Source of the DNA: an uncultured Campylobacterales bacterium
GTDB taxonomy: Bacteria > Campylobacterota > Campylobacteria > Campylobacterales > Arcobacteraceae
Direction: 5' to 3'
NCBI GenBank assembly: GCA_947503785.1
Contig: CANNFB010000017.1
Span: 1-64,000, forward strand
Length of the DNA stretch: 64,000 bases
The notes below the pieces were generated by a model, which searched no databases, was not told the origin of the DNA, and was given only the letters and a program-made list of their open reading frames with translations. The position numbers and the translations under genes are program-made. Positions 1 through 64,000 of the stretch are shown piece after piece; position 1 is the stretch's first letter, and the number at the start of each line of letters is the position of its first letter.

Positions 1-903
1 GGTGTAGAAAATAATGTAGATTACTTCGCAATTTCATTTGTTCAAAATGGAAGTGATATGAAAAGAGCTAGAAAACTATTGAATGGCTATAAAGGTAAAT
101 TAATTGCAAAAATAGAAAAGTTTGATGCAGTTGAAAATATTGATGAAATCATGGAAGAAAGTGATGGAATCATGGTAGCACGTGGTGACTTAGGAATTGA
201 AGTACCTTACTATGATGTACCAACAATTCAAAAAATGCTAATTAAAAAAGCAAATGCTAAAGGTATGCCAGTTATTACTGCTACACAAATGCTTCTTTCA
301 ATGACACAAAATGAAAGAGCAACAAGAGCAGAAATCTCAGATGTAGCAAATGCAGTATTAGATGGTACTGATGTTGTTATGCTTTCAGAAGAGAGTGCAG
401 TTGGAGAAGATCCAATTAATGTAGTTGATACAATGAGTAATATTATATCAAGAACAGAAGATATATATAACTATGATAAACAAAGTAAATTTGATTACCT
501 AGATGAATTTGATGTAATACAAGCAACAGTAACAAAATTAGCAGATGATTTAGGAGCAAAAGGTATATTAGCACTTACAAGTTCTGGAAAGTCAGCAGTA
601 AAAATTTCAAGATATAGACCAAAAACACCAATTTATGCATTTACACATAAAAAGAAAATTTTAAATTCTCTAACAGCAATATGGGGAGTTGAACCAATAG
701 GAACAATAAAAGAAGCCCAAGCTTCAAAAATGTTTCAAAAAATGCTAATAGCATTAGATGAGAAGAATATACTAGATAAAACAGGAACTTATGTAGCAAC
801 AGTAGGATATCCAGTAGGAATGCCAGGAAGTACAAATACAATTAAGATATTAACTCCAGCAGAGATTGAGTATTATTTAAATTTTAAAGAAAAAAAGAAG
901 TAG
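1..903 (+). CDS. pyk: pyruvate kinase, C-terminal part (5' end outside window)
   Basis: The reading frame is open from base 1, so the gene starts upstream and about 300 residues are visible. Pyruvate kinase makes pyruvate and ATP from phosphoenolpyruvate and ADP in the cytoplasm. The visible part carries the family signatures: KIEKFDAVENID (catalytic lysine), MVARGDLGIEVP (metal and substrate loop), ITATQMLLSM and the NAVLDGTDVVMLSEESAVG loop. The regulatory C-terminal domain follows. The first ATG seen, at 58, lies inside the barrel domain and is not the start. A strong terminator overlaps the stop codon. Confidence 0.97.
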   Translation, partial: GVENNVDYFAISFVQNGSDMKRARKLLNGYKGKLIAKIEKFDAVENIDEIMEESDGIMVARGDLGIEVPYYDVPTIQKMLIKKANAKGMPVITATQMLLSMTQNERATRAEISDVANAVLDGTDVVMLSEESAVGEDPINVVDTMSNIISRTEDIYNYDKQSKFDYLDEFDVIQATVTKLADDLGAKGILALTSSGKSAVKISRYRPKTPIYAFTHKKKILNSLTAIWGVEPIGTIKEAQASKMFQKMLIALDEKNILDKTGTYVATVGYPVGMPGSTNTIKILTPAEIEYYLNFKEKKK

Positions 904-918
904 TTTTACTTCTTTTTT
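891..918 (+). terminator. intrinsic terminator of pyk
   Basis: A perfect 12-bp stem (AAAAAAGAAGTA / TACTTCTTTTTT) with a GTTT loop overlaps the pyk stop codon and ends in six T. A second small hairpin (TAGTCAT / ATGACTA, 920-939) lies between it and the convergent selD gene. Confidence 0.85.
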
Positions 919-946
919 GTAGTCATCAAAAAATGACTAGTTCTAT

Positions 947-1984
947 TTAGTGAACGATTATATCTTTCTCACCTTTTGGAATAACTTCTCCAATAATAGC
1001 TGCATACCCTAAAGTTAAATCTTCAACTTCTTTAATATATTCTTTTGCATCAGCAGCATCCATAGCAATTAATAAACCACCAGATGTTTGCGCATCACAT
1101 AATAATGTTTTAGCATAATGTGGTAAATCGCCAATATATGAAACTTTATCTTCCATATATTTCATATTTTTTCGTGTACCTCCTGGAATTACTTTATCAT
1201 CTGATAATGCAATTGTTTCAGAAATAATAGGAACTTGTGAACACTTAATTAAAAATGAAGTAAGTTCATTTACTGATTCTAAACTATGTCCTAAAAGTCC
1301 AAAGCCTGTTACATCAGTACAAGAACTTACATCATACTTTTTCATGATTTTTGAAGGAAGATAATTTAAACTGGCCATAATATCAGCACAATGTTTCATT
1401 ACTTTCAGTTCAACTAAATCTCTTTTAATTCCTGTTGTTAAAATTCCCATTCCAAGAGGTTTTGTTAAAACCAAAACATGACCAACTTTTGAAGTATTGT
1501 TTCTTACAATATCATTTGGATGTATAATCCCTGTTACTGAAAGTCCATAATACATTTCAGGTGATTCAATAGTATGACCACCTAATAAAAGTCCACCACA
1601 TTCTTTGATCTTTTCATTTCCACCTTTTAGAATTTCTCCTAAGGCATCAGTTGGTAAATTCTTTTTATCAAAGCCTACTATATTTAAAGCCGTTTTTACA
1701 TCTGCTCCCATGGCAAATATATCTGATAAAGCATTTGCAGCTGCAATTTTTCCGTATATAAATGGATCATCAACAACTGGTGTAATAAAATCTAATGTTT
1801 GTACAATAGCTTGGTCTTCATTAATTTGATAAACACTAGCATCTTCTGCTGTGTCAAATCCTACTAAAATTTTTTCATCACTTGGTGATAAGTTACAAAG
1901 AGTATGTTTCAGATCCTCCGGACCCATCTTTGCGGCTCATCCTGCAGCTTGAACGAATTTAGTTAATTTATATTCGTTATTCAT
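947..1984 (-). CDS. selD: selenide, water dikinase SelD, itself a selenoprotein (in-frame UGA = Sec16)
   Basis: SelD makes selenophosphate from selenide and ATP, the selenium donor for selenocysteine synthesis. A normal ORF call would start at the ATG at 1927 and give 326 residues, losing the active site. Reading upstream through TGA (1937-1939) to the ATG at 1984 restores the N-terminus: M-N-N-E-Y-K-L-T-K-F-V-Q-A-A-G-U-A-A-K-M-G-P-E-D-L. This aligns with the G-C-x-x-K catalytic motif of the family (E. coli Cys17/Lys20), here Sec16 and Lys19. A ribosome site (GAGGATAT) precedes 1984. Total length 345 residues, the usual size. The ATP-binding segments (TDVTGFGLLGH, LLGGHTIESPE, DAQTSGGLL) are intact. 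The gene is divergent from a PhnD-like importer. Confidence 0.95.
1910..1926 (-). promoter_or_regulatory. putative SECIS hairpin for selD Sec16
   Basis: Eleven bases after the UGA the mRNA can fold GGUC/GAUC (extended by two G-U pairs) around a CGGAG loop. Position and size resemble bacterial SECIS elements, which recruit SelB within the coding region. The CCGGAG core is shared with the fdhA element in this window at almost the same distance from the UGA. Confidence 0.55.
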
Positions 1985-1996
1985 ATATCCTCTTTT

Positions 1997-2012
1997 TTAC
2001 ATTGAAATGTAA
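1997..2012. promoter_or_regulatory. palindrome in the selD / importer divergent promoter region
   Basis: TTACATTGAAATGTAA has perfect 7-bp arms and sits just upstream of the selD ribosome site, within the 245-bp gap between selD and the importer. The same gap has CCTAAGGTTTAGG (2137-2149) next to a TTGACA box (2151) facing the importer. The palindrome could be an operator. No regulator can be named. Confidence 0.35.
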
Positions 2013-2229
2013 TAATATAAAAAGATTCTACATCTTTTTATTTTAAATAGCTATTAAGGTAGTAAAAAAATATTTACCATTTAATCTTTTGTTTACGTTT
2101 GATATAGTATGATTCGAAATTAAAATAGCATTTAGACCTAAGGTTTAGGTTTGACATAAAGAGAATGATTATTTACCAATCTTACTTTATATCTTTATAT
2201 ATGCTTCAAATTATTGAGGTTTTTATCCA

Positions 2230-3075
2230 ATGAAAAAAATATTACTAATGTTAATCATGATTGTTGGTTTTGTATATGCAAAGTCTTTTACATTTACTGC
2301 AATTCCAGATCAAGATGAAACACAATTAAAAGAGAGATTCTCTAAGTTAGCTGTTTATTTAACTAAAGAATTAAATGTTGACGTTAAGTTTGTACCTGTT
2401 AAGTCTTATTCTGCATCTATTGCAGCATTTAGAAACAATCAAGTTCAACTTGCATGGTTTGGTGGATTATCTGGTGTTAAAGCTAGACTTGTAGTTCCTG
2501 GTTCAATTGCAATTGCACAAGGTGTTGAAGATCCAGAATTCCATTCATACATCATTGCAAATGCATCAACTGGTTTAGAAGCAAATGAAGCATTCCCAGC
2601 TGGTATTAAAGGTAAAACATTTACTTTTGGTTCAAAAGGTTCTACTTCTGGAAGATTAATGCCTGAGTACTTTATTAGAGAAAATTTAAAAGATGCTCCT
2701 AATAAACTGTTTTCAAAAGTTGGTTTCTCAGGAAATCATACTAAAACTATTTCTTTAGTACAAAGTGGTGCTTATCAAACAGGTGCTGTTAACTTTAAAG
2801 TTTGGGATAGAGAGCTTAAAGCTGGAAACATTGATGCTTCAAAAGTTAAAGTTTTATGGAAAACTCCTGCTTATCCTGATTACCAGTTTACTGCACATGG
2901 AAACTTAGACAAAGTTTATGGAGCTGGATTTACTGCAAAACTTACAAATGCTCTTATTAACTTAAAAGATGAAAAAATTTTAAGTGCATTCCCAAGAGCT
3001 GCATTTATTAAAGCAAAAAATTCAGATTTTGATCCAATTTTAAAAACTGCTAAGGAAATTGGTCTTATTGACTAA
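2230..3075 (+). CDS. PhnD-like periplasmic binding protein, putative selenium-oxyanion (selenate) importer
   Basis: 281 residues with a cleavable signal peptide (MKKILLMLIMIVGFVYA). The fold is that of the phosphate/phosphonate/phosphite binding family: TAIPDQDETQLKERFSKLAVYLTKELNVDVKFVPVKSY, then an AWFGGLSGVKAR anion-site segment and a GSxxSTSGRLMPEYF segment. A PhnD-like subfamily that co-occurs with selD has been named as putative selenate transporters. The gene is divergent from selD and is followed by its ATPase and permease, so selenium uptake is the best reading. A phosphonate or phosphite role cannot be excluded, but no C-P lyase or phosphite genes are nearby. The ATG has a GAGG site. 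Confidence 0.75.
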   Translation: MKKILLMLIMIVGFVYAKSFTFTAIPDQDETQLKERFSKLAVYLTKELNVDVKFVPVKSYSASIAAFRNNQVQLAWFGGLSGVKARLVVPGSIAIAQGVEDPEFHSYIIANASTGLEANEAFPAGIKGKTFTFGSKGSTSGRLMPEYFIRENLKDAPNKLFSKVGFSGNHTKTISLVQSGAYQTGAVNFKVWDRELKAGNIDASKVKVLWKTPAYPDYQFTAHGNLDKVYGAGFTAKLTNALINLKDEKILSAFPRAAFIKAKNSDFDPILKTAKEIGLID

Positions 3076-3083
3076 TTTTTAAT

Positions 3084-3743
3084 ATGGCATTTAATTTACA
3101 AGAACAAACTATCTCTTATGGAGACTTTGATGTTTTAAGTGATTTTAACTTATCTATAAAAAAGGGCGAGAAAGTCGCTCTTTTAGGTAAAAGTGGTAGT
3201 GGAAAATCTACTCTGTTAAAACACCTTTTTGATTTACAAAAAGAAAACTCTACTTATATTCCACAAGAGTTAGGTCTTGTAAATAATTTGTCAGTTTTTC
3301 ACAATGTTTATATCTCTAAACTTGATGAAAACTCACTTTTTAAAAACTTAAGAAATCTAATCCTTCCTTCAAAACAATATAAAGATGAAATCCTAAAAGT
3401 TTTAAAAGATGTAGAATTAGAAGATAAACTTCAATCAAAAATAATAAACCTATCAGGTGGACAAAAACAAAGATGTGCAATTGCACGTGCTATTTATGAT
3501 GAAAAATCTATTCTTTTAGCAGATGAACCAATTTCTGCACTTGATGAATATTTAAGTGATAAAACTTTAAAACTATTAACTTCAAAATTTGAAACTTCAA
3601 TTTGTGCATTACACAACGTTGATTTAGCAATCAAAAACTTTGATAGAGTAATTGGTCTTAAAAATGGAACTGTATTAGTTGATAAAGCCTGTAGTGATTT
3701 AAATGATGACGACAGACAGAAGTTGTATTATGTTTGTGACTAA
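3084..3743 (+). CDS. ABC importer ATPase (PhnC-like)
   Basis: 219 residues. Walker A GKSGSGKST, signature LSGGQKQRCAIARAI, Walker B ILLADEP and the switch histidine (ALHNVD) are all present. It starts 8 bases after the binding-protein gene and overlaps the permease. It would power uptake of the substrate bound by the preceding protein, putatively a selenium oxyanion. It is shorter than typical PhnC proteins (about 250 residues) because the Q-loop region is compact (YIPQELGLVNNLSVFHNV). Confidence 0.85.
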   Translation: MAFNLQEQTISYGDFDVLSDFNLSIKKGEKVALLGKSGSGKSTLLKHLFDLQKENSTYIPQELGLVNNLSVFHNVYISKLDENSLFKNLRNLILPSKQYKDEILKVLKDVELEDKLQSKIINLSGGQKQRCAIARAIYDEKSILLADEPISALDEYLSDKTLKLLTSKFETSICALHNVDLAIKNFDRVIGLKNGTVLVDKACSDLNDDDRQKLYYVCD

Positions 3744-5211
3744 AAATCTAAGGGTAAGCTTTGTAATTTTTATTGTTGGAGTAATAAGCTTTTTTATAGC
3801 TGATTTATCTATCTCAACAGTTGATACTTCTTTATTAGTTGAAGAATTTTTCTTCTCAATTGTAAAGCTTTCTTTTAGTGATTATTCTGTTTTATTTGAA
3901 GCCTTTTTAAATACTATTTCAATTGCTATTTTATCTATTTTTATTTCTTGTATTATCGGATTTTTTCTAGCACTATTTTTCTCAAATATGTTAGTTCGAA
4001 TATCTTTATCTTTTACACGTGCTATTCATGAACTTTTTTGGGCTTTAATATTCCTGCAAATTTTTGGGTTAAATACATTAACAGCAATACTTGCAATCAT
4101 AATACCTTATAGTGCAATTCTTGCAAAAGTATATGCAGAGATTCTTGAAGAACATGATACCTTTCCTGAAGTTTTAAGAGGTAAGAGTAAAATATCATAT
4201 TTTATATTTACAAAAATTCCTGATGCATTTCCTCATTTAGTTTCGTATACTTTATATAGATTTGAGTGTGCACTTCGTTCAACTGCAATTTTAGGTTTTG
4301 TTGGAATTACTACTTTAGGCTACTATCTTTCAAGTTCGTTTATGCAAGGTTATTATCATGAAGTATGGATGATATTAATACTATTTTATATTGTTGTTGC
4401 CAGTGTTAAATGGTGGTTTAATAAGTATACTTTTATTCCATTAACAATAGTTTCATTTTTTTATCTAGATGATTTTTCAGGATTTAATTGGGATAACTTA
4501 GTTCGATTTGTAACAAGTGATATTGTTCCTCATCCAATTAGAAATGATTTAGGCTTTGATAAAACTGTTACTTGGTTTGATAATATCTTTTCAAATGAGA
4601 TACTTCCAGGTGTTTTTAATACTATTATTTTAACTCAGCTTTCACTTTTTTTAACAGCATTTTTAGCTTTGATTTTATTTCCTTTGGTTTCAAAAAAGTT
4701 TTTTACAAAACCTACAAGACTAACATCTCATGTTTTTTTAGTAATTTTACGATCAACTCCTGAATATATTTTAGCTTATATTTTCTTACAATTATTTGGT
4801 CCCTCAATGCTTCCTGCAGCCTTAGCTCTTATGCTCCATAATGGTTCAATCATTGGACACCTAATGGGTAATGAAACAAATCTATTAACATTGCGTCCTG
4901 ATGTTACAAAAAAGAGAAATGAAAAGTATTTCTATGAAGTACTACCTCGAGTTTATAATCAGTTCTTAGCTTTCCTTTTTTATAGATGGGAAATCATTAT
5001 GCGTGAGAGTGCAATCTTAGGAATACTTGGAGTTGCTACCTTAGGATTTTATATAGATTCTGCCATAGCAGACTTTAGACTTGATAGAATGTTTTTACTT
5101 TTACTTGTTACTGCTCTTTTAAATATTATAGTTGATTTGATTTCTAAAAAAGCACGAGAATATTTAAGAGCAAATGACAGCTTTACTTCCTGTGGATGTT
5201 CTTTAAAATAA
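3730..5211 (+). CDS. fused double permease of the PhnE type
   Basis: About 493 residues containing two copies of the binding-protein-dependent permease domain in one chain. The first is roughly residues 50-215 with loop EILEEHDTFPEVLRGKSK, the second roughly 290-490. Each ends in a RSTAILG / RESAILGILG segment typical of PhnE. I chose ATG 3730 (14-base overlap with the ATPase gene) over 3703, which has no ribosome site. The extra C-terminus ends in a Cys-rich SCGCSLK. A fused permease removes the need for two subunits. Substrate as for the binding protein, putatively selenate or selenite. Confidence 0.8.
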   Translation: MFVTKNLRVSFVIFIVGVISFFIADLSISTVDTSLLVEEFFFSIVKLSFSDYSVLFEAFLNTISIAILSIFISCIIGFFLALFFSNMLVRISLSFTRAIHELFWALIFLQIFGLNTLTAILAIIIPYSAILAKVYAEILEEHDTFPEVLRGKSKISYFIFTKIPDAFPHLVSYTLYRFECALRSTAILGFVGITTLGYYLSSSFMQGYYHEVWMILILFYIVVASVKWWFNKYTFIPLTIVSFFYLDDFSGFNWDNLVRFVTSDIVPHPIRNDLGFDKTVTWFDNIFSNEILPGVFNTIILTQLSLFLTAFLALILFPLVSKKFFTKPTRLTSHVFLVILRSTPEYILAYIFLQLFGPSMLPAALALMLHNGSIIGHLMGNETNLLTLRPDVTKKRNEKYFYEVLPRVYNQFLAFLFYRWEIIMRESAILGILGVATLGFYIDSAIADFRLDRMFLLLLVTALLNIIVDLISKKAREYLRANDSFTSCGCSLK

Positions 5212-5247
5212 ATTACTCTATAATACATAAAAAATTTTAGGAAAAAT

Positions 5248-5376
5248 ATGAAAAATATATTAATTATTATAATGATTCTATTTGCTATGGGATATATGTT
5301 TGTAGTTTTGTCAGATAAATATGATAGCATAAAATCTACAAATGAAACTATTAAACAAACTCAAACAAGTAAATAA
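5248..5376 (+). CDS. small single-pass membrane protein, 42 residues
   Basis: ATG 5248 has a good ribosome site (TTTTAGGAAAAAT) and follows the permease by 36 bases. The product has one hydrophobic helix (MKNILIIIMILFAMGYMFVV) and a short polar tail ending TSK. Function unknown. It could be an accessory peptide of the importer or an independent small protein. The opposite-strand ORF across this stretch has no ribosome site. Confidence 0.5.
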   Translation: MKNILIIIMILFAMGYMFVVLSDKYDSIKSTNETIKQTQTSK

Positions 5377-5540
5377 AGTTAGTTCTAATATGTAAAAATT
5401 ATGTAGATATATCATTTTTTATGGCATTAATTTTTTTATTGAAATAAAGTATAGTAATTTAATCAAGTATTAATTACTATGTTTAAGTTTTTTCTTATAT
5501 CTTTTATGCCAAAATCCGTTCAAATTACAAAGGATACAAA

Positions 5541-6311
5541 ATGAAAAAATATTTTTTACTATTTATAGTTCTTATTTCAGTATTATTCACAGCATGTACT
5601 GATGATAAAGAAACAGTTGATACAAAACAAGTTATAAAAGTAGGAACTTCAGGTGGATACTTCCCTTTTACTTATTATGAAAATGATGTCTTAAAAGGTT
5701 TTGAAATTGATGTTTGGAATGCAATTGGAAAAAAACTTGATAAAATAATAGAGTTTAAAACTTCAAAATTCTCTGGACTTTTTGGTATGTTAGAAACTAA
5801 AAAAATTGATACTATCTCAAATCAGATTACAAAAACTGATGCAAGAACAGAAAAATATGATTTTGCTGATGCGTATGTTTATGACGGTGCTCAAATTATA
5901 GTTCATGAAGATAATAATGAAGTTACTTCATTATCTGATTTAAAAGGTAAAAAAGTTGGTGTTGGTTTAGGAACAAATTATTCTCAAATAATTAAAGAAT
6001 TTGATAAAAATAATGAAATTGAAATTATCACTTATGATGGAAATGGTTTCCAAAATGATGTTAAATTAAAAAGAATTGATGCTTATATTGAAGATAGAAC
6101 TTCAGCAGTAGAGTCAATAAAAAAAGGGAAATTACCACTTAAAATTGTTGGATCGCCACTAGAAGTTCTTGTAAATGCATTTCCATTTTTAAAATCAGAT
6201 AATAATGTTATTTTAAATGACGTAAATACTGCACTTGATGCTTTAAGAAAAAGTGGTGAGTTAAAAGCAATTTCTCAAAAATGGTTTAAGACGGATATTA
6301 CAGAAAAATAA
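5541..6311 (+). CDS. amino-acid ABC transporter substrate-binding lipoprotein
   Basis: 256 residues with a lipoprotein signal peptide and lipobox LFTAC (Cys about 19). The fold is the family-3 solute-binding type: VGTSGGYFPFTYYENDVLKGFEIDVWNAIGKKL near the N-terminus, then SNQITKTDARTEKYDFADAY. The family transports polar amino acids, and the closest pattern is cystine-type binding proteins. Its stop codon overlaps the ATG of the permease. No ATPase gene is next to it. Confidence 0.85.
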   Translation: MKKYFLLFIVLISVLFTACTDDKETVDTKQVIKVGTSGGYFPFTYYENDVLKGFEIDVWNAIGKKLDKIIEFKTSKFSGLFGMLETKKIDTISNQITKTDARTEKYDFADAYVYDGAQIIVHEDNNEVTSLSDLKGKKVGVGLGTNYSQIIKEFDKNNEIEIITYDGNGFQNDVKLKRIDAYIEDRTSAVESIKKGKLPLKIVGSPLEVLVNAFPFLKSDNNVILNDVNTALDALRKSGELKAISQKWFKTDITEK

Positions 6312-6979
6312 TGAACTCTTTTGATATAGATTATACTTTAGGAATCTTTCCTATACTTTTTAAATATATTGATATTACTATAAGCATGGCACTTATTTCT
6401 AGTGTGATTGCTTTAGTAATTGCAGTAGTTATTGCACTTACTAAAACATTTTCAATTAAAATCTTAAGTCAGATTTTTAATGTTTATATCTCTTTCTTTA
6501 GAGCTACACCACTTCTTGTACAACTTTTCTTACTATATTATGGTTTACCACAAATCTTTCCTGTGTTTAATTCTCTTGATGCTTATACTGCATCGATTAT
6601 TGGTTTATCATTACATTTTTCTGCATATATGGCTGAAACAATAAGAGGCTCAATAGCTTCCATAGAAAAAGGACAATTTGAGGCAGCTGAATCTTTAGGA
6701 ATGTCAAGATTTCAAAGTTTTTACCATATAATTTTACCTCAAGCTTTTCGTGTTGCAATTCCTTCTTTAGTAAATAATTTTGTTGATTTATTAAAGAGTA
6801 CTTCTTTAGCATTTACCTTAGGGGTTCCAGAAATAATGGCAAAAGCTCAACTTGAAGCATCAAGTTCATTTAAATATTTTGAGAGTTTTTTAGCTGTGGC
6901 TATTGTTTATTGGTTAATAGTATTGGTTATAGAATACATACAAAAAAAATATGAAAAGAAATTAAATAAAGCTTATTAA
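6311..6979 (+). CDS. amino-acid ABC transporter permease (HisM/GlnP type)
   Basis: 222 residues with about five membrane helices. The EAA-type loop is clear: EAAESLGMSRFQSFYHIILPQAFRVAIPSLVN. RATPLLVQLFLLYYGLPQ is typical of the polar amino-acid permease family. Start and stop overlap directly with the binding lipoprotein (ATAATGA). The matching ATPase must be elsewhere in the genome. Confidence 0.88.
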   Translation: MNSFDIDYTLGIFPILFKYIDITISMALISSVIALVIAVVIALTKTFSIKILSQIFNVYISFFRATPLLVQLFLLYYGLPQIFPVFNSLDAYTASIIGLSLHFSAYMAETIRGSIASIEKGQFEAAESLGMSRFQSFYHIILPQAFRVAIPSLVNNFVDLLKSTSLAFTLGVPEIMAKAQLEASSSFKYFESFLAVAIVYWLIVLVIEYIQKKYEKKLNKAY

Positions 6980-7050
6980 ACAAGGTATTTTCTTCCTTTA
7001 AATATTATATTGTTATAATACGCAAAAATTATATAAGAGAAGTTTTAAAA

Positions 7051-7413
7051 ATGAATGAAGAAGTTATAAATAAAGATTACGAACCAGTAGAAGTATTTGA
7101 TTATGCTCAGTATCAAAAAGATATGGAAGCTAAAATAGTTAGAAATCCAAGAACAAACACGCCAATAGATTATATCTCAGATGAAAAATTAGCTGAACTT
7201 GAAAAAGAAGGTATCACGGATTTTAGACCTTATATCCCAGTTCCAAAAGACATAAAAGCACACTTATTATTTGCCGTTAATATTTGGTTGAAACTATCAA
7301 AAACATACCCAGAAGATGAATATCTTAAAAGTTTAGATAATGAAGCTAATCATCATATTGTATTGTCTTATGATTGGTATAAAAAGTTTGGAATTGATAA
7401 ACCTATTCTTTAA
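7051..7413 (+). CDS. conserved hypothetical protein, 120 residues
   Basis: I do not recognise a family. The protein is soluble, acidic and rich in Tyr and Lys, with a proline-rich middle (FRPYIPVPKDIKAH) and no signal peptide or membrane helix. A ribosome site (AAGAGAAG) and a TATAAT-like box (7014-7019) precede it. It stands alone between a transporter and the YHS gene. Confidence 0.7.
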   Translation: MNEEVINKDYEPVEVFDYAQYQKDMEAKIVRNPRTNTPIDYISDEKLAELEKEGITDFRPYIPVPKDIKAHLLFAVNIWLKLSKTYPEDEYLKSLDNEANHHIVLSYDWYKKFGIDKPIL

Positions 7414-7530
7414 ATTTAAAAGACTAAATAACTTGTGTATCATCGGTCACATACAAGCGTAATTTATTTTGTTATAGTTTCATTGCTTTAAAAATAAAGA
7501 TGGAATTACCATCAAAAAAAGGAATAAATT

Positions 7531-7977
7531 ATGAAAAAATTAAAAATGCTAATTGCATTATTTATTATGTCTATATCTACATTATCTTTTGCTAATGACA
7601 TTCACTCAACACCTGTATTAAGAGGTTATGATGCTGTTAGTTACCATACGATTGGAAGACCTGTAATGGGTAATGGAAGTCATATTTCAGAATATGAAGG
7701 TGAAGTTTATCTTTTTATAACAGAAAAAAATAAAAATATGTTCGATGAAAATCCTTCTAAATATGCTCCTGCGTATGGTGGTTGGTGTGCATTTGGTATT
7801 ACAGCTGGTAAGAAATTCCATGGAGATCCTCTTGTTTGGGAAATTGTTGAAGATAAACTTTACGTAAATCTAAATAACAAAGTTAAAGGTTTATGGCTTA
7901 AAGATATTCCAGGAAACATAAAAAAAGCAGATAAAATGTGGAAAGAGATTAAAAACAAATCTATATCTTCTTTATAA
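7531..7977 (+). CDS. exported YHS-domain protein
   Basis: 148 residues with a signal peptide (MKKLKMLIALFIMSISTLSFA). The rest matches the YHS family: RGYDAVSYHTIGRPVMGNG, then FITEKNKNMFDENPSKYAPAYGGWCAFG. YHS domains are short, often metal-associated modules. Function here is unknown, possibly periplasmic metal binding. Upstream (about 7435-7465) lies TGTGTATCATCGGTCACA, an imperfect Crp/Fnr-like half-site pair, of interest because a Crp/Fnr regulator follows. A terminator closes the gene. Confidence 0.85.
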   Translation: MKKLKMLIALFIMSISTLSFANDIHSTPVLRGYDAVSYHTIGRPVMGNGSHISEYEGEVYLFITEKNKNMFDENPSKYAPAYGGWCAFGITAGKKFHGDPLVWEIVEDKLYVNLNNKVKGLWLKDIPGNIKKADKMWKEIKNKSISSL

Positions 7978-7991
7978 TAAATTTATAGAAA

Positions 7992-8019
7992 AAAAGGGTA
8001 GAAACTTTTCTATCCTTTT
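7992..8019 (+). terminator. terminator after the YHS gene
   Basis: A 12-bp stem (AAAAGGGTAGAA / TTCTATCCTTTT, one G-T pair) with loop ACTT lies 15 bases after the stop codon. Confidence 0.75.
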
Positions 8020-8063
8020 AATAAAAATCAATCTCTCTTCTTTTATAAATTTAAGGATTAATT

Positions 8064-8693
8064 ATGCACAATTACAGTTTTTTCAATAAATTATCAACAG
8101 AATCACAAGATATTTTATTAAAATCTGCAAGAAAAACAACAATACCAAAAAATACTCAACTTTTTTATCAAGGTGATAAATGTCAAGATATACTTTTTTT
8201 GACAAAAGGAACGGTAAGAGTTTATCGTCAACATGAATCAGGTAAAGAAATAACACTTTATTATTTACGACCCTTTGAGCAATGCAATGTAAACTTAAGT
8301 GGAGGCTTAAGTGATATTTTAGCAATTGGCTCAGCTATAACTGAAGATGAAGTGAATGGTTATTATATTGAATCTAATATAATAAAAGATATATTTTTTA
8401 AAGAAGAATCTTTTAGACACTATGTACTTGAGTTGTTTGCAAGTAGATTAGATAGTATGGCTAATTTAATAGAAGATTTAAGATTTAAAAATATTGATGA
8501 AAGATTACTTAATTGGCTTAACTCACAAGAACAAAAAACAATTACAATTACTCATGATAATATAGCTTCTCATTTAGGTACATCAAGAGAGATAATAAGT
8601 AGAATTTTAAAGGTCTTTGAAGAAAAAGGTATTTTAACACTTAGTCGTGGAAAAATAGTAAAAAATTCTGAATTAATAAATTTAAATGTTTAA
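8064..8693 (+). CDS. Crp/Fnr-family transcriptional regulator
   Basis: 209 residues. An N-terminal cyclic-nucleotide-type beta-barrel (QLFYQGDKCQDILFLTKGTVRVYRQHESGKEITLYYLRPFEQCNVN) is followed by a winged helix (ITITHDNIASHLGTSREIISRILKVFEEKGILTLSRGKI). There is no Fnr-type N-terminal cysteine cluster, so it probably does not carry an Fe-S sensor. The HTH is of the type that binds TTGAT or TGTGA-like sites. It overlaps the next gene by 8 bases. Confidence 0.9.
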   Translation: MHNYSFFNKLSTESQDILLKSARKTTIPKNTQLFYQGDKCQDILFLTKGTVRVYRQHESGKEITLYYLRPFEQCNVNLSGGLSDILAIGSAITEDEVNGYYIESNIIKDIFFKEESFRHYVLELFASRLDSMANLIEDLRFKNIDERLLNWLNSQEQKTITITHDNIASHLGTSREIISRILKVFEEKGILTLSRGKIVKNSELINLNV

Positions 8694-10434
8694 AAACTTA
8701 TTAAGCTTACCAACTAGTACTCAAAAAGTTAAATCTACATTTTTTGATTTTCCTCTTGTTTTTGTATTTATATTTTTAAGCCTTAGTTTTGCTTTTTTAG
8801 ACTCATATAAAATCTATATTTTTGATCAAGATATTCAAGATAATCTTTTGTATTCTTTATTTCTTAGTATTCTTCCTCTAACTTCTTTAAAATTGTTTAT
8901 TTATAATAAAAATATAAGTTTTATATTTGAATTAATTTTAAGTATTTTTATTACTTTGTTTATGGTTTATAATGTCTTAAACTTTGATATATCAATATTT
9001 TTCTTAATTATTATAAATATATTAAGTTTTGTTATTGCTCCTTTTATATTTACAAAAAATACTAATAAAGCTTTTTTAATATTTATTCATGATGGATTAT
9101 ATACAGTTTCATTTGCTTTTCTTTATGCTCTTATTTTAGTTCTAGGATTAAATGCAATAATTGCAAGTATTGCATATTTATTTGAACTTAAAGTAGCAAC
9201 TTATATTTATAAAGATATTGCAATTATTAGTTTTATTGGATTATTTCCTTTTCTTGTATTATCAAATATAAGCCGTGACTTTTTATATGAAAATAATAAA
9301 TTATATTTAGCAAAAGTATTTCAAACACTTGTTAAAAATATATTACTTCCTCTTCTTTATGGATATATGGTGGTTTTATATATGTATTTTTTTAAAATCT
9401 TGTGGGAAGGAGCTTTACCAAAAGGAAATCTAGCTTTAATGATTATTGCTTTTGGAAATATAGGTATTTTTACAAAAATACTAGTCTTTATTATTGAAGA
9501 TAAAAGCTCTAAACTTATTAGTTTATATGACAGGTATTATTATCATATTATGATTATTCCAATTGGAATGCTAATGCTTTCATTTTTTAGAAGGGTAAGT
9601 GATTATGGTATTACTGAGTCAAGATATGCTATTGCTCTTTTTATTATTTGGTTTACTTTTATAACTATTTTTTCAATATTAAAAAAAGAAAATTTCAATT
9701 TTAAATATATTGCCACTTCTTTATTTGTTCTTTGTTTTATTGCTTTATTAGGACCAATAAGTGCTACTAATATATCAGCTAAATCACAACTAAATAGATT
9801 TTATAAAGTCTTAGAAGAGAACAATATTTTAGTAAATGGAGCTATTATTCCTTTAAAAAACAGCATTGATATAGATACTAGAATTAAGATAAGTTCTCAA
9901 ATCAGGTACTTAGGAAGAAATAATGTTTCAAAAAAAGAAATGATTGCATTATTTCCTACTTCACTAGAGCAAGACTATATTAATACAAATAAAGTACTTG
10001 ATATATTAAATGTAAAATATGCAGATTTTTGGATGAAAAAGGAATCATTTTTAGATGAACGAATTGATATAAATTTAGAAAAAAGTTTTATAAATACAAA
10101 GAATTATGATTATGTAATAATGACTTATATAATAAATAATAAGAAAACTAATCTTGCATATTCTAAAAATAAAAAAGTTGAAACACTATTAAAAAATAAA
10201 ATATTAACATTATCTTTTAATAAAAATGAAGAAGTGAAATTTGATATAAAAGAAGTTGTTCAAAGATTAAAAGATAAAAAAATAGTAAAAGTAAGAAATA
10301 TTAATAAAAATGAGCTTGAGTTAAAAGCTAATACAAAAAACTTTGATATAAAACTTCAAATTATATCTATGGAACGATACAAAAATAAAATAAATTCTGT
10401 TGGTGCTTATATTTTAATTAAAGAAAAGCATTAG
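8686..10434 (+). CDS. multi-pass membrane protein, DUF4153-like
   Basis: 582 residues. The first ~380 contain about ten hydrophobic helices. The last ~200 are hydrophilic, Lys/Asn-rich and end in a mixed alpha/beta region. The overall plan and segments such as GLYTVSFAFLYALILVLGLNAI resemble DUF4153 proteins of unknown function. It overlaps the Crp/Fnr gene by 8 bases, so the two are probably co-translated. It overlaps the convergent response-regulator gene by 4 bases. Confidence 0.65.
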   Translation: MFKNLLSLPTSTQKVKSTFFDFPLVFVFIFLSLSFAFLDSYKIYIFDQDIQDNLLYSLFLSILPLTSLKLFIYNKNISFIFELILSIFITLFMVYNVLNFDISIFFLIIINILSFVIAPFIFTKNTNKAFLIFIHDGLYTVSFAFLYALILVLGLNAIIASIAYLFELKVATYIYKDIAIISFIGLFPFLVLSNISRDFLYENNKLYLAKVFQTLVKNILLPLLYGYMVVLYMYFFKILWEGALPKGNLALMIIAFGNIGIFTKILVFIIEDKSSKLISLYDRYYYHIMIIPIGMLMLSFFRRVSDYGITESRYAIALFIIWFTFITIFSILKKENFNFKYIATSLFVLCFIALLGPISATNISAKSQLNRFYKVLEENNILVNGAIIPLKNSIDIDTRIKISSQIRYLGRNNVSKKEMIALFPTSLEQDYINTNKVLDILNVKYADFWMKKESFLDERIDINLEKSFINTKNYDYVIMTYIINNKKTNLAYSKNKKVETLLKNKILTLSFNKNEEVKFDIKEVVQRLKDKKIVKVRNINKNELELKANTKNFDIKLQIISMERYKNKINSVGAYILIKEKH

Positions 10435-11093
10435 ATATTATCTAATGCAGCGTCATTAAACTTATAAGTTTTATGAGCAGTTTTTACTAAGATATGCTTT
10501 TGTGCAAGTTCTTTAAAAAGTTTTATAAGTGTTGGTTTAGAAATAGATATCTCTTCCATAATATCAGTATATGAAGCAGTAAAAAGGTTATCATTATCTA
10601 GACTATTTATAATATATTTTATTATATCTACTTGTTTACTATCAGTAATTGCTGATATTGTTTTGATTACATGAATATTTTTTTGAATCTCTTTTTCTTG
10701 AACTATAGGAAGTAAAATATCATGTAAAGTATTTAGTAATTCTTTTATATTAATAGGTTTTACAATATAGTTTTCAACTTTTAGTTTTATTGCATCAAGT
10801 AAATATTTTGTATCTGTATGTGCTGTTGTTAAAATTGTAGGGATATCGATATCTTTTTCTTTTATATGTTTTAAGAAATCTATTCCATTTTCATTTTCAA
10901 GCAATATATCAGAGATTATTACATCAACTTTTTTGTTAAGTAATATATCCATTGCTTCTTTTGAAGTTTTCACTGCATATATATTATTAACAAAATCTTC
11001 AAGTACATCATGTGTATGTTTTAGTAAGTTCTCATCATCTTCTAAGTATAAAATATTAAAATCATGTAAGATATTTAAATCTTTATTTTGCAT
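10431..11093 (-). CDS. response regulator, receiver plus winged-helix-like C-terminus
   Basis: 220 residues. The receiver domain has acidic residues Asp19/Asp20, phospho-acceptor Asp62 (SDILL), Thr90 and Lys112 (VKP). Residues 130-215 contain a helix-turn-helix-like segment (YTDIMEEISISKPTLIKLFKELAQKHIL), not a classical OmpR or LuxR domain. No kinase gene is adjacent. The nearest is 16048-17631 on the same strand, separated by the polyamine-type operon. A 31-codon open fragment without start overlaps its 5' end. Confidence 0.85.
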   Translation of the reverse strand: MQNKDLNILHDFNILYLEDDENLLKHTHDVLEDFVNNIYAVKTSKEAMDILLNKKVDVIISDILLENENGIDFLKHIKEKDIDIPTILTTAHTDTKYLLDAIKLKVENYIVKPINIKELLNTLHDILLPIVQEKEIQKNIHVIKTISAITDSKQVDIIKYIINSLDNDNLFTASYTDIMEEISISKPTLIKLFKELAQKHILVKTAHKTYKFNDAALDNI

Positions 11094-11192
11094 CTATAAC
11101 CTTTTGGTTTTTTATTGAAATAATATGTACTAACTTAATAAGTTTATCATTTTTATCAATAGTTGAAGATAAAATCTTTAGTTTTGTTTATT

Positions 11193-12008
11193 TTAATCAT
11201 CTAAAATATCAGTAATTATTGATTTTGCTCCACTATCAAAAAGATTTTGCTTTTCATTTTTATCGTTGACTGTAAAAATATTAACAAATATTCCTTCATT
11301 TGTAAGATTTTGTATTAACTCTGTATTGGTTAAATGAAAGGCAGGGTGATAGCTTCTAACTTTTAAACGCTTTAGTCGCTTAACTAAATCTTTTGGATGC
11401 TCATCTTCTTGCAGTGCTGCTATATCTATATTAGGGTTAATCTTATGTACTTGTCTTAAGTATTTATGATTAAAAGATGAAATTAAAACATAATTTACCA
11501 TAACATTTTCTTCTATTATATCAACTATGTTTTTTACAGCTATTTTATCAAATGGTGTTTTTGAAGCATCTTTTATTTCAATATTTACAGGAAAATTATA
11601 CTTCTTAAGAAATTTTAATAGTTTATCAAGTGATAAAAGTCTTTGTATTTTTAGGGCTTTTAATTCTTGGATATCAACTCTACCACTCTTAATAGTTCCA
11701 AAAGGATCTTCCTTTAAAAACCACTCTCCAAAATCTAACTTTTGCAACTGTTTGTAAGTATAATCAATAACCTTGTAAGGTTTTTTAAATTCAGGAAAGT
11801 CTTTTACATTGGAAGTTCTTTCTAATGTATTATCATGAATAATAACGGCAACAGCATCTTTTGTAAAGGCAACATCTAATTCAATATAATCACTTTTCTT
11901 TATTGCTTCTATAAAAGCAGACATTGTATTTTCTGCTCTTACAGACCTAGCTCCCCTATGTGCTACTATAAGCTTCTTGTCTTTTTTAAAATTTTCCCAA
12001 AACCCCAT
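11193..12008 (-). CDS. glycerophosphodiester phosphodiesterase
   Basis: 271 residues, the normal size of cytoplasmic enzymes of this family, with no signal peptide. It hydrolyses glycerophosphodiesters to glycerol-3-phosphate and an alcohol. Catalytic and metal residues are visible: His17-Arg18 (AHRGA), Glu26-Asn27, Glu43/Asp45 (IELDV) and His58 (IHDNT). It follows the permease gene by 8 bases and is the last gene of the importer operon, which raises the question whether the importer carries a glycerophospho-compound. Confidence 0.92.
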   Translation of the reverse strand: MGFWENFKKDKKLIVAHRGARSVRAENTMSAFIEAIKKSDYIELDVAFTKDAVAVIIHDNTLERTSNVKDFPEFKKPYKVIDYTYKQLQKLDFGEWFLKEDPFGTIKSGRVDIQELKALKIQRLLSLDKLLKFLKKYNFPVNIEIKDASKTPFDKIAVKNIVDIIEENVMVNYVLISSFNHKYLRQVHKINPNIDIAALQEDEHPKDLVKRLKRLKVRSYHPAFHLTNTELIQNLTNEGIFVNIFTVNDKNEKQNLFDSGAKSIITDILDD

Positions 12009-12016
12009 CTTTCTTC

Positions 12017-12874
12017 CTAGTGTTTTTCTTTTTTTGTAAATACTAAATTTAAAATTGCCATAATTGATGTTAAAACTATAAGTAAAAATGAAATTGAATT
12101 AATAATAGGTGTACTCCCATCTCTAACTTGTAAATATAAATTTATAGGTAAAGTTGTATCTGATCCTATTAAAAACATTGTTGTATTAAAATTTTCAAAA
12201 CTCATTAAAAAAGCAACGGCAGCTGCACCTATAAGAGCTGGACGTAAAAAAGGTAAAGTTATTAATTTTATTACCTCAAATCTATTTGCTCCTAAGTTTA
12301 AAGCAGCTTCTTCAAGTGACTTATCAAACTTTTTTAATCTTGCACTTACTACTAAAAGAACAAAAGTAGATACAAAAGCAAACTGTCCCACAATAACCAA
12401 CCAAAAACTAGGTCTCAAAACTTCAAAATCTAATCCAAAAGTTTCTTCAATAAAAGCCCCTGAACTATTTGTAGCTAGTAAAAGAGAGATACCTAAAATA
12501 ACTCCGGGAATAACAAGGGGAGAAAGTGCTAAAAAATAAAGCCCTTTTTTAAATCTGAAATCTTCTTGTTCAAATAAAAATGCTCCCATAGTTCCTACAG
12601 TCAAAGCTAAAATAGAAACAAAAAATGCAGTTTGAATACTTATCCAAATACTTTTTAAGTTTGCACTATCATAAAAAAGTCCAACTCTTTTTTCCGTATT
12701 TGCAAAAAACCAATCTAATGAAAATCCATTCCAAGGAAGTGTTGGAAAATCAGAATCATTAAAAGCTAATACACAGGTAATGATTAATGGTGCAAATAAA
12801 AATATATAAAATAAAATTATATAAATTTTAAAACCACTATCATATACTTTTGATTTTGGAAGAGATTTTATCAT
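12017..12874 (-). CDS. potC: polyamine-type ABC permease (PotC-like)
   Basis: 285 residues from the ATG at 12874, which overlaps the stop of the upstream permease (ATGA) and has AAAGG before it. The longer frame to 12922 runs far into the upstream gene. Six membrane helices and the permease loop EAALNLGANRFEVIKLITLPFLRPAL are seen. The family moves spermidine/putrescine or related cations. The symbol reflects family only, because the neighbouring phosphodiesterase leaves the true substrate open. Confidence 0.82.
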   Translation of the reverse strand: MIKSLPKSKVYDSGFKIYIILFYIFLFAPLIITCVLAFNDSDFPTLPWNGFSLDWFFANTEKRVGLFYDSANLKSIWISIQTAFFVSILALTVGTMGAFLFEQEDFRFKKGLYFLALSPLVIPGVILGISLLLATNSSGAFIEETFGLDFEVLRPSFWLVIVGQFAFVSTFVLLVVSARLKKFDKSLEEAALNLGANRFEVIKLITLPFLRPALIGAAAVAFLMSFENFNTTMFLIGSDTTLPINLYLQVRDGSTPIINSISFLLIVLTSIMAILNLVFTKKEKH

Positions 12875-13728
12875 GATAATGCCTTTGTAAGGTTTTGTTT
12901 TGTAATTTTTAAACCAATCCAAATTATAAAAGAAGAAAGAACTAACAATAAAAATCCAAAAGCAGCACCTTGATTCCAGTTAAAACTTGCAATAAATTGA
13001 TTATATATTTGTTCAGTAAACCAAAGAGAATTTTTCCCACCCATAAGATTTGGTGTAAGATAATTTCCAAGAGTTAACATAAATACCACAATAGAACCAG
13101 AGACAATACCAGGAGCAGTGTAAGGAATGACTATTTTAAAGAAAATAACTATTTTTGAAGCACCCAAATCATGAGCTGCTTCAATATAACTATCATCCAT
13201 TCCATCAAGCGATGAGATAAGAGGAACAACCATAAAAAGCATCGAAGTATAAACAAGTCCCATAATCATACTAGCATCATTATAAAGCATTTCTATTGGT
13301 TTGTCGATGAATCCTAGACTTTGCAAAAAATAGTTTATTACACCGCTCTCACGAAGAAGAATCATCCACCCATAAATTCTTACTAGTTCACTAACCCAAA
13401 AAGGCATTAAAAGAAGGATTATTAAAAAGCCTTTATATTTAACAGAAACAATTTTTGTTATATAAAATGCAATCGGAAAAGTGATAACAAAAGTCAAAAA
13501 AGTAACCAATATAGAATAAAGGGCTACTCTTATAAAACTAAGCCAATAAATTTCTTCTGTAAAAAACTCTTTATAATTTTGTAAGGACCAAATCATATTA
13601 CCCATGTCATCTTCATACTTTAAAGACATTAAAAAAAGTTCAATATGAGGTAAAATTATAAGTAAAAATAGCCATAAGAATATAGGTACAAAAAAAATAT
13701 AAAATCCTAGTTTAGAATGATTACTCAT
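12871..13728 (-). CDS. potB: polyamine-type ABC permease (PotB-like)
   Basis: 285 residues from ATG 13728 (overlapping the ATPase gene by 8 bases); a GTG at 13743 is possible. Six helices and the loop EAAHDLGASKIVIFFKIVIPYTAPGI identify a PotB/PotH-type permease. It would pair with the PotC-like protein. Confidence 0.83.
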   Translation of the reverse strand: MSNHSKLGFYIFFVPIFLWLFLLIILPHIELFLMSLKYEDDMGNMIWSLQNYKEFFTEEIYWLSFIRVALYSILVTFLTFVITFPIAFYITKIVSVKYKGFLIILLLMPFWVSELVRIYGWMILLRESGVINYFLQSLGFIDKPIEMLYNDASMIMGLVYTSMLFMVVPLISSLDGMDDSYIEAAHDLGASKIVIFFKIVIPYTAPGIVSGSIVVFMLTLGNYLTPNLMGGKNSLWFTEQIYNQFIASFNWNQGAAFGFLLLVLSSFIIWIGLKITKQNLTKALS

Positions 13729-14788
13729 AGCACTTACAATCACTTATATGCACACCCGCTCTTATGATTTTGCCTTTTTCAATATGAGCAAATTGTCTAT
13801 TTTGAGGTAATGAAACCATTATTTCATGTTCTGATTCATTTATTGATGCTAATACTTTTGTATTAGAACCATCAAATAGAATTGTTTTTATCTTTAAATC
13901 AAAGTAGTTCATATCTTCCATATCTTCTTCAATCATCATTGCAATTGCTTCAGGTCGTACAAATAAAAAGCAATCTTCTTTTATATTTTGATCAATTAAA
14001 TTAACTTTAAAATTTATACCTTCTTTTGTTTTTACACTACTTCTATCACTTGTTAGTTTTGCTTCAAATTTATTAGTTTCACCAACAAATGAAGCTACAA
14101 AACTAGTTTTTGGATTTGAGTAAAGATTTTGAGGTGTATCTATTTGTTCAAACTTTCCATTGTTCATAACAGCAACTCTGTCACTCATAACAAGTGCTTC
14201 ACTTTGGTCATGTGTAATGTATATAAAAGTTGTTCCAAATTCATTTTGGAGTTTTTTAAGTTCAATCTTCATCTGCTCACGAAGTTTTAAATCAAGAGCA
14301 CCTAAAGGCTCATCGAGGAGTAATATTGAAGGTTCAAGAACAAGAGATCTTGCAATTGCAACTCTTTGTTTTTGTCCACCTGAAAGATCATTTACATTTT
14401 TTCTTTCATATCCACCTAATTGAACTTTTTCTAAAATAGAAGTTACTTTTTCTTTTATCTCTGATTTAGAGAAATTTTGTCTTTTTAACCCAAAAGCAAC
14501 ATTCTCTCCCACATCCATCATTGGAAAAAGTGCAAGATTTTGAAAAACAAGATTCACAGGTCTTTTATTTGGAGATATTCCTATCATTTCATCTCCTCTT
14601 ATTTTTATAGACCCAGAACTTGGCTCTAAAAATCCAGCTATCATTCTAAGAAGTGTCGTTTTACCACATCCCGAAGGTCCTAAGATAGAAAAAAAGCTTC
14701 CTTCTTCTACATAAAAATCAATCCCATCTACAGCTTTAAAATCACTAAAAACTTTCTTTAAACTGCTTATTTCTAAACTATGGTTCAT
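13721..14788 (-). CDS. potA: polyamine-type ABC ATPase (PotA-like)
   Basis: 355 residues. Walker A GPSGCGKTTLL, Q-loop VFQNLALFP, signature LSGGQKQRVAIARSL, Walker B ILLLDEPLGALD and switch His (ITHDQSEA) are complete. A C-terminal TOBE-type regulatory domain (about 240-350) follows, with ETNKFEAK and FVRPEAI segments typical of PotA. The tail HISDCKCYE overlaps the permease start. Confidence 0.9.
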   Translation of the reverse strand: MNHSLEISSLKKVFSDFKAVDGIDFYVEEGSFFSILGPSGCGKTTLLRMIAGFLEPSSGSIKIRGDEMIGISPNKRPVNLVFQNLALFPMMDVGENVAFGLKRQNFSKSEIKEKVTSILEKVQLGGYERKNVNDLSGGQKQRVAIARSLVLEPSILLLDEPLGALDLKLREQMKIELKKLQNEFGTTFIYITHDQSEALVMSDRVAVMNNGKFEQIDTPQNLYSNPKTSFVASFVGETNKFEAKLTSDRSSVKTKEGINFKVNLIDQNIKEDCFLFVRPEAIAMMIEEDMEDMNYFDLKIKTILFDGSNTKVLASINESEHEIMVSLPQNRQFAHIEKGKIIRAGVHISDCKCYE

Positions 14789-14831
14789 TTTATTCCTTGA
14801 AAATGAGGAAGTAATTCTTCCTCATTATAAA

Positions 14832-15893
14832 TTAATTTGAAGCTTTAATCTTGTCTAATAACTTACCTTCTATTTTCTCTAGTTGAGCAGGAACAGGTGG
14901 GTACCATTTGATATTGTCGATATCAGCTTTAGAAAAACTTCTTTCAAAATTAGCTTTTTTCTCATCATCTAAAAGTGCTATTGCTCCATTTGAAGCAGTA
15001 CCATAACCACTATCATTTGTAAAATATGCTGCATTTTCGGGCTTTAACATAAAGTTGATCCACTTATAAGCACCTGCTACATTTTTAGCTTTTGCTGGAA
15101 TTGTAAAAGTATCTATCCAACCTAATGCTCCACTTTTTGGCGTAATAAAGTCTAAATCAGGATTCTCTTTATGAAGTTTCCAACCACCATTATCCCAACC
15201 CATAGCAACTGTTACTTCACCACTTCTCATCATGCCTAAAAGTGCATCACCATTTGCCCAATAGTTTTTAACATAAGGCTTAGCTTTTTTTAAATCTTCA
15301 GCTACGCTATCCATTAGTATTTTATACTCTTTAGGATTATCGTACTTATCAAAAGGATTATCACCTTTTGTAAAAGCCATAGCTATAAGAGTTGGTCTTT
15401 TAAGTCTATAAGATATTTTCCCTTTGTATAGAGGATTTAATAAATCACTATAATCTTTTGCATCTGGAGCTAGTTTTGTATTAACTATCAATCCTGAAGT
15501 TCCATAACAATGAGGAACAGCAAATGACTCATTTCCTACTTTTGTATTTTTCTTAACAGCGGTAAGCATTGAAGTGATAATTTGAGTAGAATCTATTTTT
15601 GAATAGTCAAGTGCTTTGTAAATTTTATATTTTTTTTGAACTGAACTAATTCTATCTTGTGATGGTTGAGCTACATCAAAGCCAGCTCCCCTTGTTGCGC
15701 GAAGTTTAGATATCATTTCTTCGTTGTTTGAATAGGTAAGTTCAACTTTTATTCCAGTTTCTTTTTCAAACTTCTCTACTAATGCTTTAGGAGCATAACC
15801 TTTCCAAGTTAATACCTTTAGAGTATCAGCATTAAGAATGCTTCCTGATAATAGTGTAACCATCGCAACTGTTAATATAGGCAATTTCTTCAT
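14832..15893 (-). CDS. potD: polyamine-type periplasmic binding protein (PotD/PotF-like)
   Basis: 353 residues from ATG 15893, chosen because GGAG lies 7 bases upstream; an ATG at 15908 lacks a site. Signal peptide MKKLPILTVAMVTLLSGSILNA. The mature part starts LKVLTWKGYAPKALVEKFEKETGIKVELTYSNNEEM, the classic start of the spermidine/putrescine binding family, and contains NYWANGDALLGMMRSGEVTVAMGWDNGG. It heads the potD-A-B-C-phosphodiesterase operon. Confidence 0.85.
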   Translation of the reverse strand: MKKLPILTVAMVTLLSGSILNADTLKVLTWKGYAPKALVEKFEKETGIKVELTYSNNEEMISKLRATRGAGFDVAQPSQDRISSVQKKYKIYKALDYSKIDSTQIITSMLTAVKKNTKVGNESFAVPHCYGTSGLIVNTKLAPDAKDYSDLLNPLYKGKISYRLKRPTLIAMAFTKGDNPFDKYDNPKEYKILMDSVAEDLKKAKPYVKNYWANGDALLGMMRSGEVTVAMGWDNGGWKLHKENPDLDFITPKSGALGWIDTFTIPAKAKNVAGAYKWINFMLKPENAAYFTNDSGYGTASNGAIALLDDEKKANFERSFSKADIDNIKWYPPVPAQLEKIEGKLLDKIKASN

Positions 15894-16047
15894 ATTTATC
15901 TCCTTCAATTTGTTAGATATTATTGTAGTTTTTATTTATTACAATTTAATTACAATGGATTCTTTAACACTGAATCAAGACCCAAGTTATCTGAAGTTTC
16001 TTTAACTTTAGCAATATCTTGTCTATTTCTTGCTAATTTGCGATTTT

Positions 16048-17631
16048 TTACTTTGTATCTACACTATCTTCATTTATAATAGGAATTTTAATAGTAAATA
16101 AGGAACAATTAAAATTTCTTTTATCTTTAATTTTATGTGTAACAGTTTTATATAAAATAGTACCATTCATATGCTTTTCAACAATTTGTTTTGACATATA
16201 TAAACCAATTCCTGTTCCTGCACTTTTATACTTTGTAGTATAGTAAGGTTCAAAGATTTTAGGAATAATATCAGGAGCAATTCCTCCACCATTATCAAGC
16301 ATATTTATAATGATGTTTTCTTTGTATCTATGTACTATTATTTTAATAATTCTATCATCTTTATTAATAGTTGAACATAAAGCATCTTTTGAATTTGAGA
16401 TGACATTTAAAAATACATGAGATAATTCATTATAAAAACTATTTATTTCAATGTCTTCTTTTATTATCAAATTTATCTTGATATTTTCTTTTTCTAATAA
16501 ATATTTAGCAAGTTGCATAGAGTGTTCAATACAGTTCTTAATAAAGAATTTACTTTTTGTTTTATCTGGGCTAAAAAAGTTTTTAAAATCATCTAGAGTA
16601 TTAGACATATTTTGTGCTAAAAGTAGGGCATCATCAACTTTTTCATCTACAAATTTTTCAGTTAATTTCCCTAATAACATCTTTGTTTGAAAGCTTTGTA
16701 CTATCATAGTTAAAGAGCCTAAAGGTTGTCTCCATTGATGGGCTATGTTATTAAGCATTTCTCCTAAGGATGCAAGCCTTGCTTGTTGAAACATAATAAT
16801 ATCTTTCTTTCTATTTTGGGTTACTTCTTTTGATACTTTTGTTTCAAGATAATTATTTAACTCTTTTAATTCTTTTGTTTTATCTTCAACTTTTTGCTCT
16901 AAGGTATTGTGTAAAGTTTTAACATTATTGATGATTAAAACTGTAAGAATAATAGAGAATAAAAATACCAAAAAGATAGAAATAAAAGAAAAAATCATAA
17001 TAGTATTAAAAACTTTTTGAGTATTTCTTTTTTCATTAATTGCAAGTGATAAATCATAATTGATTAAACTAGTAATATAAATAGATATAGCATTTATACT
17101 AAAATTTAATTCAGTGTAATAAGAGTGCTTTTCCCCTGAATTAAAATTAATTAGTCTGTTTTTTATTTTTAATAGTTTTTTATCAATATTTTTTATTATA
17201 TTCTTTTTTAAAACTTTATTTTCATGATATTTTTCTTCATTAATTAGAAACTTTTTAATAAAAGTAGTTATAAATAAAGGAGATGCTTTTTGTTCTATAT
17301 TTTTATTATATTCATTCCAGTTTTTTTCAATTAGCTGTTGAGCTAAATCTAAAACTTCTTTAGCTTGAATATATGTAATATCTCTTTCTTCTAAATCTTT
17401 TAGGGTATCTTGAATATTTACTTTATAGGTATCTTTTATATTTTCTAATTTGATTAATGTCTTTGTTCTATTATCAAATAAAATATCAAAATCTTCTTTT
17501 ATTGTAAATGTAGAAATCTGAGATAATACAACTATACAAATCATTCCCCCAGCAATAATTAAAACTAAAAAAGAAGTTTTGTACTTAAAACTCAAGTTAT
17601 CAAAAAATGAAAATATCTTTTTTAAACTCAT
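16048..17631 (-). CDS. membrane sensor histidine kinase
   Basis: 527 residues. Transmembrane helices at about 19-38 and 211-235 bracket a helical periplasmic domain of about 170 residues. A coiled-coil linker (242-275) leads to a dimerisation domain with phospho-acceptor His298 in AHQWRQPLGSL, a motif typical of Campylobacterota kinases. The ATPase domain has N (VFLNVISNSKDAL), G1 (DNGGGIAP) and G2 (GTGIGLYMSK) boxes. Its start is 1 base after the binding-protein gene, so the two are expected to work together. Confidence 0.92.
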   Translation of the reverse strand: MSLKKIFSFFDNLSFKYKTSFLVLIIAGGMICIVVLSQISTFTIKEDFDILFDNRTKTLIKLENIKDTYKVNIQDTLKDLEERDITYIQAKEVLDLAQQLIEKNWNEYNKNIEQKASPLFITTFIKKFLINEEKYHENKVLKKNIIKNIDKKLLKIKNRLINFNSGEKHSYYTELNFSINAISIYITSLINYDLSLAINEKRNTQKVFNTIMIFSFISIFLVFLFSIILTVLIINNVKTLHNTLEQKVEDKTKELKELNNYLETKVSKEVTQNRKKDIIMFQQARLASLGEMLNNIAHQWRQPLGSLTMIVQSFQTKMLLGKLTEKFVDEKVDDALLLAQNMSNTLDDFKNFFSPDKTKSKFFIKNCIEHSMQLAKYLLEKENIKINLIIKEDIEINSFYNELSHVFLNVISNSKDALCSTINKDDRIIKIIVHRYKENIIINMLDNGGGIAPDIIPKIFEPYYTTKYKSAGTGIGLYMSKQIVEKHMNGTILYKTVTHKIKDKRNFNCSLFTIKIPIINEDSVDTK

Positions 17632-17632
17632 C

Positions 17633-18781
17633 TTAGTTCTCTATCTTTTCAAAAGTAGAGTTTTTATAATGAAATAAATAAATATTATTTAGAAGTTGAG
17701 TGTTCTTAAAGTTTAAATAAAAACCTTCTAATGCATTAAAAGGTGTATTTTGTAAACTAGAAAGAAACTTTTCTCTTGTTAAACTACCTTTTACTCTTTG
17801 TATAGCATTTACTAAAACCTTTGCAGATAAAAATGCTTCAAGTGAAATAAACCCTAACTCTTCTTTAGGATAATATTTTTTCATTAAAGTTTGATACTCT
17901 TTTATAGCTGGAATATTTATATCTGTATAGCTAGGTACAACTTGAGAAAATAAAAGATTATTGGTATTTGTTTTTTGTTTTTCTAGCTCTTTTACCATTT
18001 CATTTGCATCTCCAAAAGAGATATTACAGAAAATTGTATTTTTTAGTTTTTCATTTTCTTTAGCTTTTTTTATAAATAATGAGTTTGTTTTATAAGCTCC
18101 TACCATTATAATAGCTTGTGGATTTGCATCTTTTATTTCATTAAAAGCATGGTTTATTGAAAGTGTATTTCTTTTATATGAACCTTCTGACACTAAAGGA
18201 AGATTTCTTTTTTCTAAAGATTTTAATAATGATATATAACCTTCTTCTCCATAATCATCATTTTGATAAAATACTGCGATTTTATTAAGCCCTTTATCTT
18301 TATATAAATGCTCAACAATAGCTTCTATTTCTTCTTCGTATGAACTTCTAAAGTTTACGAAATTTTTATTGCTAGTATTTCTTAAAAAAGATGCACCAGT
18401 AAAAGCACCAAAGAAAGGTATATCTTCATCATATAATAAAGGTAAGACACTTTTAACAGTTGGAGTTCCTACGAAACCAAAAAGAGCAAAAGCTTTATCT
18501 TTAAATACAAGCTTTTGAGCATTATCAATAGTAAGTTCTGGTTCATACTTATCATCATAAATTAAAAAGTTTATTTTTTTACTACCTAAGATGTTTTCTT
18601 CGTTTGCATATTTAAAATATGAATTTGCACCAGCTGTTACAGAATCGCCCCAAGCTTTTATAATTCCTGTTTTTGGAATTGAAGTTCCTATTGTGATAGT
18701 TTTATTAGTAAAAGTTTCATCTTTAAAATAGATATAAATTATTGCTAAAATAAAAAGTAATATTGGAATACGTTTAATCAT
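17633..18781 (-). CDS. periplasmic binding protein of the LivK type, probably the kinase's sensory partner
   Basis: 382 residues with an N-terminal hydrophobic anchor or signal (RIPILLFILAIIYIYF). The two-lobed branched-chain amino-acid binding fold is evident: ITIGTSIPKTGIIKAWGDSVTAGANSYF, then FALFGFVGTPTVKSVLPLL and KIAVFYQNDDYGEEGYISLL. No permease or ATPase of the Liv type is nearby. One base separates it from the histidine kinase. It probably delivers a ligand signal to the kinase rather than to a transporter. Ligand unknown. Confidence 0.85.
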   Translation of the reverse strand: MIKRIPILLFILAIIYIYFKDETFTNKTITIGTSIPKTGIIKAWGDSVTAGANSYFKYANEENILGSKKINFLIYDDKYEPELTIDNAQKLVFKDKAFALFGFVGTPTVKSVLPLLYDEDIPFFGAFTGASFLRNTSNKNFVNFRSSYEEEIEAIVEHLYKDKGLNKIAVFYQNDDYGEEGYISLLKSLEKRNLPLVSEGSYKRNTLSINHAFNEIKDANPQAIIMVGAYKTNSLFIKKAKENEKLKNTIFCNISFGDANEMVKELEKQKTNTNNLLFSQVVPSYTDINIPAIKEYQTLMKKYYPKEELGFISLEAFLSAKVLVNAIQRVKGSLTREKFLSSLQNTPFNALEGFYLNFKNTQLLNNIYLFHYKNSTFEKIEN

Positions 18782-18972
18782 GAATTAGTTTACTAAAAAA
18801 TGCTCAAAAAAATGCTTTAATTTTTTGAATATAAAAAGATTTGATTTTATATTAGAGCTTAAAAGTAACAGTTAGTAAGATTTTGGTAAAATATTTTTTA
18901 ACATTTAAGCCTTGTTTAATTTTTATACATATATTATTAAGTAAAATATTATTGACCAAAAAGGCATATTAT

Positions 18973-20661
18973 ATGCAAGAATTTATATATTATAATCCAA
19001 AGGGACTAGACTTCCCAATTAGTGAAGAGATTCTAGTTACTACTGATATTAATGATACAAAAGAAAAAAACTTTTTAATTTCAAATACAAAAGAAGTAGA
19101 CTCAGAATTAAATGCTGATGAAATCGATTTCTATATTAAAAATTCAAATGATTCAGTTTCAACGAAAATTGAAAATGTATTAAAACTTTACGAAATTGCA
19201 GCTACAAAATATGACTTTGCTCAAGATATCTCTTACAATGAAGAAGTATCAAAACAATTATTACTAGTATCAAACTCACAAGAAGAGTATGAATCTTTCA
19301 CAAAAGAAATCAATGAAGATGATTTTGAGTTATTCTCTGTAAAAGAAGAGATAATAAAAGAAATTTCTGGACATATTGGAAACTTAAAAGTTGTTGTTGA
19401 TGATGAAGGAAAAGATGTTACTTTAAATGTATCTCAAATTGTTTGGTTTGATGCTAAGCAACTAGGATTAAATCAAAGTGGTACTTTTGACCCAAATTTA
19501 ACAAGTGTAGAAGATGTTATAAATACTTTAAAAGAAAACATAAACTCTTATTCTTATAAAAAATTCACTACTTATGATCATAGTATTTGTCAATATCATG
19601 AAAGAAGAGAAGAAATCTGTTCTAAGTGTGAAGAAGTTTGTCCCACAGTAGCAATTACAAAAGACGATGAAACAAAAACTTTAGGTTTCTCACAAATTGA
19701 TTGTCATGGTTGTGGTGGATGTGTTTCTGTATGTCCAAGTGGTGCTATTGATTATGCTCCATCAAATAAAGAATCTTTATTTGAAATGAGTAAGTTCTTT
19801 GAAAAAACTCATCCTTTAGTAATTCCTGAAAAAATGAATATTAGTTCTCTAAATGTTAATTTAAAACAAGATGTTTTACCTTTTGCAATTGAAGGTGAAA
19901 AGTTTTTACATGAGGCTTCTTTTTTAACACTACTTCAAATTTCAGGTTCTCAAGTGATTTTCTATTCAGACTTTATTTCAAAAGGTTCTGGAGATGCTAT
20001 TAGAATAGTAAATGATATTTACCAAGCTAAATATGGTAAAGATGCAATTCTAGTTGCAATGACTGAAGAAGAATTAATTAAAGCACTAGATGAAGTTTCA
20101 TTTATTGAAGGTTCTGAGTTTAATTTCAACCAAGATACTCTTAAAAAAAGAGAAATCTTCTCTCACAGATTACAAAAGATTGTAGGCGATGAAGATTTGG
20201 GTGTTGTAAAAACTGGTGAACATGTTCATTATGGACTTGTAAAGGTAAATGAAGACAAATGTACTTTATGTCTAGTTTGTGTAGGAGCTTGTAATGTAGA
20301 TGCCTTACAAGCAGATGCAAGTGACAATACTCTAAGATTAAATCCATCTTTATGTACGTCATGTGGTTACTGTGAAGTTTCATGCCCTGAAGCTGATTGT
20401 TTAACTATTGAAAGAGATGTTATAAAACTAGAACCAACTTGGTTTAAAGAAAGTATTCTTGCCAAAGATGATTTATTTGCATGTGTTGAATGTGGAGTGG
20501 AGTTTGCTACTACAAAAGCTGTTACAAAAATTGCAGATATGATGGCACCACTTTTTGCACATGATCCAGTAAAAGAAAGAAGTCTTTATTGTTGTGCAGA
20601 CTGTAAACCAAAAATTATGATGCAAAACTATTATGACAAAAAAAATCAAGGAAATGACTAA
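18973..20661 (+). CDS. multi-cluster 4Fe-4S ferredoxin-like protein of the formate dehydrogenase island
   Basis: 562 residues from ATG 18973; the longer frame to 18883 lacks a ribosome site. Residues 1-195 have no clear motif. Cysteine groups follow: CSKCEEVCP, DCHGCGGCVSVCPSGAI, CTLCLVCVGAC, CTSCGYCEVSCPEADC, then CVECGVEF and CCADCKPK. It is probably an electron carrier or maturation factor for the adjacent enzyme; proteins like this precede fdh genes in Campylobacter. A palindrome, GCATATTATATGC (18964-18976), overlaps the start codon. The stop overlaps the next ATG (TAATG). Confidence 0.8.
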   Translation: MQEFIYYNPKGLDFPISEEILVTTDINDTKEKNFLISNTKEVDSELNADEIDFYIKNSNDSVSTKIENVLKLYEIAATKYDFAQDISYNEEVSKQLLLVSNSQEEYESFTKEINEDDFELFSVKEEIIKEISGHIGNLKVVVDDEGKDVTLNVSQIVWFDAKQLGLNQSGTFDPNLTSVEDVINTLKENINSYSYKKFTTYDHSICQYHERREEICSKCEEVCPTVAITKDDETKTLGFSQIDCHGCGGCVSVCPSGAIDYAPSNKESLFEMSKFFEKTHPLVIPEKMNISSLNVNLKQDVLPFAIEGEKFLHEASFLTLLQISGSQVIFYSDFISKGSGDAIRIVNDIYQAKYGKDAILVAMTEEELIKALDEVSFIEGSEFNFNQDTLKKREIFSHRLQKIVGDEDLGVVKTGEHVHYGLVKVNEDKCTLCLVCVGACNVDALQADASDNTLRLNPSLCTSCGYCEVSCPEADCLTIERDVIKLEPTWFKESILAKDDLFACVECGVEFATTKAVTKIADMMAPLFAHDPVKERSLYCCADCKPKIMMQNYYDKKNQGND

Positions 20662-21437
20662 TGCAAGATAATCAAGCTATAAATAAAGCAAGAGCACTTT
20701 ATTATAATTTATTCGCAAACTTTTTTGTAGATACTCAAAAAACAGAAAATTATTTTGAATTAATTAGATTAATAAATATTTTAAAAGAAAATCCATTAGA
20801 TCCAAGTTCTGGTGAAGCTTTAGTAAATATTTCAAATACATTAGATGCAAGTTCAAACGTAGCCTTACTACAAGAATTTGATAATATCTTCCACAATCCT
20901 TCAACTAAAAAAATAAGATTAACAGCTTCTTATTATGATGAAGGTGTTGAATCTGGTAAAAAAAGAGTTGAAATGATTCAATTTATTGCCAAAACAAAAT
21001 TAAGAAGAGATGAAAAAAAATACTTTGAATATGAAGATTCTGTTGGTTTCTTATTTTCATTTATGGCACAATTATGTGAAAGTATTACTAAGGGTGAAAA
21101 AGAGTATGAAAATACTGTCCACTGTATATTCTCAGAGATTATTAATGATTTTATTGATGAGTTTGCAAAAGAAGTTTATGAGCATGAAAGCTCAGAAGTT
21201 TTTAAAGAATTAATCGTAGTATTACACTCATTTGTAGAGTTTGAAAGATTATATTTAAGTGTTAGTAAACCAAAACCAAAACCAAAAATTGAGAAAAAAG
21301 AAGTAGAAGAAACTATTTCAGATGAAGAGTTAGAGCGAAGAGCTAAAAATAAAGCACTAAAAGCATTGGGTCCCAAAAAAGACGAAAAACCCACAGGTCC
21401 TATTGATAATGTGAGTGCAGCAGAAAGCGAAATCTAA
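20661..21437 (+). CDS. TorD/DmsD-type molybdoenzyme chaperone
   Basis: 258 residues, all helical. The pattern ARALYYNLFANFF..., LLQEFDNIFHNPSTKKIRLTASYYDEG and DSVGFLFSFMAQL matches the TorD family, which holds molybdo- or tungstoenzyme precursors before TAT export. A charged tail (about 195-258, rich in Lys/Glu) is an extension beyond the usual fold. Its start overlaps the ferredoxin-like gene's stop. It most likely serves FdhA. Confidence 0.8.
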   Translation: MQDNQAINKARALYYNLFANFFVDTQKTENYFELIRLINILKENPLDPSSGEALVNISNTLDASSNVALLQEFDNIFHNPSTKKIRLTASYYDEGVESGKKRVEMIQFIAKTKLRRDEKKYFEYEDSVGFLFSFMAQLCESITKGEKEYENTVHCIFSEIINDFIDEFAKEVYEHESSEVFKELIVVLHSFVEFERLYLSVSKPKPKPKIEKKEVEETISDEELERRAKNKALKALGPKKDEKPTGPIDNVSAAESEI

Positions 21438-21458
21438 AAAAGGTAATTCCTTTTTTAG
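21434..21458 (+). terminator. hairpin after the TorD-like gene
   Basis: A perfect 10-bp stem (CTAAAAAAGG / CCTTTTTTAG) with loop TAATT overlaps the stop codon. It separates the chaperone genes from the fdh structural genes and could set different expression levels. Confidence 0.65.
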
Positions 21459-21504
21459 AGATTTTATTAAGAAAACTAAAAATAGTTTTTTTAATAAAGT
21501 CTCT
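21457..21504. repeat. long inverted repeat (22-bp arms) upstream of fdh structural genes
   Basis: Left arm 21457-21478 and right arm 21483-21504 pair over 22 bases with only two G-U pairs and a 4-base loop. It directly follows the terminator-like hairpin. It is much longer than a normal terminator, lacks a clean T-tail, and could protect or attenuate the fdh mRNA. Confidence 0.6.
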
Positions 21505-21540
21505 TAGTTTAGGGGCTTAATTTCTATAAGGAGGTCAGTC

Positions 21541-21753
21541 GTGCAAGAAAGCAGAAGGAATTTTGCCAAGAAAACAGCACTGGTTGCAGCAGGTGCAGCA
21601 GCAGTTGCAGGAACTAGTGTATTGGCGGCTACTGGAGGATCATCTATACAAGGTGACGAAAATAATGGAGTTGTTGTTGGAAGTTCAAATAAAAAAGAAA
21701 TTCTATACAAAAAAACTGCGTCTTGGGAAGAATTTTACAAGAGCGCAAAATAA
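21541..21753 (+). CDS. small twin-arginine-signal protein of the formate dehydrogenase operon
   Basis: 70 residues, GTG start with an AGGAGG site six bases upstream, one of the strongest in the window. It has a twin-arginine motif (ESRRNFAKKTALVAAGAAAVAG) and a short tail ending ASWEEFYKSAK. Small TAT proteins lie directly upstream of fdhA in related Campylobacterota. It may be a small extra subunit or assembly factor exported with FdhA. Function unproven. Confidence 0.8.
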   Translation: MQESRRNFAKKTALVAAGAAAVAGTSVLAATGGSSIQGDENNGVVVGSSNKKEILYKKTASWEEFYKSAK

Positions 21754-21768
21754 GTAGAGGAGTAATGT

Positions 21769-24600
21769 ATGTCAGCAAATACATATGAATCTTTAAATGC
21801 GAAAGTAGGACGACGGTCATTTATGAAAATGGCTGCAGTTGCAACTGCATTTGGAGTGACATCATCTTTTGCTAGTACTACTGCAACTAGAAAAGCAACA
21901 GCAGAAGAGATTAAAAATCCTTTTCCTGGTTCAAAAACAGTTAAAACTGTATGTACAGCTTGTTCAGTTGGTTGTGGTGTAATAGCAGAAGTTCAAAATG
22001 GAGTTTGGGTAAGACAAGAAGTTGCTCAAGATCATCCAGTATCACTTGGAGGGCACTGTTGTAAAGGTGCTGATATGATTGATATGGTTAGATCAGAAGT
22101 AAGACTTAAACATCCAATGGTTAAGAAAAACGGAGAATGGAAAAGGATTTCTTGGGATGAGGCTTTAGATGGTATTGCTTCAAAACTAGAAGATTTAAGA
22201 CAAAAAGATGGTCCTGATTCAACAATGTTTTTAGGTTCAGCAAAATTCAATAATGAGCAATCTTATTATTACAGAAAATTTGCTGCAATGTTTGGAACAA
22301 ATAATATAGATCACCAAGCTAGAATTTGACATAGCTCAACAGTTGCCGGAGTGGCAAACACATGGGGTTATGGTGCTATGACAAATTCTTTAGGAGATAT
22401 ACAAAATTCTAAAGCGATAATTATTTTTGGAGCAAATCCAGCAGTAAATCATCCAGTAGGGTTCCAACATTTCTTAAAAGCAAAAGAAAGAAACAATGCA
22501 AAAATAATTGTAGTAGATCCTAGATTTACTAAAACTGCAGCAAAAGCGGATTATTTTGCACAAATTAGACCAGGAACTGATATTCCATTTATGTATGGGA
22601 TGTTAAATATAATCTTTGAAAAAGGTTGGCATGACAAGAATTTTATTAAAGATAGAGTTTTTGGTATGGATGAAATCATGGCTGAAGCTAAAAATTGGCC
22701 AATTGATAAAGTTGCGGAAGTTACAGGTGTTGATGCTGATTTAATTGTACAAATTACTAAGCATTACGCAAATAACACGCCAGGAACTTTAATTTGGGCT
22801 ATGGGTTTAACTCAGCATACAAATGGTACATCTAATACAAGAATGGCTCCAATTTTACAATTAGCACTTGGTAATATGGGTGTTGAAGGTGGTGGAACTA
22901 ATATTCTTAGAGGTCATGATAATGTTCAAGGAGCAACTGATTTTGGTTGTTTAGCAGATTCATTACCAGGATATTATGGTTTATCTGAAGGTTCGTGGAA
23001 ATATTTCGCTTCATCATGGGGTGTAGATTTTGACTGGTTACAAGGTAGATTTAAAGATCCATCTTGGATGGGTAAAAAAGGTTTCACATTAGCTAGATGG
23101 TGGGCTGGAGTTTTAGGTGAAAATGAAGGTGAAGATGCAATTCATAATGCAGATACACGTTTAAAAGCTTTATTTGTTATGGGTAATGGTATTACATCAA
23201 CTGCACAAACAAAAAAAGTTAAAGAAGCCTTAGATCATTTAGATCTTGCAGTATTCTGTGACCCATTTGTAAATGAGGGTGCAATTATTACTGATAAGCA
23301 AAATGATGTTTATATTTTACCAGCTGCAACTCAATTTGAAACAGCAGGTTCAGTAACTGCAACTAATAGATCTGCACAATGGAGAGATAAAGTTATCGAA
23401 CCAATGTATGAATCAAAAGCTGATCAAGACATTATGTTTGAATTAGCAAAAAGATTAGGTTTCTATGATGAATTTACAGCTGGAATGAAAGTAAAAGAAG
23501 ATAAAAAAGACTTTAATTGGCCAGAAGATGCAACAGATGAGATAGCTAGAATTATCAAAACTATTGGATTAACAGGTTGGACAGCAAAAAGATTAAAAAT
23601 GCACCAAGAAAATTGGCACATGTTTGATGAAGTAAGTTTAAGAGGTTACGGACCGATGACTGGTGAGTACTATGGTTTACCATGGCCTTGTTGGACAGAA
23701 GGACATTCAGGAAGCCCAGTATTATACAACATTAACAGAAGTGTTAAAGAAGGTGGTATGGGGTTCAGAAACAGATTTGGTATGGAAAGAGATGGTGTTG
23801 ATTTACTTGCTGGAAAAGGCAGTGCACCAAAAGCTTCAAGTAACAAAGATGGATATCCTGAGATTAATAAAGATAATATTGAAGCCGTATTAGGTATTAC
23901 ATTAACAGAAGATGAAAAAGCTAAAATTGGTAAAAACTGGAAAGTTGATAAATCAAATATTATTGCTGAAAAATGTATGGAAGCAGGAATTGCTCCTTAT
24001 GGAAATGCGAAAGCTAGAGCAAAAGTTTGGGGATGGGCAGATGAGATTCCAAAACATAGGGAACCATTACATTCACCAAGAACTGATTTAACAAAAGAAT
24101 ATCCTTCTTTCCCTGATAAAAAGAATCATTGGAGAGTTGATACAAGATATATTTCAGAGCAAACAGCACAAGATTGGGCGAAAGATTTCCCAATTAACCT
24201 TGTAACTGGAAGACTTGTAAATATGAACGGTGCTGGTATGGAAAATAGAGCTAGTAAATATTTAGCTAAATTAACACCAGAAATGTTCTGTGATATCAAT
24301 CCTGATTTAGCAGGAAGATATGGAATTAGAGATGGTTCAATGATGTGGATTCATTCACCTCAAGGAACAAAAATTAAAGTAAAAGCACATTATTCTTATT
24401 CAGTTACACCTGATAGAATATTTATTCCAATTCACTTCGCAGGTGTTATGGAAGGTGAAAGTTTACTTCATAAATATCCAGATGGAACTGCTCCTTATGC
24501 TACAGGTGAAAGTGCAAATACTGTTACTAACTACGGTTATGACATTGTTACACAAATACCTGAGACTAAGGGTGGATTATGTCAGATAGCAAGAGCGTAG
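21769..24600 (+). CDS. fdhA: formate dehydrogenase catalytic subunit with selenocysteine (UGA at codon 187)
   Basis: Read as one gene of 943 residues across TGA 22327-22329. The frame before (HQARI) and after (HSSTVAGVANTWG) joins as the conserved Sec/Cys-HSS active site of formate dehydrogenases. It oxidises formate to CO2 in the periplasm, with a bis-pterin W or Mo cofactor. Visible parts: TAT signal (GRRSFMKMAAVATAFG), 4Fe-4S motif CTACSVGCG...CCKGAD (residues about 64-100), cofactor domains (IIFGANPAVNHPVGF, DPRFTKTAAKADYFAQIRPGTD) and a C-terminal beta-barrel domain. The tungstate importer downstream suggests W. Ribosome site GTAGAGGAG. Confidence 0.97.
22342..22359 (+). promoter_or_regulatory. 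SECIS hairpin for fdhA Sec187
   Basis: Starting 12 bases after the UGA, GTTGCC pairs with GGCAAAC (one bulged A) around loop GGAGT. Size and distance fit bacterial SECIS elements read by SelB. The CCGGAG core recurs in the selD hairpin. Confidence 0.7.
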
Positions 24601-24610
24601 GAGAATCAAT

Positions 24611-25225
24611 ATGAGTAGTAATAATGTAGATTATGCAAGTATGAGATTTTATTGTGATGAAAACAGATGTATTCATTGTGATGGATGTTCAGTTGCTTGT
24701 GCAGAAGCACACGAGTTACCAGTTGAGATCTCTAGAAGAAAAGTTGTAACTGTAAATGAAGGTAAGCAAGGGATGGAGTTTTCTTTATCTGTTGCTTGTA
24801 TGCATTGTACAGATGCACCTTGTGAGCAAGTATGTCCAGTAGATTGTTTCTATATCAGAGAAGACGGTATCGTTTTACATGATAAGAATACATGTATTGG
24901 TTGTTCATATTGTTTATATGCTTGTCCATTTGGAGCTCCTCAGTTCCCAAGTAACGGTGCATTTGGAACAAAAGGTGTAATGGATAAATGTACAATGTGT
25001 GCAGGTGGTCCTTTAGAAACTAACAGTGAACATGAAAGAGAATTATACGGACAAAATAGAATTGCAGAAGGAAAAGTTCCTGTTTGTGCTGCTATGTGTT
25101 CTACAAAAGCTTTATTAGTAGGTGATGCAGAATCTGTAGCAAATATTTTTAGAGAAAGAGTAATGTCTGCTGGACATGGATCTCAATCTGCACCTTATGG
25201 TTGGGATAAAGCGTATGGAAAATAA
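24611..25225 (+). CDS. fdhB: formate dehydrogenase iron-sulfur (beta) subunit
   Basis: 204 residues. Four ferredoxin-type cysteine groups: CIHCDGCSVAC, CMHCTDAPCEQVCPVDC, CIGCSYCLYACP and CTMC...CAAMC. It passes electrons from FdhA to the cytochrome b subunit. It starts 10 bases after fdhA (GGAGAATCAAT site) and ends overlapping fdhC. It has no C-terminal membrane anchor, unlike E. coli FdnH. Confidence 0.93.
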   Translation: MSSNNVDYASMRFYCDENRCIHCDGCSVACAEAHELPVEISRRKVVTVNEGKQGMEFSLSVACMHCTDAPCEQVCPVDCFYIREDGIVLHDKNTCIGCSYCLYACPFGAPQFPSNGAFGTKGVMDKCTMCAGGPLETNSEHERELYGQNRIAEGKVPVCAAMCSTKALLVGDAESVANIFRERVMSAGHGSQSAPYGWDKAYGK

Positions 25226-26174
25226 AAGTTTTCTAAGTGAGTATAAGGTCTATATATTTATAGGCCTTCTATTCGTCCTTTTAACATATTGGTACTTTTG
25301 GTTAGCAACGATTGCTGATATTGGTTACGTATATGAATTTATCTTACAAATGCTGCAAGGAAACTTCACTGGACAAATTGTTCCTTTTGAAAGTTTAACT
25401 AAATATCAGCAAATGGAAGTTGGTTTATTTGGACCAGATTATCATACAATTGCACCAGAAGTTATTAGAGCATTTGAGGAAAGACAACATTTACTACCTA
25501 TAGTATTTTTAGTTGAATTCTTTTTGTTCTTAACAATGTTTATTGTTGCAAAAGGAAGAAAACAAGCAAAAATTACTAGAGCAGAAGATACTGTTTTAGT
25601 ATATTCTATTTTTCAAAGATTAGTACTTATATTAAATATTATCATTATGATATATTTATTTATCACTGGTTTTTCAATTACATTTGGAAACTGGACTGGT
25701 GGTGGAGAACTTGCAAGATTTATGAGAGCAACTCATGAAATGGTAGGATTAGGTTGGATGCCAATTTGGTTTATCATGACTATTATTGCTTTTAAAGATC
25801 ACAAGTATTTTGTACGACCAAGTATGAAGATTTGGAATAAGATCTTTTTGCGAGGAAAATATGAAGCAATGAATAGAATTAACTATTACGCGTTTGTAGC
25901 TTTTGGCTTCTTACTTGTATTAAGTGGTTTTATCATTTGGTTTATGTTCCCTGATGCAGCAACGCATGCTGAGACTATTCAGGTTAAAAGATTACTTTTA
26001 TTTGTTCACTTTATGGGAAGTGCGATTATTTCGTTCTTTACATTTGAAACAATTTATTCATATTTTGTTTCTGTAAAAGGCTATATTCCTGGTCTTATCA
26101 CTGGAAGATTACCTATTGAATATTTAGAACAATTTAGACCTGAAATTTTAAAATATGAAGATTTAGAAAAATAA
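25215..26174 (+). CDS. fdhC: formate dehydrogenase cytochrome b (gamma) subunit
   Basis: 319 residues from ATG 25215, overlapping fdhB by 11 bases; the longer frame from 25176 would overlap more. Hydrophobic helices at about 10-30, 110-130, 150-175, 195-215, 245-270 and 285-305. His residues in the membrane segments (RATHEMVGLGW, LLFVHFMG) fit b-haem ligation, as in FdnI-type subunits. It anchors the periplasmic enzyme and reduces the quinone pool. Confidence 0.9.
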   Translation: MENKSFLSEYKVYIFIGLLFVLLTYWYFWLATIADIGYVYEFILQMLQGNFTGQIVPFESLTKYQQMEVGLFGPDYHTIAPEVIRAFEERQHLLPIVFLVEFFLFLTMFIVAKGRKQAKITRAEDTVLVYSIFQRLVLILNIIIMIYLFITGFSITFGNWTGGGELARFMRATHEMVGLGWMPIWFIMTIIAFKDHKYFVRPSMKIWNKIFLRGKYEAMNRINYYAFVAFGFLLVLSGFIIWFMFPDAATHAETIQVKRLLLFVHFMGSAIISFFTFETIYSYFVSVKGYIPGLITGRLPIEYLEQFRPEILKYEDLEK

Positions 26175-26182
26175 AAAAAGTT

Positions 26183-26213
26183 GTTTTACTCCTTAGGGAG
26201 TGAAACCTTTTTT
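26183..26213 (+). terminator. terminator after fdhC
   Basis: A 10-bp stem (GTTTTACTCC / GGAGTGAAAC, one T-G pair) with loop TTAG is followed by CCTTTTTT, and an upstream A-run can extend the stem. fdhD downstream therefore probably has its own promoter. Confidence 0.75.
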
Positions 26214-26232
26214 CTTTTTTACAAAAATAGAT

Positions 26233-26251
26233 ATATGCAAAGTTTGCATAT
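26233..26251. promoter_or_regulatory. 19-bp perfect palindrome upstream of fdhD
   Basis: ATATGCAAAGTTTGCATAT is a perfect palindrome around a central G. It lies between the fdhC terminator and the fdhD ribosome site (AAGGA, 26254). A near copy with the TGCAAA/TTTGCA core lies at 27867-27879. Probably an operator for the fdhD-modE-moeA-tup segment. Regulator not identified. Confidence 0.6.
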
Positions 26252-26262
26252 TAAGGAAAAAC

Positions 26263-27060
26263 ATGGAAAATATAGAAAATGCCAAATATTTAAAAACAGT
26301 AATTATTGACAAACTTATAGAAAATGAAGCAACTGAATTTGAAGATGTGACTATTGATGAATCACGTCTTAACTTGTATTTAAATGGTGAAAAAACTATA
26401 TCTATGATGTGTATTCCTAAAGATCAAGATGCCCATGCAATTGGTTTTTTAATGAGTGAAAATGTAATTTCTAGTATGGATGATATCGAAGACTTAAGTA
26501 TTAGCGAAGATGGATTAAGAGTTGATGTTAAGGCTAAAATTGATGAAGGTTCACTAGAAAATTTATATAAAGAAAAAACATTAGTTAGTGGTTGTGGTGG
26601 TGGAGTTACTGGAAATATTGAAGGGTCTTTAGAAATACCTTTTAACCAAACAGCCTTTACTATAAAACCTTTAACAATCTCTACTGAGGTAAAAGAATTT
26701 TATCGTGATAGTGAACTATACAATCTAACTGGTTGTGTACATAAAGCTATGATTTACTTACTTGATGGTTCGACTATTACTGCTGAAGATATAGGACGTC
26801 ATAATGCAATTGATAAAGTTGTTGGTAAGTGTAAATTACAAGGTTTAGATACTACAAAATCAGTTTTATTTGTATCAGGAAGACTAAGCTCTGAAATGGT
26901 TACAAAAGCTGTAATGCATAGAATTCCTATTATTGTATCGCGAACTGCACCAACATATTTAGGTGTTCAAGTAGCACATAAACATGGTATTACAATGATA
27001 GGTTTTGCACGTGGAAAGAAAATGAATTTATATACACACCAAGGAAGAATAGATGTCTAG
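26263..27060 (+). CDS. fdhD: formate dehydrogenase sulfur-carrier protein FdhD
   Basis: 265 residues from ATG 26263, which has an AAGGA site; the frame back to 26200 overlaps the terminator. FdhD passes sulfur from a cysteine desulfurase to the metal cofactor of formate dehydrogenase. Family signatures are present: SGCGGGVTG (Cys111), LTGCVHKAMI, AEDIGRHNAIDKVVG and FVSGRLSSEMVTKA. The E. coli CxxC loop is reduced to a single Cys (C-G-G-G). The next gene overlaps by 8 bases. Confidence 0.93.
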   Translation: MENIENAKYLKTVIIDKLIENEATEFEDVTIDESRLNLYLNGEKTISMMCIPKDQDAHAIGFLMSENVISSMDDIEDLSISEDGLRVDVKAKIDEGSLENLYKEKTLVSGCGGGVTGNIEGSLEIPFNQTAFTIKPLTISTEVKEFYRDSELYNLTGCVHKAMIYLLDGSTITAEDIGRHNAIDKVVGKCKLQGLDTTKSVLFVSGRLSSEMVTKAVMHRIPIIVSRTAPTYLGVQVAHKHGITMIGFARGKKMNLYTHQGRIDV

Positions 27061-27478
27061 TATTGATGATAAATTAGATTTCAAACTTGATAGTATTCAA
27101 AAAGAATTAATAATGACGAATTTAGACGAAGATGGGAAACTATCTTGTCTAAAAGCGTTTAAAGTTGCACGTTTAATAGGACGAGAGCCTAAAGAAATGT
27201 CAGGAATTACTAAAAGTTTAGGATTAAAAATCACAAATTGTGAATTAGGTGTATTTGGAAAACTTAAATTTCAAGACCCAAATATGGGAGTTTATAGCAG
27301 AATAAAAGAAAATTATAATGGTAAAACAACACTTACCTGTGAAATTTTATGGGAAGAAGCTAAAAAAACTTCTCTAAATACTGTTGGTTCAACAGTAAAA
27401 AGTACAGACTTAGATGTAGTCCATTGTCAATTAGGATGTTTTAGAGAAAAAAAGGGACATCGTGAAAGTAAGAGTTAA
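27053..27478 (+). CDS. conserved protein of unknown function with two Cys-x-Leu-Gly motifs
   Basis: 141 residues, soluble. The middle contains a helix-turn-helix-like stretch (KLSCLKAFKVARLIGREPKEMSGITKSLGLKI), flanked by two related motifs, ITNCELGVFGK and VVHCQLGCFRE, which look like an internal duplication. I do not recognise the family by name. Its position between fdhD and the ModE-like gene, overlapping both, suggests a role in metal-cofactor control or supply. The cysteine motifs could bind metal or an oxyanion. Confidence 0.7.
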   Translation: MSSIDDKLDFKLDSIQKELIMTNLDEDGKLSCLKAFKVARLIGREPKEMSGITKSLGLKITNCELGVFGKLKFQDPNMGVYSRIKENYNGKTTLTCEILWEEAKKTSLNTVGSTVKSTDLDVVHCQLGCFREKKGHRESKS

Positions 27479-27836
27479 AATCTGGATAGAAGATGATGAA
27501 AAAAATCTTATATTTGGTGGTGGAAAAACAGAAGTTTTAGAGCTAATTGATGAAACAGGTTCTATTTCAAAAGCAGCCCAAAAAGTTGGGATGAATTATA
27601 AAAAAGCATGGACTCATATTAAAATACTAGAGAATAATATTGAAGATGATTTAGTATATACAAATAAAGGACAAGGAGAGCTAAGTGGTAGTTCTCTTAC
27701 TCCAAAAGCAAGAGAAGTTATTCAAACTTATAAAATCTTGCAACATGATATTAAAAAATATGCAGATAATAGATTTAAAGAGCTGTTTTTGAAAGATAAC
27801 AAAGAGATACTAAATATTAAGGATAATGAAAAGTGA
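27462..27836 (+). CDS. ModE-like winged-helix regulator (DNA-binding domain only)
   Basis: 124 residues, GTG start with AAAGGG upstream. Sequence is typical of the ModE N-terminal domain: GGKTEVLELIDETGSISKAAQKVGMNYKKAWTHIKILEN, then LTPKAREVIQTYKIL. The C-terminal molybdate/tungstate-binding (Mop) domains of E. coli ModE are absent, so ligand sensing must be lacking or done by a partner. It probably regulates this island in response to Mo or W. Overlaps both neighbours. Confidence 0.82.
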   Translation: MKVRVKIWIEDDEKNLIFGGGKTEVLELIDETGSISKAAQKVGMNYKKAWTHIKILENNIEDDLVYTNKGQGELSGSSLTPKAREVIQTYKILQHDIKKYADNRFKELFLKDNKEILNIKDNEK

Positions 27837-28822
27837 TTAAATTAAATTCTTTACAATACCCAAATGTGCAAAATTTGCATATATCTAATGACCTCTCGTT
27901 AGATATATTAAAAAATAATGACACCTTTTTAAAAATAGAAGAGGAGCTAAAGTCTAAATATAGTTTTTCAGATTTAGTAACATTTTCATTCTCACAAAGT
28001 GGATTTTTAGGTCTGTTTTTAGAACTAGAAAAAAAAGGAAAGATTGCTGTTTGTGTTGGTGAATCATATGGAATTATTCAAGCTGCAAAATCTTATGAAG
28101 CTTTAGGTTTTCCTCTTGTATGGATTGACTTAGAAAAAGATGGAAAAATAAATACAAAACAAATAGAAACTTCAAATGTTGATTTTATCTTTATCTCATC
28201 TTATGTTATTGATACTTTTATAAAGACTGATTTAGAAGAAGTGAAAAAGATATGTTCTTCTAAAATCATATCAAATGCAAGTGCAGATTTTTCTAAAAGT
28301 AGTGATGCTATATATTTTGATTCTTACAAGCTAACAGGTTTTGCTTTATCTTCTTGTCTGTTATTTAAAGATGAATTATTTGATGAGCAAGTTATTGGTT
28401 TCAAAGATGTAGTTGCCGTAAGTTCAATCAATGAAGCTTTGAAAATACAGAATTTTGAAACAAGCCAAAAAGAGTTATTTAAAGAAAAACTAATAAATGC
28501 TTTTGGTGATGATATATATTTCTTTGTTGATTCAAAAGATACATTAGAATACTCACTTCACTTTGCCTTGAAAAACATAAAAGCAAGAGAAATCATAAGA
28601 ACACTAGCTTTAAACTCTATACTTATTACAAATGGAGAAGGTTGTTCTTTAGGTTTATCAATGCCTTCAAGAGTTATTCAAGCTATGGGTTATGAAGAAC
28701 TAATTTCAAGAAATGCAATATCTTTAACATTTACAAAAAAGTATGAAATAGAAGAAATAGAAAAAATAGTAAATACATTTGCAAAAAAATACAGACAAAT
28801 AAGGGTTTTAAATGAGCTTTAA
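27833..28822 (+). CDS. cysteine-desulfurase-like (NifS/IscS fold) protein
   Basis: 329 residues, about 70 shorter than IscS, mainly in the N-terminal part. The second half aligns with NifS/IscS: AIYFDSYKLTGF (putative PLP lysine Lys166) and ILITNGEGCSLGLSMPSRVIQAMGYEE, matching the Cys loop (Cys271) and PSxVLxAMG motif. The usual PLP-stacking His appears replaced (GESYG). Inference: a dedicated sulfur or selenium donor for FdhD or SelD. The divergent N-terminus leaves catalytic activity uncertain. It overlaps the ModE-like gene by 4 and moeA by 11 bases. Confidence 0.7.
   Translation: MIKLNSLQYPNVQNLHISNDLSLDILKNNDTFLKIEEELKSKYSFSDLVTFSFSQSGFLGLFLELEKKGKIAVCVGESYGIIQAAKSYEALGFPLVWIDLEKDGKINTKQIETSNVDFIFISSYVIDTFIKTDLEEVKKICSSKIISNASADFSKSSDAIYFDSYKLTGFALSSCLLFKDELFDEQVIGFKDVVAVSSINEALKIQNFETSQKELFKEKLINAFGDDIYFFVDSKDTLEYSLHFALKNIKAREIIRTLALNSILITNGEGCSLGLSMPSRVIQAMGYEELISRNAISLTFTKKYEIEEIEKIVNTFAKKYRQIRVLNEL
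27867..27879. promoter_or_regulatory. second TGCAAA-N-TTTGCA palindrome, inside the desulfurase-like gene
   Basis: TGCAAAATTTGCA repeats the core of the 26233-26251 palindrome with a different centre base. It lies 35 bases into the coding region. It could be an internal regulatory site or chance. Confidence 0.3.
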
Positions 28823-30077
28823 ACTAAACTTTCTAGATTTTGAAGAAGCTGTAAAAATAAGTCTAGACTTAGCAAGAACTACAACATTAAAAGAGATTGT
28901 TCCTATTTCAAAAGCCTTAGGAAGAATAGTATCTTCTGATGTAATTTGTAAGAAAAATTTACCATCTTTTAATAACTCAGCAATGGATGGTTTTGCATTT
29001 AAAGTAGATGACTGTGGAAAAGTATTAAAAATAAAAAAAGTAATATTCGCAGGTGATAAAGGTGATGATGTTCAGGCTATTTTAGAGCAGGGTGAATGTT
29101 ATAAGATTATGACAGGTGCTAAAGTTCCAAGTGATGCTAATACTATTGTTCCTATTGAAAACTGTTTTGATGTAAGTGATACTAGCGTTGGAATTCCTGA
29201 AGATGTAAAAGTTGGAAGCAATTTAAGACTAAAAGGTGAAGAGCAAAAAGAGGGCAATGTTTTATTTAAAAAAGGTGAGCTTATTAATTCCTCTCATATA
29301 ACTCTTCTAGCTTCACAAGGTCTTATGATGATTGAAGTTTTCAAGCAAATTTCAATCGCAGTTGTATCAACTGGAAATGAACTAAAAGAACCATGGGAAA
29401 ACGCAAATGAAGAAGAGATATACAACTGTAACTCTTATGCTTTAGTTTCACTTTTAGAAGAAGCTGGTTTTTGCGCAACTTATAGTGGAGTAGTTCCAGA
29501 TAATTTAGAAGAATCAGTAAACTTTATAAGCAATCTAAAAACTTATGATGTGATTATTACAACTGGTGGTATTTCTATGGGGGATGCTGACTTTGTTGGT
29601 GAAGCATTTGTAAAAAATGGATTAGAAACTGCTTTCCATGGAGTGAATGTAAAACCAGGTCGTCCTATTATGATGGGAAGCATTGAAGATAAAGACAAAG
29701 ATAAACAGACTTTTGTAATGTGTCTACCTGGAAACCCACTAACTGCAATGGTAAATATGGAACTATTTGCAATTCCTGTATTAAATAAAATACAAGGAAA
29801 TAGTGGTTTTTATCATGATGTAATAATTGCAGAAAATAAAGAAGCTTTTAAAACTAAAAAAGGACGAGTAAACCTTGTACTTGGAAATTTAGAAAACGGG
29901 GGATTTAGCGTAACAAGAAACAATAAATATGGTTCAGGAATGATTACTGCTTTATACGAGAGCAATTGTATTTTAGTAACAGAAGAAAATACAGCAAGTA
30001 TTGAGCAAAAGCAAATGGTTAAGGTTATTAAGTTTAATAACCAATTATTACAAAAACAAATAAATATATTTAACTAA
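28812..30077 (+). CDS. moeA: molybdopterin molybdenumtransferase MoeA
   Basis: 421 residues. It inserts molybdate or tungstate into adenylylated molybdopterin. Clear family segments: NNSAMDGFAFKVDD, YKIMTGAKVPSDANTIVPIEN, VAVVSTGNEL, ITTGGISMGDADFVGEA, FHGVNVKPGRPIMMGS and CLPGNPLTAMV. Full length. Because a tungstate importer follows, this copy may be specialised for tungsten. Confidence 0.93.
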   Translation: MSFKLNFLDFEEAVKISLDLARTTTLKEIVPISKALGRIVSSDVICKKNLPSFNNSAMDGFAFKVDDCGKVLKIKKVIFAGDKGDDVQAILEQGECYKIMTGAKVPSDANTIVPIENCFDVSDTSVGIPEDVKVGSNLRLKGEEQKEGNVLFKKGELINSSHITLLASQGLMMIEVFKQISIAVVSTGNELKEPWENANEEEIYNCNSYALVSLLEEAGFCATYSGVVPDNLEESVNFISNLKTYDVIITTGGISMGDADFVGEAFVKNGLETAFHGVNVKPGRPIMMGSIEDKDKDKQTFVMCLPGNPLTAMVNMELFAIPVLNKIQGNSGFYHDVIIAENKEAFKTKKGRVNLVLGNLENGGFSVTRNNKYGSGMITALYESNCILVTEENTASIEQKQMVKVIKFNNQLLQKQINIFN

Positions 30078-30090
30078 AAGGAAAATAAAA

Positions 30091-30915
30091 ATGAAAATAA
30101 AAAAGTTAACACTACTAATTGCTAGTGCCAGTATGGTATTTACAACAGCTTTGAGTGCAAAAGATTCTTTAATGATGGCAACAACAACAAGTACAGATAA
30201 TACTGGTTTATTAGATTATTTAGCGCCAAAGTTTGAAAAAGAAACTGGAACAAATTTAAAGTGGGTTGCAACAGGAACTGGAAAAGCTTTAAAAATGGGT
30301 GGAAACTGTGATGTAGATATTTTATTTGTTCATGCACCTGCATCTGAGAAAAAATTTATTGCTACTGGATTTGGTGTTGATAGACAGCAAGTTATGTATA
30401 ACGATTTTATAATAGTAGGGCCAAAAAAAGATCCTGCAACTGTAAATGGCTTAACTCCAAGTGCTGCTTTACAAAAAATCAAAAATACATCTGCTAAGTT
30501 CTTCTCAAGAGGAGATAACTCAGGAACTAATAAAAAAGAATTGTCTTTATGGAAAAATGCAAATGTAGATGCAAAATCTGCTTCTTCTTGGTATGTTCAA
30601 ACAGGTCAAGGAATGCTAGTTACTATTAATATGGCTGCGGAAAAAGATGGTTACACAATGACAGATAGAGGTACTTGGATTAAGTATATGTCTCAAAAAG
30701 GTGAAGCAAATAAGCTAAAAGTAGTAGTTGAAGGTGATAAATCATTATTTAACCAATATTCTGTTGTTTCTATTAACAAAGAAAAATGTTCAAATGTAAA
30801 ACCAGAATTAGCTAAAAAGTTTACTAATTGGGTTGTATCTGCATCTACACAAAAAACAATTGCTGACTTTAGATTATTAGGTCAAGCGCTATTTATTCCA
30901 AATGCTGGAAAATAA
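30091..30915 (+). CDS. tupA: tungstate-binding periplasmic protein TupA
   Basis: 274 residues with signal peptide (MKIKKLTLLIASASMVFTTALSA). The mature N-terminus, DSLMMATTTSTDNTGLLDYLAPKFEKETG, has the TTTS anion-binding motif of TupA. Also WVATGTGKAL, DILFVHAPASE and FSRGDNSGTNKKELSLWK are typical. It captures tungstate, with high selectivity over molybdate in characterised relatives. First gene of tupABC, 13 bases after moeA. Confidence 0.9.
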   Translation: MKIKKLTLLIASASMVFTTALSAKDSLMMATTTSTDNTGLLDYLAPKFEKETGTNLKWVATGTGKALKMGGNCDVDILFVHAPASEKKFIATGFGVDRQQVMYNDFIIVGPKKDPATVNGLTPSAALQKIKNTSAKFFSRGDNSGTNKKELSLWKNANVDAKSASSWYVQTGQGMLVTINMAAEKDGYTMTDRGTWIKYMSQKGEANKLKVVVEGDKSLFNQYSVVSINKEKCSNVKPELAKKFTNWVVSASTQKTIADFRLLGQALFIPNAGK

Positions 30916-30947
30916 AAAAGAATTAAATTTGAAGGTTAGTATATAGA

Positions 30948-31643
30948 ATGAATCTTTTTACAGATGGTTTTAACGAAGCAATAGATTTACTAATGACAGG
31001 GAACGAAAGTGTTTACTCTGCTATTAGTACAACAATAACAGTTTCTTCTTGGTCTTTATTAATTAGTTTAGCTATTGGGCTTCCTTTGGGATTTGCCCTT
31101 GGTTATTATAACTTCTTTGGTAAAGCAGTTATTAGAACTATAGTTGATACTTTATTGGCACTTCCTACTGTTGTAATTGGACTTATTGCATATACTATGC
31201 TTTCACAAGCAGGGCCATTTGGAGAGCATAACTTGCTCTTCACACAACAAGCAATAATAATAGGTCAAATTGTTTTAGGTTTGCCTATTATTATTGCTTT
31301 AACAGCAACTCAAGTTGAGTCTGTAGATAAAAGACTATATACATCTTTAAAAGGTTTAGGAGCTACTCAATACCAAATCTTAGTAGTAACCCTAGTTGAG
31401 GCTAGATTTGGTCTTATGACAGCTGCTATGACAGCTTATGGAAGAATTATCACAGAGATTGGTATTTCGATGATGGTTGGTGGAAATATCAAATATCACA
31501 CAAGAACAGTAACAACTGCAATTGCACTTGAAACTGGTAAAGGTGAGTTTGTAACTGGTATTGCTTTAGGGCTTGTTTTATTTGCAGTGGCACTTATAGT
31601 TAATATTGCATTATCATCTTTAAAAAGGAAATGGACACAGTGA
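30948..31643 (+). CDS. tupB: tungstate ABC transporter permease TupB
   Basis: 231 residues with five to six helices. Signature segments: ALPTVVIGLIAYTMLSQAGPFG, IIIALTATQVESVDKRLYTSLKGLGATQYQILVVTLVEARFG (permease loop) and GISMMVGGNIKYHTRTVTTAIALET, characteristic of TupB. It overlaps tupC. Confidence 0.9.
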   Translation: MNLFTDGFNEAIDLLMTGNESVYSAISTTITVSSWSLLISLAIGLPLGFALGYYNFFGKAVIRTIVDTLLALPTVVIGLIAYTMLSQAGPFGEHNLLFTQQAIIIGQIVLGLPIIIALTATQVESVDKRLYTSLKGLGATQYQILVVTLVEARFGLMTAAMTAYGRIITEIGISMMVGGNIKYHTRTVTTAIALETGKGEFVTGIALGLVLFAVALIVNIALSSLKRKWTQ

Positions 31644-32662
31644 GTACTTTATATGAACTTCAAAATATCGAGCAACATTATGATGGTAAAAAAGTATTAA
31701 ATATAGATAGCTTATGTCTTGAAGAAAATAAAATTATTGGTTTTTTTGGACCAAATGGTAGTGGTAAATCAACGCTATTTTCATTACTTTCTTTTATAGA
31801 TAAGCCATCAAGTGGAACTTTACATTTTAATGGAATTGATAATAAACATATAAACCAAGAAACAAAACAAAATATTGTTATGGTTCCTCAAAATCCATAC
31901 CTTTTAAAACGAACAGTATATGAAAATGTAGCTTTTGGTTTGAAGCTTCGTAAAGATACTGTAGATGTAGAACAAAGGGTAGAAGAAGCCCTAATTTTAG
32001 TAGGACTTGATAGTACTTTTAAACATAGAAAATGGTCTCAACTTTCAGGTGGAGAAGCCCAAAGGGTAGCCCTTGCTGCAAGACTAATACTAAAACCAAA
32101 AGTTTTAATTTTAGATGAACCAACATCTGGAGTTGATACAAACTCTGCACAACTAATCAAAGAAGCTATTCTTTCTGCAAAACAAAAATATAATACAACA
32201 ATATTTATATCAAGTCATGATCATAACTGGTTAAATCATATATGTGATAAAAGAGTTGCACTTTTCCAAGGTAACTTGGTTGAGAGTGGAAGTGTTAACT
32301 TACTTTTCTCACCATGGGAAAAAAGTGCAGAAGGTAATCTTGTAAAAGTATTTATAGATGGACAAAGATTAGTAATACCTGATAGTTATTCTAAAAAAAG
32401 AGATTCTGTAGTGATGATAAACTCAGATGATATAGAAATATGTAGAGAAAACTGTGATGGCATGAAAAATGAAAATACACTAATAGGTGAAGTTTGTTCT
32501 ATTCATCAACAACATATTGGAGATGAGCTTTTAATCGAGTTTTCAATAGGTGGAATTTCTTTTAATAGTAAATTAACACGAGAACAAATGCAAAAAGAAT
32601 CACTTCTTCCTGGGGATAAAGTTCATGTTAATATTGATGTTTCTGGGGTTTGTTGGATTTAG
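31631..32662 (+). CDS. tupC: tungstate ABC transporter ATPase TupC with C-terminal oxyanion-binding-like domain
   Basis: 343 residues. Walker A GPNGSGKST, Q-loop VPQNPYLLKR, signature LSGGEAQRVALAARL, Walker B VLILDEPTSGVD and switch His (SSHDHNW). Residues 280-343 (TLIGEVCSIHQQHIGDELLIEFSIGG..., ending VSGVCWI) resemble a Mop/TOBE domain, which could give feedback by tungstate. The GTG at 31640 overlaps the tupB stop (GTGA), has better ribosome-site spacing than ATG 31631 and may be the real start. The stop is followed by the tail of the integrase remnant on the other strand. Confidence 0.88.
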   Translation: MDTVSTLYELQNIEQHYDGKKVLNIDSLCLEENKIIGFFGPNGSGKSTLFSLLSFIDKPSSGTLHFNGIDNKHINQETKQNIVMVPQNPYLLKRTVYENVAFGLKLRKDTVDVEQRVEEALILVGLDSTFKHRKWSQLSGGEAQRVALAARLILKPKVLILDEPTSGVDTNSAQLIKEAILSAKQKYNTTIFISSHDHNWLNHICDKRVALFQGNLVESGSVNLLFSPWEKSAEGNLVKVFIDGQRLVIPDSYSKKRDSVVMINSDDIEICRENCDGMKNENTLIGEVCSIHQQHIGDELLIEFSIGGISFNSKLTREQMQKESLLPGDKVHVNIDVSGVCWI

Positions 32663-32674
32663 AAAAGTATTTTA

Positions 32675-32831
32675 TTAAAAATCTAATGGGCTTTTTATTT
32701 CATCTTTATTCAACTCCTTTACTACATGAGTATATATCATAGTTGTTTCAATACTTTTATGTTCTTTCAGTAGAAATACTATAATGTTTAAATCTAATTT
32801 TATCTCGAACTACATCTAATAATTTTTTTAA
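32675..32831 (-). pseudogene. internally deleted integron-type tyrosine integrase (intI remnant)
   Basis: On the minus strand the end reads E-H-K-S-I-E-T-T-M-I-Y-T-H-V-V and finishes KSPLDF-stop, the C-terminus of IntI-type integrases including the nucleophile Tyr. About 35 codons upstream, in another frame, KLLDVVRDKIRFKHYSIST is the N-terminal SAM-like segment of the same family, preceded by GGAGG (32832-32836) but no ATG. The core (about 270 residues, with the Arg-His-Arg residues) is missing and the two pieces are joined out of frame. It is divergent from the cassette array, as intI is in integrons. Confidence 0.72.
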
Positions 32832-32860
32832 CCTCCATAAATAATAATCTTTTTCTTAAG

Positions 32861-33082
32861 GGACATAATGTCCTAATTATAAGATATCTGACAAATAACG
32901 GAACATAGTGTCCTTTTAATAGCTTATATAGGTATAAAAGGACATTTTTTATTTAAGTATAATAATCAAAAATTTTATAAATAGTTCAAAATATTACAAT
33001 AAGTAATATAATTAATTATTAAAGGTACATTTATTATGTCTTTTAATAATATATATAGGTATTAATAGGATAAAATGTTCCT
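32861..33082. repeat. repeat-rich intergenic region between integrase relic and first cassette (attI-like position)
   Basis: No gene is seen in 32832-33121. It holds a palindrome GGACATAATGTCC (32861-32873), an inverted repeat TGTCCTTTTA / TAAAAGGACA (32909-32918, 32935-32944), and two degenerate direct copies of a ~50-bp unit (32900-32944 and 33024-33082). Both copies share GTCTTTTAATA / GTCCTTTTAATA, then TATATAGGTAT and flanking GGwACAT or ATGTTCC ends. In integrons this is where attI, the cassette promoter and the intI promoter lie. Confidence 0.6.
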
Positions 33083-33092
33083 TGAATAAATA

Positions 33093-33099
33093 GTTAACT
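33093..33099 (+). other. putative attI/cassette junction (GTTAACT)
   Basis: GTTAACT starts 29 bases before the first cassette gene. The other two junctions in this island are GTTATCT (36560-36566) and GTTATAC (37378-37384), each 18-22 bases before a coding start. The common G-T-T-A fits the integron crossover core GTT. Confidence 0.4.
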
Positions 33100-33121
33100 A
33101 CATTATAGACAAAGGAATAAT

Positions 33122-34624
33122 TTGCAATTTAATATTTTAAATTCTTTACCAAATGATTTAGAGTCGAATACCGCATATCTAATAAATGATAATTGGGATG
33201 ATTGGTTTGAATTTAGCACACTTTACACACTATATTATAATGATACGAATAATAATAAAACTTATATTGGTAATGTAAAAATTGGTCAAACTGATATGGG
33301 TGAGACCCAAAGAAGAGCAAATATTTCTGAAGACTTTACATCTTTGAGTGAAATTTATTTTTCATTAGGACAAAGTGTAACTTATTATGAAAAACTTAAT
33401 AGTTTAGAAGACGAAATAGGAAATGAAATATTATTAAAGTTAAGAGATGTTTCATACAATCTAGAAGTGTTTGAACAAATTAAAAATTTAAAAGTAACCA
33501 GAGTTTCTCTTCTTAGAGAGGTTACTCAAAATGAAGTAACAGGACAATTTCATAGAATTGCTCATGGTGGAGTTACTTTAACACCATATAACTTTACATT
33601 TATTGCACCAAAACCTAAAAATACAAATTTATATATAAAGTTAGAATTTAATGTAACTCCTAACTCTATACCATCGACAAATGTACATGTTCTAATAGGA
33701 AGAAATGGAGTAGGTAAAACACATCTTTTAAATAATATGTTAAATACATTATTTTCTGCTGAAACTACAGTCAAACATGGTGTCTTTAATTCAAATGAAG
33801 AAACTTTATTTTCTAATGTTATATCTGTATCTTTTAGTGCATTTGATGAATCTGAAGTTAAAAAAGAGCAAAAAAATAAAAGAGAAGGTTTAACATACTC
33901 ATATATTGTTTTAAAAAGAGAAGGAAAAGATGCTTCTCCTAAAAGTCCAACTATTTTAAAAAATGAATTTGTTAAAAGTCTTCATAATTGTAAATTAGGG
34001 AATAGAAAAGAAAGATGGAAAAATGCAGTAAAAATTCTTGAATCAGACCCAATGTTTCAAGAATCAGATATATTAAAATTAATAGATATAGTCGCTGATG
34101 AAGAATTTAAAGAAGAATCTTCTGATATTTTTAAAAAATTATCATCAGGTCATAAAATTGTTTTGTTAACAATTACTAGATTGGTAGAAACAGTGGAAGA
34201 AAAAACCTTGGTAATGCTTGATGAACCTGAATCACATCTACACCCTCCATTATTATCAGCTTTCACAAGAGCATTATCTCAACTTTTAATGTTGAGAAAT
34301 GGTGTGGCTATTATTGCTACACATTCTCCTGTAATATTGCAAGAAGTTCCAAAAGAATGTGTTTGGATTCTTAATCGTATAGGTATTTCTGCAAAAGCAG
34401 AACGACCAGAACGAGAAACTTTTGGAGAAAATGTTGGTATTTTGACACATGAAGTTTTTGGTTTAGAAGTTACAAATGCAGGTTTTTATAATTTAATAAA
34501 AAAAGCAATTGACAATAAAGATAATTATGACGAAGTAAAAGCATATTTTAATAATCAATTAGGAAGTGAAGCTAAAGCAATTGCTAAAGGTTTAATGCAT
34601 CTTAAAAATAATAGGATTATGTAA
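33122..34624 (+). CDS. ABC/OLD-type ATPase of a Septu-like (PtuA-like) defence pair
   Basis: 500 residues, TTG start with AAAGGA five bases upstream. Residues 1-185 form an unusual N-terminal region without known motif. The ATPase follows: Walker A GRNGVGKTH (193-201), signature LSSGHK (340-345), Walker B TLVMLDEPE (362-370) and H-loop ATHS (399-402). The order, and an HNH nuclease gene directly behind, match Septu systems (PtuA ATPase plus PtuB nuclease), which act against phages. The long N-terminal part differs from the short PtuA pattern I know, so this could be a subtype. First cassette of the island. Confidence 0.78.
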   Translation: MQFNILNSLPNDLESNTAYLINDNWDDWFEFSTLYTLYYNDTNNNKTYIGNVKIGQTDMGETQRRANISEDFTSLSEIYFSLGQSVTYYEKLNSLEDEIGNEILLKLRDVSYNLEVFEQIKNLKVTRVSLLREVTQNEVTGQFHRIAHGGVTLTPYNFTFIAPKPKNTNLYIKLEFNVTPNSIPSTNVHVLIGRNGVGKTHLLNNMLNTLFSAETTVKHGVFNSNEETLFSNVISVSFSAFDESEVKKEQKNKREGLTYSYIVLKREGKDASPKSPTILKNEFVKSLHNCKLGNRKERWKNAVKILESDPMFQESDILKLIDIVADEEFKEESSDIFKKLSSGHKIVLLTITRLVETVEEKTLVMLDEPESHLHPPLLSAFTRALSQLLMLRNGVAIIATHSPVILQEVPKECVWILNRIGISAKAERPERETFGENVGILTHEVFGLEVTNAGFYNLIKKAIDNKDNYDEVKAYFNNQLGSEAKAIAKGLMHLKNNRIM

Positions 34625-35470
34625 ATGGTACATATTACAAAACCAACTCTTTCTGTTGTAAATGTTTTTTCTGATTGCATTTCTAATTTTAGGGATACGG
34701 CATTAGTATCTAGATTACAAAGTATCAGTACTTATATTCAAAATGAAACTAATAATTATGATACCTTAGCGTCAACTAATGATATTTATCAAATTCATCC
34801 TACAACTATGGTTAATGGCGTTGTCACAAAAAATGATATGGTAAAAGTATATGAAAAAAAGCTTGTTCCAAAAGGAGAGGTTGGAAGAAGTCACTATGAA
34901 TATTTACGCTCATTAGCCAAACATAATATATGTCCTATATGTAATCAAAGAACAGTAACAACATTAGACCATGTTTTAGCGAAGACTGACTATCCAACTT
35001 TTGCAGTGTCTCCAATAAACTTAATACCTGCTTGTATTGATTGTAATAAAATCAAATTGACTTCGTATAATCCAAATTCATCAGAAGAAGAAATTCTTCA
35101 TCCTTATTATGATGATATTTCAAATGAACAATATTTAGTTGCTGTTGTTAATAAAGAAAGACCTGCTAGTATAACTTTTAATATAAAATCCTCTATTCCA
35201 GAAACTATTATGGAAAAAAGATTAAAAGTGCATTTTGAGTTATTTGCTTTAAATGAATTGTATATTGCAAATTCAGCAAAATATTTGGCAGATATTAATT
35301 TTAGATTAAATAGTCTATATACTTCAAGTGGGAAAGATGCTGTAAAAGAGTATCTTCAAGAAGAATTTGAAAGTAGATTTAATAATAATAAAAACTCTTG
35401 GGAAACAGCTTTTTATGAAGCTTTATATAAATCAGATTGGTATTGTGATGGTGGATTTAAAATAGAATAG
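34625..35470 (+). CDS. HNH endonuclease, PtuB-like partner of the upstream ATPase
   Basis: 281 residues, starting on the base after the ATPase stop codon (TAAATG). The HNH motif is complete: CPIC (103-106), LDH (114-116), Asn132 in SPINLIPAC and CIDCNKIK (137-144), a zinc-bound HNH fold. Residues 1-95 and 150-281 are helical with no known motif. Such ATPase/HNH pairs are known antiphage systems. The stop codon overlaps the start of a truncated attC-like sequence. Confidence 0.8.
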   Translation: MVHITKPTLSVVNVFSDCISNFRDTALVSRLQSISTYIQNETNNYDTLASTNDIYQIHPTTMVNGVVTKNDMVKVYEKKLVPKGEVGRSHYEYLRSLAKHNICPICNQRTVTTLDHVLAKTDYPTFAVSPINLIPACIDCNKIKLTSYNPNSSEEEILHPYYDDISNEQYLVAVVNKERPASITFNIKSSIPETIMEKRLKVHFELFALNELYIANSAKYLADINFRLNSLYTSSGKDAVKEYLQEEFESRFNNNKNSWETAFYEALYKSDWYCDGGFKIE

Positions 35471-35506
35471 TTAACAAATACTAGGAGAGGAACAAGTGGA
35501 AACTGC
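35470..35506 (+). other. truncated attC site (left arm only)
   Basis: GTTAACAAATACTAGGAGAG and the next 17 bases match the left arm of the complete site at 37251-37384 (TAACAAAT, then AGGAGAGGAACRAGTG, then AAACT). The similarity stops where the first REP-like sequence begins (35507), so the right half was lost or displaced. Confidence 0.6.
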
Positions 35507-35622
35507 AAAATTCCGGGGACCAAAATTCCGGGGACAGTATACCAATTATTTTACAAAATTCCGGGGATAGTATACCAATTATTTTAAATTCTAATAGTTA
35601 TATAAACTGTCTTCGGAATTTT
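35507..35622. repeat. cluster of REP-like sequences (aaaattccggggacagtata family)
   Basis: A 14-base copy (35507-35520), two 31-base direct copies differing at one base (35522-35552 and 35555-35585) and an inverted degenerate copy (35605-35622, CTGTCTTCGGAATTTT). A further inverted fragment TTGGTATACTAT is at 35710-35721. Such sequences are mobilised by RAYT (REP-associated tyrosine) transposases, fragments of which lie nearby. The rest of 35623-35750 shows no gene. Confidence 0.75.
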
Positions 35623-35750
35623 CTAGATGTTACAGCTACAACCTTTAAAATAATGGTTGATCTTAAACAATATAGTCTAGTAGATATTTATAATGAATAT
35701 ACTTCCACCTTGGTATACTATAACACCAGCACATTAAAAAGGAATGATAC

Positions 35751-35954
35751 ATGTTAAATTATATTAAATATATAGCTGCGTATATAAGTTTAATCTTGTT
35801 ATGGGCTTTATTTGCTTTAACAATTTGTAGTATTTTTGATTTATATAATATAAATGTAAATCCTAGTATAGGATTTGTAGGAGCTTTATTTGGGTATATT
35901 TATCATGAAAATAAACCAATGGAGTTTAAAGAATTAATTAGACAGATAAAATAA
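35751..35954 (+). CDS. small membrane protein, 67 residues
   Basis: ATG with an AAAAAGGA site. Two hydrophobic helices (about 8-28 and 38-55: YISLILLWALFALTICSIF, then GFVGALFGYIYHE) and a short charged tail. No family recognised. It lies between a REP cluster and the 3' tail of a RAYT gene, so it may be a passenger gene that replaced the body of that transposase gene. Confidence 0.55.
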   Translation: MLNYIKYIAAYISLILLWALFALTICSIFDLYNINVNPSIGFVGALFGYIYHENKPMEFKELIRQIK

Positions 35955-36021
35955 AAGTAAAAAAACAAGAACAGACTACACAAATAAAAAAGAAGGAAGA
36001 CCAAAGAAAAATGATGTTTAA
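35950..36021 (+). pseudogene. 3' tail of a RAYT (IS200-like, REP-associated) transposase gene
   Basis: In frame 1 the codons read N-K-S-K-K-T-R-T-D-Y-T-N-K-K-E-G-R-P-K-K-N-D-V-stop. RAYT proteins often end in a Lys/Arg-rich GRPKK tail followed directly by a REP sequence, as here. A stop at 35947 and the lack of any start show that it is a fragment. Confidence 0.45.
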
Positions 36022-36028
36022 AAGAATA

Positions 36029-36070
36029 GGTACACTGTCCCCAGATTATTGTCCCCAGATTATTTATACG
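36029..36070 (-). repeat. inverted tandem REP-like sequences
   Basis: Two copies of TGTCCCCAGATTAT in tandem, preceded by GGTACAC. On the minus strand this reads AATCTGGGGACAGTGTACC, related to the 35522 unit in opposite orientation. It directly precedes the ParB-like gene. Confidence 0.6.
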
Positions 36071-36087
36071 TCAAAAAGGATTAAGCA

Positions 36088-36456
36088 ATGATTATTTATA
36101 AAGGTGTAGCTGATGAAGTAATTGTGCTGCAAACTTTTGGTATTCAAATAAATATTGCAGCCCTTATTGATGATATAAATATCAATGCCGATCAATACCA
36201 AATTTCTGAGTGTGAGACAAATAGACTGCTAAGTATCAATCGCACTGATGGCATTAATACAGAAATGATAGCAAAGATGGATGAGTTTCGTTTAAATCAA
36301 CCAGTACTAATAACAGCAATTGATAGTCATGAATGGGTAATAGATGGAAACCATCGCTTACTTAAAAGGCATGCGTTAGGTAAAGAGACGACACTCTACA
36401 TTTCTATAAATGGTCAACAACTTGATCCTTTTGTATCGGAATTTTCATGGCACTGA
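36088..36456 (+). CDS. ParB-like / sulfiredoxin-fold cassette protein
   Basis: 122 residues. The C-terminal half, MDEFRLNQPVLITAIDSHEWVIDGNHRLLKRHALGKETTLYI, has the DGNHR core of the ParB N-terminal nuclease-like fold. No DNA-binding helix-turn-helix follows, so it is not a partition protein. Base composition is less AT-rich than the neighbours, a sign of transfer. An attC-like site starts 6 bases after the stop, so this is a gene cassette. Ribosome site AAAAGGATTAAGC. Role unknown. Confidence 0.7.
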   Translation: MIIYKGVADEVIVLQTFGIQINIAALIDDININADQYQISECETNRLLSINRTDGINTEMIAKMDEFRLNQPVLITAIDSHEWVIDGNHRLLKRHALGKETTLYISINGQQLDPFVSEFSWH

Positions 36457-36462
36457 AGTCAC

Positions 36463-36566
36463 GTATAACAAGGCCATTAATCTGACGGCTTTTCCGTTGC
36501 TCGTTTTTGTGCTTGAATAGCACAACACTCAGAGCTACAAAGCCGCAGCTTATGGCGGCGTTATCT
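36463..36566 (+). other. attC recombination site (VCR-like)
   Basis: GTATAACAAGGCC at the left and GGCGGCGTTATCT at the right end. The arms form an imperfect inverted repeat of about 32 bases: ATAAC, GCCAT and CTG-CGGCTTT pair with GTTAT, ATGGC and AAAGCCGCAG, with unpaired bases between as in attC folding. The centre holds a further GTGCTTGAATAGCAC hairpin. GC-rich compared with its surroundings. It closes the ParB-like cassette and opens the LysE cassette. Confidence 0.75.
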
Positions 36567-36620
36567 TAAAAAAGGAAAAATATCGAAACTTTTACATTTA
36601 CATTATTCGTATCAATATTT

Positions 36621-37193
36621 ATGTTTTCATTTGCAACATCAATGACACCAGGACCAAATAATATTATGCTTTTATCTTCAGGATTAACATTTGGTTATAA
36701 AAAAACAATACCACATATTTTAGGTGTTGTTATTGGCTTTCCATTGATGACAATATTTGTAGGCTTAGGACTTGGTGAGTTTTTTAAAATATATCCATTT
36801 GCATTCACAATATTAAAAATAGTGGGAATACTATATTTACTTTTCCTAGCTTGGAAAATAGCAAACTCAACACCAAAATTTCAAGAAAATGATGAAAACT
36901 CACAACCTTTAAAATTTATGCCAATAGTTTTATTTCAATGGATTAATCCAAAAAATTGGATTAAAATAATTACTGCTATCTCAGTATATGTTACATCTGT
37001 AGAAAATGCAACTACTCAAATTATAGTTATAACAATAATATTCTTTCTAACTGTATTAGTTTCAGCAAATTCTTGGGCTATTGGTGGAGTAGTTTTAAAA
37101 AAATTAATCAAAAGTGATATTGGAATAAGACGATTTAATGTTATTATGGCAATATTGTTAGTACTATCTATTGTACCAACTTTATTTGAATAA
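36621..37193 (+). CDS. LysE-family exporter (cassette gene)
   Basis: 190 residues from the first ATG. Five to six helices and the signature SMTPGPNNIMLLSSGLTFGYKKTIPHILGVVIGFP at the N-terminus place it in the LysE/RhtB amino-acid exporter family. The frame is open and homologous-looking further upstream (I-E-T-F-T-F-T-L-F-V-S-I-F) to 36582, where an AAGGA site precedes an ATC codon, so the original start may have been there and been lost. It lies between two attC-like sites. Confidence 0.85.
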   Translation: MFSFATSMTPGPNNIMLLSSGLTFGYKKTIPHILGVVIGFPLMTIFVGLGLGEFFKIYPFAFTILKIVGILYLLFLAWKIANSTPKFQENDENSQPLKFMPIVLFQWINPKNWIKIITAISVYVTSVENATTQIIVITIIFFLTVLVSANSWAIGGVVLKKLIKSDIGIRRFNVIMAILLVLSIVPTLFE

Positions 37194-37250
37194 TAAAAGT
37201 TATAAGAGAACAACTTTAAAGCATAGTTCGAACAAATAGAAAAGACAAAA

Positions 37251-37384
37251 GATAACAAATTTGAGGAGAGGAACGAGTGTAAACTACCGATAATACCGAG
37301 CTTTTAAGTGTCGCATAAAGATACCTACAAGTTCAGATTATTAAGCCGTGATACCCGCATCGTTCCTCACCTTAGCCGTTATAC
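37251..37384 (+). other. attC recombination site
   Basis: GATAACAAATTTGAGGAGAG at the left and CTCACCTTAGCCGTTATAC at the right. The arms pair as GAGGAACGA / TCGTTCCTC plus ATAAC / GTTAT and flanking bases. About 130 bp with a less paired centre. The right end gives junction GTTATAC, 12 bases before the next cassette's ATG. Confidence 0.75.
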
Positions 37385-37395
37385 TAAGGAATAAA

Positions 37396-37695
37396 ATGAA
37401 TCAAGAAATATCGTTATTAATTTTAATAGAAGTAAAGCCAAACCATAGACAAAAACAAATTGATGCATTCAATAAAATTGCTCCAATTGTATTAAAAGAA
37501 AATGGATGTTTACACTATGAATTAAAAGAGGTAGAAAACAAAGAAAATGAATTTGTAATAATTGAAAAATGGGCTACAGAAAAAGATTTATTGGCACATG
37601 ATGTTGCCTCACATATGGTTGAATCCGATAAATTAAATCCAACATTTAGAGCTAAGCCAGCAACTGTAATAAAATTATTAAGTATTAATGTATAA
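37396..37695 (+). CDS. antibiotic-biosynthesis-monooxygenase (ABM) domain protein, cassette gene
   Basis: 99 residues from ATG 37396 with an AAGGA site 3 bases after the attC junction; the longer frame from 37348 crosses attC. The single ABM/YgiN-type domain is clear: ISLLILIEVKPNHRQKQIDAFNKIAPIVLKENGCLHYEL, then FVIIEKWATEKDLLAHDVASHM. These small dimeric proteins include quinol monooxygenases. A related ABM gene lies at 44833. No attC is seen after the stop, so the array may end here. Confidence 0.85.
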   Translation: MNQEISLLILIEVKPNHRQKQIDAFNKIAPIVLKENGCLHYELKEVENKENEFVIIEKWATEKDLLAHDVASHMVESDKLNPTFRAKPATVIKLLSINV

Positions 37696-37735
37696 ATTGG
37701 TATAAAAAAACATTGGAGAGAAATATTTGACTGTC
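37694..37735. repeat. split REP-like sequence and gene-free spacer
   Basis: AATTGGTATA (37694-37703) and GACTGTCCCTCAAG (about 37730) look like the two halves of the inverted REP unit separated by about 26 bases. The remaining spacer to 37959 has no gene, tRNA or terminator that I can see. Confidence 0.35.
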
Positions 37736-37959
37736 CCTCAAGCTAGTTTAATACTTTAAGTTTATTGAACTGCTTTCATACCTAAACCAATATATTAACT
37801 CTTAAAACTCTCTAGATTTAGTATATCATGCAGATACGAGGATACTTAATTATTAAGAAAACAAAAACTAACTAAACTAAAATATTACAAATTGAAACAA
37901 TTTTAGACAAATATAATTATTTTAATTATACTTTTATATCTTCTCTTAAGGATATAAAA

Positions 37960-38178
37960 ATGGCAAGAATAAAAAGAATAGTGGTACTTGATACTCCACA
38001 TCACGTAACCCAAAGAGGTGTTCGTTCTATGAACATCTTTTTTAAGCATGATGATTATAAATATTATAAAAAAATACTTTTTGAACAATGCAAAATCCAT
38101 GAGCTCAAAGTTGTTTTTTATTGCCTTATGACAAATCATATCCATTTAATTTTAATACTAATTTATATTTATAAATAA
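37960..38178 (+). pseudogene. truncated RAYT transposase (N-terminal 72 residues)
   Basis: MARIKRIVVLDTPHHVTQRGVRSMNIFF and YCLMTNHIHLILI match the start and the HUH motif (His-Ile-His) of REP-associated Y1 transposases. Full proteins are about 200 residues or more. The catalytic Tyr helix and the rest are missing, and the frame runs into non-homologous YIYK then stop. It is therefore inactive. A REP-like copy lies downstream at 38725. Confidence 0.8.
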
Positions 38179-38224
38179 ACTTATGATACAATACACTTAT
38201 ACATCACTATGTAAAGGAGTATTT

Positions 38225-38473
38225 ATGCATAGATTAAATTTAACAATAGATGAAGTACTATATGAACAAGCTAGAGCAGTTAGTTTTATAGAAAAAAAAT
38301 CAATTTCACAAATGGTTAGAGAAAGTCTTAGTGAATATATTGAAAAGAATTCAAAAATTAAACAACAAGCTGATTTAATATTAGAAGCAGATGATGAAAA
38401 AGAAATTTTGTCAATATTGGCAAATGAAGAATTTACTTCAAACAATGATTTTAAAAGTAAATTTAACTTATGA
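38225..38473 (+). CDS. ribbon-helix-helix antitoxin
   Basis: 82 residues from ATG 38225 (AAAGGAG site); the frame back to 38183 lacks one. MHRLNLTIDEVLYEQARAVSFIEKKSISQMVRESLSEYI is a CopG/RelB-type ribbon-helix-helix domain; the charged C-terminus would wrap the toxin. It overlaps the toxin start (TTATGA). It would repress its own operon. Confidence 0.82.
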   Translation: MHRLNLTIDEVLYEQARAVSFIEKKSISQMVRESLSEYIEKNSKIKQQADLILEADDEKEILSILANEEFTSNNDFKSKFNL

Positions 38474-38709
38474 AAATATCATATTCTAAAACTTTTGAAA
38501 AGAAGTTTTCCAAATATGATAGAAAACTACAAGAAAAAATATTTAATGCTATCCAAAACTTACCAGATGGTGACGTTAAAAGATTAACAGGTAATGAGAT
38601 ACCTCCAATTTATAGAATTAGAATATCAAAATATAGAATACTTTTTTCTATAAATGAAGAAGAAATACAAATATTAAAAGTTGATAGTAGAGGTGATATT
38701 TATAAGTAG
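38470..38709 (+). CDS. RelE/ParE-family toxin
   Basis: 79 residues. MKISYSKTFEKKFSKYDRKLQEKIFNAIQNLPDGDVKRLTGNE, then YRIRISKYRILFSINEEEIQILKVDSRGDIYK is the compact RelE/ParE fold, typical of mRNA interferases or gyrase poisons. The basic and aromatic C-terminal residues (Arg, Tyr) needed for RelE activity are present. Translationally coupled to the antitoxin. A REP-like sequence follows 15 bases after the stop. Confidence 0.85.
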   Translation: MKISYSKTFEKKFSKYDRKLQEKIFNAIQNLPDGDVKRLTGNEIPPIYRIRISKYRILFSINEEEIQILKVDSRGDIYK

Positions 38710-38724
38710 TACAAAATTAAAATT

Positions 38725-38752
38725 AAAATTCCGAGGGTTGTATACCAATTAA
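38725..38752 (+). repeat. REP-like sequence downstream of the toxin
   Basis: AAAATTCCGAGGGTTGTATA and the next 8 bases (CCAATTAA) resemble the 35522 unit with three changes. Together with the split copy at 37694 it brackets the truncated RAYT gene and the toxin-antitoxin pair. Confidence 0.6.
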
Positions 38753-38799
38753 ATTTTAATATTAAGAAGGAGGAATTTAACTATCCTCCCTAAAAATAT

Positions 38800-39543
38800 C
38801 TATTGACAAGTATATCCGCCATCAACAGGGACTAAAGCCCCTGTCATAAAACTATTTTCATCTGATAATAAATAACAAGCAACGTTTGCTATCTCATGGG
38901 GTTGTGCAATTCGCTTAATTGGTTGTGCTTCTTCTAGCAATACTTTAACTTCTTCATTTTCCATACCTGTTAAAGATTGAAATTTACTTATAGCTTTATC
39001 TAATAATGGAGTATCAATTGTTCCCGGACAAATACAATTTACTTTTATATTATAATCAGCATAATCAATTGCCGTACTTTTAGTAAGCTGTGCAATTGCA
39101 CCTTTAGTCATACCATACGCTGAACTTCTTCCTTTTCCTACAAATGATTGATCAGAACCCATAAGAAGGATGCTTCCTTTATTTTGCTTTTTCATAATAG
39201 GTATTATTTCTTTTAGAATATAATATATCCCTTTTATATTGATTGAAAGTATATTTTCAAATTCAGCAATACTGGTTTCTTCAATATTAGCAAATAAATG
39301 AACTCCTGCATTTGCAAAAAGAACATCTATTTGCCCTTCTTTTTCAAATACAGTTTTAACGGCATCTTGAACTTGATTGTAATTACTTACATCACATTTA
39401 ATAAAAGTGCTATTTGAATCTTTAACTTCTACTACATCAAGATTATAAACTTTTGCTTTTTCATTATTCAATTTTGCAATAGTTTCTTTTCCAATTCCAG
39501 TTGAACCACCCGTAACAATAGCTATTTTTTCAGAAAATCTCAT
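38800..39543 (-). CDS. short-chain dehydrogenase/reductase
   Basis: 247 residues. NAD(P) motif TGGSTGIG (near residue 12), NAG motif (FANAGVH), catalytic Ser (MGSDQS) and YGMTKGA (Tyr-x-x-x-Lys), and the tail SFMTGALVPVDGGYTCQ. Classical SDR of unknown substrate. An acidic Asp after beta-2 (NLDVVE) suggests NAD preference. A GGAGAATAA site precedes the ATG. Confidence 0.92.
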   Translation of the reverse strand: MRFSEKIAIVTGGSTGIGKETIAKLNNEKAKVYNLDVVEVKDSNSTFIKCDVSNYNQVQDAVKTVFEKEGQIDVLFANAGVHLFANIEETSIAEFENILSINIKGIYYILKEIIPIMKKQNKGSILLMGSDQSFVGKGRSSAYGMTKGAIAQLTKSTAIDYADYNIKVNCICPGTIDTPLLDKAISKFQSLTGMENEEVKVLLEEAQPIKRIAQPHEIANVACYLLSDENSFMTGALVPVDGGYTCQ

Positions 39544-39749
39544 TTATTCTCCTAGTTTTTTTAATTAATAAATTATATATGATTATATTATTAAAATATT
39601 AAAACTAATGTAATCAAAGTTCCAAAAATTCAAAAGAAGCGACATTTTGTCAAAGAAAAAAATAGTTAAATACTGAATCAAGACTATTTATGTGACAATA
39701 CAAAATCAAAAAATATATTAGCAAATATAAATACTAAGGAAATATTAAA

Positions 39750-40406
39750 ATGGAAATAATTTATTCAAAAAAAAATCATCTAGAAATTAACACTAGTGTT
39801 TTATTTAAATCTTCTGAATTTAAAGAAAGTGTGATGAAGGAATCTGTAGAAAAATTTATACTTATATCAGGAACAACAAGATATATGCCCCAGATAGTTC
39901 ACAAAGGAGATTCTATGAATATAATTGCCTATTTTGATAAAATGAAAGAATTATACTTCTCTAAGAGTTCTATTGAAAATATATTTAATGAGTGGGAAGA
40001 AGAGCCTTCAAATCAAGTTTCATTTTTAACTCCTCTTTATCATATGGGTTATTTTTTAGTTTTAGCAGATATTTCAAATAACAAAGATTTAAAAAACAAA
40101 CTTAAAAATAGAACTTCAAGTTTTTTAAGAACTTACTATAAACTAGAAGAATATCAAGCTATCATTGCCCATAACGATGATGTAAAAGTAAATATAAAAT
40201 CTTTAGATTTTAAAGGGCTAATAGCCCAATGGATGTCTTTTATCAATTCATTCTTAAGTGATTTTTCTGTTTATTTAATCAAATCTAATCAAAAAGTAAC
40301 TGATGAAAATAAAGACGAAGTAGTATTAAATTTTAAAAATTTAATGAAAGATATTAAACCAAAATCTCTTAATATTAATGAAGAGATTTTGACTTACTTA
40401 AAATAA
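39750..40406 (+). CDS. hypothetical protein, 218 residues
   Basis: Not recognised. Soluble, mainly helical, without signal peptide. Segments include FILISGTTRYMPQIVHKGDSMNIIAYFDKMKELYF and LIAQWMSFINSFLSDFSVYLIK. A good ribosome site (TAAGGAAATATTAAA) and a strong terminator after it support a real single-gene unit. Confidence 0.7.
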   Translation: MEIIYSKKNHLEINTSVLFKSSEFKESVMKESVEKFILISGTTRYMPQIVHKGDSMNIIAYFDKMKELYFSKSSIENIFNEWEEEPSNQVSFLTPLYHMGYFLVLADISNNKDLKNKLKNRTSSFLRTYYKLEEYQAIIAHNDDVKVNIKSLDFKGLIAQWMSFINSFLSDFSVYLIKSNQKVTDENKDEVVLNFKNLMKDIKPKSLNINEEILTYLK

Positions 40407-40414
40407 AGGAGAAT

Positions 40415-40453
40415 AAAGAGGACAGGCGAATTTAAATTACTGTCCTCTTTTAT
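40415..40453 (+). terminator. intrinsic terminator
   Basis: AAAGAGGACAG pairs with CTGTCCTCTTT over 11 bases around a ~13-base loop and runs into TTATCTTATTT. Confidence 0.8.
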
Positions 40454-40604
40454 CTTATTTACTTAACTTTTCCTGCTTCACTTTAAAATCCTCACTACAC
40501 AAACAATAAACGAGCCCTTTATACAAGATACACATAAAAAATCTATAATACGACTATCAAAACAAACAAAGAATAAAAAAATTAATATTAACAAGGATTT
40601 TAAA

Positions 40605-40967
40605 ATGAAAAAAATATCAACAACAATTATAGGTTTAAGTTTATTAGCAGGAAGTACATTATCAGCACAAGATACATTTACAAGTTTTTACCCAGTAGAA
40701 AATGATGATACACCAAGTTATCTATCATCGGTTAAGAGTGATTCAAGTACATATCAAACTTTAGCAGTAGCAACATCGGATAACAAAGTATTTGCATCTT
40801 TCTATCCTGTTGAGAATAACGATTCTCCAGATTATTTAGCTTATAACAATACTCAAACATCAAAAGCTAGTACTGCTATTTCAGCTGCATCTGAAATTTC
40901 TCATTGTACATTAGCTTCATTCTATCCTGAAGAAGGTATTGACACTAGAGTTCAATCTAGTTGCTAG
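40605..40967 (+). CDS. secreted repeat protein with three SFYPVEN-type motifs
   Basis: 120 residues with signal peptide (MKKISTTIIGLSLLAGSTLSA). The mature part has three copies of a motif: SFYPVENDDTPSYL (27-40), SFYPVENNDSPDYL (65-78) and SFYPEEGIDT (105-114), linked by Ser/Thr-rich spacers of about 25 residues. Two Cys (101 and 120) could form a disulfide. No family recognised. A ribosome site (AACAAGGATTTTAAA) and terminator support a real monocistronic gene. Confidence 0.75.
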   Translation: MKKISTTIIGLSLLAGSTLSAQDTFTSFYPVENDDTPSYLSSVKSDSSTYQTLAVATSDNKVFASFYPVENNDSPDYLAYNNTQTSKASTAISAASEISHCTLASFYPEEGIDTRVQSSC

Positions 40968-41008
40968 GTATTTAAGAATTTAACCTTAATTCCTTCTCTC
41001 CTTTATTT

Positions 41009-41042
41009 AAAAGCTGACAATTTCTATTGTTAGCTTTTTTTT
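41009..41042 (+). terminator. intrinsic terminator of the repeat-protein gene
   Basis: AAAAGCTGACAAT pairs with ATTGTTAGCTTTT (one G-T pair) and is followed by a T-run. Confidence 0.85.
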
Positions 41043-41129
41043 TAGTTATCTCTCCCAAAAAAATAAAAAGATATTTTTGATATACTATTATTATAAAATT
41101 AGTAATTATTTAAAAATAAAGGATCAACT

Positions 41130-42020
41130 ATGAATACTCAACAAACAGATAATATTCCTCAAGAAGCATTCGATTGGTATGATGAATATGCACATGGCTT
41201 AATGGATAGACGTACTTTTATGAAAAAGCTTGGTGGATTAACTGCACTTGGTTTTTCTATGAGTGTATTAACTTCTGCTTTATTACCTAATTATCTTTTA
41301 GCAGAGCAAGTATCGTTTAATGATGAAGGTATAAAAGCAACATACGTAGAATTCGACTCGCCTGAAGGTCATGAAAAAGGAAAAGGTTATCTAGTAGTAC
41401 CAAAAAATTTGGACGCTAAGCTTCCTGTTGTATTAGTTATACATGAAAATCGTGGGTTGAATCCGTATGTTAAAGATGTTGCAAGACGACTTGCAAAAGC
41501 TGGATTTATAGCATTTGCACCTGATGCATTATTTCCTTTAGGTGGATATCCTGGTAATGATGATGAAGGTCGAGCTATGCAAAAAACTATGGATAAAGCT
41601 AAAATCCAAAATGATTTTGTAGCTGCTGCACACTTTTTAAAGTCACATCCAAATAGTAATGGTAACTTAGGTGCTGTTGGTTTTTGTTTTGGTGGTTATA
41701 TTGTAAATTATTTAGCTGCGGTTGATTCAAATCTTCTTAGTGCTGGTGTGCCATTCTATGGTACGCCTGCAAGTTCGAATTTACGTAAAAATATTAAAGC
41801 ACCACTTATGATTCAATTAGGTGAATTAGATGCACGTGTTAATGCTTCCTGGCCTGAGTATGAGCAGGATTTGAAAGCTAATAATGTAGAATATACAATG
41901 CACATGTATAAAGATGCTAATCATGGCTTTCATAATGACTCGACAGCTCGATATGATAAAGTAAATGCAGAGATTGCATGGCAACGTACTCTTGAGTTTT
42001 TTAGTAAAAAATTAACTTAA
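41130..42020 (+). CDS. TAT-exported dienelactone-hydrolase-family protein
   Basis: 296 residues. Twin-arginine motif DRRTFMKKLGG (Arg27-Arg28) followed by a hydrophobic stretch. The alpha/beta-hydrolase has the Cys-Asp-His triad of dienelactone hydrolases: GFCFGGY (Cys186), GELDARV (Asp234) and NHGFHND (His265). It probably acts in the periplasm on a lactone or ester. Substrate unknown. Confidence 0.9.
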   Translation: MNTQQTDNIPQEAFDWYDEYAHGLMDRRTFMKKLGGLTALGFSMSVLTSALLPNYLLAEQVSFNDEGIKATYVEFDSPEGHEKGKGYLVVPKNLDAKLPVVLVIHENRGLNPYVKDVARRLAKAGFIAFAPDALFPLGGYPGNDDEGRAMQKTMDKAKIQNDFVAAAHFLKSHPNSNGNLGAVGFCFGGYIVNYLAAVDSNLLSAGVPFYGTPASSNLRKNIKAPLMIQLGELDARVNASWPEYEQDLKANNVEYTMHMYKDANHGFHNDSTARYDKVNAEIAWQRTLEFFSKKLT

Positions 42021-42110
42021 CATTCTAAATTCTATATAAATTAGTACTTAATAGTTTGTTAGATAAGATTACGCTCTAATAAAAAAATTAAAAGAATAGG
42101 ATCTTTTAGA

Positions 42111-43229
42111 ATGACACCAGAACAGATATATTTTCTTACTTTAGGATTATTGAATCTTGTTGTAGCCTTAGCTGGATCTCGTATAAAAGATTTAGATGGT
42201 AAACCAGCTTCTATTCACTTTCTAACTTTTGGTTTTCTTGCCTTTTCAATTAGTTGGTTTTTATATGTATTTGAAATAGGAATTATTTTTAAAATAATCT
42301 CTGCAATTTTGTCCTTGATATTCATTTGGGGAATTGTTTTATTTAGTTTTAATCGTTGTGAAAAAAAAGTACCTTGGCTTTTTATAATCGCTGGATTTCT
42401 TCTACACTCTTGCCTTCAAGGTTATTTAACTTATAAGAATGATTTTACTGCTGTTTTACACTTAAGTGGTGTGATTATTCCTTCCATTTTTTTGATTATT
42501 ATTTATCTTTTTTTTAAAGTAAAAAAAGAAAGAAACTCATCAGATACTACTCTTATTTATGTATTCTTAATTATGAGTATAGTTCTTATTTCACGCTCAA
42601 TTGCACTTGAAATATCTGAGGATTTTTTTGCTATTACAAAGATTACTTCCCAAGCAATATGGCCTGCATTTAGTGTGGCTGTTGGAGTTTTTTCATTTTT
42701 GAGTTTTACAGAAGAAGCTCAAGGAAAACTAAAAATAGAATCTATAACAGATTCTTTAACTGGAATCTTAAATCGTCGTGGTTTTATAGAAGAGCTAAAA
42801 GATAAAACAGAAGAAGCATGGGTTTCTAATCAAAAAGTTACATTAGTTATGTTTGACTTAGACCATTTTAAAAACATCAATGATACTCATGGCCATGATG
42901 GGGGAGATTTAGTATTAAAGAAATGTGCTCAACAAACAAAAATAAGACTTCGAGAAGGTGACTTATTTGGGCGTTATGGCGGTGAAGAGTTTGTTATTTT
43001 GTTATTTGGTGTTGATCTTAGAAAAGCACAGAGTATAACAGAGAGAATGAGAGTTGGTATTGAACAAATGAATTGTACTTATAAAAAAAATGAAATAAAA
43101 GTTACTGCGAGTTTTGGTTTAGCTGAGATGAAAGAATCAGATGAATTTGTGGAAACTTTTATTAAAGTAGATAATGCTCTGTATGAAGCAAAAAATAACG
43201 GTAGAAATAGAATAGAAGTAAGATTGTAA
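42111..43229 (+). CDS. membrane diguanylate cyclase (GGDEF)
   Basis: 372 residues. Six to seven transmembrane helices in residues 1-200, then a GGDEF domain. The active site is GGEEF (290-294), with substrate-binding DLDHFKNINDTHGHDGGD. An inhibitory I-site RxxD (281-284) lies five residues upstream, so product feedback is expected. It makes cyclic di-GMP. Signal for the membrane domain unknown. Confidence 0.93.
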   Translation: MTPEQIYFLTLGLLNLVVALAGSRIKDLDGKPASIHFLTFGFLAFSISWFLYVFEIGIIFKIISAILSLIFIWGIVLFSFNRCEKKVPWLFIIAGFLLHSCLQGYLTYKNDFTAVLHLSGVIIPSIFLIIIYLFFKVKKERNSSDTTLIYVFLIMSIVLISRSIALEISEDFFAITKITSQAIWPAFSVAVGVFSFLSFTEEAQGKLKIESITDSLTGILNRRGFIEELKDKTEEAWVSNQKVTLVMFDLDHFKNINDTHGHDGGDLVLKKCAQQTKIRLREGDLFGRYGGEEFVILLFGVDLRKAQSITERMRVGIEQMNCTYKKNEIKVTASFGLAEMKESDEFVETFIKVDNALYEAKNNGRNRIEVRL

Positions 43230-43244
43230 CTAACTTAGTTACAA
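43224..43244. repeat. palindrome across two convergent stop codons
   Basis: TTGTAACTAA and TTAGTTACAA form a perfect 10-bp inverted repeat around one base, containing the stop codons of both convergent genes. The one-base centre makes a shorter hairpin likely. Possibly a compact bidirectional terminator. Confidence 0.45.
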
Positions 43245-43579
43245 TAAGGACAATCATAATCCGCATTTTCAGGTTTTTCTGGGTGGTTTTTATTATCTAT
43301 TTTATTTTTATCAAAAGCATGATAATTTTTGCATTCTTTAATAAAAGCACTTTTAGGACTTGAAGCATAGAAGAATTTAAATCTTTTATATTTACCAATC
43401 CAATCCTTAATTTCGTGATTTAAATCAGTATCAGAACGACCAAAATTTTGAACTACAAATAGTCCACTTTTACTTTCATATCCTAAAGCAAAGTTACCAG
43501 CTGATATTTCTGTGATTTCATCATCTACACTTTTGTTTGTTAAAGCATAAGAACTTTTCATCCCAATAGATCTCTTCAT
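43235..43579 (-). CDS. hypothetical protein with C-terminal CPYC motif
   Basis: 114 residues. FALGYESKSGLFVVQNFGRSDTDLNHEIKDWIGKYKRFKFFYASSPKSAF is followed by a Lys/Asn-rich tail and HPEKPENADYDCPYCN. Soluble. Family not recognised. The CPYC end could bind metal or be redox active. Ribosome site AAGGAAAATAT. Confidence 0.68.
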   Translation of the reverse strand: MKRSIGMKSSYALTNKSVDDEITEISAGNFALGYESKSGLFVVQNFGRSDTDLNHEIKDWIGKYKRFKFFYASSPKSAFIKECKNYHAFDKNKIDNKNHPEKPENADYDCPYCN

Positions 43580-43739
43580 ATATTTTCCTTACAATCATTT
43601 TCTAAATGATATTTATATTAAGCCTAAGATACCATCCTTTCACTTAATTTTATTATACTTTGTACAGATGAAGATTTTTATGATAAAATTCAATCTTTAA
43701 TTAAGATAGATTATTCAAAAAATAAGGATAAATAAGATT

Positions 43740-44192
43740 ATGAAGATATTAAAATATTTTATTTTTATATTAGTAATAGTGTCTACTTTATATTTGTATT
43801 TATCTGCACAATCTCTTACTACCTCTTCTGACTCTTTAATATCAATGGCAAAATCAAAAATTGGAAGTCCTTATGTTTATGCAAAGGCTGGTCCTGCGAG
43901 TTTTGATTGTTCTGGATTTGTGTATTATATTTTTAATGAAAATAATATACCCGTGCCTAGAACTTCTATCGCTCAATCAAAAATAGGTCCTAAGATTAAT
44001 AGAGATGAAATCAAAAAAGGGGACTTAGTATTTTTCGATACTAGTTTAAAAGGTCATGTAAATCATAGTGGTATATATTTAGGTGAGGGTAAATTTATTC
44101 ATGCTAGTTCTGGAAAAGCTAATGGTGTGACTATTTCAGATATGAATGGCTGGTATAAAGATAAATTTAAATGGGGAATAAGTAAGGAATAA
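43740..44192 (+). CDS. NlpC/P60-family peptidoglycan endopeptidase
   Basis: 150 residues with an N-terminal hydrophobic signal or anchor (ILKYFIFILVIVSTLYLYLSA). Cys-His-His triad: FDCSGF (Cys57), VNHSGIYLG (His109) and HASS (His121). It cleaves peptide stems of peptidoglycan. It has no separate wall-binding domain. The pseudouridine synthase gene starts two bases after the stop. Confidence 0.92.
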   Translation: MKILKYFIFILVIVSTLYLYLSAQSLTTSSDSLISMAKSKIGSPYVYAKAGPASFDCSGFVYYIFNENNIPVPRTSIAQSKIGPKINRDEIKKGDLVFFDTSLKGHVNHSGIYLGEGKFIHASSGKANGVTISDMNGWYKDKFKWGISKE

Positions 44193-44193
44193 T

Positions 44194-44793
44194 ATGAAGC
44201 CAGACGCAGTTCAAAATCACTATCATTTCAAAATATTTAAGCCACATGGTTTTTTAAGTCAGTTTGTACAAGAAGCTAAAAGAAAGAAAAAGTTATTAGG
44301 TGAATTATGTGATTTTCCTGATAATACTATGGCTATTGGACGACTAGATCATGACTCTGAAGGCTTGTTATTACTTACAACTGATGGTATGAAAAGCTTT
44401 CAAATAAGAGATAAGGGTATAGAAAAAGAATACTATGTACAAGTTGATGGAGAAATTACAGAAGATGCGATGAGCAAACTGCAAAATGGTGTTGAAATTA
44501 CTGTTAATTCAAGTAAATATTTAACTCTTCCTTGTAAAGCATTTGCACTTAAGGGTGAGCCAAAACTGCCCACTCGTGGTCGTAATATTCGTGATGCAAG
44601 ACATGGCCCTACAAGTTGGGTTTCTATCACACTTTGTGAAGGGAAAAAACGGCAGATAAGAAAGATGACGGCTGCAGTTGGTTTTCCTACATTAAGACTA
44701 GTAAGAGTTAGAATTGGAGATATCCATATCCATAGTATGAATCCTGGTGATGTTGTTTCTTTACCCAATTTTAACGACGTACTTAATGTATAA
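44194..44793 (+). CDS. rRNA pseudouridine synthase, RsuA/RluE type without S4 domain
   Basis: 199 residues. Catalytic motif GRLDHDSEGLLLLTTDG with its Asp, then EKEYYVQVDGEI, TLCEGKKRQIRKMTAAVGFPTLRLVRVRIGDI. The S4 RNA-binding domain of RsuA/RluB is absent, as in RluE-type enzymes that modify 23S rRNA. Exact target unproven. Confidence 0.88.
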   Translation: MKPDAVQNHYHFKIFKPHGFLSQFVQEAKRKKKLLGELCDFPDNTMAIGRLDHDSEGLLLLTTDGMKSFQIRDKGIEKEYYVQVDGEITEDAMSKLQNGVEITVNSSKYLTLPCKAFALKGEPKLPTRGRNIRDARHGPTSWVSITLCEGKKRQIRKMTAAVGFPTLRLVRVRIGDIHIHSMNPGDVVSLPNFNDVLNV

Positions 44794-44832
44794 CATTTAC
44801 TACAATAAAAAATACTAAGAAAAGTGATAATT

Positions 44833-45117
44833 ATGACAATAACAAGACAAATAATATTTTTAGCAAAAAGAGATTGTATAGAAGAACTAAAAGAATTACT
44901 TAAATCGACTATCAAGGATTCTAAAGAAGAAGAGGGGTGTTTGATGTATGAAGTTTTTCAAACAAAAAACAATCCTGTTGAATTTATTGTGATTGATTCA
45001 TGGAAAGATGAAGATGCCTTAAATAAACATTATGAAAGTAAGCATTATTTGCATTTTATAAATAATTTCAAAGAATACAATGCTCATATTGAACCTTTTG
45101 AATTAGAAATTTTATAA
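44833..45117 (+). CDS. ABM-domain (YgiN-like) monooxygenase
   Basis: 94 residues from ATG 44833 (GTG at 44824 is possible). TRQIIFLAKRDCIEELKELLKSTIKDSKEEEGCLMYEVFQ, then VIDSWKDEDALNKHYESKHYLHFI is the quinol-monooxygenase-like ABM fold. Distinct from the cassette copy at 37396. Confidence 0.85.
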   Translation: MTITRQIIFLAKRDCIEELKELLKSTIKDSKEEEGCLMYEVFQTKNNPVEFIVIDSWKDEDALNKHYESKHYLHFINNFKEYNAHIEPFELEIL

Positions 45118-45128
45118 AAATTAAAACA

Positions 45129-46112
45129 ATGAAATATTATAAAAAAGAAAATGATAGATTAGTTTGTCTTTTATGCTCCTATTACTGTAAATTAAAAGAA
45201 GGGCAGGTAGGTATTTGTGGAGTTAATAAAAATATTGGTGATAAGGTTGAGTGTTTAGTTTATGGACATATCTCAGCTTTAAATGCAGATCCAATTGAAA
45301 AAAAACCTCTTTATCATTTTTTACCAAATACAAAAGTATTATCATTAGGAACAGTTGGGTGTAATTTTAAGTGTTCTTTTTGCCAAAACTATGGAATTTC
45401 ACAAGAAAAGAAAATTGATAGGTCAAGATATTTATCTCCAAAAGATGTTGTAAGTTTAGCGCTTAAACATAACTGCAAATCAGTTGCCTTTACATACAAT
45501 GAACCTACGATTTTTTATCCTTATGCTAAAGATATAGCAATTGAGGCTAAAAAACATGGAATAAAAAATGTTTATGTAAGTAATGGTTTTGAAAGTAGTG
45601 AGGTAATTGATGATATGAAAGGTATTATTGATGCTGTTAATATTGATTTAAAATGTTTTACTCAAAGCTATTATAAAAAAGAATTAGGTGGAAACTTAAA
45701 TCAAGTTTTAGAAAATCTAAAACATTTTAAACGAAATGGAATATGGCTTGAAATAACGACTTTGATTGTTCCTACAAAAAATGATTCAAAAGAAGAACTA
45801 CACAATATTGTAAAATTTATTAAAAATGAATTGGATATTTATACTCCTTGGCATATAAGTGCTTTTCATCCAGATTATAAAGACTTAGATTTGCCAAATA
45901 CTCCAGTTGAGAGTTTGAAAATGGCTTATGATTTAGGAAGAGAAGAGGGTTTAAACTATGTATATATTGGAAATGTAAATTTAGGAAATAATACATCTTG
46001 TCCAAACTGTAATGAGATACTTTTAAGAAGACATAGATTTAATACAATTGAAAACAATATAAAAAATGGGTCTTGTCCTAAATGTAATTATAAAGTAGAG
46101 GGAGTGTTTTAA
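45129..46112 (+). CDS. amrS: AmmeMemoRadiSam-type radical SAM enzyme (AmrS-like)
   Basis: 327 residues. Radical-SAM cluster motif CNFKCSFC (Cys78, 82, 85) within LGTVGCNFKCSFCQNYGIS. An N-terminal Cys set (LLCSYYCKLKEGQVGICGV) and PLYHFLPNTKVLSLG are typical of AmrS/PflA-like proteins. A C-terminal zinc ribbon (CPNCNE and CPKCNY) is an extension. The reaction of this subfamily is not settled. The other AmmeMemoRadiSam genes are not adjacent. Confidence 0.85.
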   Translation: MKYYKKENDRLVCLLCSYYCKLKEGQVGICGVNKNIGDKVECLVYGHISALNADPIEKKPLYHFLPNTKVLSLGTVGCNFKCSFCQNYGISQEKKIDRSRYLSPKDVVSLALKHNCKSVAFTYNEPTIFYPYAKDIAIEAKKHGIKNVYVSNGFESSEVIDDMKGIIDAVNIDLKCFTQSYYKKELGGNLNQVLENLKHFKRNGIWLEITTLIVPTKNDSKEELHNIVKFIKNELDIYTPWHISAFHPDYKDLDLPNTPVESLKMAYDLGREEGLNYVYIGNVNLGNNTSCPNCNEILLRRHRFNTIENNIKNGSCPKCNYKVEGVF

Positions 46113-46155
46113 AGTCAAATTCTATTAGAATACGAAGAATATTTAAAGGATTTAA

Positions 46156-46719
46156 ATGAATAAAGAATTTGACAAGTTTAAAAAATGGCTTGCTGACAAT
46201 TATAGTGATGGTTTACTAGATTTAAATCCTCCTGCTACAGATGCTGAAATAGAAGAACTTATAAGTGTGATTGGTGTAGATTTACCAGATGACTTTATAG
46301 AGGTATTAAAAATACATAATGGCCAAAAAGGTGAAGCTGCTTGGCTTTTTGATTCTCAAGAGTTTCTATCAACACATCGTATTATTGAAGAGTTTAATAC
46401 TTGGAAGAAACTACAGATAAACGAACTTCAAGAAAAAGTATCAACTCCTGATGACGGCGTTAAAAATGATTGGTGGAACAAGAACTGGATTCCATTTACA
46501 AGTGATGGCTGCGGAGATCACTATTGTCTTGATTTAAGCCCAAGTTCCACAGGAACAAAAGGTCAAGTTATTACTTTATGGTACGAGTTAAGCGAACGGG
46601 AAATTGTAGCCATGAGTTTCTCTGCTTGGTTTAAAGAGTATGCTCAACAATTGTATTCTGGAGAACTTTTTTATTCAAAAGAATATAACTCAATAGTTTA
46701 CAAAGATGAAATAGAATAA
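46156..46719 (+). CDS. SMI1/KNR4-family protein
   Basis: 187 residues. PPATDAEIEELISVIGVDLPDDFIEVLKIHNGQKG at the N-terminus, then WIPFTSDGCGDHYCLDLSPSSTGTKGQVITLWYE is the SMI1/KNR4 fold. In bacteria this fold is often an immunity protein for contact-dependent toxins, but no toxin gene is adjacent. It may act as an orphan immunity or regulatory protein. Confidence 0.85.
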   Translation: MNKEFDKFKKWLADNYSDGLLDLNPPATDAEIEELISVIGVDLPDDFIEVLKIHNGQKGEAAWLFDSQEFLSTHRIIEEFNTWKKLQINELQEKVSTPDDGVKNDWWNKNWIPFTSDGCGDHYCLDLSPSSTGTKGQVITLWYELSEREIVAMSFSAWFKEYAQQLYSGELFYSKEYNSIVYKDEIE

Positions 46720-46729
46720 GGAAAAGTTT

Positions 46730-47080
46730 ATGAACGAAAATATAATTTATGCATTTATTGCATTAGCAGCTTTTATAGCTTACAAAAAATATACTACATA
46801 TCAGGTTTTAAAACTTGTTCCCTCACTACTTAAAGAAGGTGGACAAATTGTAGATGTTAGAACCGCTGATGAATTTAATGTAGCAAATAAAAAAGGAAGT
46901 ATCAATATTCCAATAGAAGCACTTGATAGTAGAATTAAAGAGTTAAATAAGAAAAAGCCTATTATTCTTTGTTGTGCGTCTGGAGGTAGAAGTGGATCTG
47001 CAAAGAGAAGCTTAAAAGCAAAAGGTTTTGAAAATGTACACAATGCAGGAACATGGAGATCTCTTACAAAGTTTGATTAA
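46730..47080 (+). CDS. membrane-anchored rhodanese-like protein
   Basis: 116 residues. One N-terminal helix (IIYAFIALAAFIAY), then a single rhodanese domain: GQIVDVRTADEFNVANKKGSINIPIEAL and the active-site loop CCASGGRSGS with Cys82. Sulfur transfer role; partner unknown. Eleven bases after the SMI1 gene. Confidence 0.9.
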   Translation: MNENIIYAFIALAAFIAYKKYTTYQVLKLVPSLLKEGGQIVDVRTADEFNVANKKGSINIPIEALDSRIKELNKKKPIILCCASGGRSGSAKRSLKAKGFENVHNAGTWRSLTKFD

Positions 47081-47133
47081 TACCTAATCTATTTAGCTAT
47101 AATCACAAAAACTAGATATAAAAAAGGATATCA

Positions 47134-47667
47134 ATGGCTGCTAATGCAACTATTAACAAGGCGTTACTAACTATATCAAATATGGATGAACACTATTATG
47201 AGGAACATAACCTAACGATAGCTCAACATCCATCTGAAAATGATTTACGACTAATGATTAGATTAGTTGCTTTTGTATTAAACGCAAATGATACATTGAT
47301 GTTTTGTAAAGGAATATCTACTGATGATGAGCCTGATTTATGGCAAAAGTCATTTGGGGATGATATTGAGATGTGGATAGATTTGGGTCAACCTGATGAA
47401 AAACGTATCAAAAAAGCATGTGGACGTTCTGAAAAAGTGATAATATATACTTTTAAAGAAAGTCTAGCAAGTATTTGGTTTAAACAAATAGAAAACACAC
47501 TTTTTCGTTTTAAGAATCTTCAAGTAATACATTTAAATATTGAAGGTGACATAGAGTTACTTTATAAACGTTCTATGAATCTACAGTGTAATATTCTTGA
47601 TAATGAACTAACACTTATTGATGATAATAACAGTGTGGTAATTACTCAAGAAATCTGTAAAGAATAA
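47134..47667 (+). CDS. YaeQ family protein
   Basis: 177 residues. The pattern ATINKALLTISNMDEHYYEEHNLTIAQHPSENDLRLMIRLVAFVLNA, then DLWQKSFGDDIEMWIDLGQPDEKRIKKACGRS matches YaeQ, which has a PD-(D/E)XK nuclease-like fold and unclear function. Full length. Converges with the methyltransferase gene across a hairpin. Confidence 0.88.
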   Translation: MAANATINKALLTISNMDEHYYEEHNLTIAQHPSENDLRLMIRLVAFVLNANDTLMFCKGISTDDEPDLWQKSFGDDIEMWIDLGQPDEKRIKKACGRSEKVIIYTFKESLASIWFKQIENTLFRFKNLQVIHLNIEGDIELLYKRSMNLQCNILDNELTLIDDNNSVVITQEICKE

Positions 47668-47679
47668 TCTTCTTTACAG
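47655..47679. terminator. bidirectional hairpin between convergent genes
   Basis: CTGTAAAGAA and TTCTTTACAG pair perfectly over 10 bases with loop TAATC. It includes the stop codons of both genes. Confidence 0.6.
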
Positions 47680-48843
47680 TTTATCTCTTAAACTTTTTCC
47701 AAAAGCTTCTTCTATATATGGAGAGATGTTCCATTCTTTTTTAAACTCTTTATATTGTTTAACAACTTTATTAATGTTTTCTGTTTCTTCAAAAAAAGCT
47801 CTAATCATGATATTTTTAGGTGTATGTTCCATATCTATAAATTCTAACACTTGTGTACGATAACCCATGATTTCTAATACATTTGCTCGTACACTGTCTG
47901 TTAGTAAAGAAGCTAATTTTTCTTTAATAATTCCAAATTTCATCATAGGAATCATTTTGTCATTTTTGATTTTCTTTAGGAACTCATGTTGACAACATGG
48001 AACGGCAAGAATAACTTTTGCACCCCAATTTACAGCTTTTGCAAGTGCTTCATCAGTTGCTGTATTACAAGCATGAAGTGAAATAACCATATCTATATCA
48101 CCAAACTGATCAAAGCCTTTAATATCACCTTGTTCAAATCTTAAATCATCATAGTTTAATTTTTTTGCTAAATCTGAACAGAATTTGATAACATTTTCTT
48201 TTAAATCCAAACCAACAATTTCTACGTTATATCCCATTTTTAATACAAGATAATCATAAAGAGCAAAAGTAAGATATGCTTTTCCACATCCAAAATCAAT
48301 AATTCGAATAGTTTTATTTTTATCTAAATAAGGAATACAATCTGATACTAGTTCTAAATAACGATTTATTTGTTTAAACTTATCATATTTCGAGTTTACA
48401 ATTTTACCTTGCTCTGTCATAATTCCAAGTTCTATTAAAAATGCTGATTTTTCACCTTCGTTTAGAATATACTTTTTCTTTCTATTATGAGCTGCTTCTT
48501 CAAACTTTCTTGTAGGTGCTTTTTTATTTATCTTAGCAACTCCAAGTTTACTAATTAGTACGTGATAATCTGAATCTATTGTATTTATAAGCGCTTGTTT
48601 AAAATATGTTTCAAGTAAGTTTGATATTTCAGCTTTTGTTTCATCGTTATTCAAGTTTTTATGTTCAACATTTTTATCATAAAAGTATTCGAATTGATGT
48701 TTTACTTCATTTTGGATAGTTACTTTTTTTATTGTAACTTTGTTAAAAGTTTTAAGAGCTTTGTTTCTTATTCCACTAAAAACTGCATATATTATACTTT
48801 CATCATTGCTTATTTTTTCTACTAATTCACTTATATTTTGCAT
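47674..48843 (-). CDS. SAM-dependent methyltransferase (Methyltransf_32-like)
   Basis: 389 residues. The N-terminal ~130 residues hold a substrate-recognition region. The Rossmann part shows RIIDFGCGKAYLTFALYDYL (SAM motif I), VEIVGLDLKENVIKFCSDLA, MVISLHACNTATDEALAKA and AVPCCQHEF. The PCCQHE segment is typical of this family, which includes RNA-modifying enzymes in eukaryotes. Substrate here unknown. Confidence 0.85.
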   Translation of the reverse strand: MQNISELVEKISNDESIIYAVFSGIRNKALKTFNKVTIKKVTIQNEVKHQFEYFYDKNVEHKNLNNDETKAEISNLLETYFKQALINTIDSDYHVLISKLGVAKINKKAPTRKFEEAAHNRKKKYILNEGEKSAFLIELGIMTEQGKIVNSKYDKFKQINRYLELVSDCIPYLDKNKTIRIIDFGCGKAYLTFALYDYLVLKMGYNVEIVGLDLKENVIKFCSDLAKKLNYDDLRFEQGDIKGFDQFGDIDMVISLHACNTATDEALAKAVNWGAKVILAVPCCQHEFLKKIKNDKMIPMMKFGIIKEKLASLLTDSVRANVLEIMGYRTQVLEFIDMEHTPKNIMIRAFFEETENINKVVKQYKEFKKEWNISPYIEEAFGKSLRDKL

Positions 48844-48897
48844 TATGTTTTAAATTCCTGTTATCCAATTTATTTTTGTATGATAGCTAAAGAGGCT

Positions 48898-49041
48898 TTA
48901 ATTTATAAATCTTACTTTTGTTTTATAATAACCTTTAAATTGTTTCTTTTCAAGTAACTCTTTAATCTCTGCTGGATCTTTTAGTTTTTCATCACTTTTG
49001 ATTTTAACAGCGTGTTCTTTTTTTCTATTTACAGTTTTCAT
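48898..49041 (-). CDS. small basic protein, 47 residues
   Basis: ATG 49041 has AAAAAGGATATAA before it. Product MKTVNRKKEHAVKIKSDEKL followed by KDPAEIKELLEKKQFKGYYKTKVRFIN. Soluble, Lys-rich, no recognised family. The ribosome site and its fit between two minus-strand genes support a real gene. Confidence 0.55.
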   Translation of the reverse strand: MKTVNRKKEHAVKIKSDEKLKDPAEIKELLEKKQFKGYYKTKVRFIN

Positions 49042-49058
49042 TTATATCCTTTTTATTT

Positions 49059-49805
49059 TTATTTTAAAATTTTTCCAGTTCTTAAACTATAAGCCCAATC
49101 GGGTCTATTGTTTTCTTCTGCTTTTAAAGCAGCTTTTTCATAGTCATAAGCAACTCGTACAGGTTCAACAGCATAAGTATTGTCTTCAACTGTTAATATA
49201 ACATAAGAAGCAGCAGGAGTGTTGTTTTCTATTGAATATTTATTTGGAGTGTCGCTTTTAAAAGCTTGTAATCCAACTGAACCTGGATTTATTACAACTT
49301 GCCCTGAACTTAAAGTTATACATCTAGGAAGACATGAGTTTCCACACATTACAAAAGTTGATGTTATATCATCTATTATTTCTAATATCTTTTTATCATT
49401 TCTTAGTATTGCTTTCCCACTTGCAATATCTTCTAACATATAGACTGAATCATCTAAATATGTTCCATGAATCATATAATAATCTGCCCCAATTAGTTTT
49501 TCAAAAGGCAAATCTTGAATCCAATATAAAACTTCATCTCCTAAATCATTGTAGGTATATCTTAATGTTTCATTTTCTTCTAATTGTGCAAGAGTAGATT
49601 CTAATATTTTTCTATCTTCATCTCCCATTAGATTTATAAATTGATTTTGTCTTATTAAATCATAGGTAGCTTTAGGTTCAATTGGTCCATAAAAAGAATC
49701 CCCAAGATTTAAGATAACATCTATTTGTTTAGTTTTAATATCTTCTAGTACAGTTTGAAGTGCGTAAACATTAGATTTGATATCTGATAAAATAGCTATT
49801 TTCAT
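49059..49805 (-). CDS. metallophosphoesterase-like protein with altered metal motif
   Basis: 248 residues of the YfcE/MJ0936-type fold: ILSDIKSNVYALQTVLEDI, VILNLGDSFYGP, VMCGNSCLPR, VVINPGSVGLQ. The first motif is SDIKSN where the family has SDIHGN, so the DxH metal ligand His is Lys here. Activity may be changed or lost. Phosphatase or phosphodiesterase; substrate unknown. Confidence 0.85.
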   Translation of the reverse strand: MKIAILSDIKSNVYALQTVLEDIKTKQIDVILNLGDSFYGPIEPKATYDLIRQNQFINLMGDEDRKILESTLAQLEENETLRYTYNDLGDEVLYWIQDLPFEKLIGADYYMIHGTYLDDSVYMLEDIASGKAILRNDKKILEIIDDITSTFVMCGNSCLPRCITLSSGQVVINPGSVGLQAFKSDTPNKYSIENNTPAASYVILTVEDNTYAVEPVRVAYDYEKAALKAEENNRPDWAYSLRTGKILK

Positions 49806-49905
49806 TTATTTCCTTGAATATATATTGAAAAAAGGATTATAACAAATATTTCTATTTATATCTATATTCGATATAATCAAAGTAATAAATAAAAAAGGTA
49901 TTTTT

Positions 49906-51738
49906 ATGGAATTAGTTACAACTGTTAATAATCATTCAATAGCAGTAATGCTTTTGACTATTTTAGCACTTTTCCTTTTTACAAGAGAAAAAATCCCCTT
50001 AGAAACTTCAAGTCTTTTTATTATTGTTGCATTAACAGTAGGATTTACAATATTTCCTTATGAGTATGAAAATACGAAACTTCATGCAATCGACTTCTTT
50101 TCGGGTTTTGGGCATGAAGCTTTAATTGCTGTTTGTGCTTTGATGATAGCTGGACAAGGATTAGTTAGAACTGGTGCACTTGAACCAGTGGGTAGGGTGC
50201 TATCAAAACTTTGGGCTAATCACCCTAAGTTGTCACTTCTTCTAACTTTAATTGTAGGTGCTGTTTTAAGTGCTTTTGTTAATAATGTACCAATCGTAAT
50301 CTTACTATTACCAATTTTAACAGCAGTTTCTATAAAAACAAAAACATCTGCTTCAAAAGTTTTAATGCCAATGGGCTTTGCAACACTAATAGGTGGAATG
50401 AGTACAACTATAGGAACATCTACAAACTTACTTGTTGTTTCCGTTGCTGTTGATATGGGAATGAAAGATTTTGGAATGTTTGATTTCTTTTTACCTGTTG
50501 CAATTGCTGGTTCTTTTGCTTTGGTTTACTTATGGTTAGTTGTCCCTTACTTTATAAAAGAGAGACAAGCACCTTTTTCTGATACTTCACCTAGAGTATT
50601 TACTGCAAAACTGATGATTAGCGAAGAATCTGCTTCTAAAGATCAACCTTTAAACGAACTAATTTTAAAAACTGATGGAATGATGAAAGTTTTAAGAATA
50701 CATAGAAATAGTAATGATATGTATGTTCTTCCAAACTCTACAACTATTATAAAAGCTGAAGATATGTTAGTAGTAGAAGATACTCCTGAAAATCTAAAAA
50801 GTTATGAGACAATTCTTGATGCCGTTTTATATTCAAGTTTAGGTGCAGTTGATGAAGAACACCCTTTATTAGCAGAAGAACAACAAATAGCTGAGGTTAT
50901 TATTTCCCAAGGTTCGAAGCTAAATAACACAACGCTTTCTCAAAGTAGATTCCTAAAAAGACATAATTTAATAGCTTTAGCTTTACATCGTTCAGGAAAA
51001 AAGACTGAAACAGTACTTAAAGATATTGCTCAAATTAGTTTAAAAATTGGTGATGTTTTATTAATTCAAGGTAAAAGTGAACATATTACAGAATTAAAAC
51101 AAAGTAGAGAATTATTAGTTTTAGATGCAACTTCTGATTTAACTCACTCAAAACAAGCACCAATAGCTTTTTTTATTATGTTTGGAATAGTTGCTGTTGC
51201 TGCTTTAGGAATACTTCCAATTGCTATTAGTGCAACACTTGGAGTATTTTTGATGTTTTTAACTTCTTGTATAAATTGGAAAGATGCTTCAAATGCTTTA
51301 AATACACAAGTAATTTTAATAGTAGTAGCTTCCCTAGCACTTGGAGGTGCTTTATTAAAAACAGGAGCAGCTTCATATATAGCTCATCTTTTTGTATTAT
51401 CAATGGATGGAATGTCCACAACCTTTATGTTAAGTGGTTTAATGCTTTTAATGGCAATTATGACAAATATAGTGTCAAATAACGCAGCAGCAGTAATTGG
51501 AACGCCAATTGCAATAGGGATAGCCCAACAGTTAAACTTGCCAGCAGAACCTTTTGTACTTGCAGTTCTTTTTGGAGCAAATATGAGTTATGCAACACCA
51601 ATGGCTTATAAAACAAATCTTTTAGTTATGACAGCTGGTGGATATACATTTGGTGATTTCTTAAAAGTAGGTATTCCTCTGACGTTTATTATGTGGATTA
51701 CTTTTTCTTGGTTGTTACCATTGTTGTATAATATTTAA
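49906..51738 (+). CDS. SLC13/DASS-type anion transporter with central RCK_C domains
   Basis: 610 residues. Two halves of about five helices each, with AFVNNVPIVILLLPI and TNIVSNNAAAVIGTPIAI (SNN/NNVP motifs of the DASS family) and TIGTSTNLLVVSVAVDMG. Between them (about 215-405) are two TrkA-C/RCK_C-like domains. Likely a sodium-coupled carrier of sulfate or dicarboxylates with ligand control. Substrate not decidable from sequence. Confidence 0.88.
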   Translation: MELVTTVNNHSIAVMLLTILALFLFTREKIPLETSSLFIIVALTVGFTIFPYEYENTKLHAIDFFSGFGHEALIAVCALMIAGQGLVRTGALEPVGRVLSKLWANHPKLSLLLTLIVGAVLSAFVNNVPIVILLLPILTAVSIKTKTSASKVLMPMGFATLIGGMSTTIGTSTNLLVVSVAVDMGMKDFGMFDFFLPVAIAGSFALVYLWLVVPYFIKERQAPFSDTSPRVFTAKLMISEESASKDQPLNELILKTDGMMKVLRIHRNSNDMYVLPNSTTIIKAEDMLVVEDTPENLKSYETILDAVLYSSLGAVDEEHPLLAEEQQIAEVIISQGSKLNNTTLSQSRFLKRHNLIALALHRSGKKTETVLKDIAQISLKIGDVLLIQGKSEHITELKQSRELLVLDATSDLTHSKQAPIAFFIMFGIVAVAALGILPIAISATLGVFLMFLTSCINWKDASNALNTQVILIVVASLALGGALLKTGAASYIAHLFVLSMDGMSTTFMLSGLMLLMAIMTNIVSNNAAAVIGTPIAIGIAQQLNLPAEPFVLAVLFGANMSYATPMAYKTNLLVMTAGGYTFGDFLKVGIPLTFIMWITFSWLLPLLYNI

Positions 51739-51740
51739 AG

Positions 51741-51769
51741 AGTAAAAAAGTTAATAAAACTTTTTTACT
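51741..51769. terminator. bidirectional terminator
   Basis: AGTAAAAAAGTT / AACTTTTTTACT, a perfect 12-bp stem with a 5-base loop, between the transporter and the convergent MocR gene; T-runs on both strands. Confidence 0.85.
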
Positions 51770-51770
51770 T

Positions 51771-53141
51771 TTAGATGAAGCATTTAAACCAAATTTTTGA
51801 AAAAATATCCATAGCATCTTCTAACTCTTCTTCTTTTATTCCTCCAAAACCCATCATCACTGCTTGATAATTTCCTCCACATCTAGGTTTTGCAAAATAT
51901 ACTTTTATTTTCTCTTCCTTTGCTAAAGTTTCTAACTTTTCCCAATTGAAACTAAGTGTTGGTTGTATCAAAATGGCTAATCCACCACCTTGGCTTACAA
52001 TTTTCATACTATTGTTTAGTTTTGATTCTAATAATGATTTTAAAAGATTATGTTTCTTTTTATTTTGAGTTAATATTTTTCGTAAATGTTTATCCCAATA
52101 ACTATCTTTCATAAAACTATGAAGAGTCTTTTGAGTAAGAAGGGATACTCCTGAATCATAGTAAGAATAGTTTTCTTGATAGCTTTCAAGTATATTAGTA
52201 GGTAATACCATATAACTAACTCTTAGTGCTGGTGAGAGTGCTTTTGAAAAAGTTCCTATATACACAACTCGATTATTTATATCTAATCCTTGAAGTGAAG
52301 GAATAGGTCTATTTACATAGTTTAATTCACTAGCATAATCATCTTCTATTATAATTCCATCTCTTTTATTTGCCCAATCTAATAATTTTAATCTATTTGA
52401 AATTGGGATTGCAACTCCTGTTGGATATTGATGAGAGGGTGTGATATAAACAAGTCTTGCTTTACTATTTTCTAGTTTTTCTATGTCTATACCATTGTTA
52501 TTTACTGCTATTTTTTCTACTTTATATTTATGATTTTCATATACTTTTCTAGCTACATGATATCCTGGTTCTTCAATAGCTAAAGTATCATGTTCTTTAT
52601 TTAAAATTAAAGCTAATAAACTAATTGAACTTATAAATCCATTTCCAATAACTACTTGGTTTGCTGTACACTTTACAGCTCTTGAGGTATTAAGATATTT
52701 TGCAATCTCTATCCTTAAATCTTCTTCACCTTGTCTATTTGAATATTTTCCTAAATCTAAGGAGTCATTTGTAATTTTTGTTGAAAGACGTTTCCATATT
52801 TTTAAAGGGAAACTTTCTTTTTGAAGTCTTGCTGGAAAAAAATCATAAAGAAGTTCTTCTTTTTCTTCCTTATGTATTTCTATATATGTATTAGTAAAGT
52901 TAGTAAAATTGTTCTCAATTACAACATAGCCACTTTTAGGAATGCTCTCTATATATCCTTCTGCAACTAGTTGAGAATATGCTGACTCAACAGTGTTTTT
53001 ACTAAGATTATACATGGTCATAACTTTTCTAATAGAAGGTAGTCTTTCATCTATTTTATAGTTATCAATAATATCTTGTTTCAAAGCTTCAAAAAGTTGC
53101 TTATGAAGTGATCTTTTACTATTTTGATTTATATGATACAT
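51771..53141 (-). CDS. MocR/PdxR-type regulator (GntR winged helix plus aminotransferase domain)
   Basis: 456 residues from ATG 53141 (AAGGAC site); the frame back to 53183 lacks one. Winged helix: KRSLHKQLFEALKQDIIDNYKIDERLPSIRKVMTMYNLSKNTVESAYSQLVAEGYI. The class-I aminotransferase-like domain has GNGFISSISLLALIL, YITPSHQYPTGVAIP, EDDYASELNY and YIGTFSKALSPALRVSYMV (PLP Lys). The divergent genes 53231 and 53817 encode a DJ-1 protein and a flavin/pyridoxamine-oxidase-fold protein, likely its targets. Confidence 0.9.
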   Translation of the reverse strand: MYHINQNSKRSLHKQLFEALKQDIIDNYKIDERLPSIRKVMTMYNLSKNTVESAYSQLVAEGYIESIPKSGYVVIENNFTNFTNTYIEIHKEEKEELLYDFFPARLQKESFPLKIWKRLSTKITNDSLDLGKYSNRQGEEDLRIEIAKYLNTSRAVKCTANQVVIGNGFISSISLLALILNKEHDTLAIEEPGYHVARKVYENHKYKVEKIAVNNNGIDIEKLENSKARLVYITPSHQYPTGVAIPISNRLKLLDWANKRDGIIIEDDYASELNYVNRPIPSLQGLDINNRVVYIGTFSKALSPALRVSYMVLPTNILESYQENYSYYDSGVSLLTQKTLHSFMKDSYWDKHLRKILTQNKKKHNLLKSLLESKLNNSMKIVSQGGGLAILIQPTLSFNWEKLETLAKEEKIKVYFAKPRCGGNYQAVMMGFGGIKEEELEDAMDIFSKIWFKCFI

Positions 53142-53230
53142 AACTGTCCTTATAATATTTTTACAAATTGGCACTTGTGACAATGTCAGATATTCGATAT
53201 AGTACTAAAAAAAATTAAAAGGAAAGATTA

Positions 53231-53815
53231 ATGAATATTGGAATTTATATTTATGATGATGCAGAAGTTTTAGATTTTTCTGGACCTTTTGAAGTTTTTT
53301 CTGTGGCTTCGAGGTTTTTAAATGATGATAAAAAATTTAATACTTTTTTAATAAGTGAAGAAAAAACTACAATAACAGCTAGGGGTGAATTTAGTATTAA
53401 CTCTCATTTTACGTTTACTAACCATCCTTTAATAGATGTATTAGTTGTAGTTGGTGGCGTTCATACTAAAGAGGTTAAAAAGCCAAATGTAATAAATTGG
53501 ATTAAAGAGCAATCAAAAAGTGTAAAACTAATAGCTTCTGTTTGTACAGGAGCATTTCTTTTAGCACAAGCTGATGTTATTACCACTCAAACTGTTACAA
53601 CACATTGGGAAGATATTGAAGATTTAAAGAGCGATTATCCAACTTTAAATGTTATAGATGATGTAAGATGGGTTGATGAAGGAAGTATTGTAACATCAGC
53701 TGGAATCTCAGCAGGTATTGATATGAGTTTACATTTAGTTTCTAAACTTGAAAATTATGACTTAGCAAAACAAACAGCAAAACAAATGCAATTTGATTGG
53801 AATGAGGATAGTTAA
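53231..53815 (+). CDS. DJ-1/PfpI-family protein
   Basis: 194 residues. FSGPFEVFSVASRF, DVLVVVGG and SVCTGAFLLAQADV with nucleophile Cys105, then VTTHWEDIEDL. This matches the isonitrile hydratase/AraC-N-terminal subgroup of DJ-1 proteins (C-T-G-A elbow). Divergent from the MocR gene, and one base before the next gene. Confidence 0.9.
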   Translation: MNIGIYIYDDAEVLDFSGPFEVFSVASRFLNDDKKFNTFLISEEKTTITARGEFSINSHFTFTNHPLIDVLVVVGGVHTKEVKKPNVINWIKEQSKSVKLIASVCTGAFLLAQADVITTQTVTTHWEDIEDLKSDYPTLNVIDDVRWVDEGSIVTSAGISAGIDMSLHLVSKLENYDLAKQTAKQMQFDWNEDS

Positions 53816-53816
53816 G

Positions 53817-54416
53817 ATGAGAAAAGTTTATGAAATAAAAGATGAAAGTTTAATACAAAATATTTTAGAAGATGTTGAATATGGAACTTTGGCAATTTGT
53901 AGTGATAATAAACCTTATTCCCTACCTTTAAATTTTGTATCAATAAATAAAGAGATTTTTTTTCATGGAGCAAAAAAAGGTAAAAAGATAGATATTATAA
54001 AAGACAATAATAATGCTAGTTTCTCTGTAGTTGAATCATACTCTCAACTTCCATCATATTTTAGTACAGATACTGGAAATGCTTCACCCGCAACTCATAT
54101 GTTTAAATCTATAATAATTGATGGAACAATAGAGTTTATGGAAGATTATAAACAAAAAGCTAATGCCCTAGAGTTTCTAATGCAAAAGTATCAAAAAGAG
54201 GGTGGATATAAACCTCTAAATGATGAGATTTATAAAAAGATAATAAATGCAACATTTCTTTATAAACTAGTTCCACAGAAAACTAGTGCAAAATTTCATT
54301 TAGGACAAGATTATAATGAAGAAAGATTTAATCGCGTATGTGAGCACTTAAAACAAAGAGGAACTGCAAAAGACTTGAAAACATTAGTTCTATTAAGTGA
54401 GTATAGAAAAAAATAA
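53817..54416 (+). CDS. pyridoxamine-5'-phosphate-oxidase-fold (flavin-binding split-barrel) protein
   Basis: 199 residues from ATG 53817, one base after the DJ-1 stop (GAGGATAG site); the frame from 53793 overlaps that gene. VEYGTLAICSDNKPYSLPLNFVSINKEIFFHGAKKGKKIDII is the FMN-binding split barrel, related to nitroimidazole-resistance (NimA-like) proteins. With the DJ-1 protein it forms a small MocR-controlled unit. Confidence 0.85.
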   Translation: MRKVYEIKDESLIQNILEDVEYGTLAICSDNKPYSLPLNFVSINKEIFFHGAKKGKKIDIIKDNNNASFSVVESYSQLPSYFSTDTGNASPATHMFKSIIIDGTIEFMEDYKQKANALEFLMQKYQKEGGYKPLNDEIYKKIINATFLYKLVPQKTSAKFHLGQDYNEERFNRVCEHLKQRGTAKDLKTLVLLSEYRKK

Positions 54417-54479
54417 ATATTTGGTATCTAAAAATAAATACTATATAATCATTTATATGTAAATATACAAGGATTTAAA

Positions 54480-54707
54480 ATGAATATAGAAATATACTAT
54501 TGCGGAGAGTGAAACTATTTACCAGAAGCTTCTAGGTTAGAAGATGAACTAAAAGGTAATTTTGAAAATGTAAAGATAAAGTTAAATAAAGGTTCAGGTG
54601 GAATTTTTAAAGTCATTTTAAATGGCTCTATTATCTTCAATAAGTTGGAGATTGAGCAGAGATTTCCAAAATCTAATGAAATTACGACTATAATTAAGTC
54701 TTTATAA
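54480..54707 (+). CDS. SelW/Rdx-family small selenoprotein (in-frame UGA = Sec11)
   Basis: Too short and interrupted for ORF callers: ATG 54480, TGA 54510-54512, stop TAA 54705. Translation reads MNIEIYYCGE-U-NYLPEASRLEDELK, continuing to KVILNGSIIFNKLE and RFPKSNEITTIIKSL, 75 residues. The CxxU redox motif (Cys8, Sec11) right after the first strand and the late NGxxIFxK segment are those of the SelW/SelT/Rdx thioredoxin-like family. Ribosome site AAGGATTTAAA. Likely a cytoplasmic thiol redox protein. It lies 63 bases after the split-barrel gene. Confidence 0.85.
54529..54543 (+). promoter_or_regulatory. putative SECIS hairpin of the SelW-like gene
   Basis: CTTCT pairs with AGAAG around loop AGGTT, 16 bases after the UGA. 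The GGU in the loop matches the SelB-contacting loop of the E. coli fdhF SECIS. The loop differs from the GGAG loops of selD and fdhA in this window. Confidence 0.6.
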
Positions 54708-54751
54708 TTAAAATTTTTATAGAATACGGGAATCATAAACTAAGGTAAGAC

Positions 54752-54976
54752 ATGTCAAGAAAAAATACTTCAAGTGTAGACACAACAGACGGCGATAAAA
54801 TGGCAAGAAGATCTAGGGAACTAAAAAATGCTGTTCCTGTAAGTTTTGACCATAAAGCAGCAGATGGACAAGTAATTAATGCTAGAAAAGGTGTAAATGT
54901 AGATTTAGCAAAAGCAAAAGCTAAAATAAAAGCTAAAATGAAAAAAGCATCACAAAAGAAAAATAAAAAGAAATAA
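54752..54976 (+). CDS. small very basic protein, 74 residues
   Basis: AAGGTAAGAC precedes the ATG. The N-terminal half (MSRKNTSSVDTTDGDKMARR) is polar; the last 25 residues are Lys/Ala repeats (AKAKAKIKAKMKKASQKKNK). It resembles histone-H1-like or ribosome-associated tails and may bind nucleic acid. No family recognised. A terminator follows. Confidence 0.6.
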   Translation: MSRKNTSSVDTTDGDKMARRSRELKNAVPVSFDHKAADGQVINARKGVNVDLAKAKAKIKAKMKKASQKKNKKK

Positions 54977-54981
54977 AAGAG

Positions 54982-55010
54982 TAAAAGCTAACCTTATAGG
55001 TTAACTTTTA
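54982..55010. terminator. bidirectional terminator
   Basis: AAAAG-C-TAACC pairs with GGTTA-A-CTTTT (one mismatch) with loop TTATA, between convergent genes. Confidence 0.65.
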
Positions 55011-55475
55011 TATTTCAATTTGTGAAGTTTTATCAATACTTCCACCTTTTATAATTTGGGCTCTTAATCCAGCTTTATGTACAAGTTCACTTAATACTTT
55101 TTGGTTATCTAATTTGTCAGCTAAATATTTACATGGCTCACAAAGTCTAATGCCTTTTAATATTACATTTCCAATTTGAAATTCTTTATCAACCAAATTA
55201 TTTAAATTACAATTTGAAACTACAATGTTTCTTCTTAAATCCATTGCACTTATACTTTGTGAATATTCAGTGTTAAAAGCATCAATCTTTTCTATTTCGA
55301 TTAAAGTAACATCTCTATCTACTTCTATTTTGCCTTTATTTGAAAAAGTACCTTCTTGAAAATAATATCTATCTCCATAAATACCTTTTCCTTCTTCTAA
55401 GACAATTTGAGTTACCTCTTGCATAGTACTATTTGGGTTTTGCGATATAAGTAAGTTTTCTATTTTTCCAGACAA
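55008..55475 (-). CDS. MOSC-domain protein
   Basis: 155 residues. GIYGDRYYFQEGTFSNKG, VTLIEIEKIDAFN, MDLRRNIVVSNCNLNNLVDKEFQIGNVILKGIRLCEPCKYL is the MOSC (Moco sulfurase C-terminal) domain, with its conserved Cys in CEPC. Such proteins carry sulfur or use molybdenum cofactor; single-domain forms like this are known. Target unknown. Confidence 0.85.
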   Translation of the reverse strand: MSGKIENLLISQNPNSTMQEVTQIVLEEGKGIYGDRYYFQEGTFSNKGKIEVDRDVTLIEIEKIDAFNTEYSQSISAMDLRRNIVVSNCNLNNLVDKEFQIGNVILKGIRLCEPCKYLADKLDNQKVLSELVHKAGLRAQIIKGGSIDKTSQIEI

Positions 55476-55509
55476 AGAGTATCCTTTTTATTTTAGTATA
55501 ACTAAAAAA

Positions 55510-56157
55510 CTAGTTTTTAATCTTTTTAATATATCTATAAATTGAAGGTTCAGACATTTGTAATTTTGTTGCAACCTCTTGAACTGAACCTCTTATATTA
55601 AATACTCCACAATCACTTAATGCTTTAATAACATCAGTTTTTTCTTCTGTTGTCATTCTATTTGGTATTATATTAAATTCATTAATAATTGCATCTATTT
55701 TATTAAGTGTTAATTCCTGAGGGTTTGAGTTTAAATTTTCTTTTATATTGTTAAGTGATAAAGTTTTATCATCTACATAATTTGGCAATAAAGATGTTAA
55801 AAATGATATAGATTTTTTGACTTCATGATAATCAGAATTTAAACATAATGCTCCAACTATTTTATTTACATCATTTCTAATAAAAAATGTTGATGAGTAC
55901 AATAGTCTACCTTCTATAGTTTTTGAATTATAGTTAGATATGAAGTTTTTGTTACCTTTTGATTCTGTTGCAATAAATTCTAAAACTAAATCTGTAATAG
56001 GATCACCTATATTACGTCCACTTAACTCACCATTTACAATATAAACAATAGATCTATTGTAGTTAGTTAAATCATGTATTATTATTTCAGTGTTACTTCC
56101 TAATACTTCACCTAAAAACTCAGCGATGGGAATAAACTTATTAATATATTGATTCAA
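55510..56157 (-). CDS. YheO/DauR-type regulator (PAS-like plus HTH)
   Basis: 215 residues. N-terminal YheO PAS-like domain (IIIHDLTNYNRSIVYIVNGELSGRNIGDPITDLVLEFI) and C-terminal HTH_22 (CGVFNIRGSVQEVATKLQMSEPSIYRYIKKIKN). DauR of Pseudomonas represses D-arginine catabolism. Here it is divergent from ridA-dadA-AGCS-alr, so it probably controls D-amino-acid use. Palindromes in the shared promoter region are candidate binding sites. Confidence 0.88.
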   Translation of the reverse strand: MNQYINKFIPIAEFLGEVLGSNTEIIIHDLTNYNRSIVYIVNGELSGRNIGDPITDLVLEFIATESKGNKNFISNYNSKTIEGRLLYSSTFFIRNDVNKIVGALCLNSDYHEVKKSISFLTSLLPNYVDDKTLSLNNIKENLNSNPQELTLNKIDAIINEFNIIPNRMTTEEKTDVIKALSDCGVFNIRGSVQEVATKLQMSEPSIYRYIKKIKN

Positions 56158-56215
56158 AAATTATCCTTAAATGCTTGATTTCATTATTATAAGTAAATAG
56201 TAAAAAAAAGTCAAC

Positions 56216-56234
56216 TGATAATAAATTATTGTCA
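56216..56234. promoter_or_regulatory. operator-like palindrome 1
   Basis: TGATAATAAATTATTGTCA is a 19-bp near-perfect palindrome (arms differ at three positions). It is one of three related sites between the DauR-like gene and ridA. Confidence 0.5.
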
Positions 56235-56237
56235 AAA

Positions 56238-56254
56238 TGATAAAAATTTATTAA
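56238..56254. promoter_or_regulatory. operator-like palindrome 2
   Basis: TGATAAAAATTTATTAA, related to site 1 and 22 bases downstream of it (about two helix turns). Confidence 0.35.
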
Positions 56255-56270
56255 TTTGTGATAAAAACTC

Positions 56271-56299
56271 TTTACATTGATAAAAAATTATTATACAAT
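56271..56299 (+). promoter_or_regulatory. sigma-70 promoter for ridA with embedded operator-like site 3
   Basis: TTTACA (56271-56276), 17-base spacer, TACAAT (56294-56299). The spacer contains TGATAAAAAATTATTATAC (56278-56296), the third copy of the palindrome, so a bound regulator would block polymerase. It lies about 40 bases before the ridA ATG. Confidence 0.6.
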
Positions 56300-56340
56300 C
56301 TTTCTAATGAAAATAAATTATCATGAATCAAGGAAATAAA

Positions 56341-56724
56341 ATGAACTCTAAAAAAGAAATTAACTCTACAAAAGCTCCAAGTGCAATTGGTCCATATTCA
56401 CAAGCAATTTTTAAAGATGGATTTATATATATATCAGGTCAATTACCTATTGATCAAACAACAGGTGAATTTGCTGGTACTGATATTGCATCACAAGCAA
56501 AACAATCTTTAGAAAATACTAAATATATTTTAGAAGAATCTGGTTTAGATATGAATGATGTTCTAAAAACTACAATTTTATTAAAAAATATAGAAGACTT
56601 TGCTGTTGTAAATGAAATATATGGACAATATTTTGAAGCTCCATTTCCTGCACGTGCAACTTATGAAGTAGCAAGATTACCAAAAGATGCTTTGATTGAA
56701 ATAGAATCTATTGCAAAAAAGTAA
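56341..56724 (+). CDS. ridA: RidA-family enamine/imine deaminase
   Basis: 127 residues from ATG 56341 (AAGGA at 7 bases); the ATG at 56323 has no site. [46 protein letters not shown] and [20 protein letters not shown] with the key Arg are the RidA signature. It removes reactive imines such as those released by DadA, which is encoded next. Confidence 0.93.
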
Positions 56725-56774
56725 TATAATATAGTTTGATTAATTTGAATTGAAAAGATAAGTGGAGAATTAAA

Positions 56775-58013
56775 ATGAAAAAAGATATCATAATTGTAGG
56801 TGCTGGATGTATAGGTCTTATGTCAGCATATTGTTTAATCAAAAGTGGAAGAAGTGTTACTGTTATTGATAAAGGTGATATTACAAATGGTACATCTTTT
56901 GGAAATGCAGGTTTATTATCAGCATTTAAAAAAGCTCCATTAAGTGCACCTGGTGCTATTCCTGACACATTAAAATTAATGTTAAAAGGACAATCACCTG
57001 CAAGTGTACATCCTACTTTTGATATTAATTTATTTAAATGGCTTTTAAAATTTGCAGCAAGTTCAACAGAAGCTAGATTAAAAAGAACATTAGCTTTATT
57101 TGAAAGATATGGACAAATTAGTTTAGATATGTATGAATCTATGGTTAAAGAAGATGGTATGGATTTTCATTTCTGTAAAGATGGTCTTCTTATGATTTAT
57201 ACTGAACAAAAAACATTTGATGAAAAAGCAGCTCATTGTAACAATCCAGAAGCTTATGAAATTCTTTCAAAAGAAAGAACTAAAGAATATATGCCTATTT
57301 TAAATGATAAAGTTATAGGTTCAATTCTTTTAAAAGAAAATGGACATGTAGATCCTGGTGAATTTATGCTTGAGCTTAAAAAATACCTAGAAGTTAAAGG
57401 TGTAGAGTTTAAACTTAATGAAGAAGTTGCACGATTAGAGTTTGAAGGTTCAAAAGTTACTAAAATAAGAACTGATAAAGACGTATATGAAGCTGATACT
57501 TTTATACTATCAACAGGAGCTGATGATAAACTGGCACGTCAAGCTAAAAACAAGTTTTTAATGACTCCTGCAAAAGGTTATAGTATCACTTTTAAAATGG
57601 ATGAAGCCTTAAAACCTAAAACTTCATCTTTATTTGCTGATTTATTTATTGCAATGACTCCAAGAAGAAATACTGTAAGAATGACTTCAAAACTTGAACT
57701 AGGAACTACTAATCCGGATGTTGTAAGAAAACAAATAGATAGTATTCACAAAAACCTATCTTTATATACAAATGATTTTGATAAAGTTGATATGGTTGAG
57801 TGGACTGGATTTAGACCTTTAACTCCAAATGATATTCCAATTATTGGATATGATGAAAAGTTTGACAACTTAGTTCATGCTACTGGCCTTGGATGGTTAG
57901 GAATTACTTTTGCACCTGCAATTGGAAAAATTGTTAAAGATGTTATTACAATAGATAAAAAAAATAACACTAACGCTGATATATTATTATTCTCCTCTTT
58001 TTATCAAGGATAA
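56775..58013 (+). CDS. dadA: D-amino-acid dehydrogenase (DadA-like)
   Basis: 412 residues. FAD motif IIVGAGCIGLMSAYCLIKSG, then GTSFGNAGLLSAFKKAPLSAPG, and C-terminal GFRPLTPNDIPIIGY and HATGLGWLGITFAPAIGKIV typical of DadA/DAO. It oxidises D-amino acids such as D-alanine to keto acids, feeding electrons to the quinone pool. Fifty bases after ridA. Followed by two hairpins. Confidence 0.9.
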   Translation: MKKDIIIVGAGCIGLMSAYCLIKSGRSVTVIDKGDITNGTSFGNAGLLSAFKKAPLSAPGAIPDTLKLMLKGQSPASVHPTFDINLFKWLLKFAASSTEARLKRTLALFERYGQISLDMYESMVKEDGMDFHFCKDGLLMIYTEQKTFDEKAAHCNNPEAYEILSKERTKEYMPILNDKVIGSILLKENGHVDPGEFMLELKKYLEVKGVEFKLNEEVARLEFEGSKVTKIRTDKDVYEADTFILSTGADDKLARQAKNKFLMTPAKGYSITFKMDEALKPKTSSLFADLFIAMTPRRNTVRMTSKLELGTTNPDVVRKQIDSIHKNLSLYTNDFDKVDMVEWTGFRPLTPNDIPIIGYDEKFDNLVHATGLGWLGITFAPAIGKIVKDVITIDKKNNTNADILLFSSFYQG

Positions 58014-58017
58014 AGTT

Positions 58018-58041
58018 AAAGAAAGAGTTTTCTCTTTCTTT
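58018..58041 (+). terminator. hairpin after dadA
   Basis: AAAGAAAGAG / CTCTTTCTTT, a perfect 10-bp stem with loop TTTT, five bases after the stop. Confidence 0.65.
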
Positions 58042-58051
58042 ATTCTAAAAA

Positions 58052-58094
58052 GTTTAATTACTAAATTAATTGATGATCAATTTAGTAATTAAAC
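58052..58094. repeat. perfect 16-bp inverted repeat between dadA and the symporter gene
   Basis: GTTTAATTACTAAATT (58052-58067) and its exact complement (58079-58094) with an 11-base loop. Long, AT-rich, no T-tail. Could be an mRNA stabiliser, a processing site or a protein target. Confidence 0.6.
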
Positions 58095-58165
58095 AATGGT
58101 TTAGTTAGCTACGTAATAAAATAATAATGTAATCTCACATTACATTATAAAAAAAGGAGAAGCTT

Positions 58166-59677
58166 ATGAAAATATTTAAGAACATGTTATTTTATATAGC
58201 AATGTTAAGTATTCCGAGTATTAGTTTTGCAGAAGAGATTGTAGGAATAGATCAAAAAATAGATCAATTCTTTACTACTTACTTTGGTTGGTTTGCAAGT
58301 GCAATTTTCTATGGTGTAAAAGTAGAAGATGGAGTAACCTTTCCATTAATTGTTGGATGGTTATTTGTTGCGGCAATTGTATTTACTTTTTATTTTGGTT
58401 TTATACAATTTAGAAGAATTGGATTAGCCTTAGATATTGTACGAGGAAAATTTTCAAATCCAGATAAAAAAGAGCCTGGTGAAGTTTCACATTTTCAAGC
58501 ACTAACTACTGCATTATCAGGAACTGTTGGTCTTGGAAATATTGCAGGAGTAGGAGTTGCAATAGCAATTGGTGGACCAGGGGCAACTTTTTGGATGATT
58601 GTTTGTGGTTTATTTGGAATGGCATCTAAATTTACTGAGTGTACTTTGGGTGTAAAATATAGAAATGAGAATGCAGATGGTACAGTTTCTGGTGGTCCAA
58701 TGTATTATCTATCAAAGGCATTTAAAGATAAGGGTCATGCAAGAATTGGTAAATTTTTAGCAGTTGGATTTGCAATTATGACAATATTCTCAACATTTGG
58801 TGCTGGAAATATGTTCCAAGGTAACCAAGCAAATGCAATGATTGTTCAGACATTTGGAATAGCTCCTGGTTATGGTTGGGTTACGGGTATTATTTTAGCA
58901 ATATTAGTAGCATCTGTTATTATTGGTGGTATGCCATCAATTGGTTCAGTTACTTCAAAACTAGTTCCTTTTATGGCTGCTTTATACATTGGTATGGCAC
59001 TTATTGTATTAATTTCTCATTATGATCAAATAGGAAATGCTATTGAACAAATCTTTGTTGGCGCATTTACAGGTGCTGGTGTTGCTGGTGGATTTATTGG
59101 AGCTTTAATTCAAGGTTTAAAAAGAGCAACTTTTTCAAATGAAGCAGGTGTTGGAACATCAGCTATTGCTCATGCTGCTGTAAAAACAAAAGAACCTGTT
59201 TCAGAAGGTTTTGTTTCATTACTTGAACCATTTATTGATACAGTAATTATTTGTACAATGACAGCTTTAGTTATTACAATTTCAGGAATGAATACAGGTG
59301 AATTAAGTGGAGTTAATTTAACATCAGCTGCTTTTACTGAAACATCATTTATATTTGAATATATTTTAGCAATTACTGTAGTTATGTTTGCCTTCTCAAC
59401 TATGGTATCATATTCATATTATGGTTTAAAAGCTTGGACTTATCTTTTTGGTGAAAGTAAAACTAATGAAATGGTTTATAAAACTATATTTTGTTTATTT
59501 GTAATTGTAGGTACAAGTATTAGTTTTGGTGCTGTTATTGACTTCTCTGATGCTGCAATGTTTGCAATGTCTATCTTTAATATTATTGGATTATACTATC
59601 TAATGCCAATCGTTAAAGAAGAGTTAAAATCTTTTATTGCTAGAGTTGACTCAGGCGAAATAAAAAAATACAAATAG
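58166..59677 (+). CDS. alanine/glycine:cation symporter (AGCS family)
   Basis: 503 residues, ribosome site AAAGGAGAAG. ALTTALSGTVGLGNIAGVGVAIAIGGPGATFWMIVCGLFGMASKFTECTLGVKYR is the AGCS signature (residues about 112-165), with about ten to eleven helices. The N-terminus has an extra signal-like segment (MLFYIAMLSIPSISFAEE). It imports alanine or glycine with sodium, supplying substrate for the racemase and DadA. Confidence 0.93.
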   Translation: MKIFKNMLFYIAMLSIPSISFAEEIVGIDQKIDQFFTTYFGWFASAIFYGVKVEDGVTFPLIVGWLFVAAIVFTFYFGFIQFRRIGLALDIVRGKFSNPDKKEPGEVSHFQALTTALSGTVGLGNIAGVGVAIAIGGPGATFWMIVCGLFGMASKFTECTLGVKYRNENADGTVSGGPMYYLSKAFKDKGHARIGKFLAVGFAIMTIFSTFGAGNMFQGNQANAMIVQTFGIAPGYGWVTGIILAILVASVIIGGMPSIGSVTSKLVPFMAALYIGMALIVLISHYDQIGNAIEQIFVGAFTGAGVAGGFIGALIQGLKRATFSNEAGVGTSAIAHAAVKTKEPVSEGFVSLLEPFIDTVIICTMTALVITISGMNTGELSGVNLTSAAFTETSFIFEYILAITVVMFAFSTMVSYSYYGLKAWTYLFGESKTNEMVYKTIFCLFVIVGTSISFGAVIDFSDAAMFAMSIFNIIGLYYLMPIVKEELKSFIARVDSGEIKKYK

Positions 59678-59741
59678 GTATTATTAAACTATATAAAAAT
59701 AAATTAATTCAAAGGGAGTTTTGTCTCTTCCTTTGATGATT

Positions 59742-59802
59742 TTATTCTTATAGAAGTAATAAAAAGTTAATGTGCTTCTTTTTATTATTTCTATAAGAAT
59801 AA
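59742..59802. repeat. very long hairpin (25-bp arms) between symporter and racemase genes
   Basis: Left arm 59742-59766, right arm 59778-59802, paired over 25 bases with a single G-U pair and an 11-base loop (TTAATGTGCTT). Just upstream is a smaller TCAAAGG / CCTTTGA hairpin (59708-59736) that could be the symporter's terminator. Function unknown. Confidence 0.65.
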
Positions 59803-59835
59803 TAATTTATGTATATAACAACAGGAGAAATATAA

Positions 59836-61017
59836 GTGAAGTTATCAAGACCAGTTTGGGCTGAAATTAATTTAGATAATCTAGCTCATAATATGAGAGA
59901 AGTAAGAAGAGTTACTAATAAAAAAGCAAAAGTAACAGCTGTAATAAAAGCAGATGGTTACGGTCATGGTGCTGTTAGTATTGCAAATGTATTACTTGAA
60001 AATGGAGCTGATAGATTTGCAGTTGCTACTTTAAGTGAAGCAATACAATTAAGAAAGGCATTTTCAAATACTGAGATAATGGTATTAGGATACACTCCAA
60101 ATGAGTTAGCTCTTGATATAATTCAAAACAATATAATTCAAACAATTTATACAAAAGAACAAGCGTACGAATATTCTAAAATAGCAAGTTCTTTAAATAA
60201 AAAGGCAAAAATACATATAAAACTAGATACAGGCATGAGTAGACTAGGAATGGTCTTTTCTGATGAAACTATTGAAGAAATCTTAGGAATATCAAAGTTT
60301 GATGGTATAGATATTGAAGGTATATTTACTCACTTTGCAGTTGCTGATGAGATTGATAAAACATTTACATTTAAACAAGTAGAAAAATTTAATCATATTG
60401 TTTCTAAATTAGAGATAAGAGGATTGCATATTCCTATAAAACATGTATCAAATAGTGCAGGAATAATTGACTTACCAGAATTTAATTTTGATATGGTTCG
60501 AGCAGGTATTATGTTATATGGTTTATATCCTTCAAAAAATGTAAATAAAAATGCAGTTGAATTAAAAGAAGTAATGTGTCTAAAAGCAAAAGTTTCACAA
60601 GTAAAAGAGCTTGATGCTGGGTGTGGTGTTAGTTATGGTTTAAAATATAAAAATGACAAGAAGTCTCAAATCGCAACTCTTCCAATTGGATATGCCGATG
60701 GATATACAAGAATGCTATCAGGAAAAGCAAAAGTTATGATAAATGGTGTTAAAACACCTATTATTGGAAATATATGTATGGATCAGTGCATTATAGATGT
60801 TACAAATCTAAAAGTTAAAGTTGGGGATGAAATAGTTTTATTTGGTGGAAATGATACTTCTGGAATTTCAATAGATAGTGTGGCGGAATCATTAAATACA
60901 ATCAATTATGAAATAGTATGTATGGTTGATAAAAGAGTTCCACGTGTTTATATTAAAAATGAAAAAATCTTTGATATTAAAGATTATATATTAATATTAA
61001 GTGATAAAAAAAACTAA
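59836..61017 (+). CDS. alr: alanine racemase
   Basis: 393 residues, GTG start with AGGAG at 8 bases. It interconverts L- and D-alanine using PLP. VIKADGYGHGA holds the PLP Lys38; KLDTGMSRLGM, FDMVRAGIMLYGLYPS and CGVSYGLKYK (catalytic Tyr) are intact. In this operon it probably serves catabolism, making D-alanine for DadA, and may be separate from a cell-wall racemase. Confidence 0.95.
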   Translation: MKLSRPVWAEINLDNLAHNMREVRRVTNKKAKVTAVIKADGYGHGAVSIANVLLENGADRFAVATLSEAIQLRKAFSNTEIMVLGYTPNELALDIIQNNIIQTIYTKEQAYEYSKIASSLNKKAKIHIKLDTGMSRLGMVFSDETIEEILGISKFDGIDIEGIFTHFAVADEIDKTFTFKQVEKFNHIVSKLEIRGLHIPIKHVSNSAGIIDLPEFNFDMVRAGIMLYGLYPSKNVNKNAVELKEVMCLKAKVSQVKELDAGCGVSYGLKYKNDKKSQIATLPIGYADGYTRMLSGKAKVMINGVKTPIIGNICMDQCIIDVTNLKVKVGDEIVLFGGNDTSGISIDSVAESLNTINYEIVCMVDKRVPRVYIKNEKIFDIKDYILILSDKKN

Positions 61018-61056
61018 TCCTTCAAGTAAAAAATCATTTTAAAATTCACTCTTTTT

Positions 61057-61154
61057 GTTCCACAATCCCTTTAGGTTTGTGGAACTTTACAGTTTATACT
61101 TTTTGAACACTTTGTGGAACACGAAAAACTAATATAAGTGCTTCGTGTTCCAAA
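61057..61154. repeat. two neighbouring inverted repeats sharing GTGGAAC
   Basis: GTTCCACAA / TTGTGGAAC (61057-61065, 61077-61085) and GGAACACGA / TCGTGTTCC (61116-61124, 61143-61151). Both use the word GGAAC. No gene is seen in 61018-61250. They could be terminators for the converging genes or protein targets. Confidence 0.5.
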
Positions 61155-61250
61155 TATAAGAAGTTGTGTAACGTTTAAAATAAACTATAAAAAAGCTGTT
61201 CACTATTTTTGTTAATTAACTGATATTTGTGTGTATAACTCTTTTATCAT

Positions 61251-61535
61251 TTATTTTCTACTACCCAATATTCTATCAATACAACATACAACAATCTTAG
61301 TTTTAATATTTTCAATATCTAAATTATCTTTATTTACTATTGTGTCTTCTATCCGAGGAAAAGTTAGATTTGTTGACTCATTGAACTTTTTATATTCTAG
61401 ATATATTTCCTCGAAATTATTCATCTCTAAAATTTTGTATACGAACTTTTTAATCTCTTCATATAATTCAATATCAAACGCAGTTGTTATTTCTAAATTT
61501 TCTAGATAATAAAGTTCATCTTTAAGATAAATCAT
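61251..61535 (-). CDS. hypothetical protein, 94 residues
   Basis: AAAAGGAATAGTC precedes the ATG. An acidic, helical soluble protein (KDELYYLENLEITTAFDIELYEEIKKFVYKILEM) ending CCIDRILGSRK. Family not recognised. The plus-strand ORF in the same place lacks a ribosome site, so I take this strand. Confidence 0.6.
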   Translation of the reverse strand: MIYLKDELYYLENLEITTAFDIELYEEIKKFVYKILEMNNFEEIYLEYKKFNESTNLTFPRIEDTIVNKDNLDIENIKTKIVVCCIDRILGSRK

Positions 61536-61552
61536 GACTATTCCTTTTCATT

Positions 61553-62131
61553 TTAAAAGCTATATCTAACCCCAAGTAAAACTTGAGTCTTAGAATCATG
61601 CTCTACATAAGATCTAGCAGGGGAAGAAATAAGATTAGTTCCATGATCTGTTCTTGAATATATGATTTTTGGTATAAAAGAAATATTATCAGATAGTTTA
61701 TATTCTAATCCTGTTTGTATTCCATACATCACACTTGCCGATGTATGATTTTTAGTTTGTGAACTATTTAATGGATCTTTATTCCAATGTAAATAACTTC
61801 TACCTAAAATCACTCCTACATATGGTTTTAATTCATGATTGAATTGATAATTTAATGTTACATAGTAATCATCAAAGTCAATTTCATCTAATTTAGAATA
61901 TTGATAATTTAATGTTGAGAATAGATTATCATTAAATCTATATCCTAGAGCTAAATCATACAAGTATCCATTCTCATCTAAAGATAAACGAATACTTCCT
62001 ACTGTATCACTCTTTGAATAAGGAGTATTGGATAAACCAGCTGAGACATCTACAAATATATTATTCATATCATTTGCAAACATATTTAAAGAAAGAAGAA
62101 CTATTAGTAAGTTTATTTTTAATGTTTTCAT
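61553..62131 (-). CDS. outer-membrane beta-barrel protein
   Basis: 192 residues with signal peptide (MKTLKINLLIVLLSLNMFA). Alternating amphipathic strands, e.g. FVDVSAGLSNTPYS, YDLALGYRFNDNLFSTLNYQYS, YYVTLNYQFNHELKPYVGVILGRSYLHW, end in KTQVLLGVRYSF with the terminal Phe typical of barrels. Likely an 8-strand OmpW/OmpX-size barrel. One base after the lipoprotein gene. Confidence 0.82.
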   Translation of the reverse strand: MKTLKINLLIVLLSLNMFANDMNNIFVDVSAGLSNTPYSKSDTVGSIRLSLDENGYLYDLALGYRFNDNLFSTLNYQYSKLDEIDFDDYYVTLNYQFNHELKPYVGVILGRSYLHWNKDPLNSSQTKNHTSASVMYGIQTGLEYKLSDNISFIPKIIYSRTDHGTNLISSPARSYVEHDSKTQVLLGVRYSF

Positions 62132-62132
62132 A

Positions 62133-62417
62133 TTAGTTATCCCTTAACAAATGTGCAGATCCTGAAATAACACATACTTTTTTATTGTTATTATTATCAT
62201 GAACTATAATAACTTCAGTAGGAGTTACTTCTTTTACTAGTAAATCTCCTGTTTCAATAGTTGTATATACAGGTGTTGTAGTATTACAAGTAATTACTGA
62301 TATTTTTGTATTACCAGAGTCAAAGGAAGCATCACTACTTCCTCCTCCCCCTCCACCACATGCACTAAGAAGAAGTGCTATTAAACTTGTACTTATTATT
62401 AGGTATAAATTTCTCAT
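62133..62417 (-). CDS. small lipoprotein with poly-Gly linker
   Basis: 94 residues from ATG 62417 (AAGGAG at 7 bases); longer frames overlap the upstream gene. Lipobox LLSAC is followed directly by six glycines, a flexible linker common in surface lipoproteins. The remainder has two Cys (TCNT, KVCV) and a short beta domain ending SAHLLRDN. Lies between the repeat protein and the barrel protein. Confidence 0.75.
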   Translation of the reverse strand: MRNLYLIISTSLIALLLSACGGGGGGSSDASFDSGNTKISVITCNTTTPVYTTIETGDLLVKEVTPTEVIIVHDNNNNKKVCVISGSAHLLRDN

Positions 62418-62427
62418 CATTTTCTCC

Positions 62428-64000
62428 TTAGAACTGAATAGATTCATTGATTTTTGTTTGTGTTGATATCTCAACTACACCATTAGTAGAACTTACATCT
62501 ACTTTATTATCTGCTTCGTAAGATTGATCTATTGTTGTATTTATTGTTTCAACAAAGCTATCATCACTACAAGAGTATTTATTAAACTTAGTTGTTGTTT
62601 TACCAGATATATCTGTAACTACATTTACTATTACATATTCAGTCTGGCTTAAGCACATAGAGCTTTTTACTGATAAATTTGTTTCTACTTCTTTTGTATC
62701 TTTTACAATTGTTGTAGCACCTATTATTCCAAATGTAGCTTTTGAAGCAAATCCACTTCCTATTACTTCATGTGTTGCACTTCCATCTGGATTTGCAATT
62801 ACTTTTGTATTTGTATTTTCATCTAATGGAGTATTTGTTTCTATTTCTCCATCTGATTTAATAGTTGTTTGTGCTCCAGGAACTTTAGATGTAGCTTTTA
62901 CTTCTACACCATTTACAATTAGTTTATGTATTGCTGAGCCATCTGCGTTTGCTTCAACAACTATTTCTAATAATTGATTATTAGTATTTGTTGTTTCAAC
63001 AGATGTTGATATTTTTGGTTCATTATTCTCATCATTTACTATTTGTGTATTTGATCCTGGTATTGCAGATGTTGCTTTTGTAGTAGTTCCATCTTTTTCT
63101 AATAAGTGTTGTGTTTCTCCATCTGTATTTGTATTTACTTCGGTCTTTACTCCACTCTTAGCACTATCATCAAATGTTGTTGTAACACCAGAACTTGTAA
63201 CTTTTGTATTTGCACCTTCTAGAGAAGAAGTTGCCTGTGATGTTTTACCATCTACTATTACTTTATGTTGTATTTTTCCATCTAGTTTATTATTTACAAC
63301 TATCGTTGTTCCACCTAGAGTAATCTCTGTGGTTACAAATCTATCTTCACCAGAGCTTGTTCTTTGGATTTCACCATCTGCTACTGAAGAATCAACTGTT
63401 GTAGTTGATGTAACACTATCATTATTCGAATCTTTTACAGATACTGTTACTAATCTTACCTTTGTTAAATCAACATCTACTTCAGCTATATTGCTATTAT
63501 TTGCTACTACTTTTGCTCCCTTTGGATATATAACTTCATCTGTAGTATCATCACTATATACCTTTGTTGTTATTATTTCTCCACTATCTGGATCTACAGA
63601 AAGTTTAAGCTCTTTGATTGGATTTTCATTTGTAACTTTAATAGGTGGTTGAGTATCAACTTTTCCATCTGTATCTATTACAACTGTTGACCCTGCTTTA
63701 TTTACTGCTACATACGAATATTCATCATCTATAAATTCTGTTACTGTAGAAATTGAACCATCACAGCTTACTATTCCTGTTACTTTTACATTATCAGAGT
63801 TTGTATTTGTAAACTCACCTGTATGGATAACTTGATTATTAGTGTTAATATCTAAAGATGCATTTGGTATTTTCATTATTACTGTTGTTACTATTTCAGA
63901 AGACAATCCTTTATTTAAATAGTGTTCAGTAATCATATCACTACCATCATATTTTATCTCTATATCATATTGACACGTTGTTCCATCTGTATTAGTATAC
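62428..64000 (-). CDS. large repetitive surface protein (N-terminus outside window)
   Basis: The frame is open to the window edge, so the ATG at 63936 is internal and at least 523 residues are seen. The sequence is Thr/Val/Asp/Asn-rich with beta repeats of 52-60 residues. Counted from 63936, units begin at about 219, 272, 332 and 384 with the pattern DG-x3-H-x5-G-x3-KATS-x2-PGA-x-T. It ends with QTKINESIQF. Such Asn/Thr-rich tandem repeats are typical of exported adhesins. The operon with a lipoprotein and barrel supports a cell-surface role. Confidence 0.75.
   Translation of the reverse strand, partial: YTNTDGTTCQYDIEIKYDGSDMITEHYLNKGLSSEIVTTVIMKIPNASLDINTNNQVIHTGEFTNTNSDNVKVTGIVSCDGSISTVTEFIDDEYSYVAVNKAGSTVVIDTDGKVDTQPPIKVTNENPIKELKLSVDPDSGEIITTKVYSDDTTDEVIYPKGAKVVANNSNIAEVDVDLTKVRLVTVSVKDSNNDSVTSTTTVDSSVADGEIQRTSSGEDRFVTTEITLGGTTIVVNNKLDGKIQHKVIVDGKTSQATSSLEGANTKVTSSGVTTTFDDSAKSGVKTEVNTNTDGETQHLLEKDGTTTKATSAIPGSNTQIVNDENNEPKISTSVETTNTNNQLLEIVVEANADGSAIHKLIVNGVEVKATSKVPGAQTTIKSDGEIETNTPLDENTNTKVIANPDGSATHEVIGSGFASKATFGIIGATTIVKDTKEVETNLSVKSSMCLSQTEYVIVNVVTDISGKTTTKFNKYSCSDDSFVETINTTIDQSYEADNKVDVSSTNGVVEISTQTKINESIQF

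Follow-up and report, generated by a model that had tools for sequence, protein, structure and literature searches.

At positions 54480-54707 on the forward strand of the window, the 64-kb stretch of DNA analysed here, lies a frame which opens with an ATG (54480-54482), closes with a TAA (54705-54707) and is interrupted solely by the TGA at codon 11 (Table 1). The frame of 75 codons, its ribosome-binding site and the lone TGA had been pointed out in an earlier note made from the sequence; the coordinates and the AAGGA were verified, as was the placing of the TGA at the fourth position of a CxxU motif (C8-G9-E10-U11). With U written for the TGA, the product reads MNIEIYYCGEUNYLPEASRLEDELKGNFENVKIKLNKGSGGIFKVILNGSIIFNKLEIEQRFPKSNEITTIIKSL. 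Simple gene finders do not report this gene because the internal UGA is read as selenocysteine (Sec), and, as the note had also remarked, the sole listed open reading frame of at least 60 amino acids here is a 73-codon shadow on the opposite strand (54515-54736). Upstream, the DNA is near-identical in two close relatives. A possible sigma-70 promoter is a consensus match of a kind no more frequent than expected from shuffled sequence; its -10 stretch is conserved in two relatives (L002 and L003).

Table 1. Features of the selW locus and of the selenocysteine system in the window and on contig C4 of the same genome
Feature	Location	Strand	Remark
selW-like gene (SelT/SelW/SelH, Rdx family)	54480-54707	+	75 codons, UGA counted as Sec
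In-frame UGA, Sec codon 11	54510-54512	+	position 4 of CGEU; TGA retained in relatives
Ribosome-binding site AAGGA	54469-54473	+	6 nt upstream of ATG
Possible sigma-70 promoter	54421-54449	+	TTGGTA-17-TATAAT; consensus match alone
SECIS apical hairpin	54529-54543	+	stem CTTCT/AGAAG, loop AGGTT; five pairs, covarying
selD (selenophosphate synthetase)	947-1984	-	itself a UGA selenoprotein; UGA at about 1939-1937, in AAGUAA
Formate dehydrogenase alpha subunit	21769-24600	+	UGA 22327-22329 (QARIUHSS); downstream hairpin
selB	C4:145984-147795		above cut-off
selA	C4:147819-149141		above cut-off
tRNA-Sec	C4:149203-149299		above cut-off

The read-through product has a strong match to the Pfam Rdx profile (PF10262) over profile positions 1-73 of 74, with an E-value of 2.5e-18 and a score of 66.5 bits (cut-off 22.6), which bears out the SelW/SelT/Rdx pattern that the earlier note had recognised and had proposed to check with this profile. 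Two NCBIfam models also match at full length, namely TIGR02174 (CXXU_selWTH; 56.8 bits, cut-off 34.2) and NF041051 (SelTWH_Campy). The latter gives 87.1 bits with C replacing U, 0.9 bit short of its curated cut-off of 88, a value which none of the 104 genomes of the bacterial family Arcobacteraceae reached in a six-frame search. The motif lies close to the N-terminus, as CxxU or CxxC does in the Rdx family. Among the homologues are solved structures (3dex, 2p0g, 2ojl, 2fa8, 2oka and selenoprotein W, 2npb), and in the alignments listed these carry C-x-x-C, with Cys where the present gene has UGA. The nearest relatives that were found come from Poseidonibacter lekithochrous, at 84% identity, and from metagenome-assembled genomes of Arcobacter sp. 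Judged by its sequence, 54480-54707 is a genuine, ordinary bacterial selenoprotein W gene of a small redox protein family, and its product of approximately 8.5 kDa would be expected to adopt the thioredoxin-like Rdx fold.

Conservation of the UGA was surveyed in 397 genomes of the phylum Campylobacterota, with nested counts for order and family. An Rdx gene occurs in 115 of these genomes, in 118 copies, and the in-frame TGA is kept in 115 of the copies at identities down to about 32-40%. The TGA is present in 50 of 51 copies at the level of the order, while in the Arcobacteraceae the gene was found in 16 of 104 genomes, with exactly one TGA in each of its 17 copies. The DNA of the three exceptions in the phylum was read directly, and these proved to be two tandem paralogues with TGC (Cys) and one frameshift at the UGA. 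No stop-free homologue with a residue other than Cys at the UGA position was found among the 118 copies. Stop-free homologues without Cys at this site, which the earlier note had named, for selenium-free relatives, as counting against its reading, were not found; the intact stop-free copies have TGC.

Tandem selW pairs were observed in one genus (L070, L071 and L072, in genomes G492, G428 and G392, respectively). In G492 and G428 UGA in one copy is matched by TGC at the same position of the other, from which the UGA position can be equated with Cys; together with the CxxC of the solved homologues, this is the alignment of UGA with Cys looked for in a bacterial selenoprotein. The Cys copies have lost the hairpin, with 3 and 0 of the 5 pairs left. 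Such pairs let Sec and Cys forms be compared in nature, together with the gain or loss of the SECIS hairpin. In G392 UGA is found in both members of the pair, and in one of them an additional codon follows it. In the frameshifted gene (L064; G352 C1:253075-253275) the reading frame shifts by one base right around the UGA, and this is either a sequencing error or the mark of a fresh pseudogene; the stop-free match of this gene was rejected as a Cys form since the DNA shows this change. A second, divergent SelW copy in a further genome (L074:152-379; G035 C96 near 103766) keeps UGA and hairpin, the first Cys of the motif being gone (FYSKU versus YCxxU).

The hairpin with an AGGTT loop was found as the earlier note described it, with a UGA-to-stem distance of 16 nt. 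All five stem pairs are present at equal distance in each of the 43 homologues read, and every one of these has G at loop position 2; the hairpin thus lies 3' of the UGA and has the loop G of a SECIS element. The third pair occurs as TA, GC, TG, AT and CG, and the fifth as TA, CG, AT and GC. All 37 distinct sequences have the five pairs intact. Synonymous-codon resampling with the codon usage of this genome would leave 6.1 +/- 2.2 of them so (at most 13 in 500 trials), an approximate expectation because one AT-rich usage set was applied to every relative. When the pairing partner was slid by -3 to +2, none of the 37 sequences retained the stem, and 11 did so at +3. The folding energy of 64 nt at the locus is not significant (z = 0.45), a loosely SECIS-like hairpin follows 25% of the window's TGA triplets, and an Rfam search of 54300-54900 yielded no match to a SECIS family. 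Since loose hairpins are common and the energy unremarkable, the argument for a SECIS element rests on conservation. Taken by itself the hairpin is nothing unusual; chance would not account for the protein match, the conserved UGA or the stem's covariation among relatives.

A single stop breaking the frame is also what would be seen in a decaying pseudogene in which the TGA is a plain nonsense mutation. The retention of TGA at the equal codon throughout so diverged a set of copies, and the covariation of the stem, make this highly improbable.

The source genome (2.76 Mb in 54 contigs) contains the complete selABCD set: selD lies within the window, and a single contig carries selA, selB and tRNA-Sec. 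Searches with the SelB and tRNA-Sec families also match in genomes without the trait, where the matches are probably to translation GTPases other than SelB and to non-Sec tRNAs that have a long variable arm, and for this reason presence was scored from above-cut-off matches and SelA only. By this measure selA is present in all 13 good-quality genomes of the family that have selW, and selW occurs in none of the 22 without selA (Fisher p 0.03, with relatedness ignored). Several congeners carry selA and have no selW, and selW is therefore dispensable.

We also considered whether the UGA is read by a suppressor tRNA, by near-cognate read-through or as Trp. This is a shade less probable still, given that the UGA falls at the redox position of CxxC/CxxU, where paralogues have Cys, that it is followed by a conserved SECIS hairpin and that the genome encodes selABCD. 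That the uninterrupted opposite-strand frame is the real gene and the forward match its shadow can be dismissed, since its product gave no match in a Pfam search, against the E-value of 2.5e-18 on the forward strand.

We are therefore nearly certain that this is a functional selW, probably a single-gene unit, in which SelB, directed by the hairpin, decodes the UGA as Sec to give a CxxU protein of the Rdx family. The Rdx match, the Cys at the UGA site and the four Sel factors all support the selenoprotein reading of the earlier note. As is established for selenocysteine insertion in bacteria, SelB would bind the hairpin that starts 16 nt past the UGA and bring Sec-tRNA-Sec to codon 11, so that in this strain, too, the UGA would be decoded as Sec. 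The CxxU motif and the fold family point to thiol/selenol chemistry, and the product is probably a small oxidoreductase, in keeping with the presumed redox role of bacterial SelW.

The window holds three selenoprotein genes which ordinary gene calling truncates or drops: selW is missed, selD is truncated and the formate dehydrogenase gene is split into 21769-22329 and 22351-24600. The genome gains one correctly read gene in selW. The neighbours of selW, encoding DJ-1/PfpI, PPOX-like and 74-amino acid hypothetical proteins, are shared by the closest relatives only and give no functional clue. The lysine-rich 74-amino acid product (54752-54976, forward strand), which adjoins selW, was negative in a Pfam search; its conservation extends over 50 residues and to two close relatives only. 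A plasmid search found nothing. The UGA-containing selD and fdhA lie within approximately 53 kb of selW, and in all nine relatives with selW and selA on one contig the two are 29-106 kb apart, though these cases are not independent. Perhaps, and we offer this tentatively, selW of the Arcobacteraceae forms part of a loose selenium region on the chromosome and has across the phylum been lost but almost never converted to Cys.

In marine samples, SelW-like proteins rank among the most abundant selenoproteins (PMC9312934). The description of the present gene as hidden holds insofar as ORF callers miss it; the family itself is known in the Campylobacterota and has its own NCBIfam model, and unannotated SelW genes were already described in Epsilonproteobacteria in 2015 (PMC4607533). 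The present selW adds a member to this described family and is of low novelty. The text of the 2015 report gives the same UGA set (Fdh, SelD and SelW) and the same type of SECIS hairpin, a common one of 5/6 bp with a loop G; its examples there are mainly from Campylobacter and Helicobacter, unlike the present Arcobacteraceae gene. For SelW of Campylobacter jejuni (locus CJnc60), a prediction was published in 2005 (PMC1242214), and translation past its UGA was supported by Ribo-seq and mass spectrometry in 2025 (PMC11955535). Like the gene described here, it encodes a short Rdx protein with UGA for Sec that was overlooked in annotation, but it differs in its diverged sequence, its gene context and its genus.
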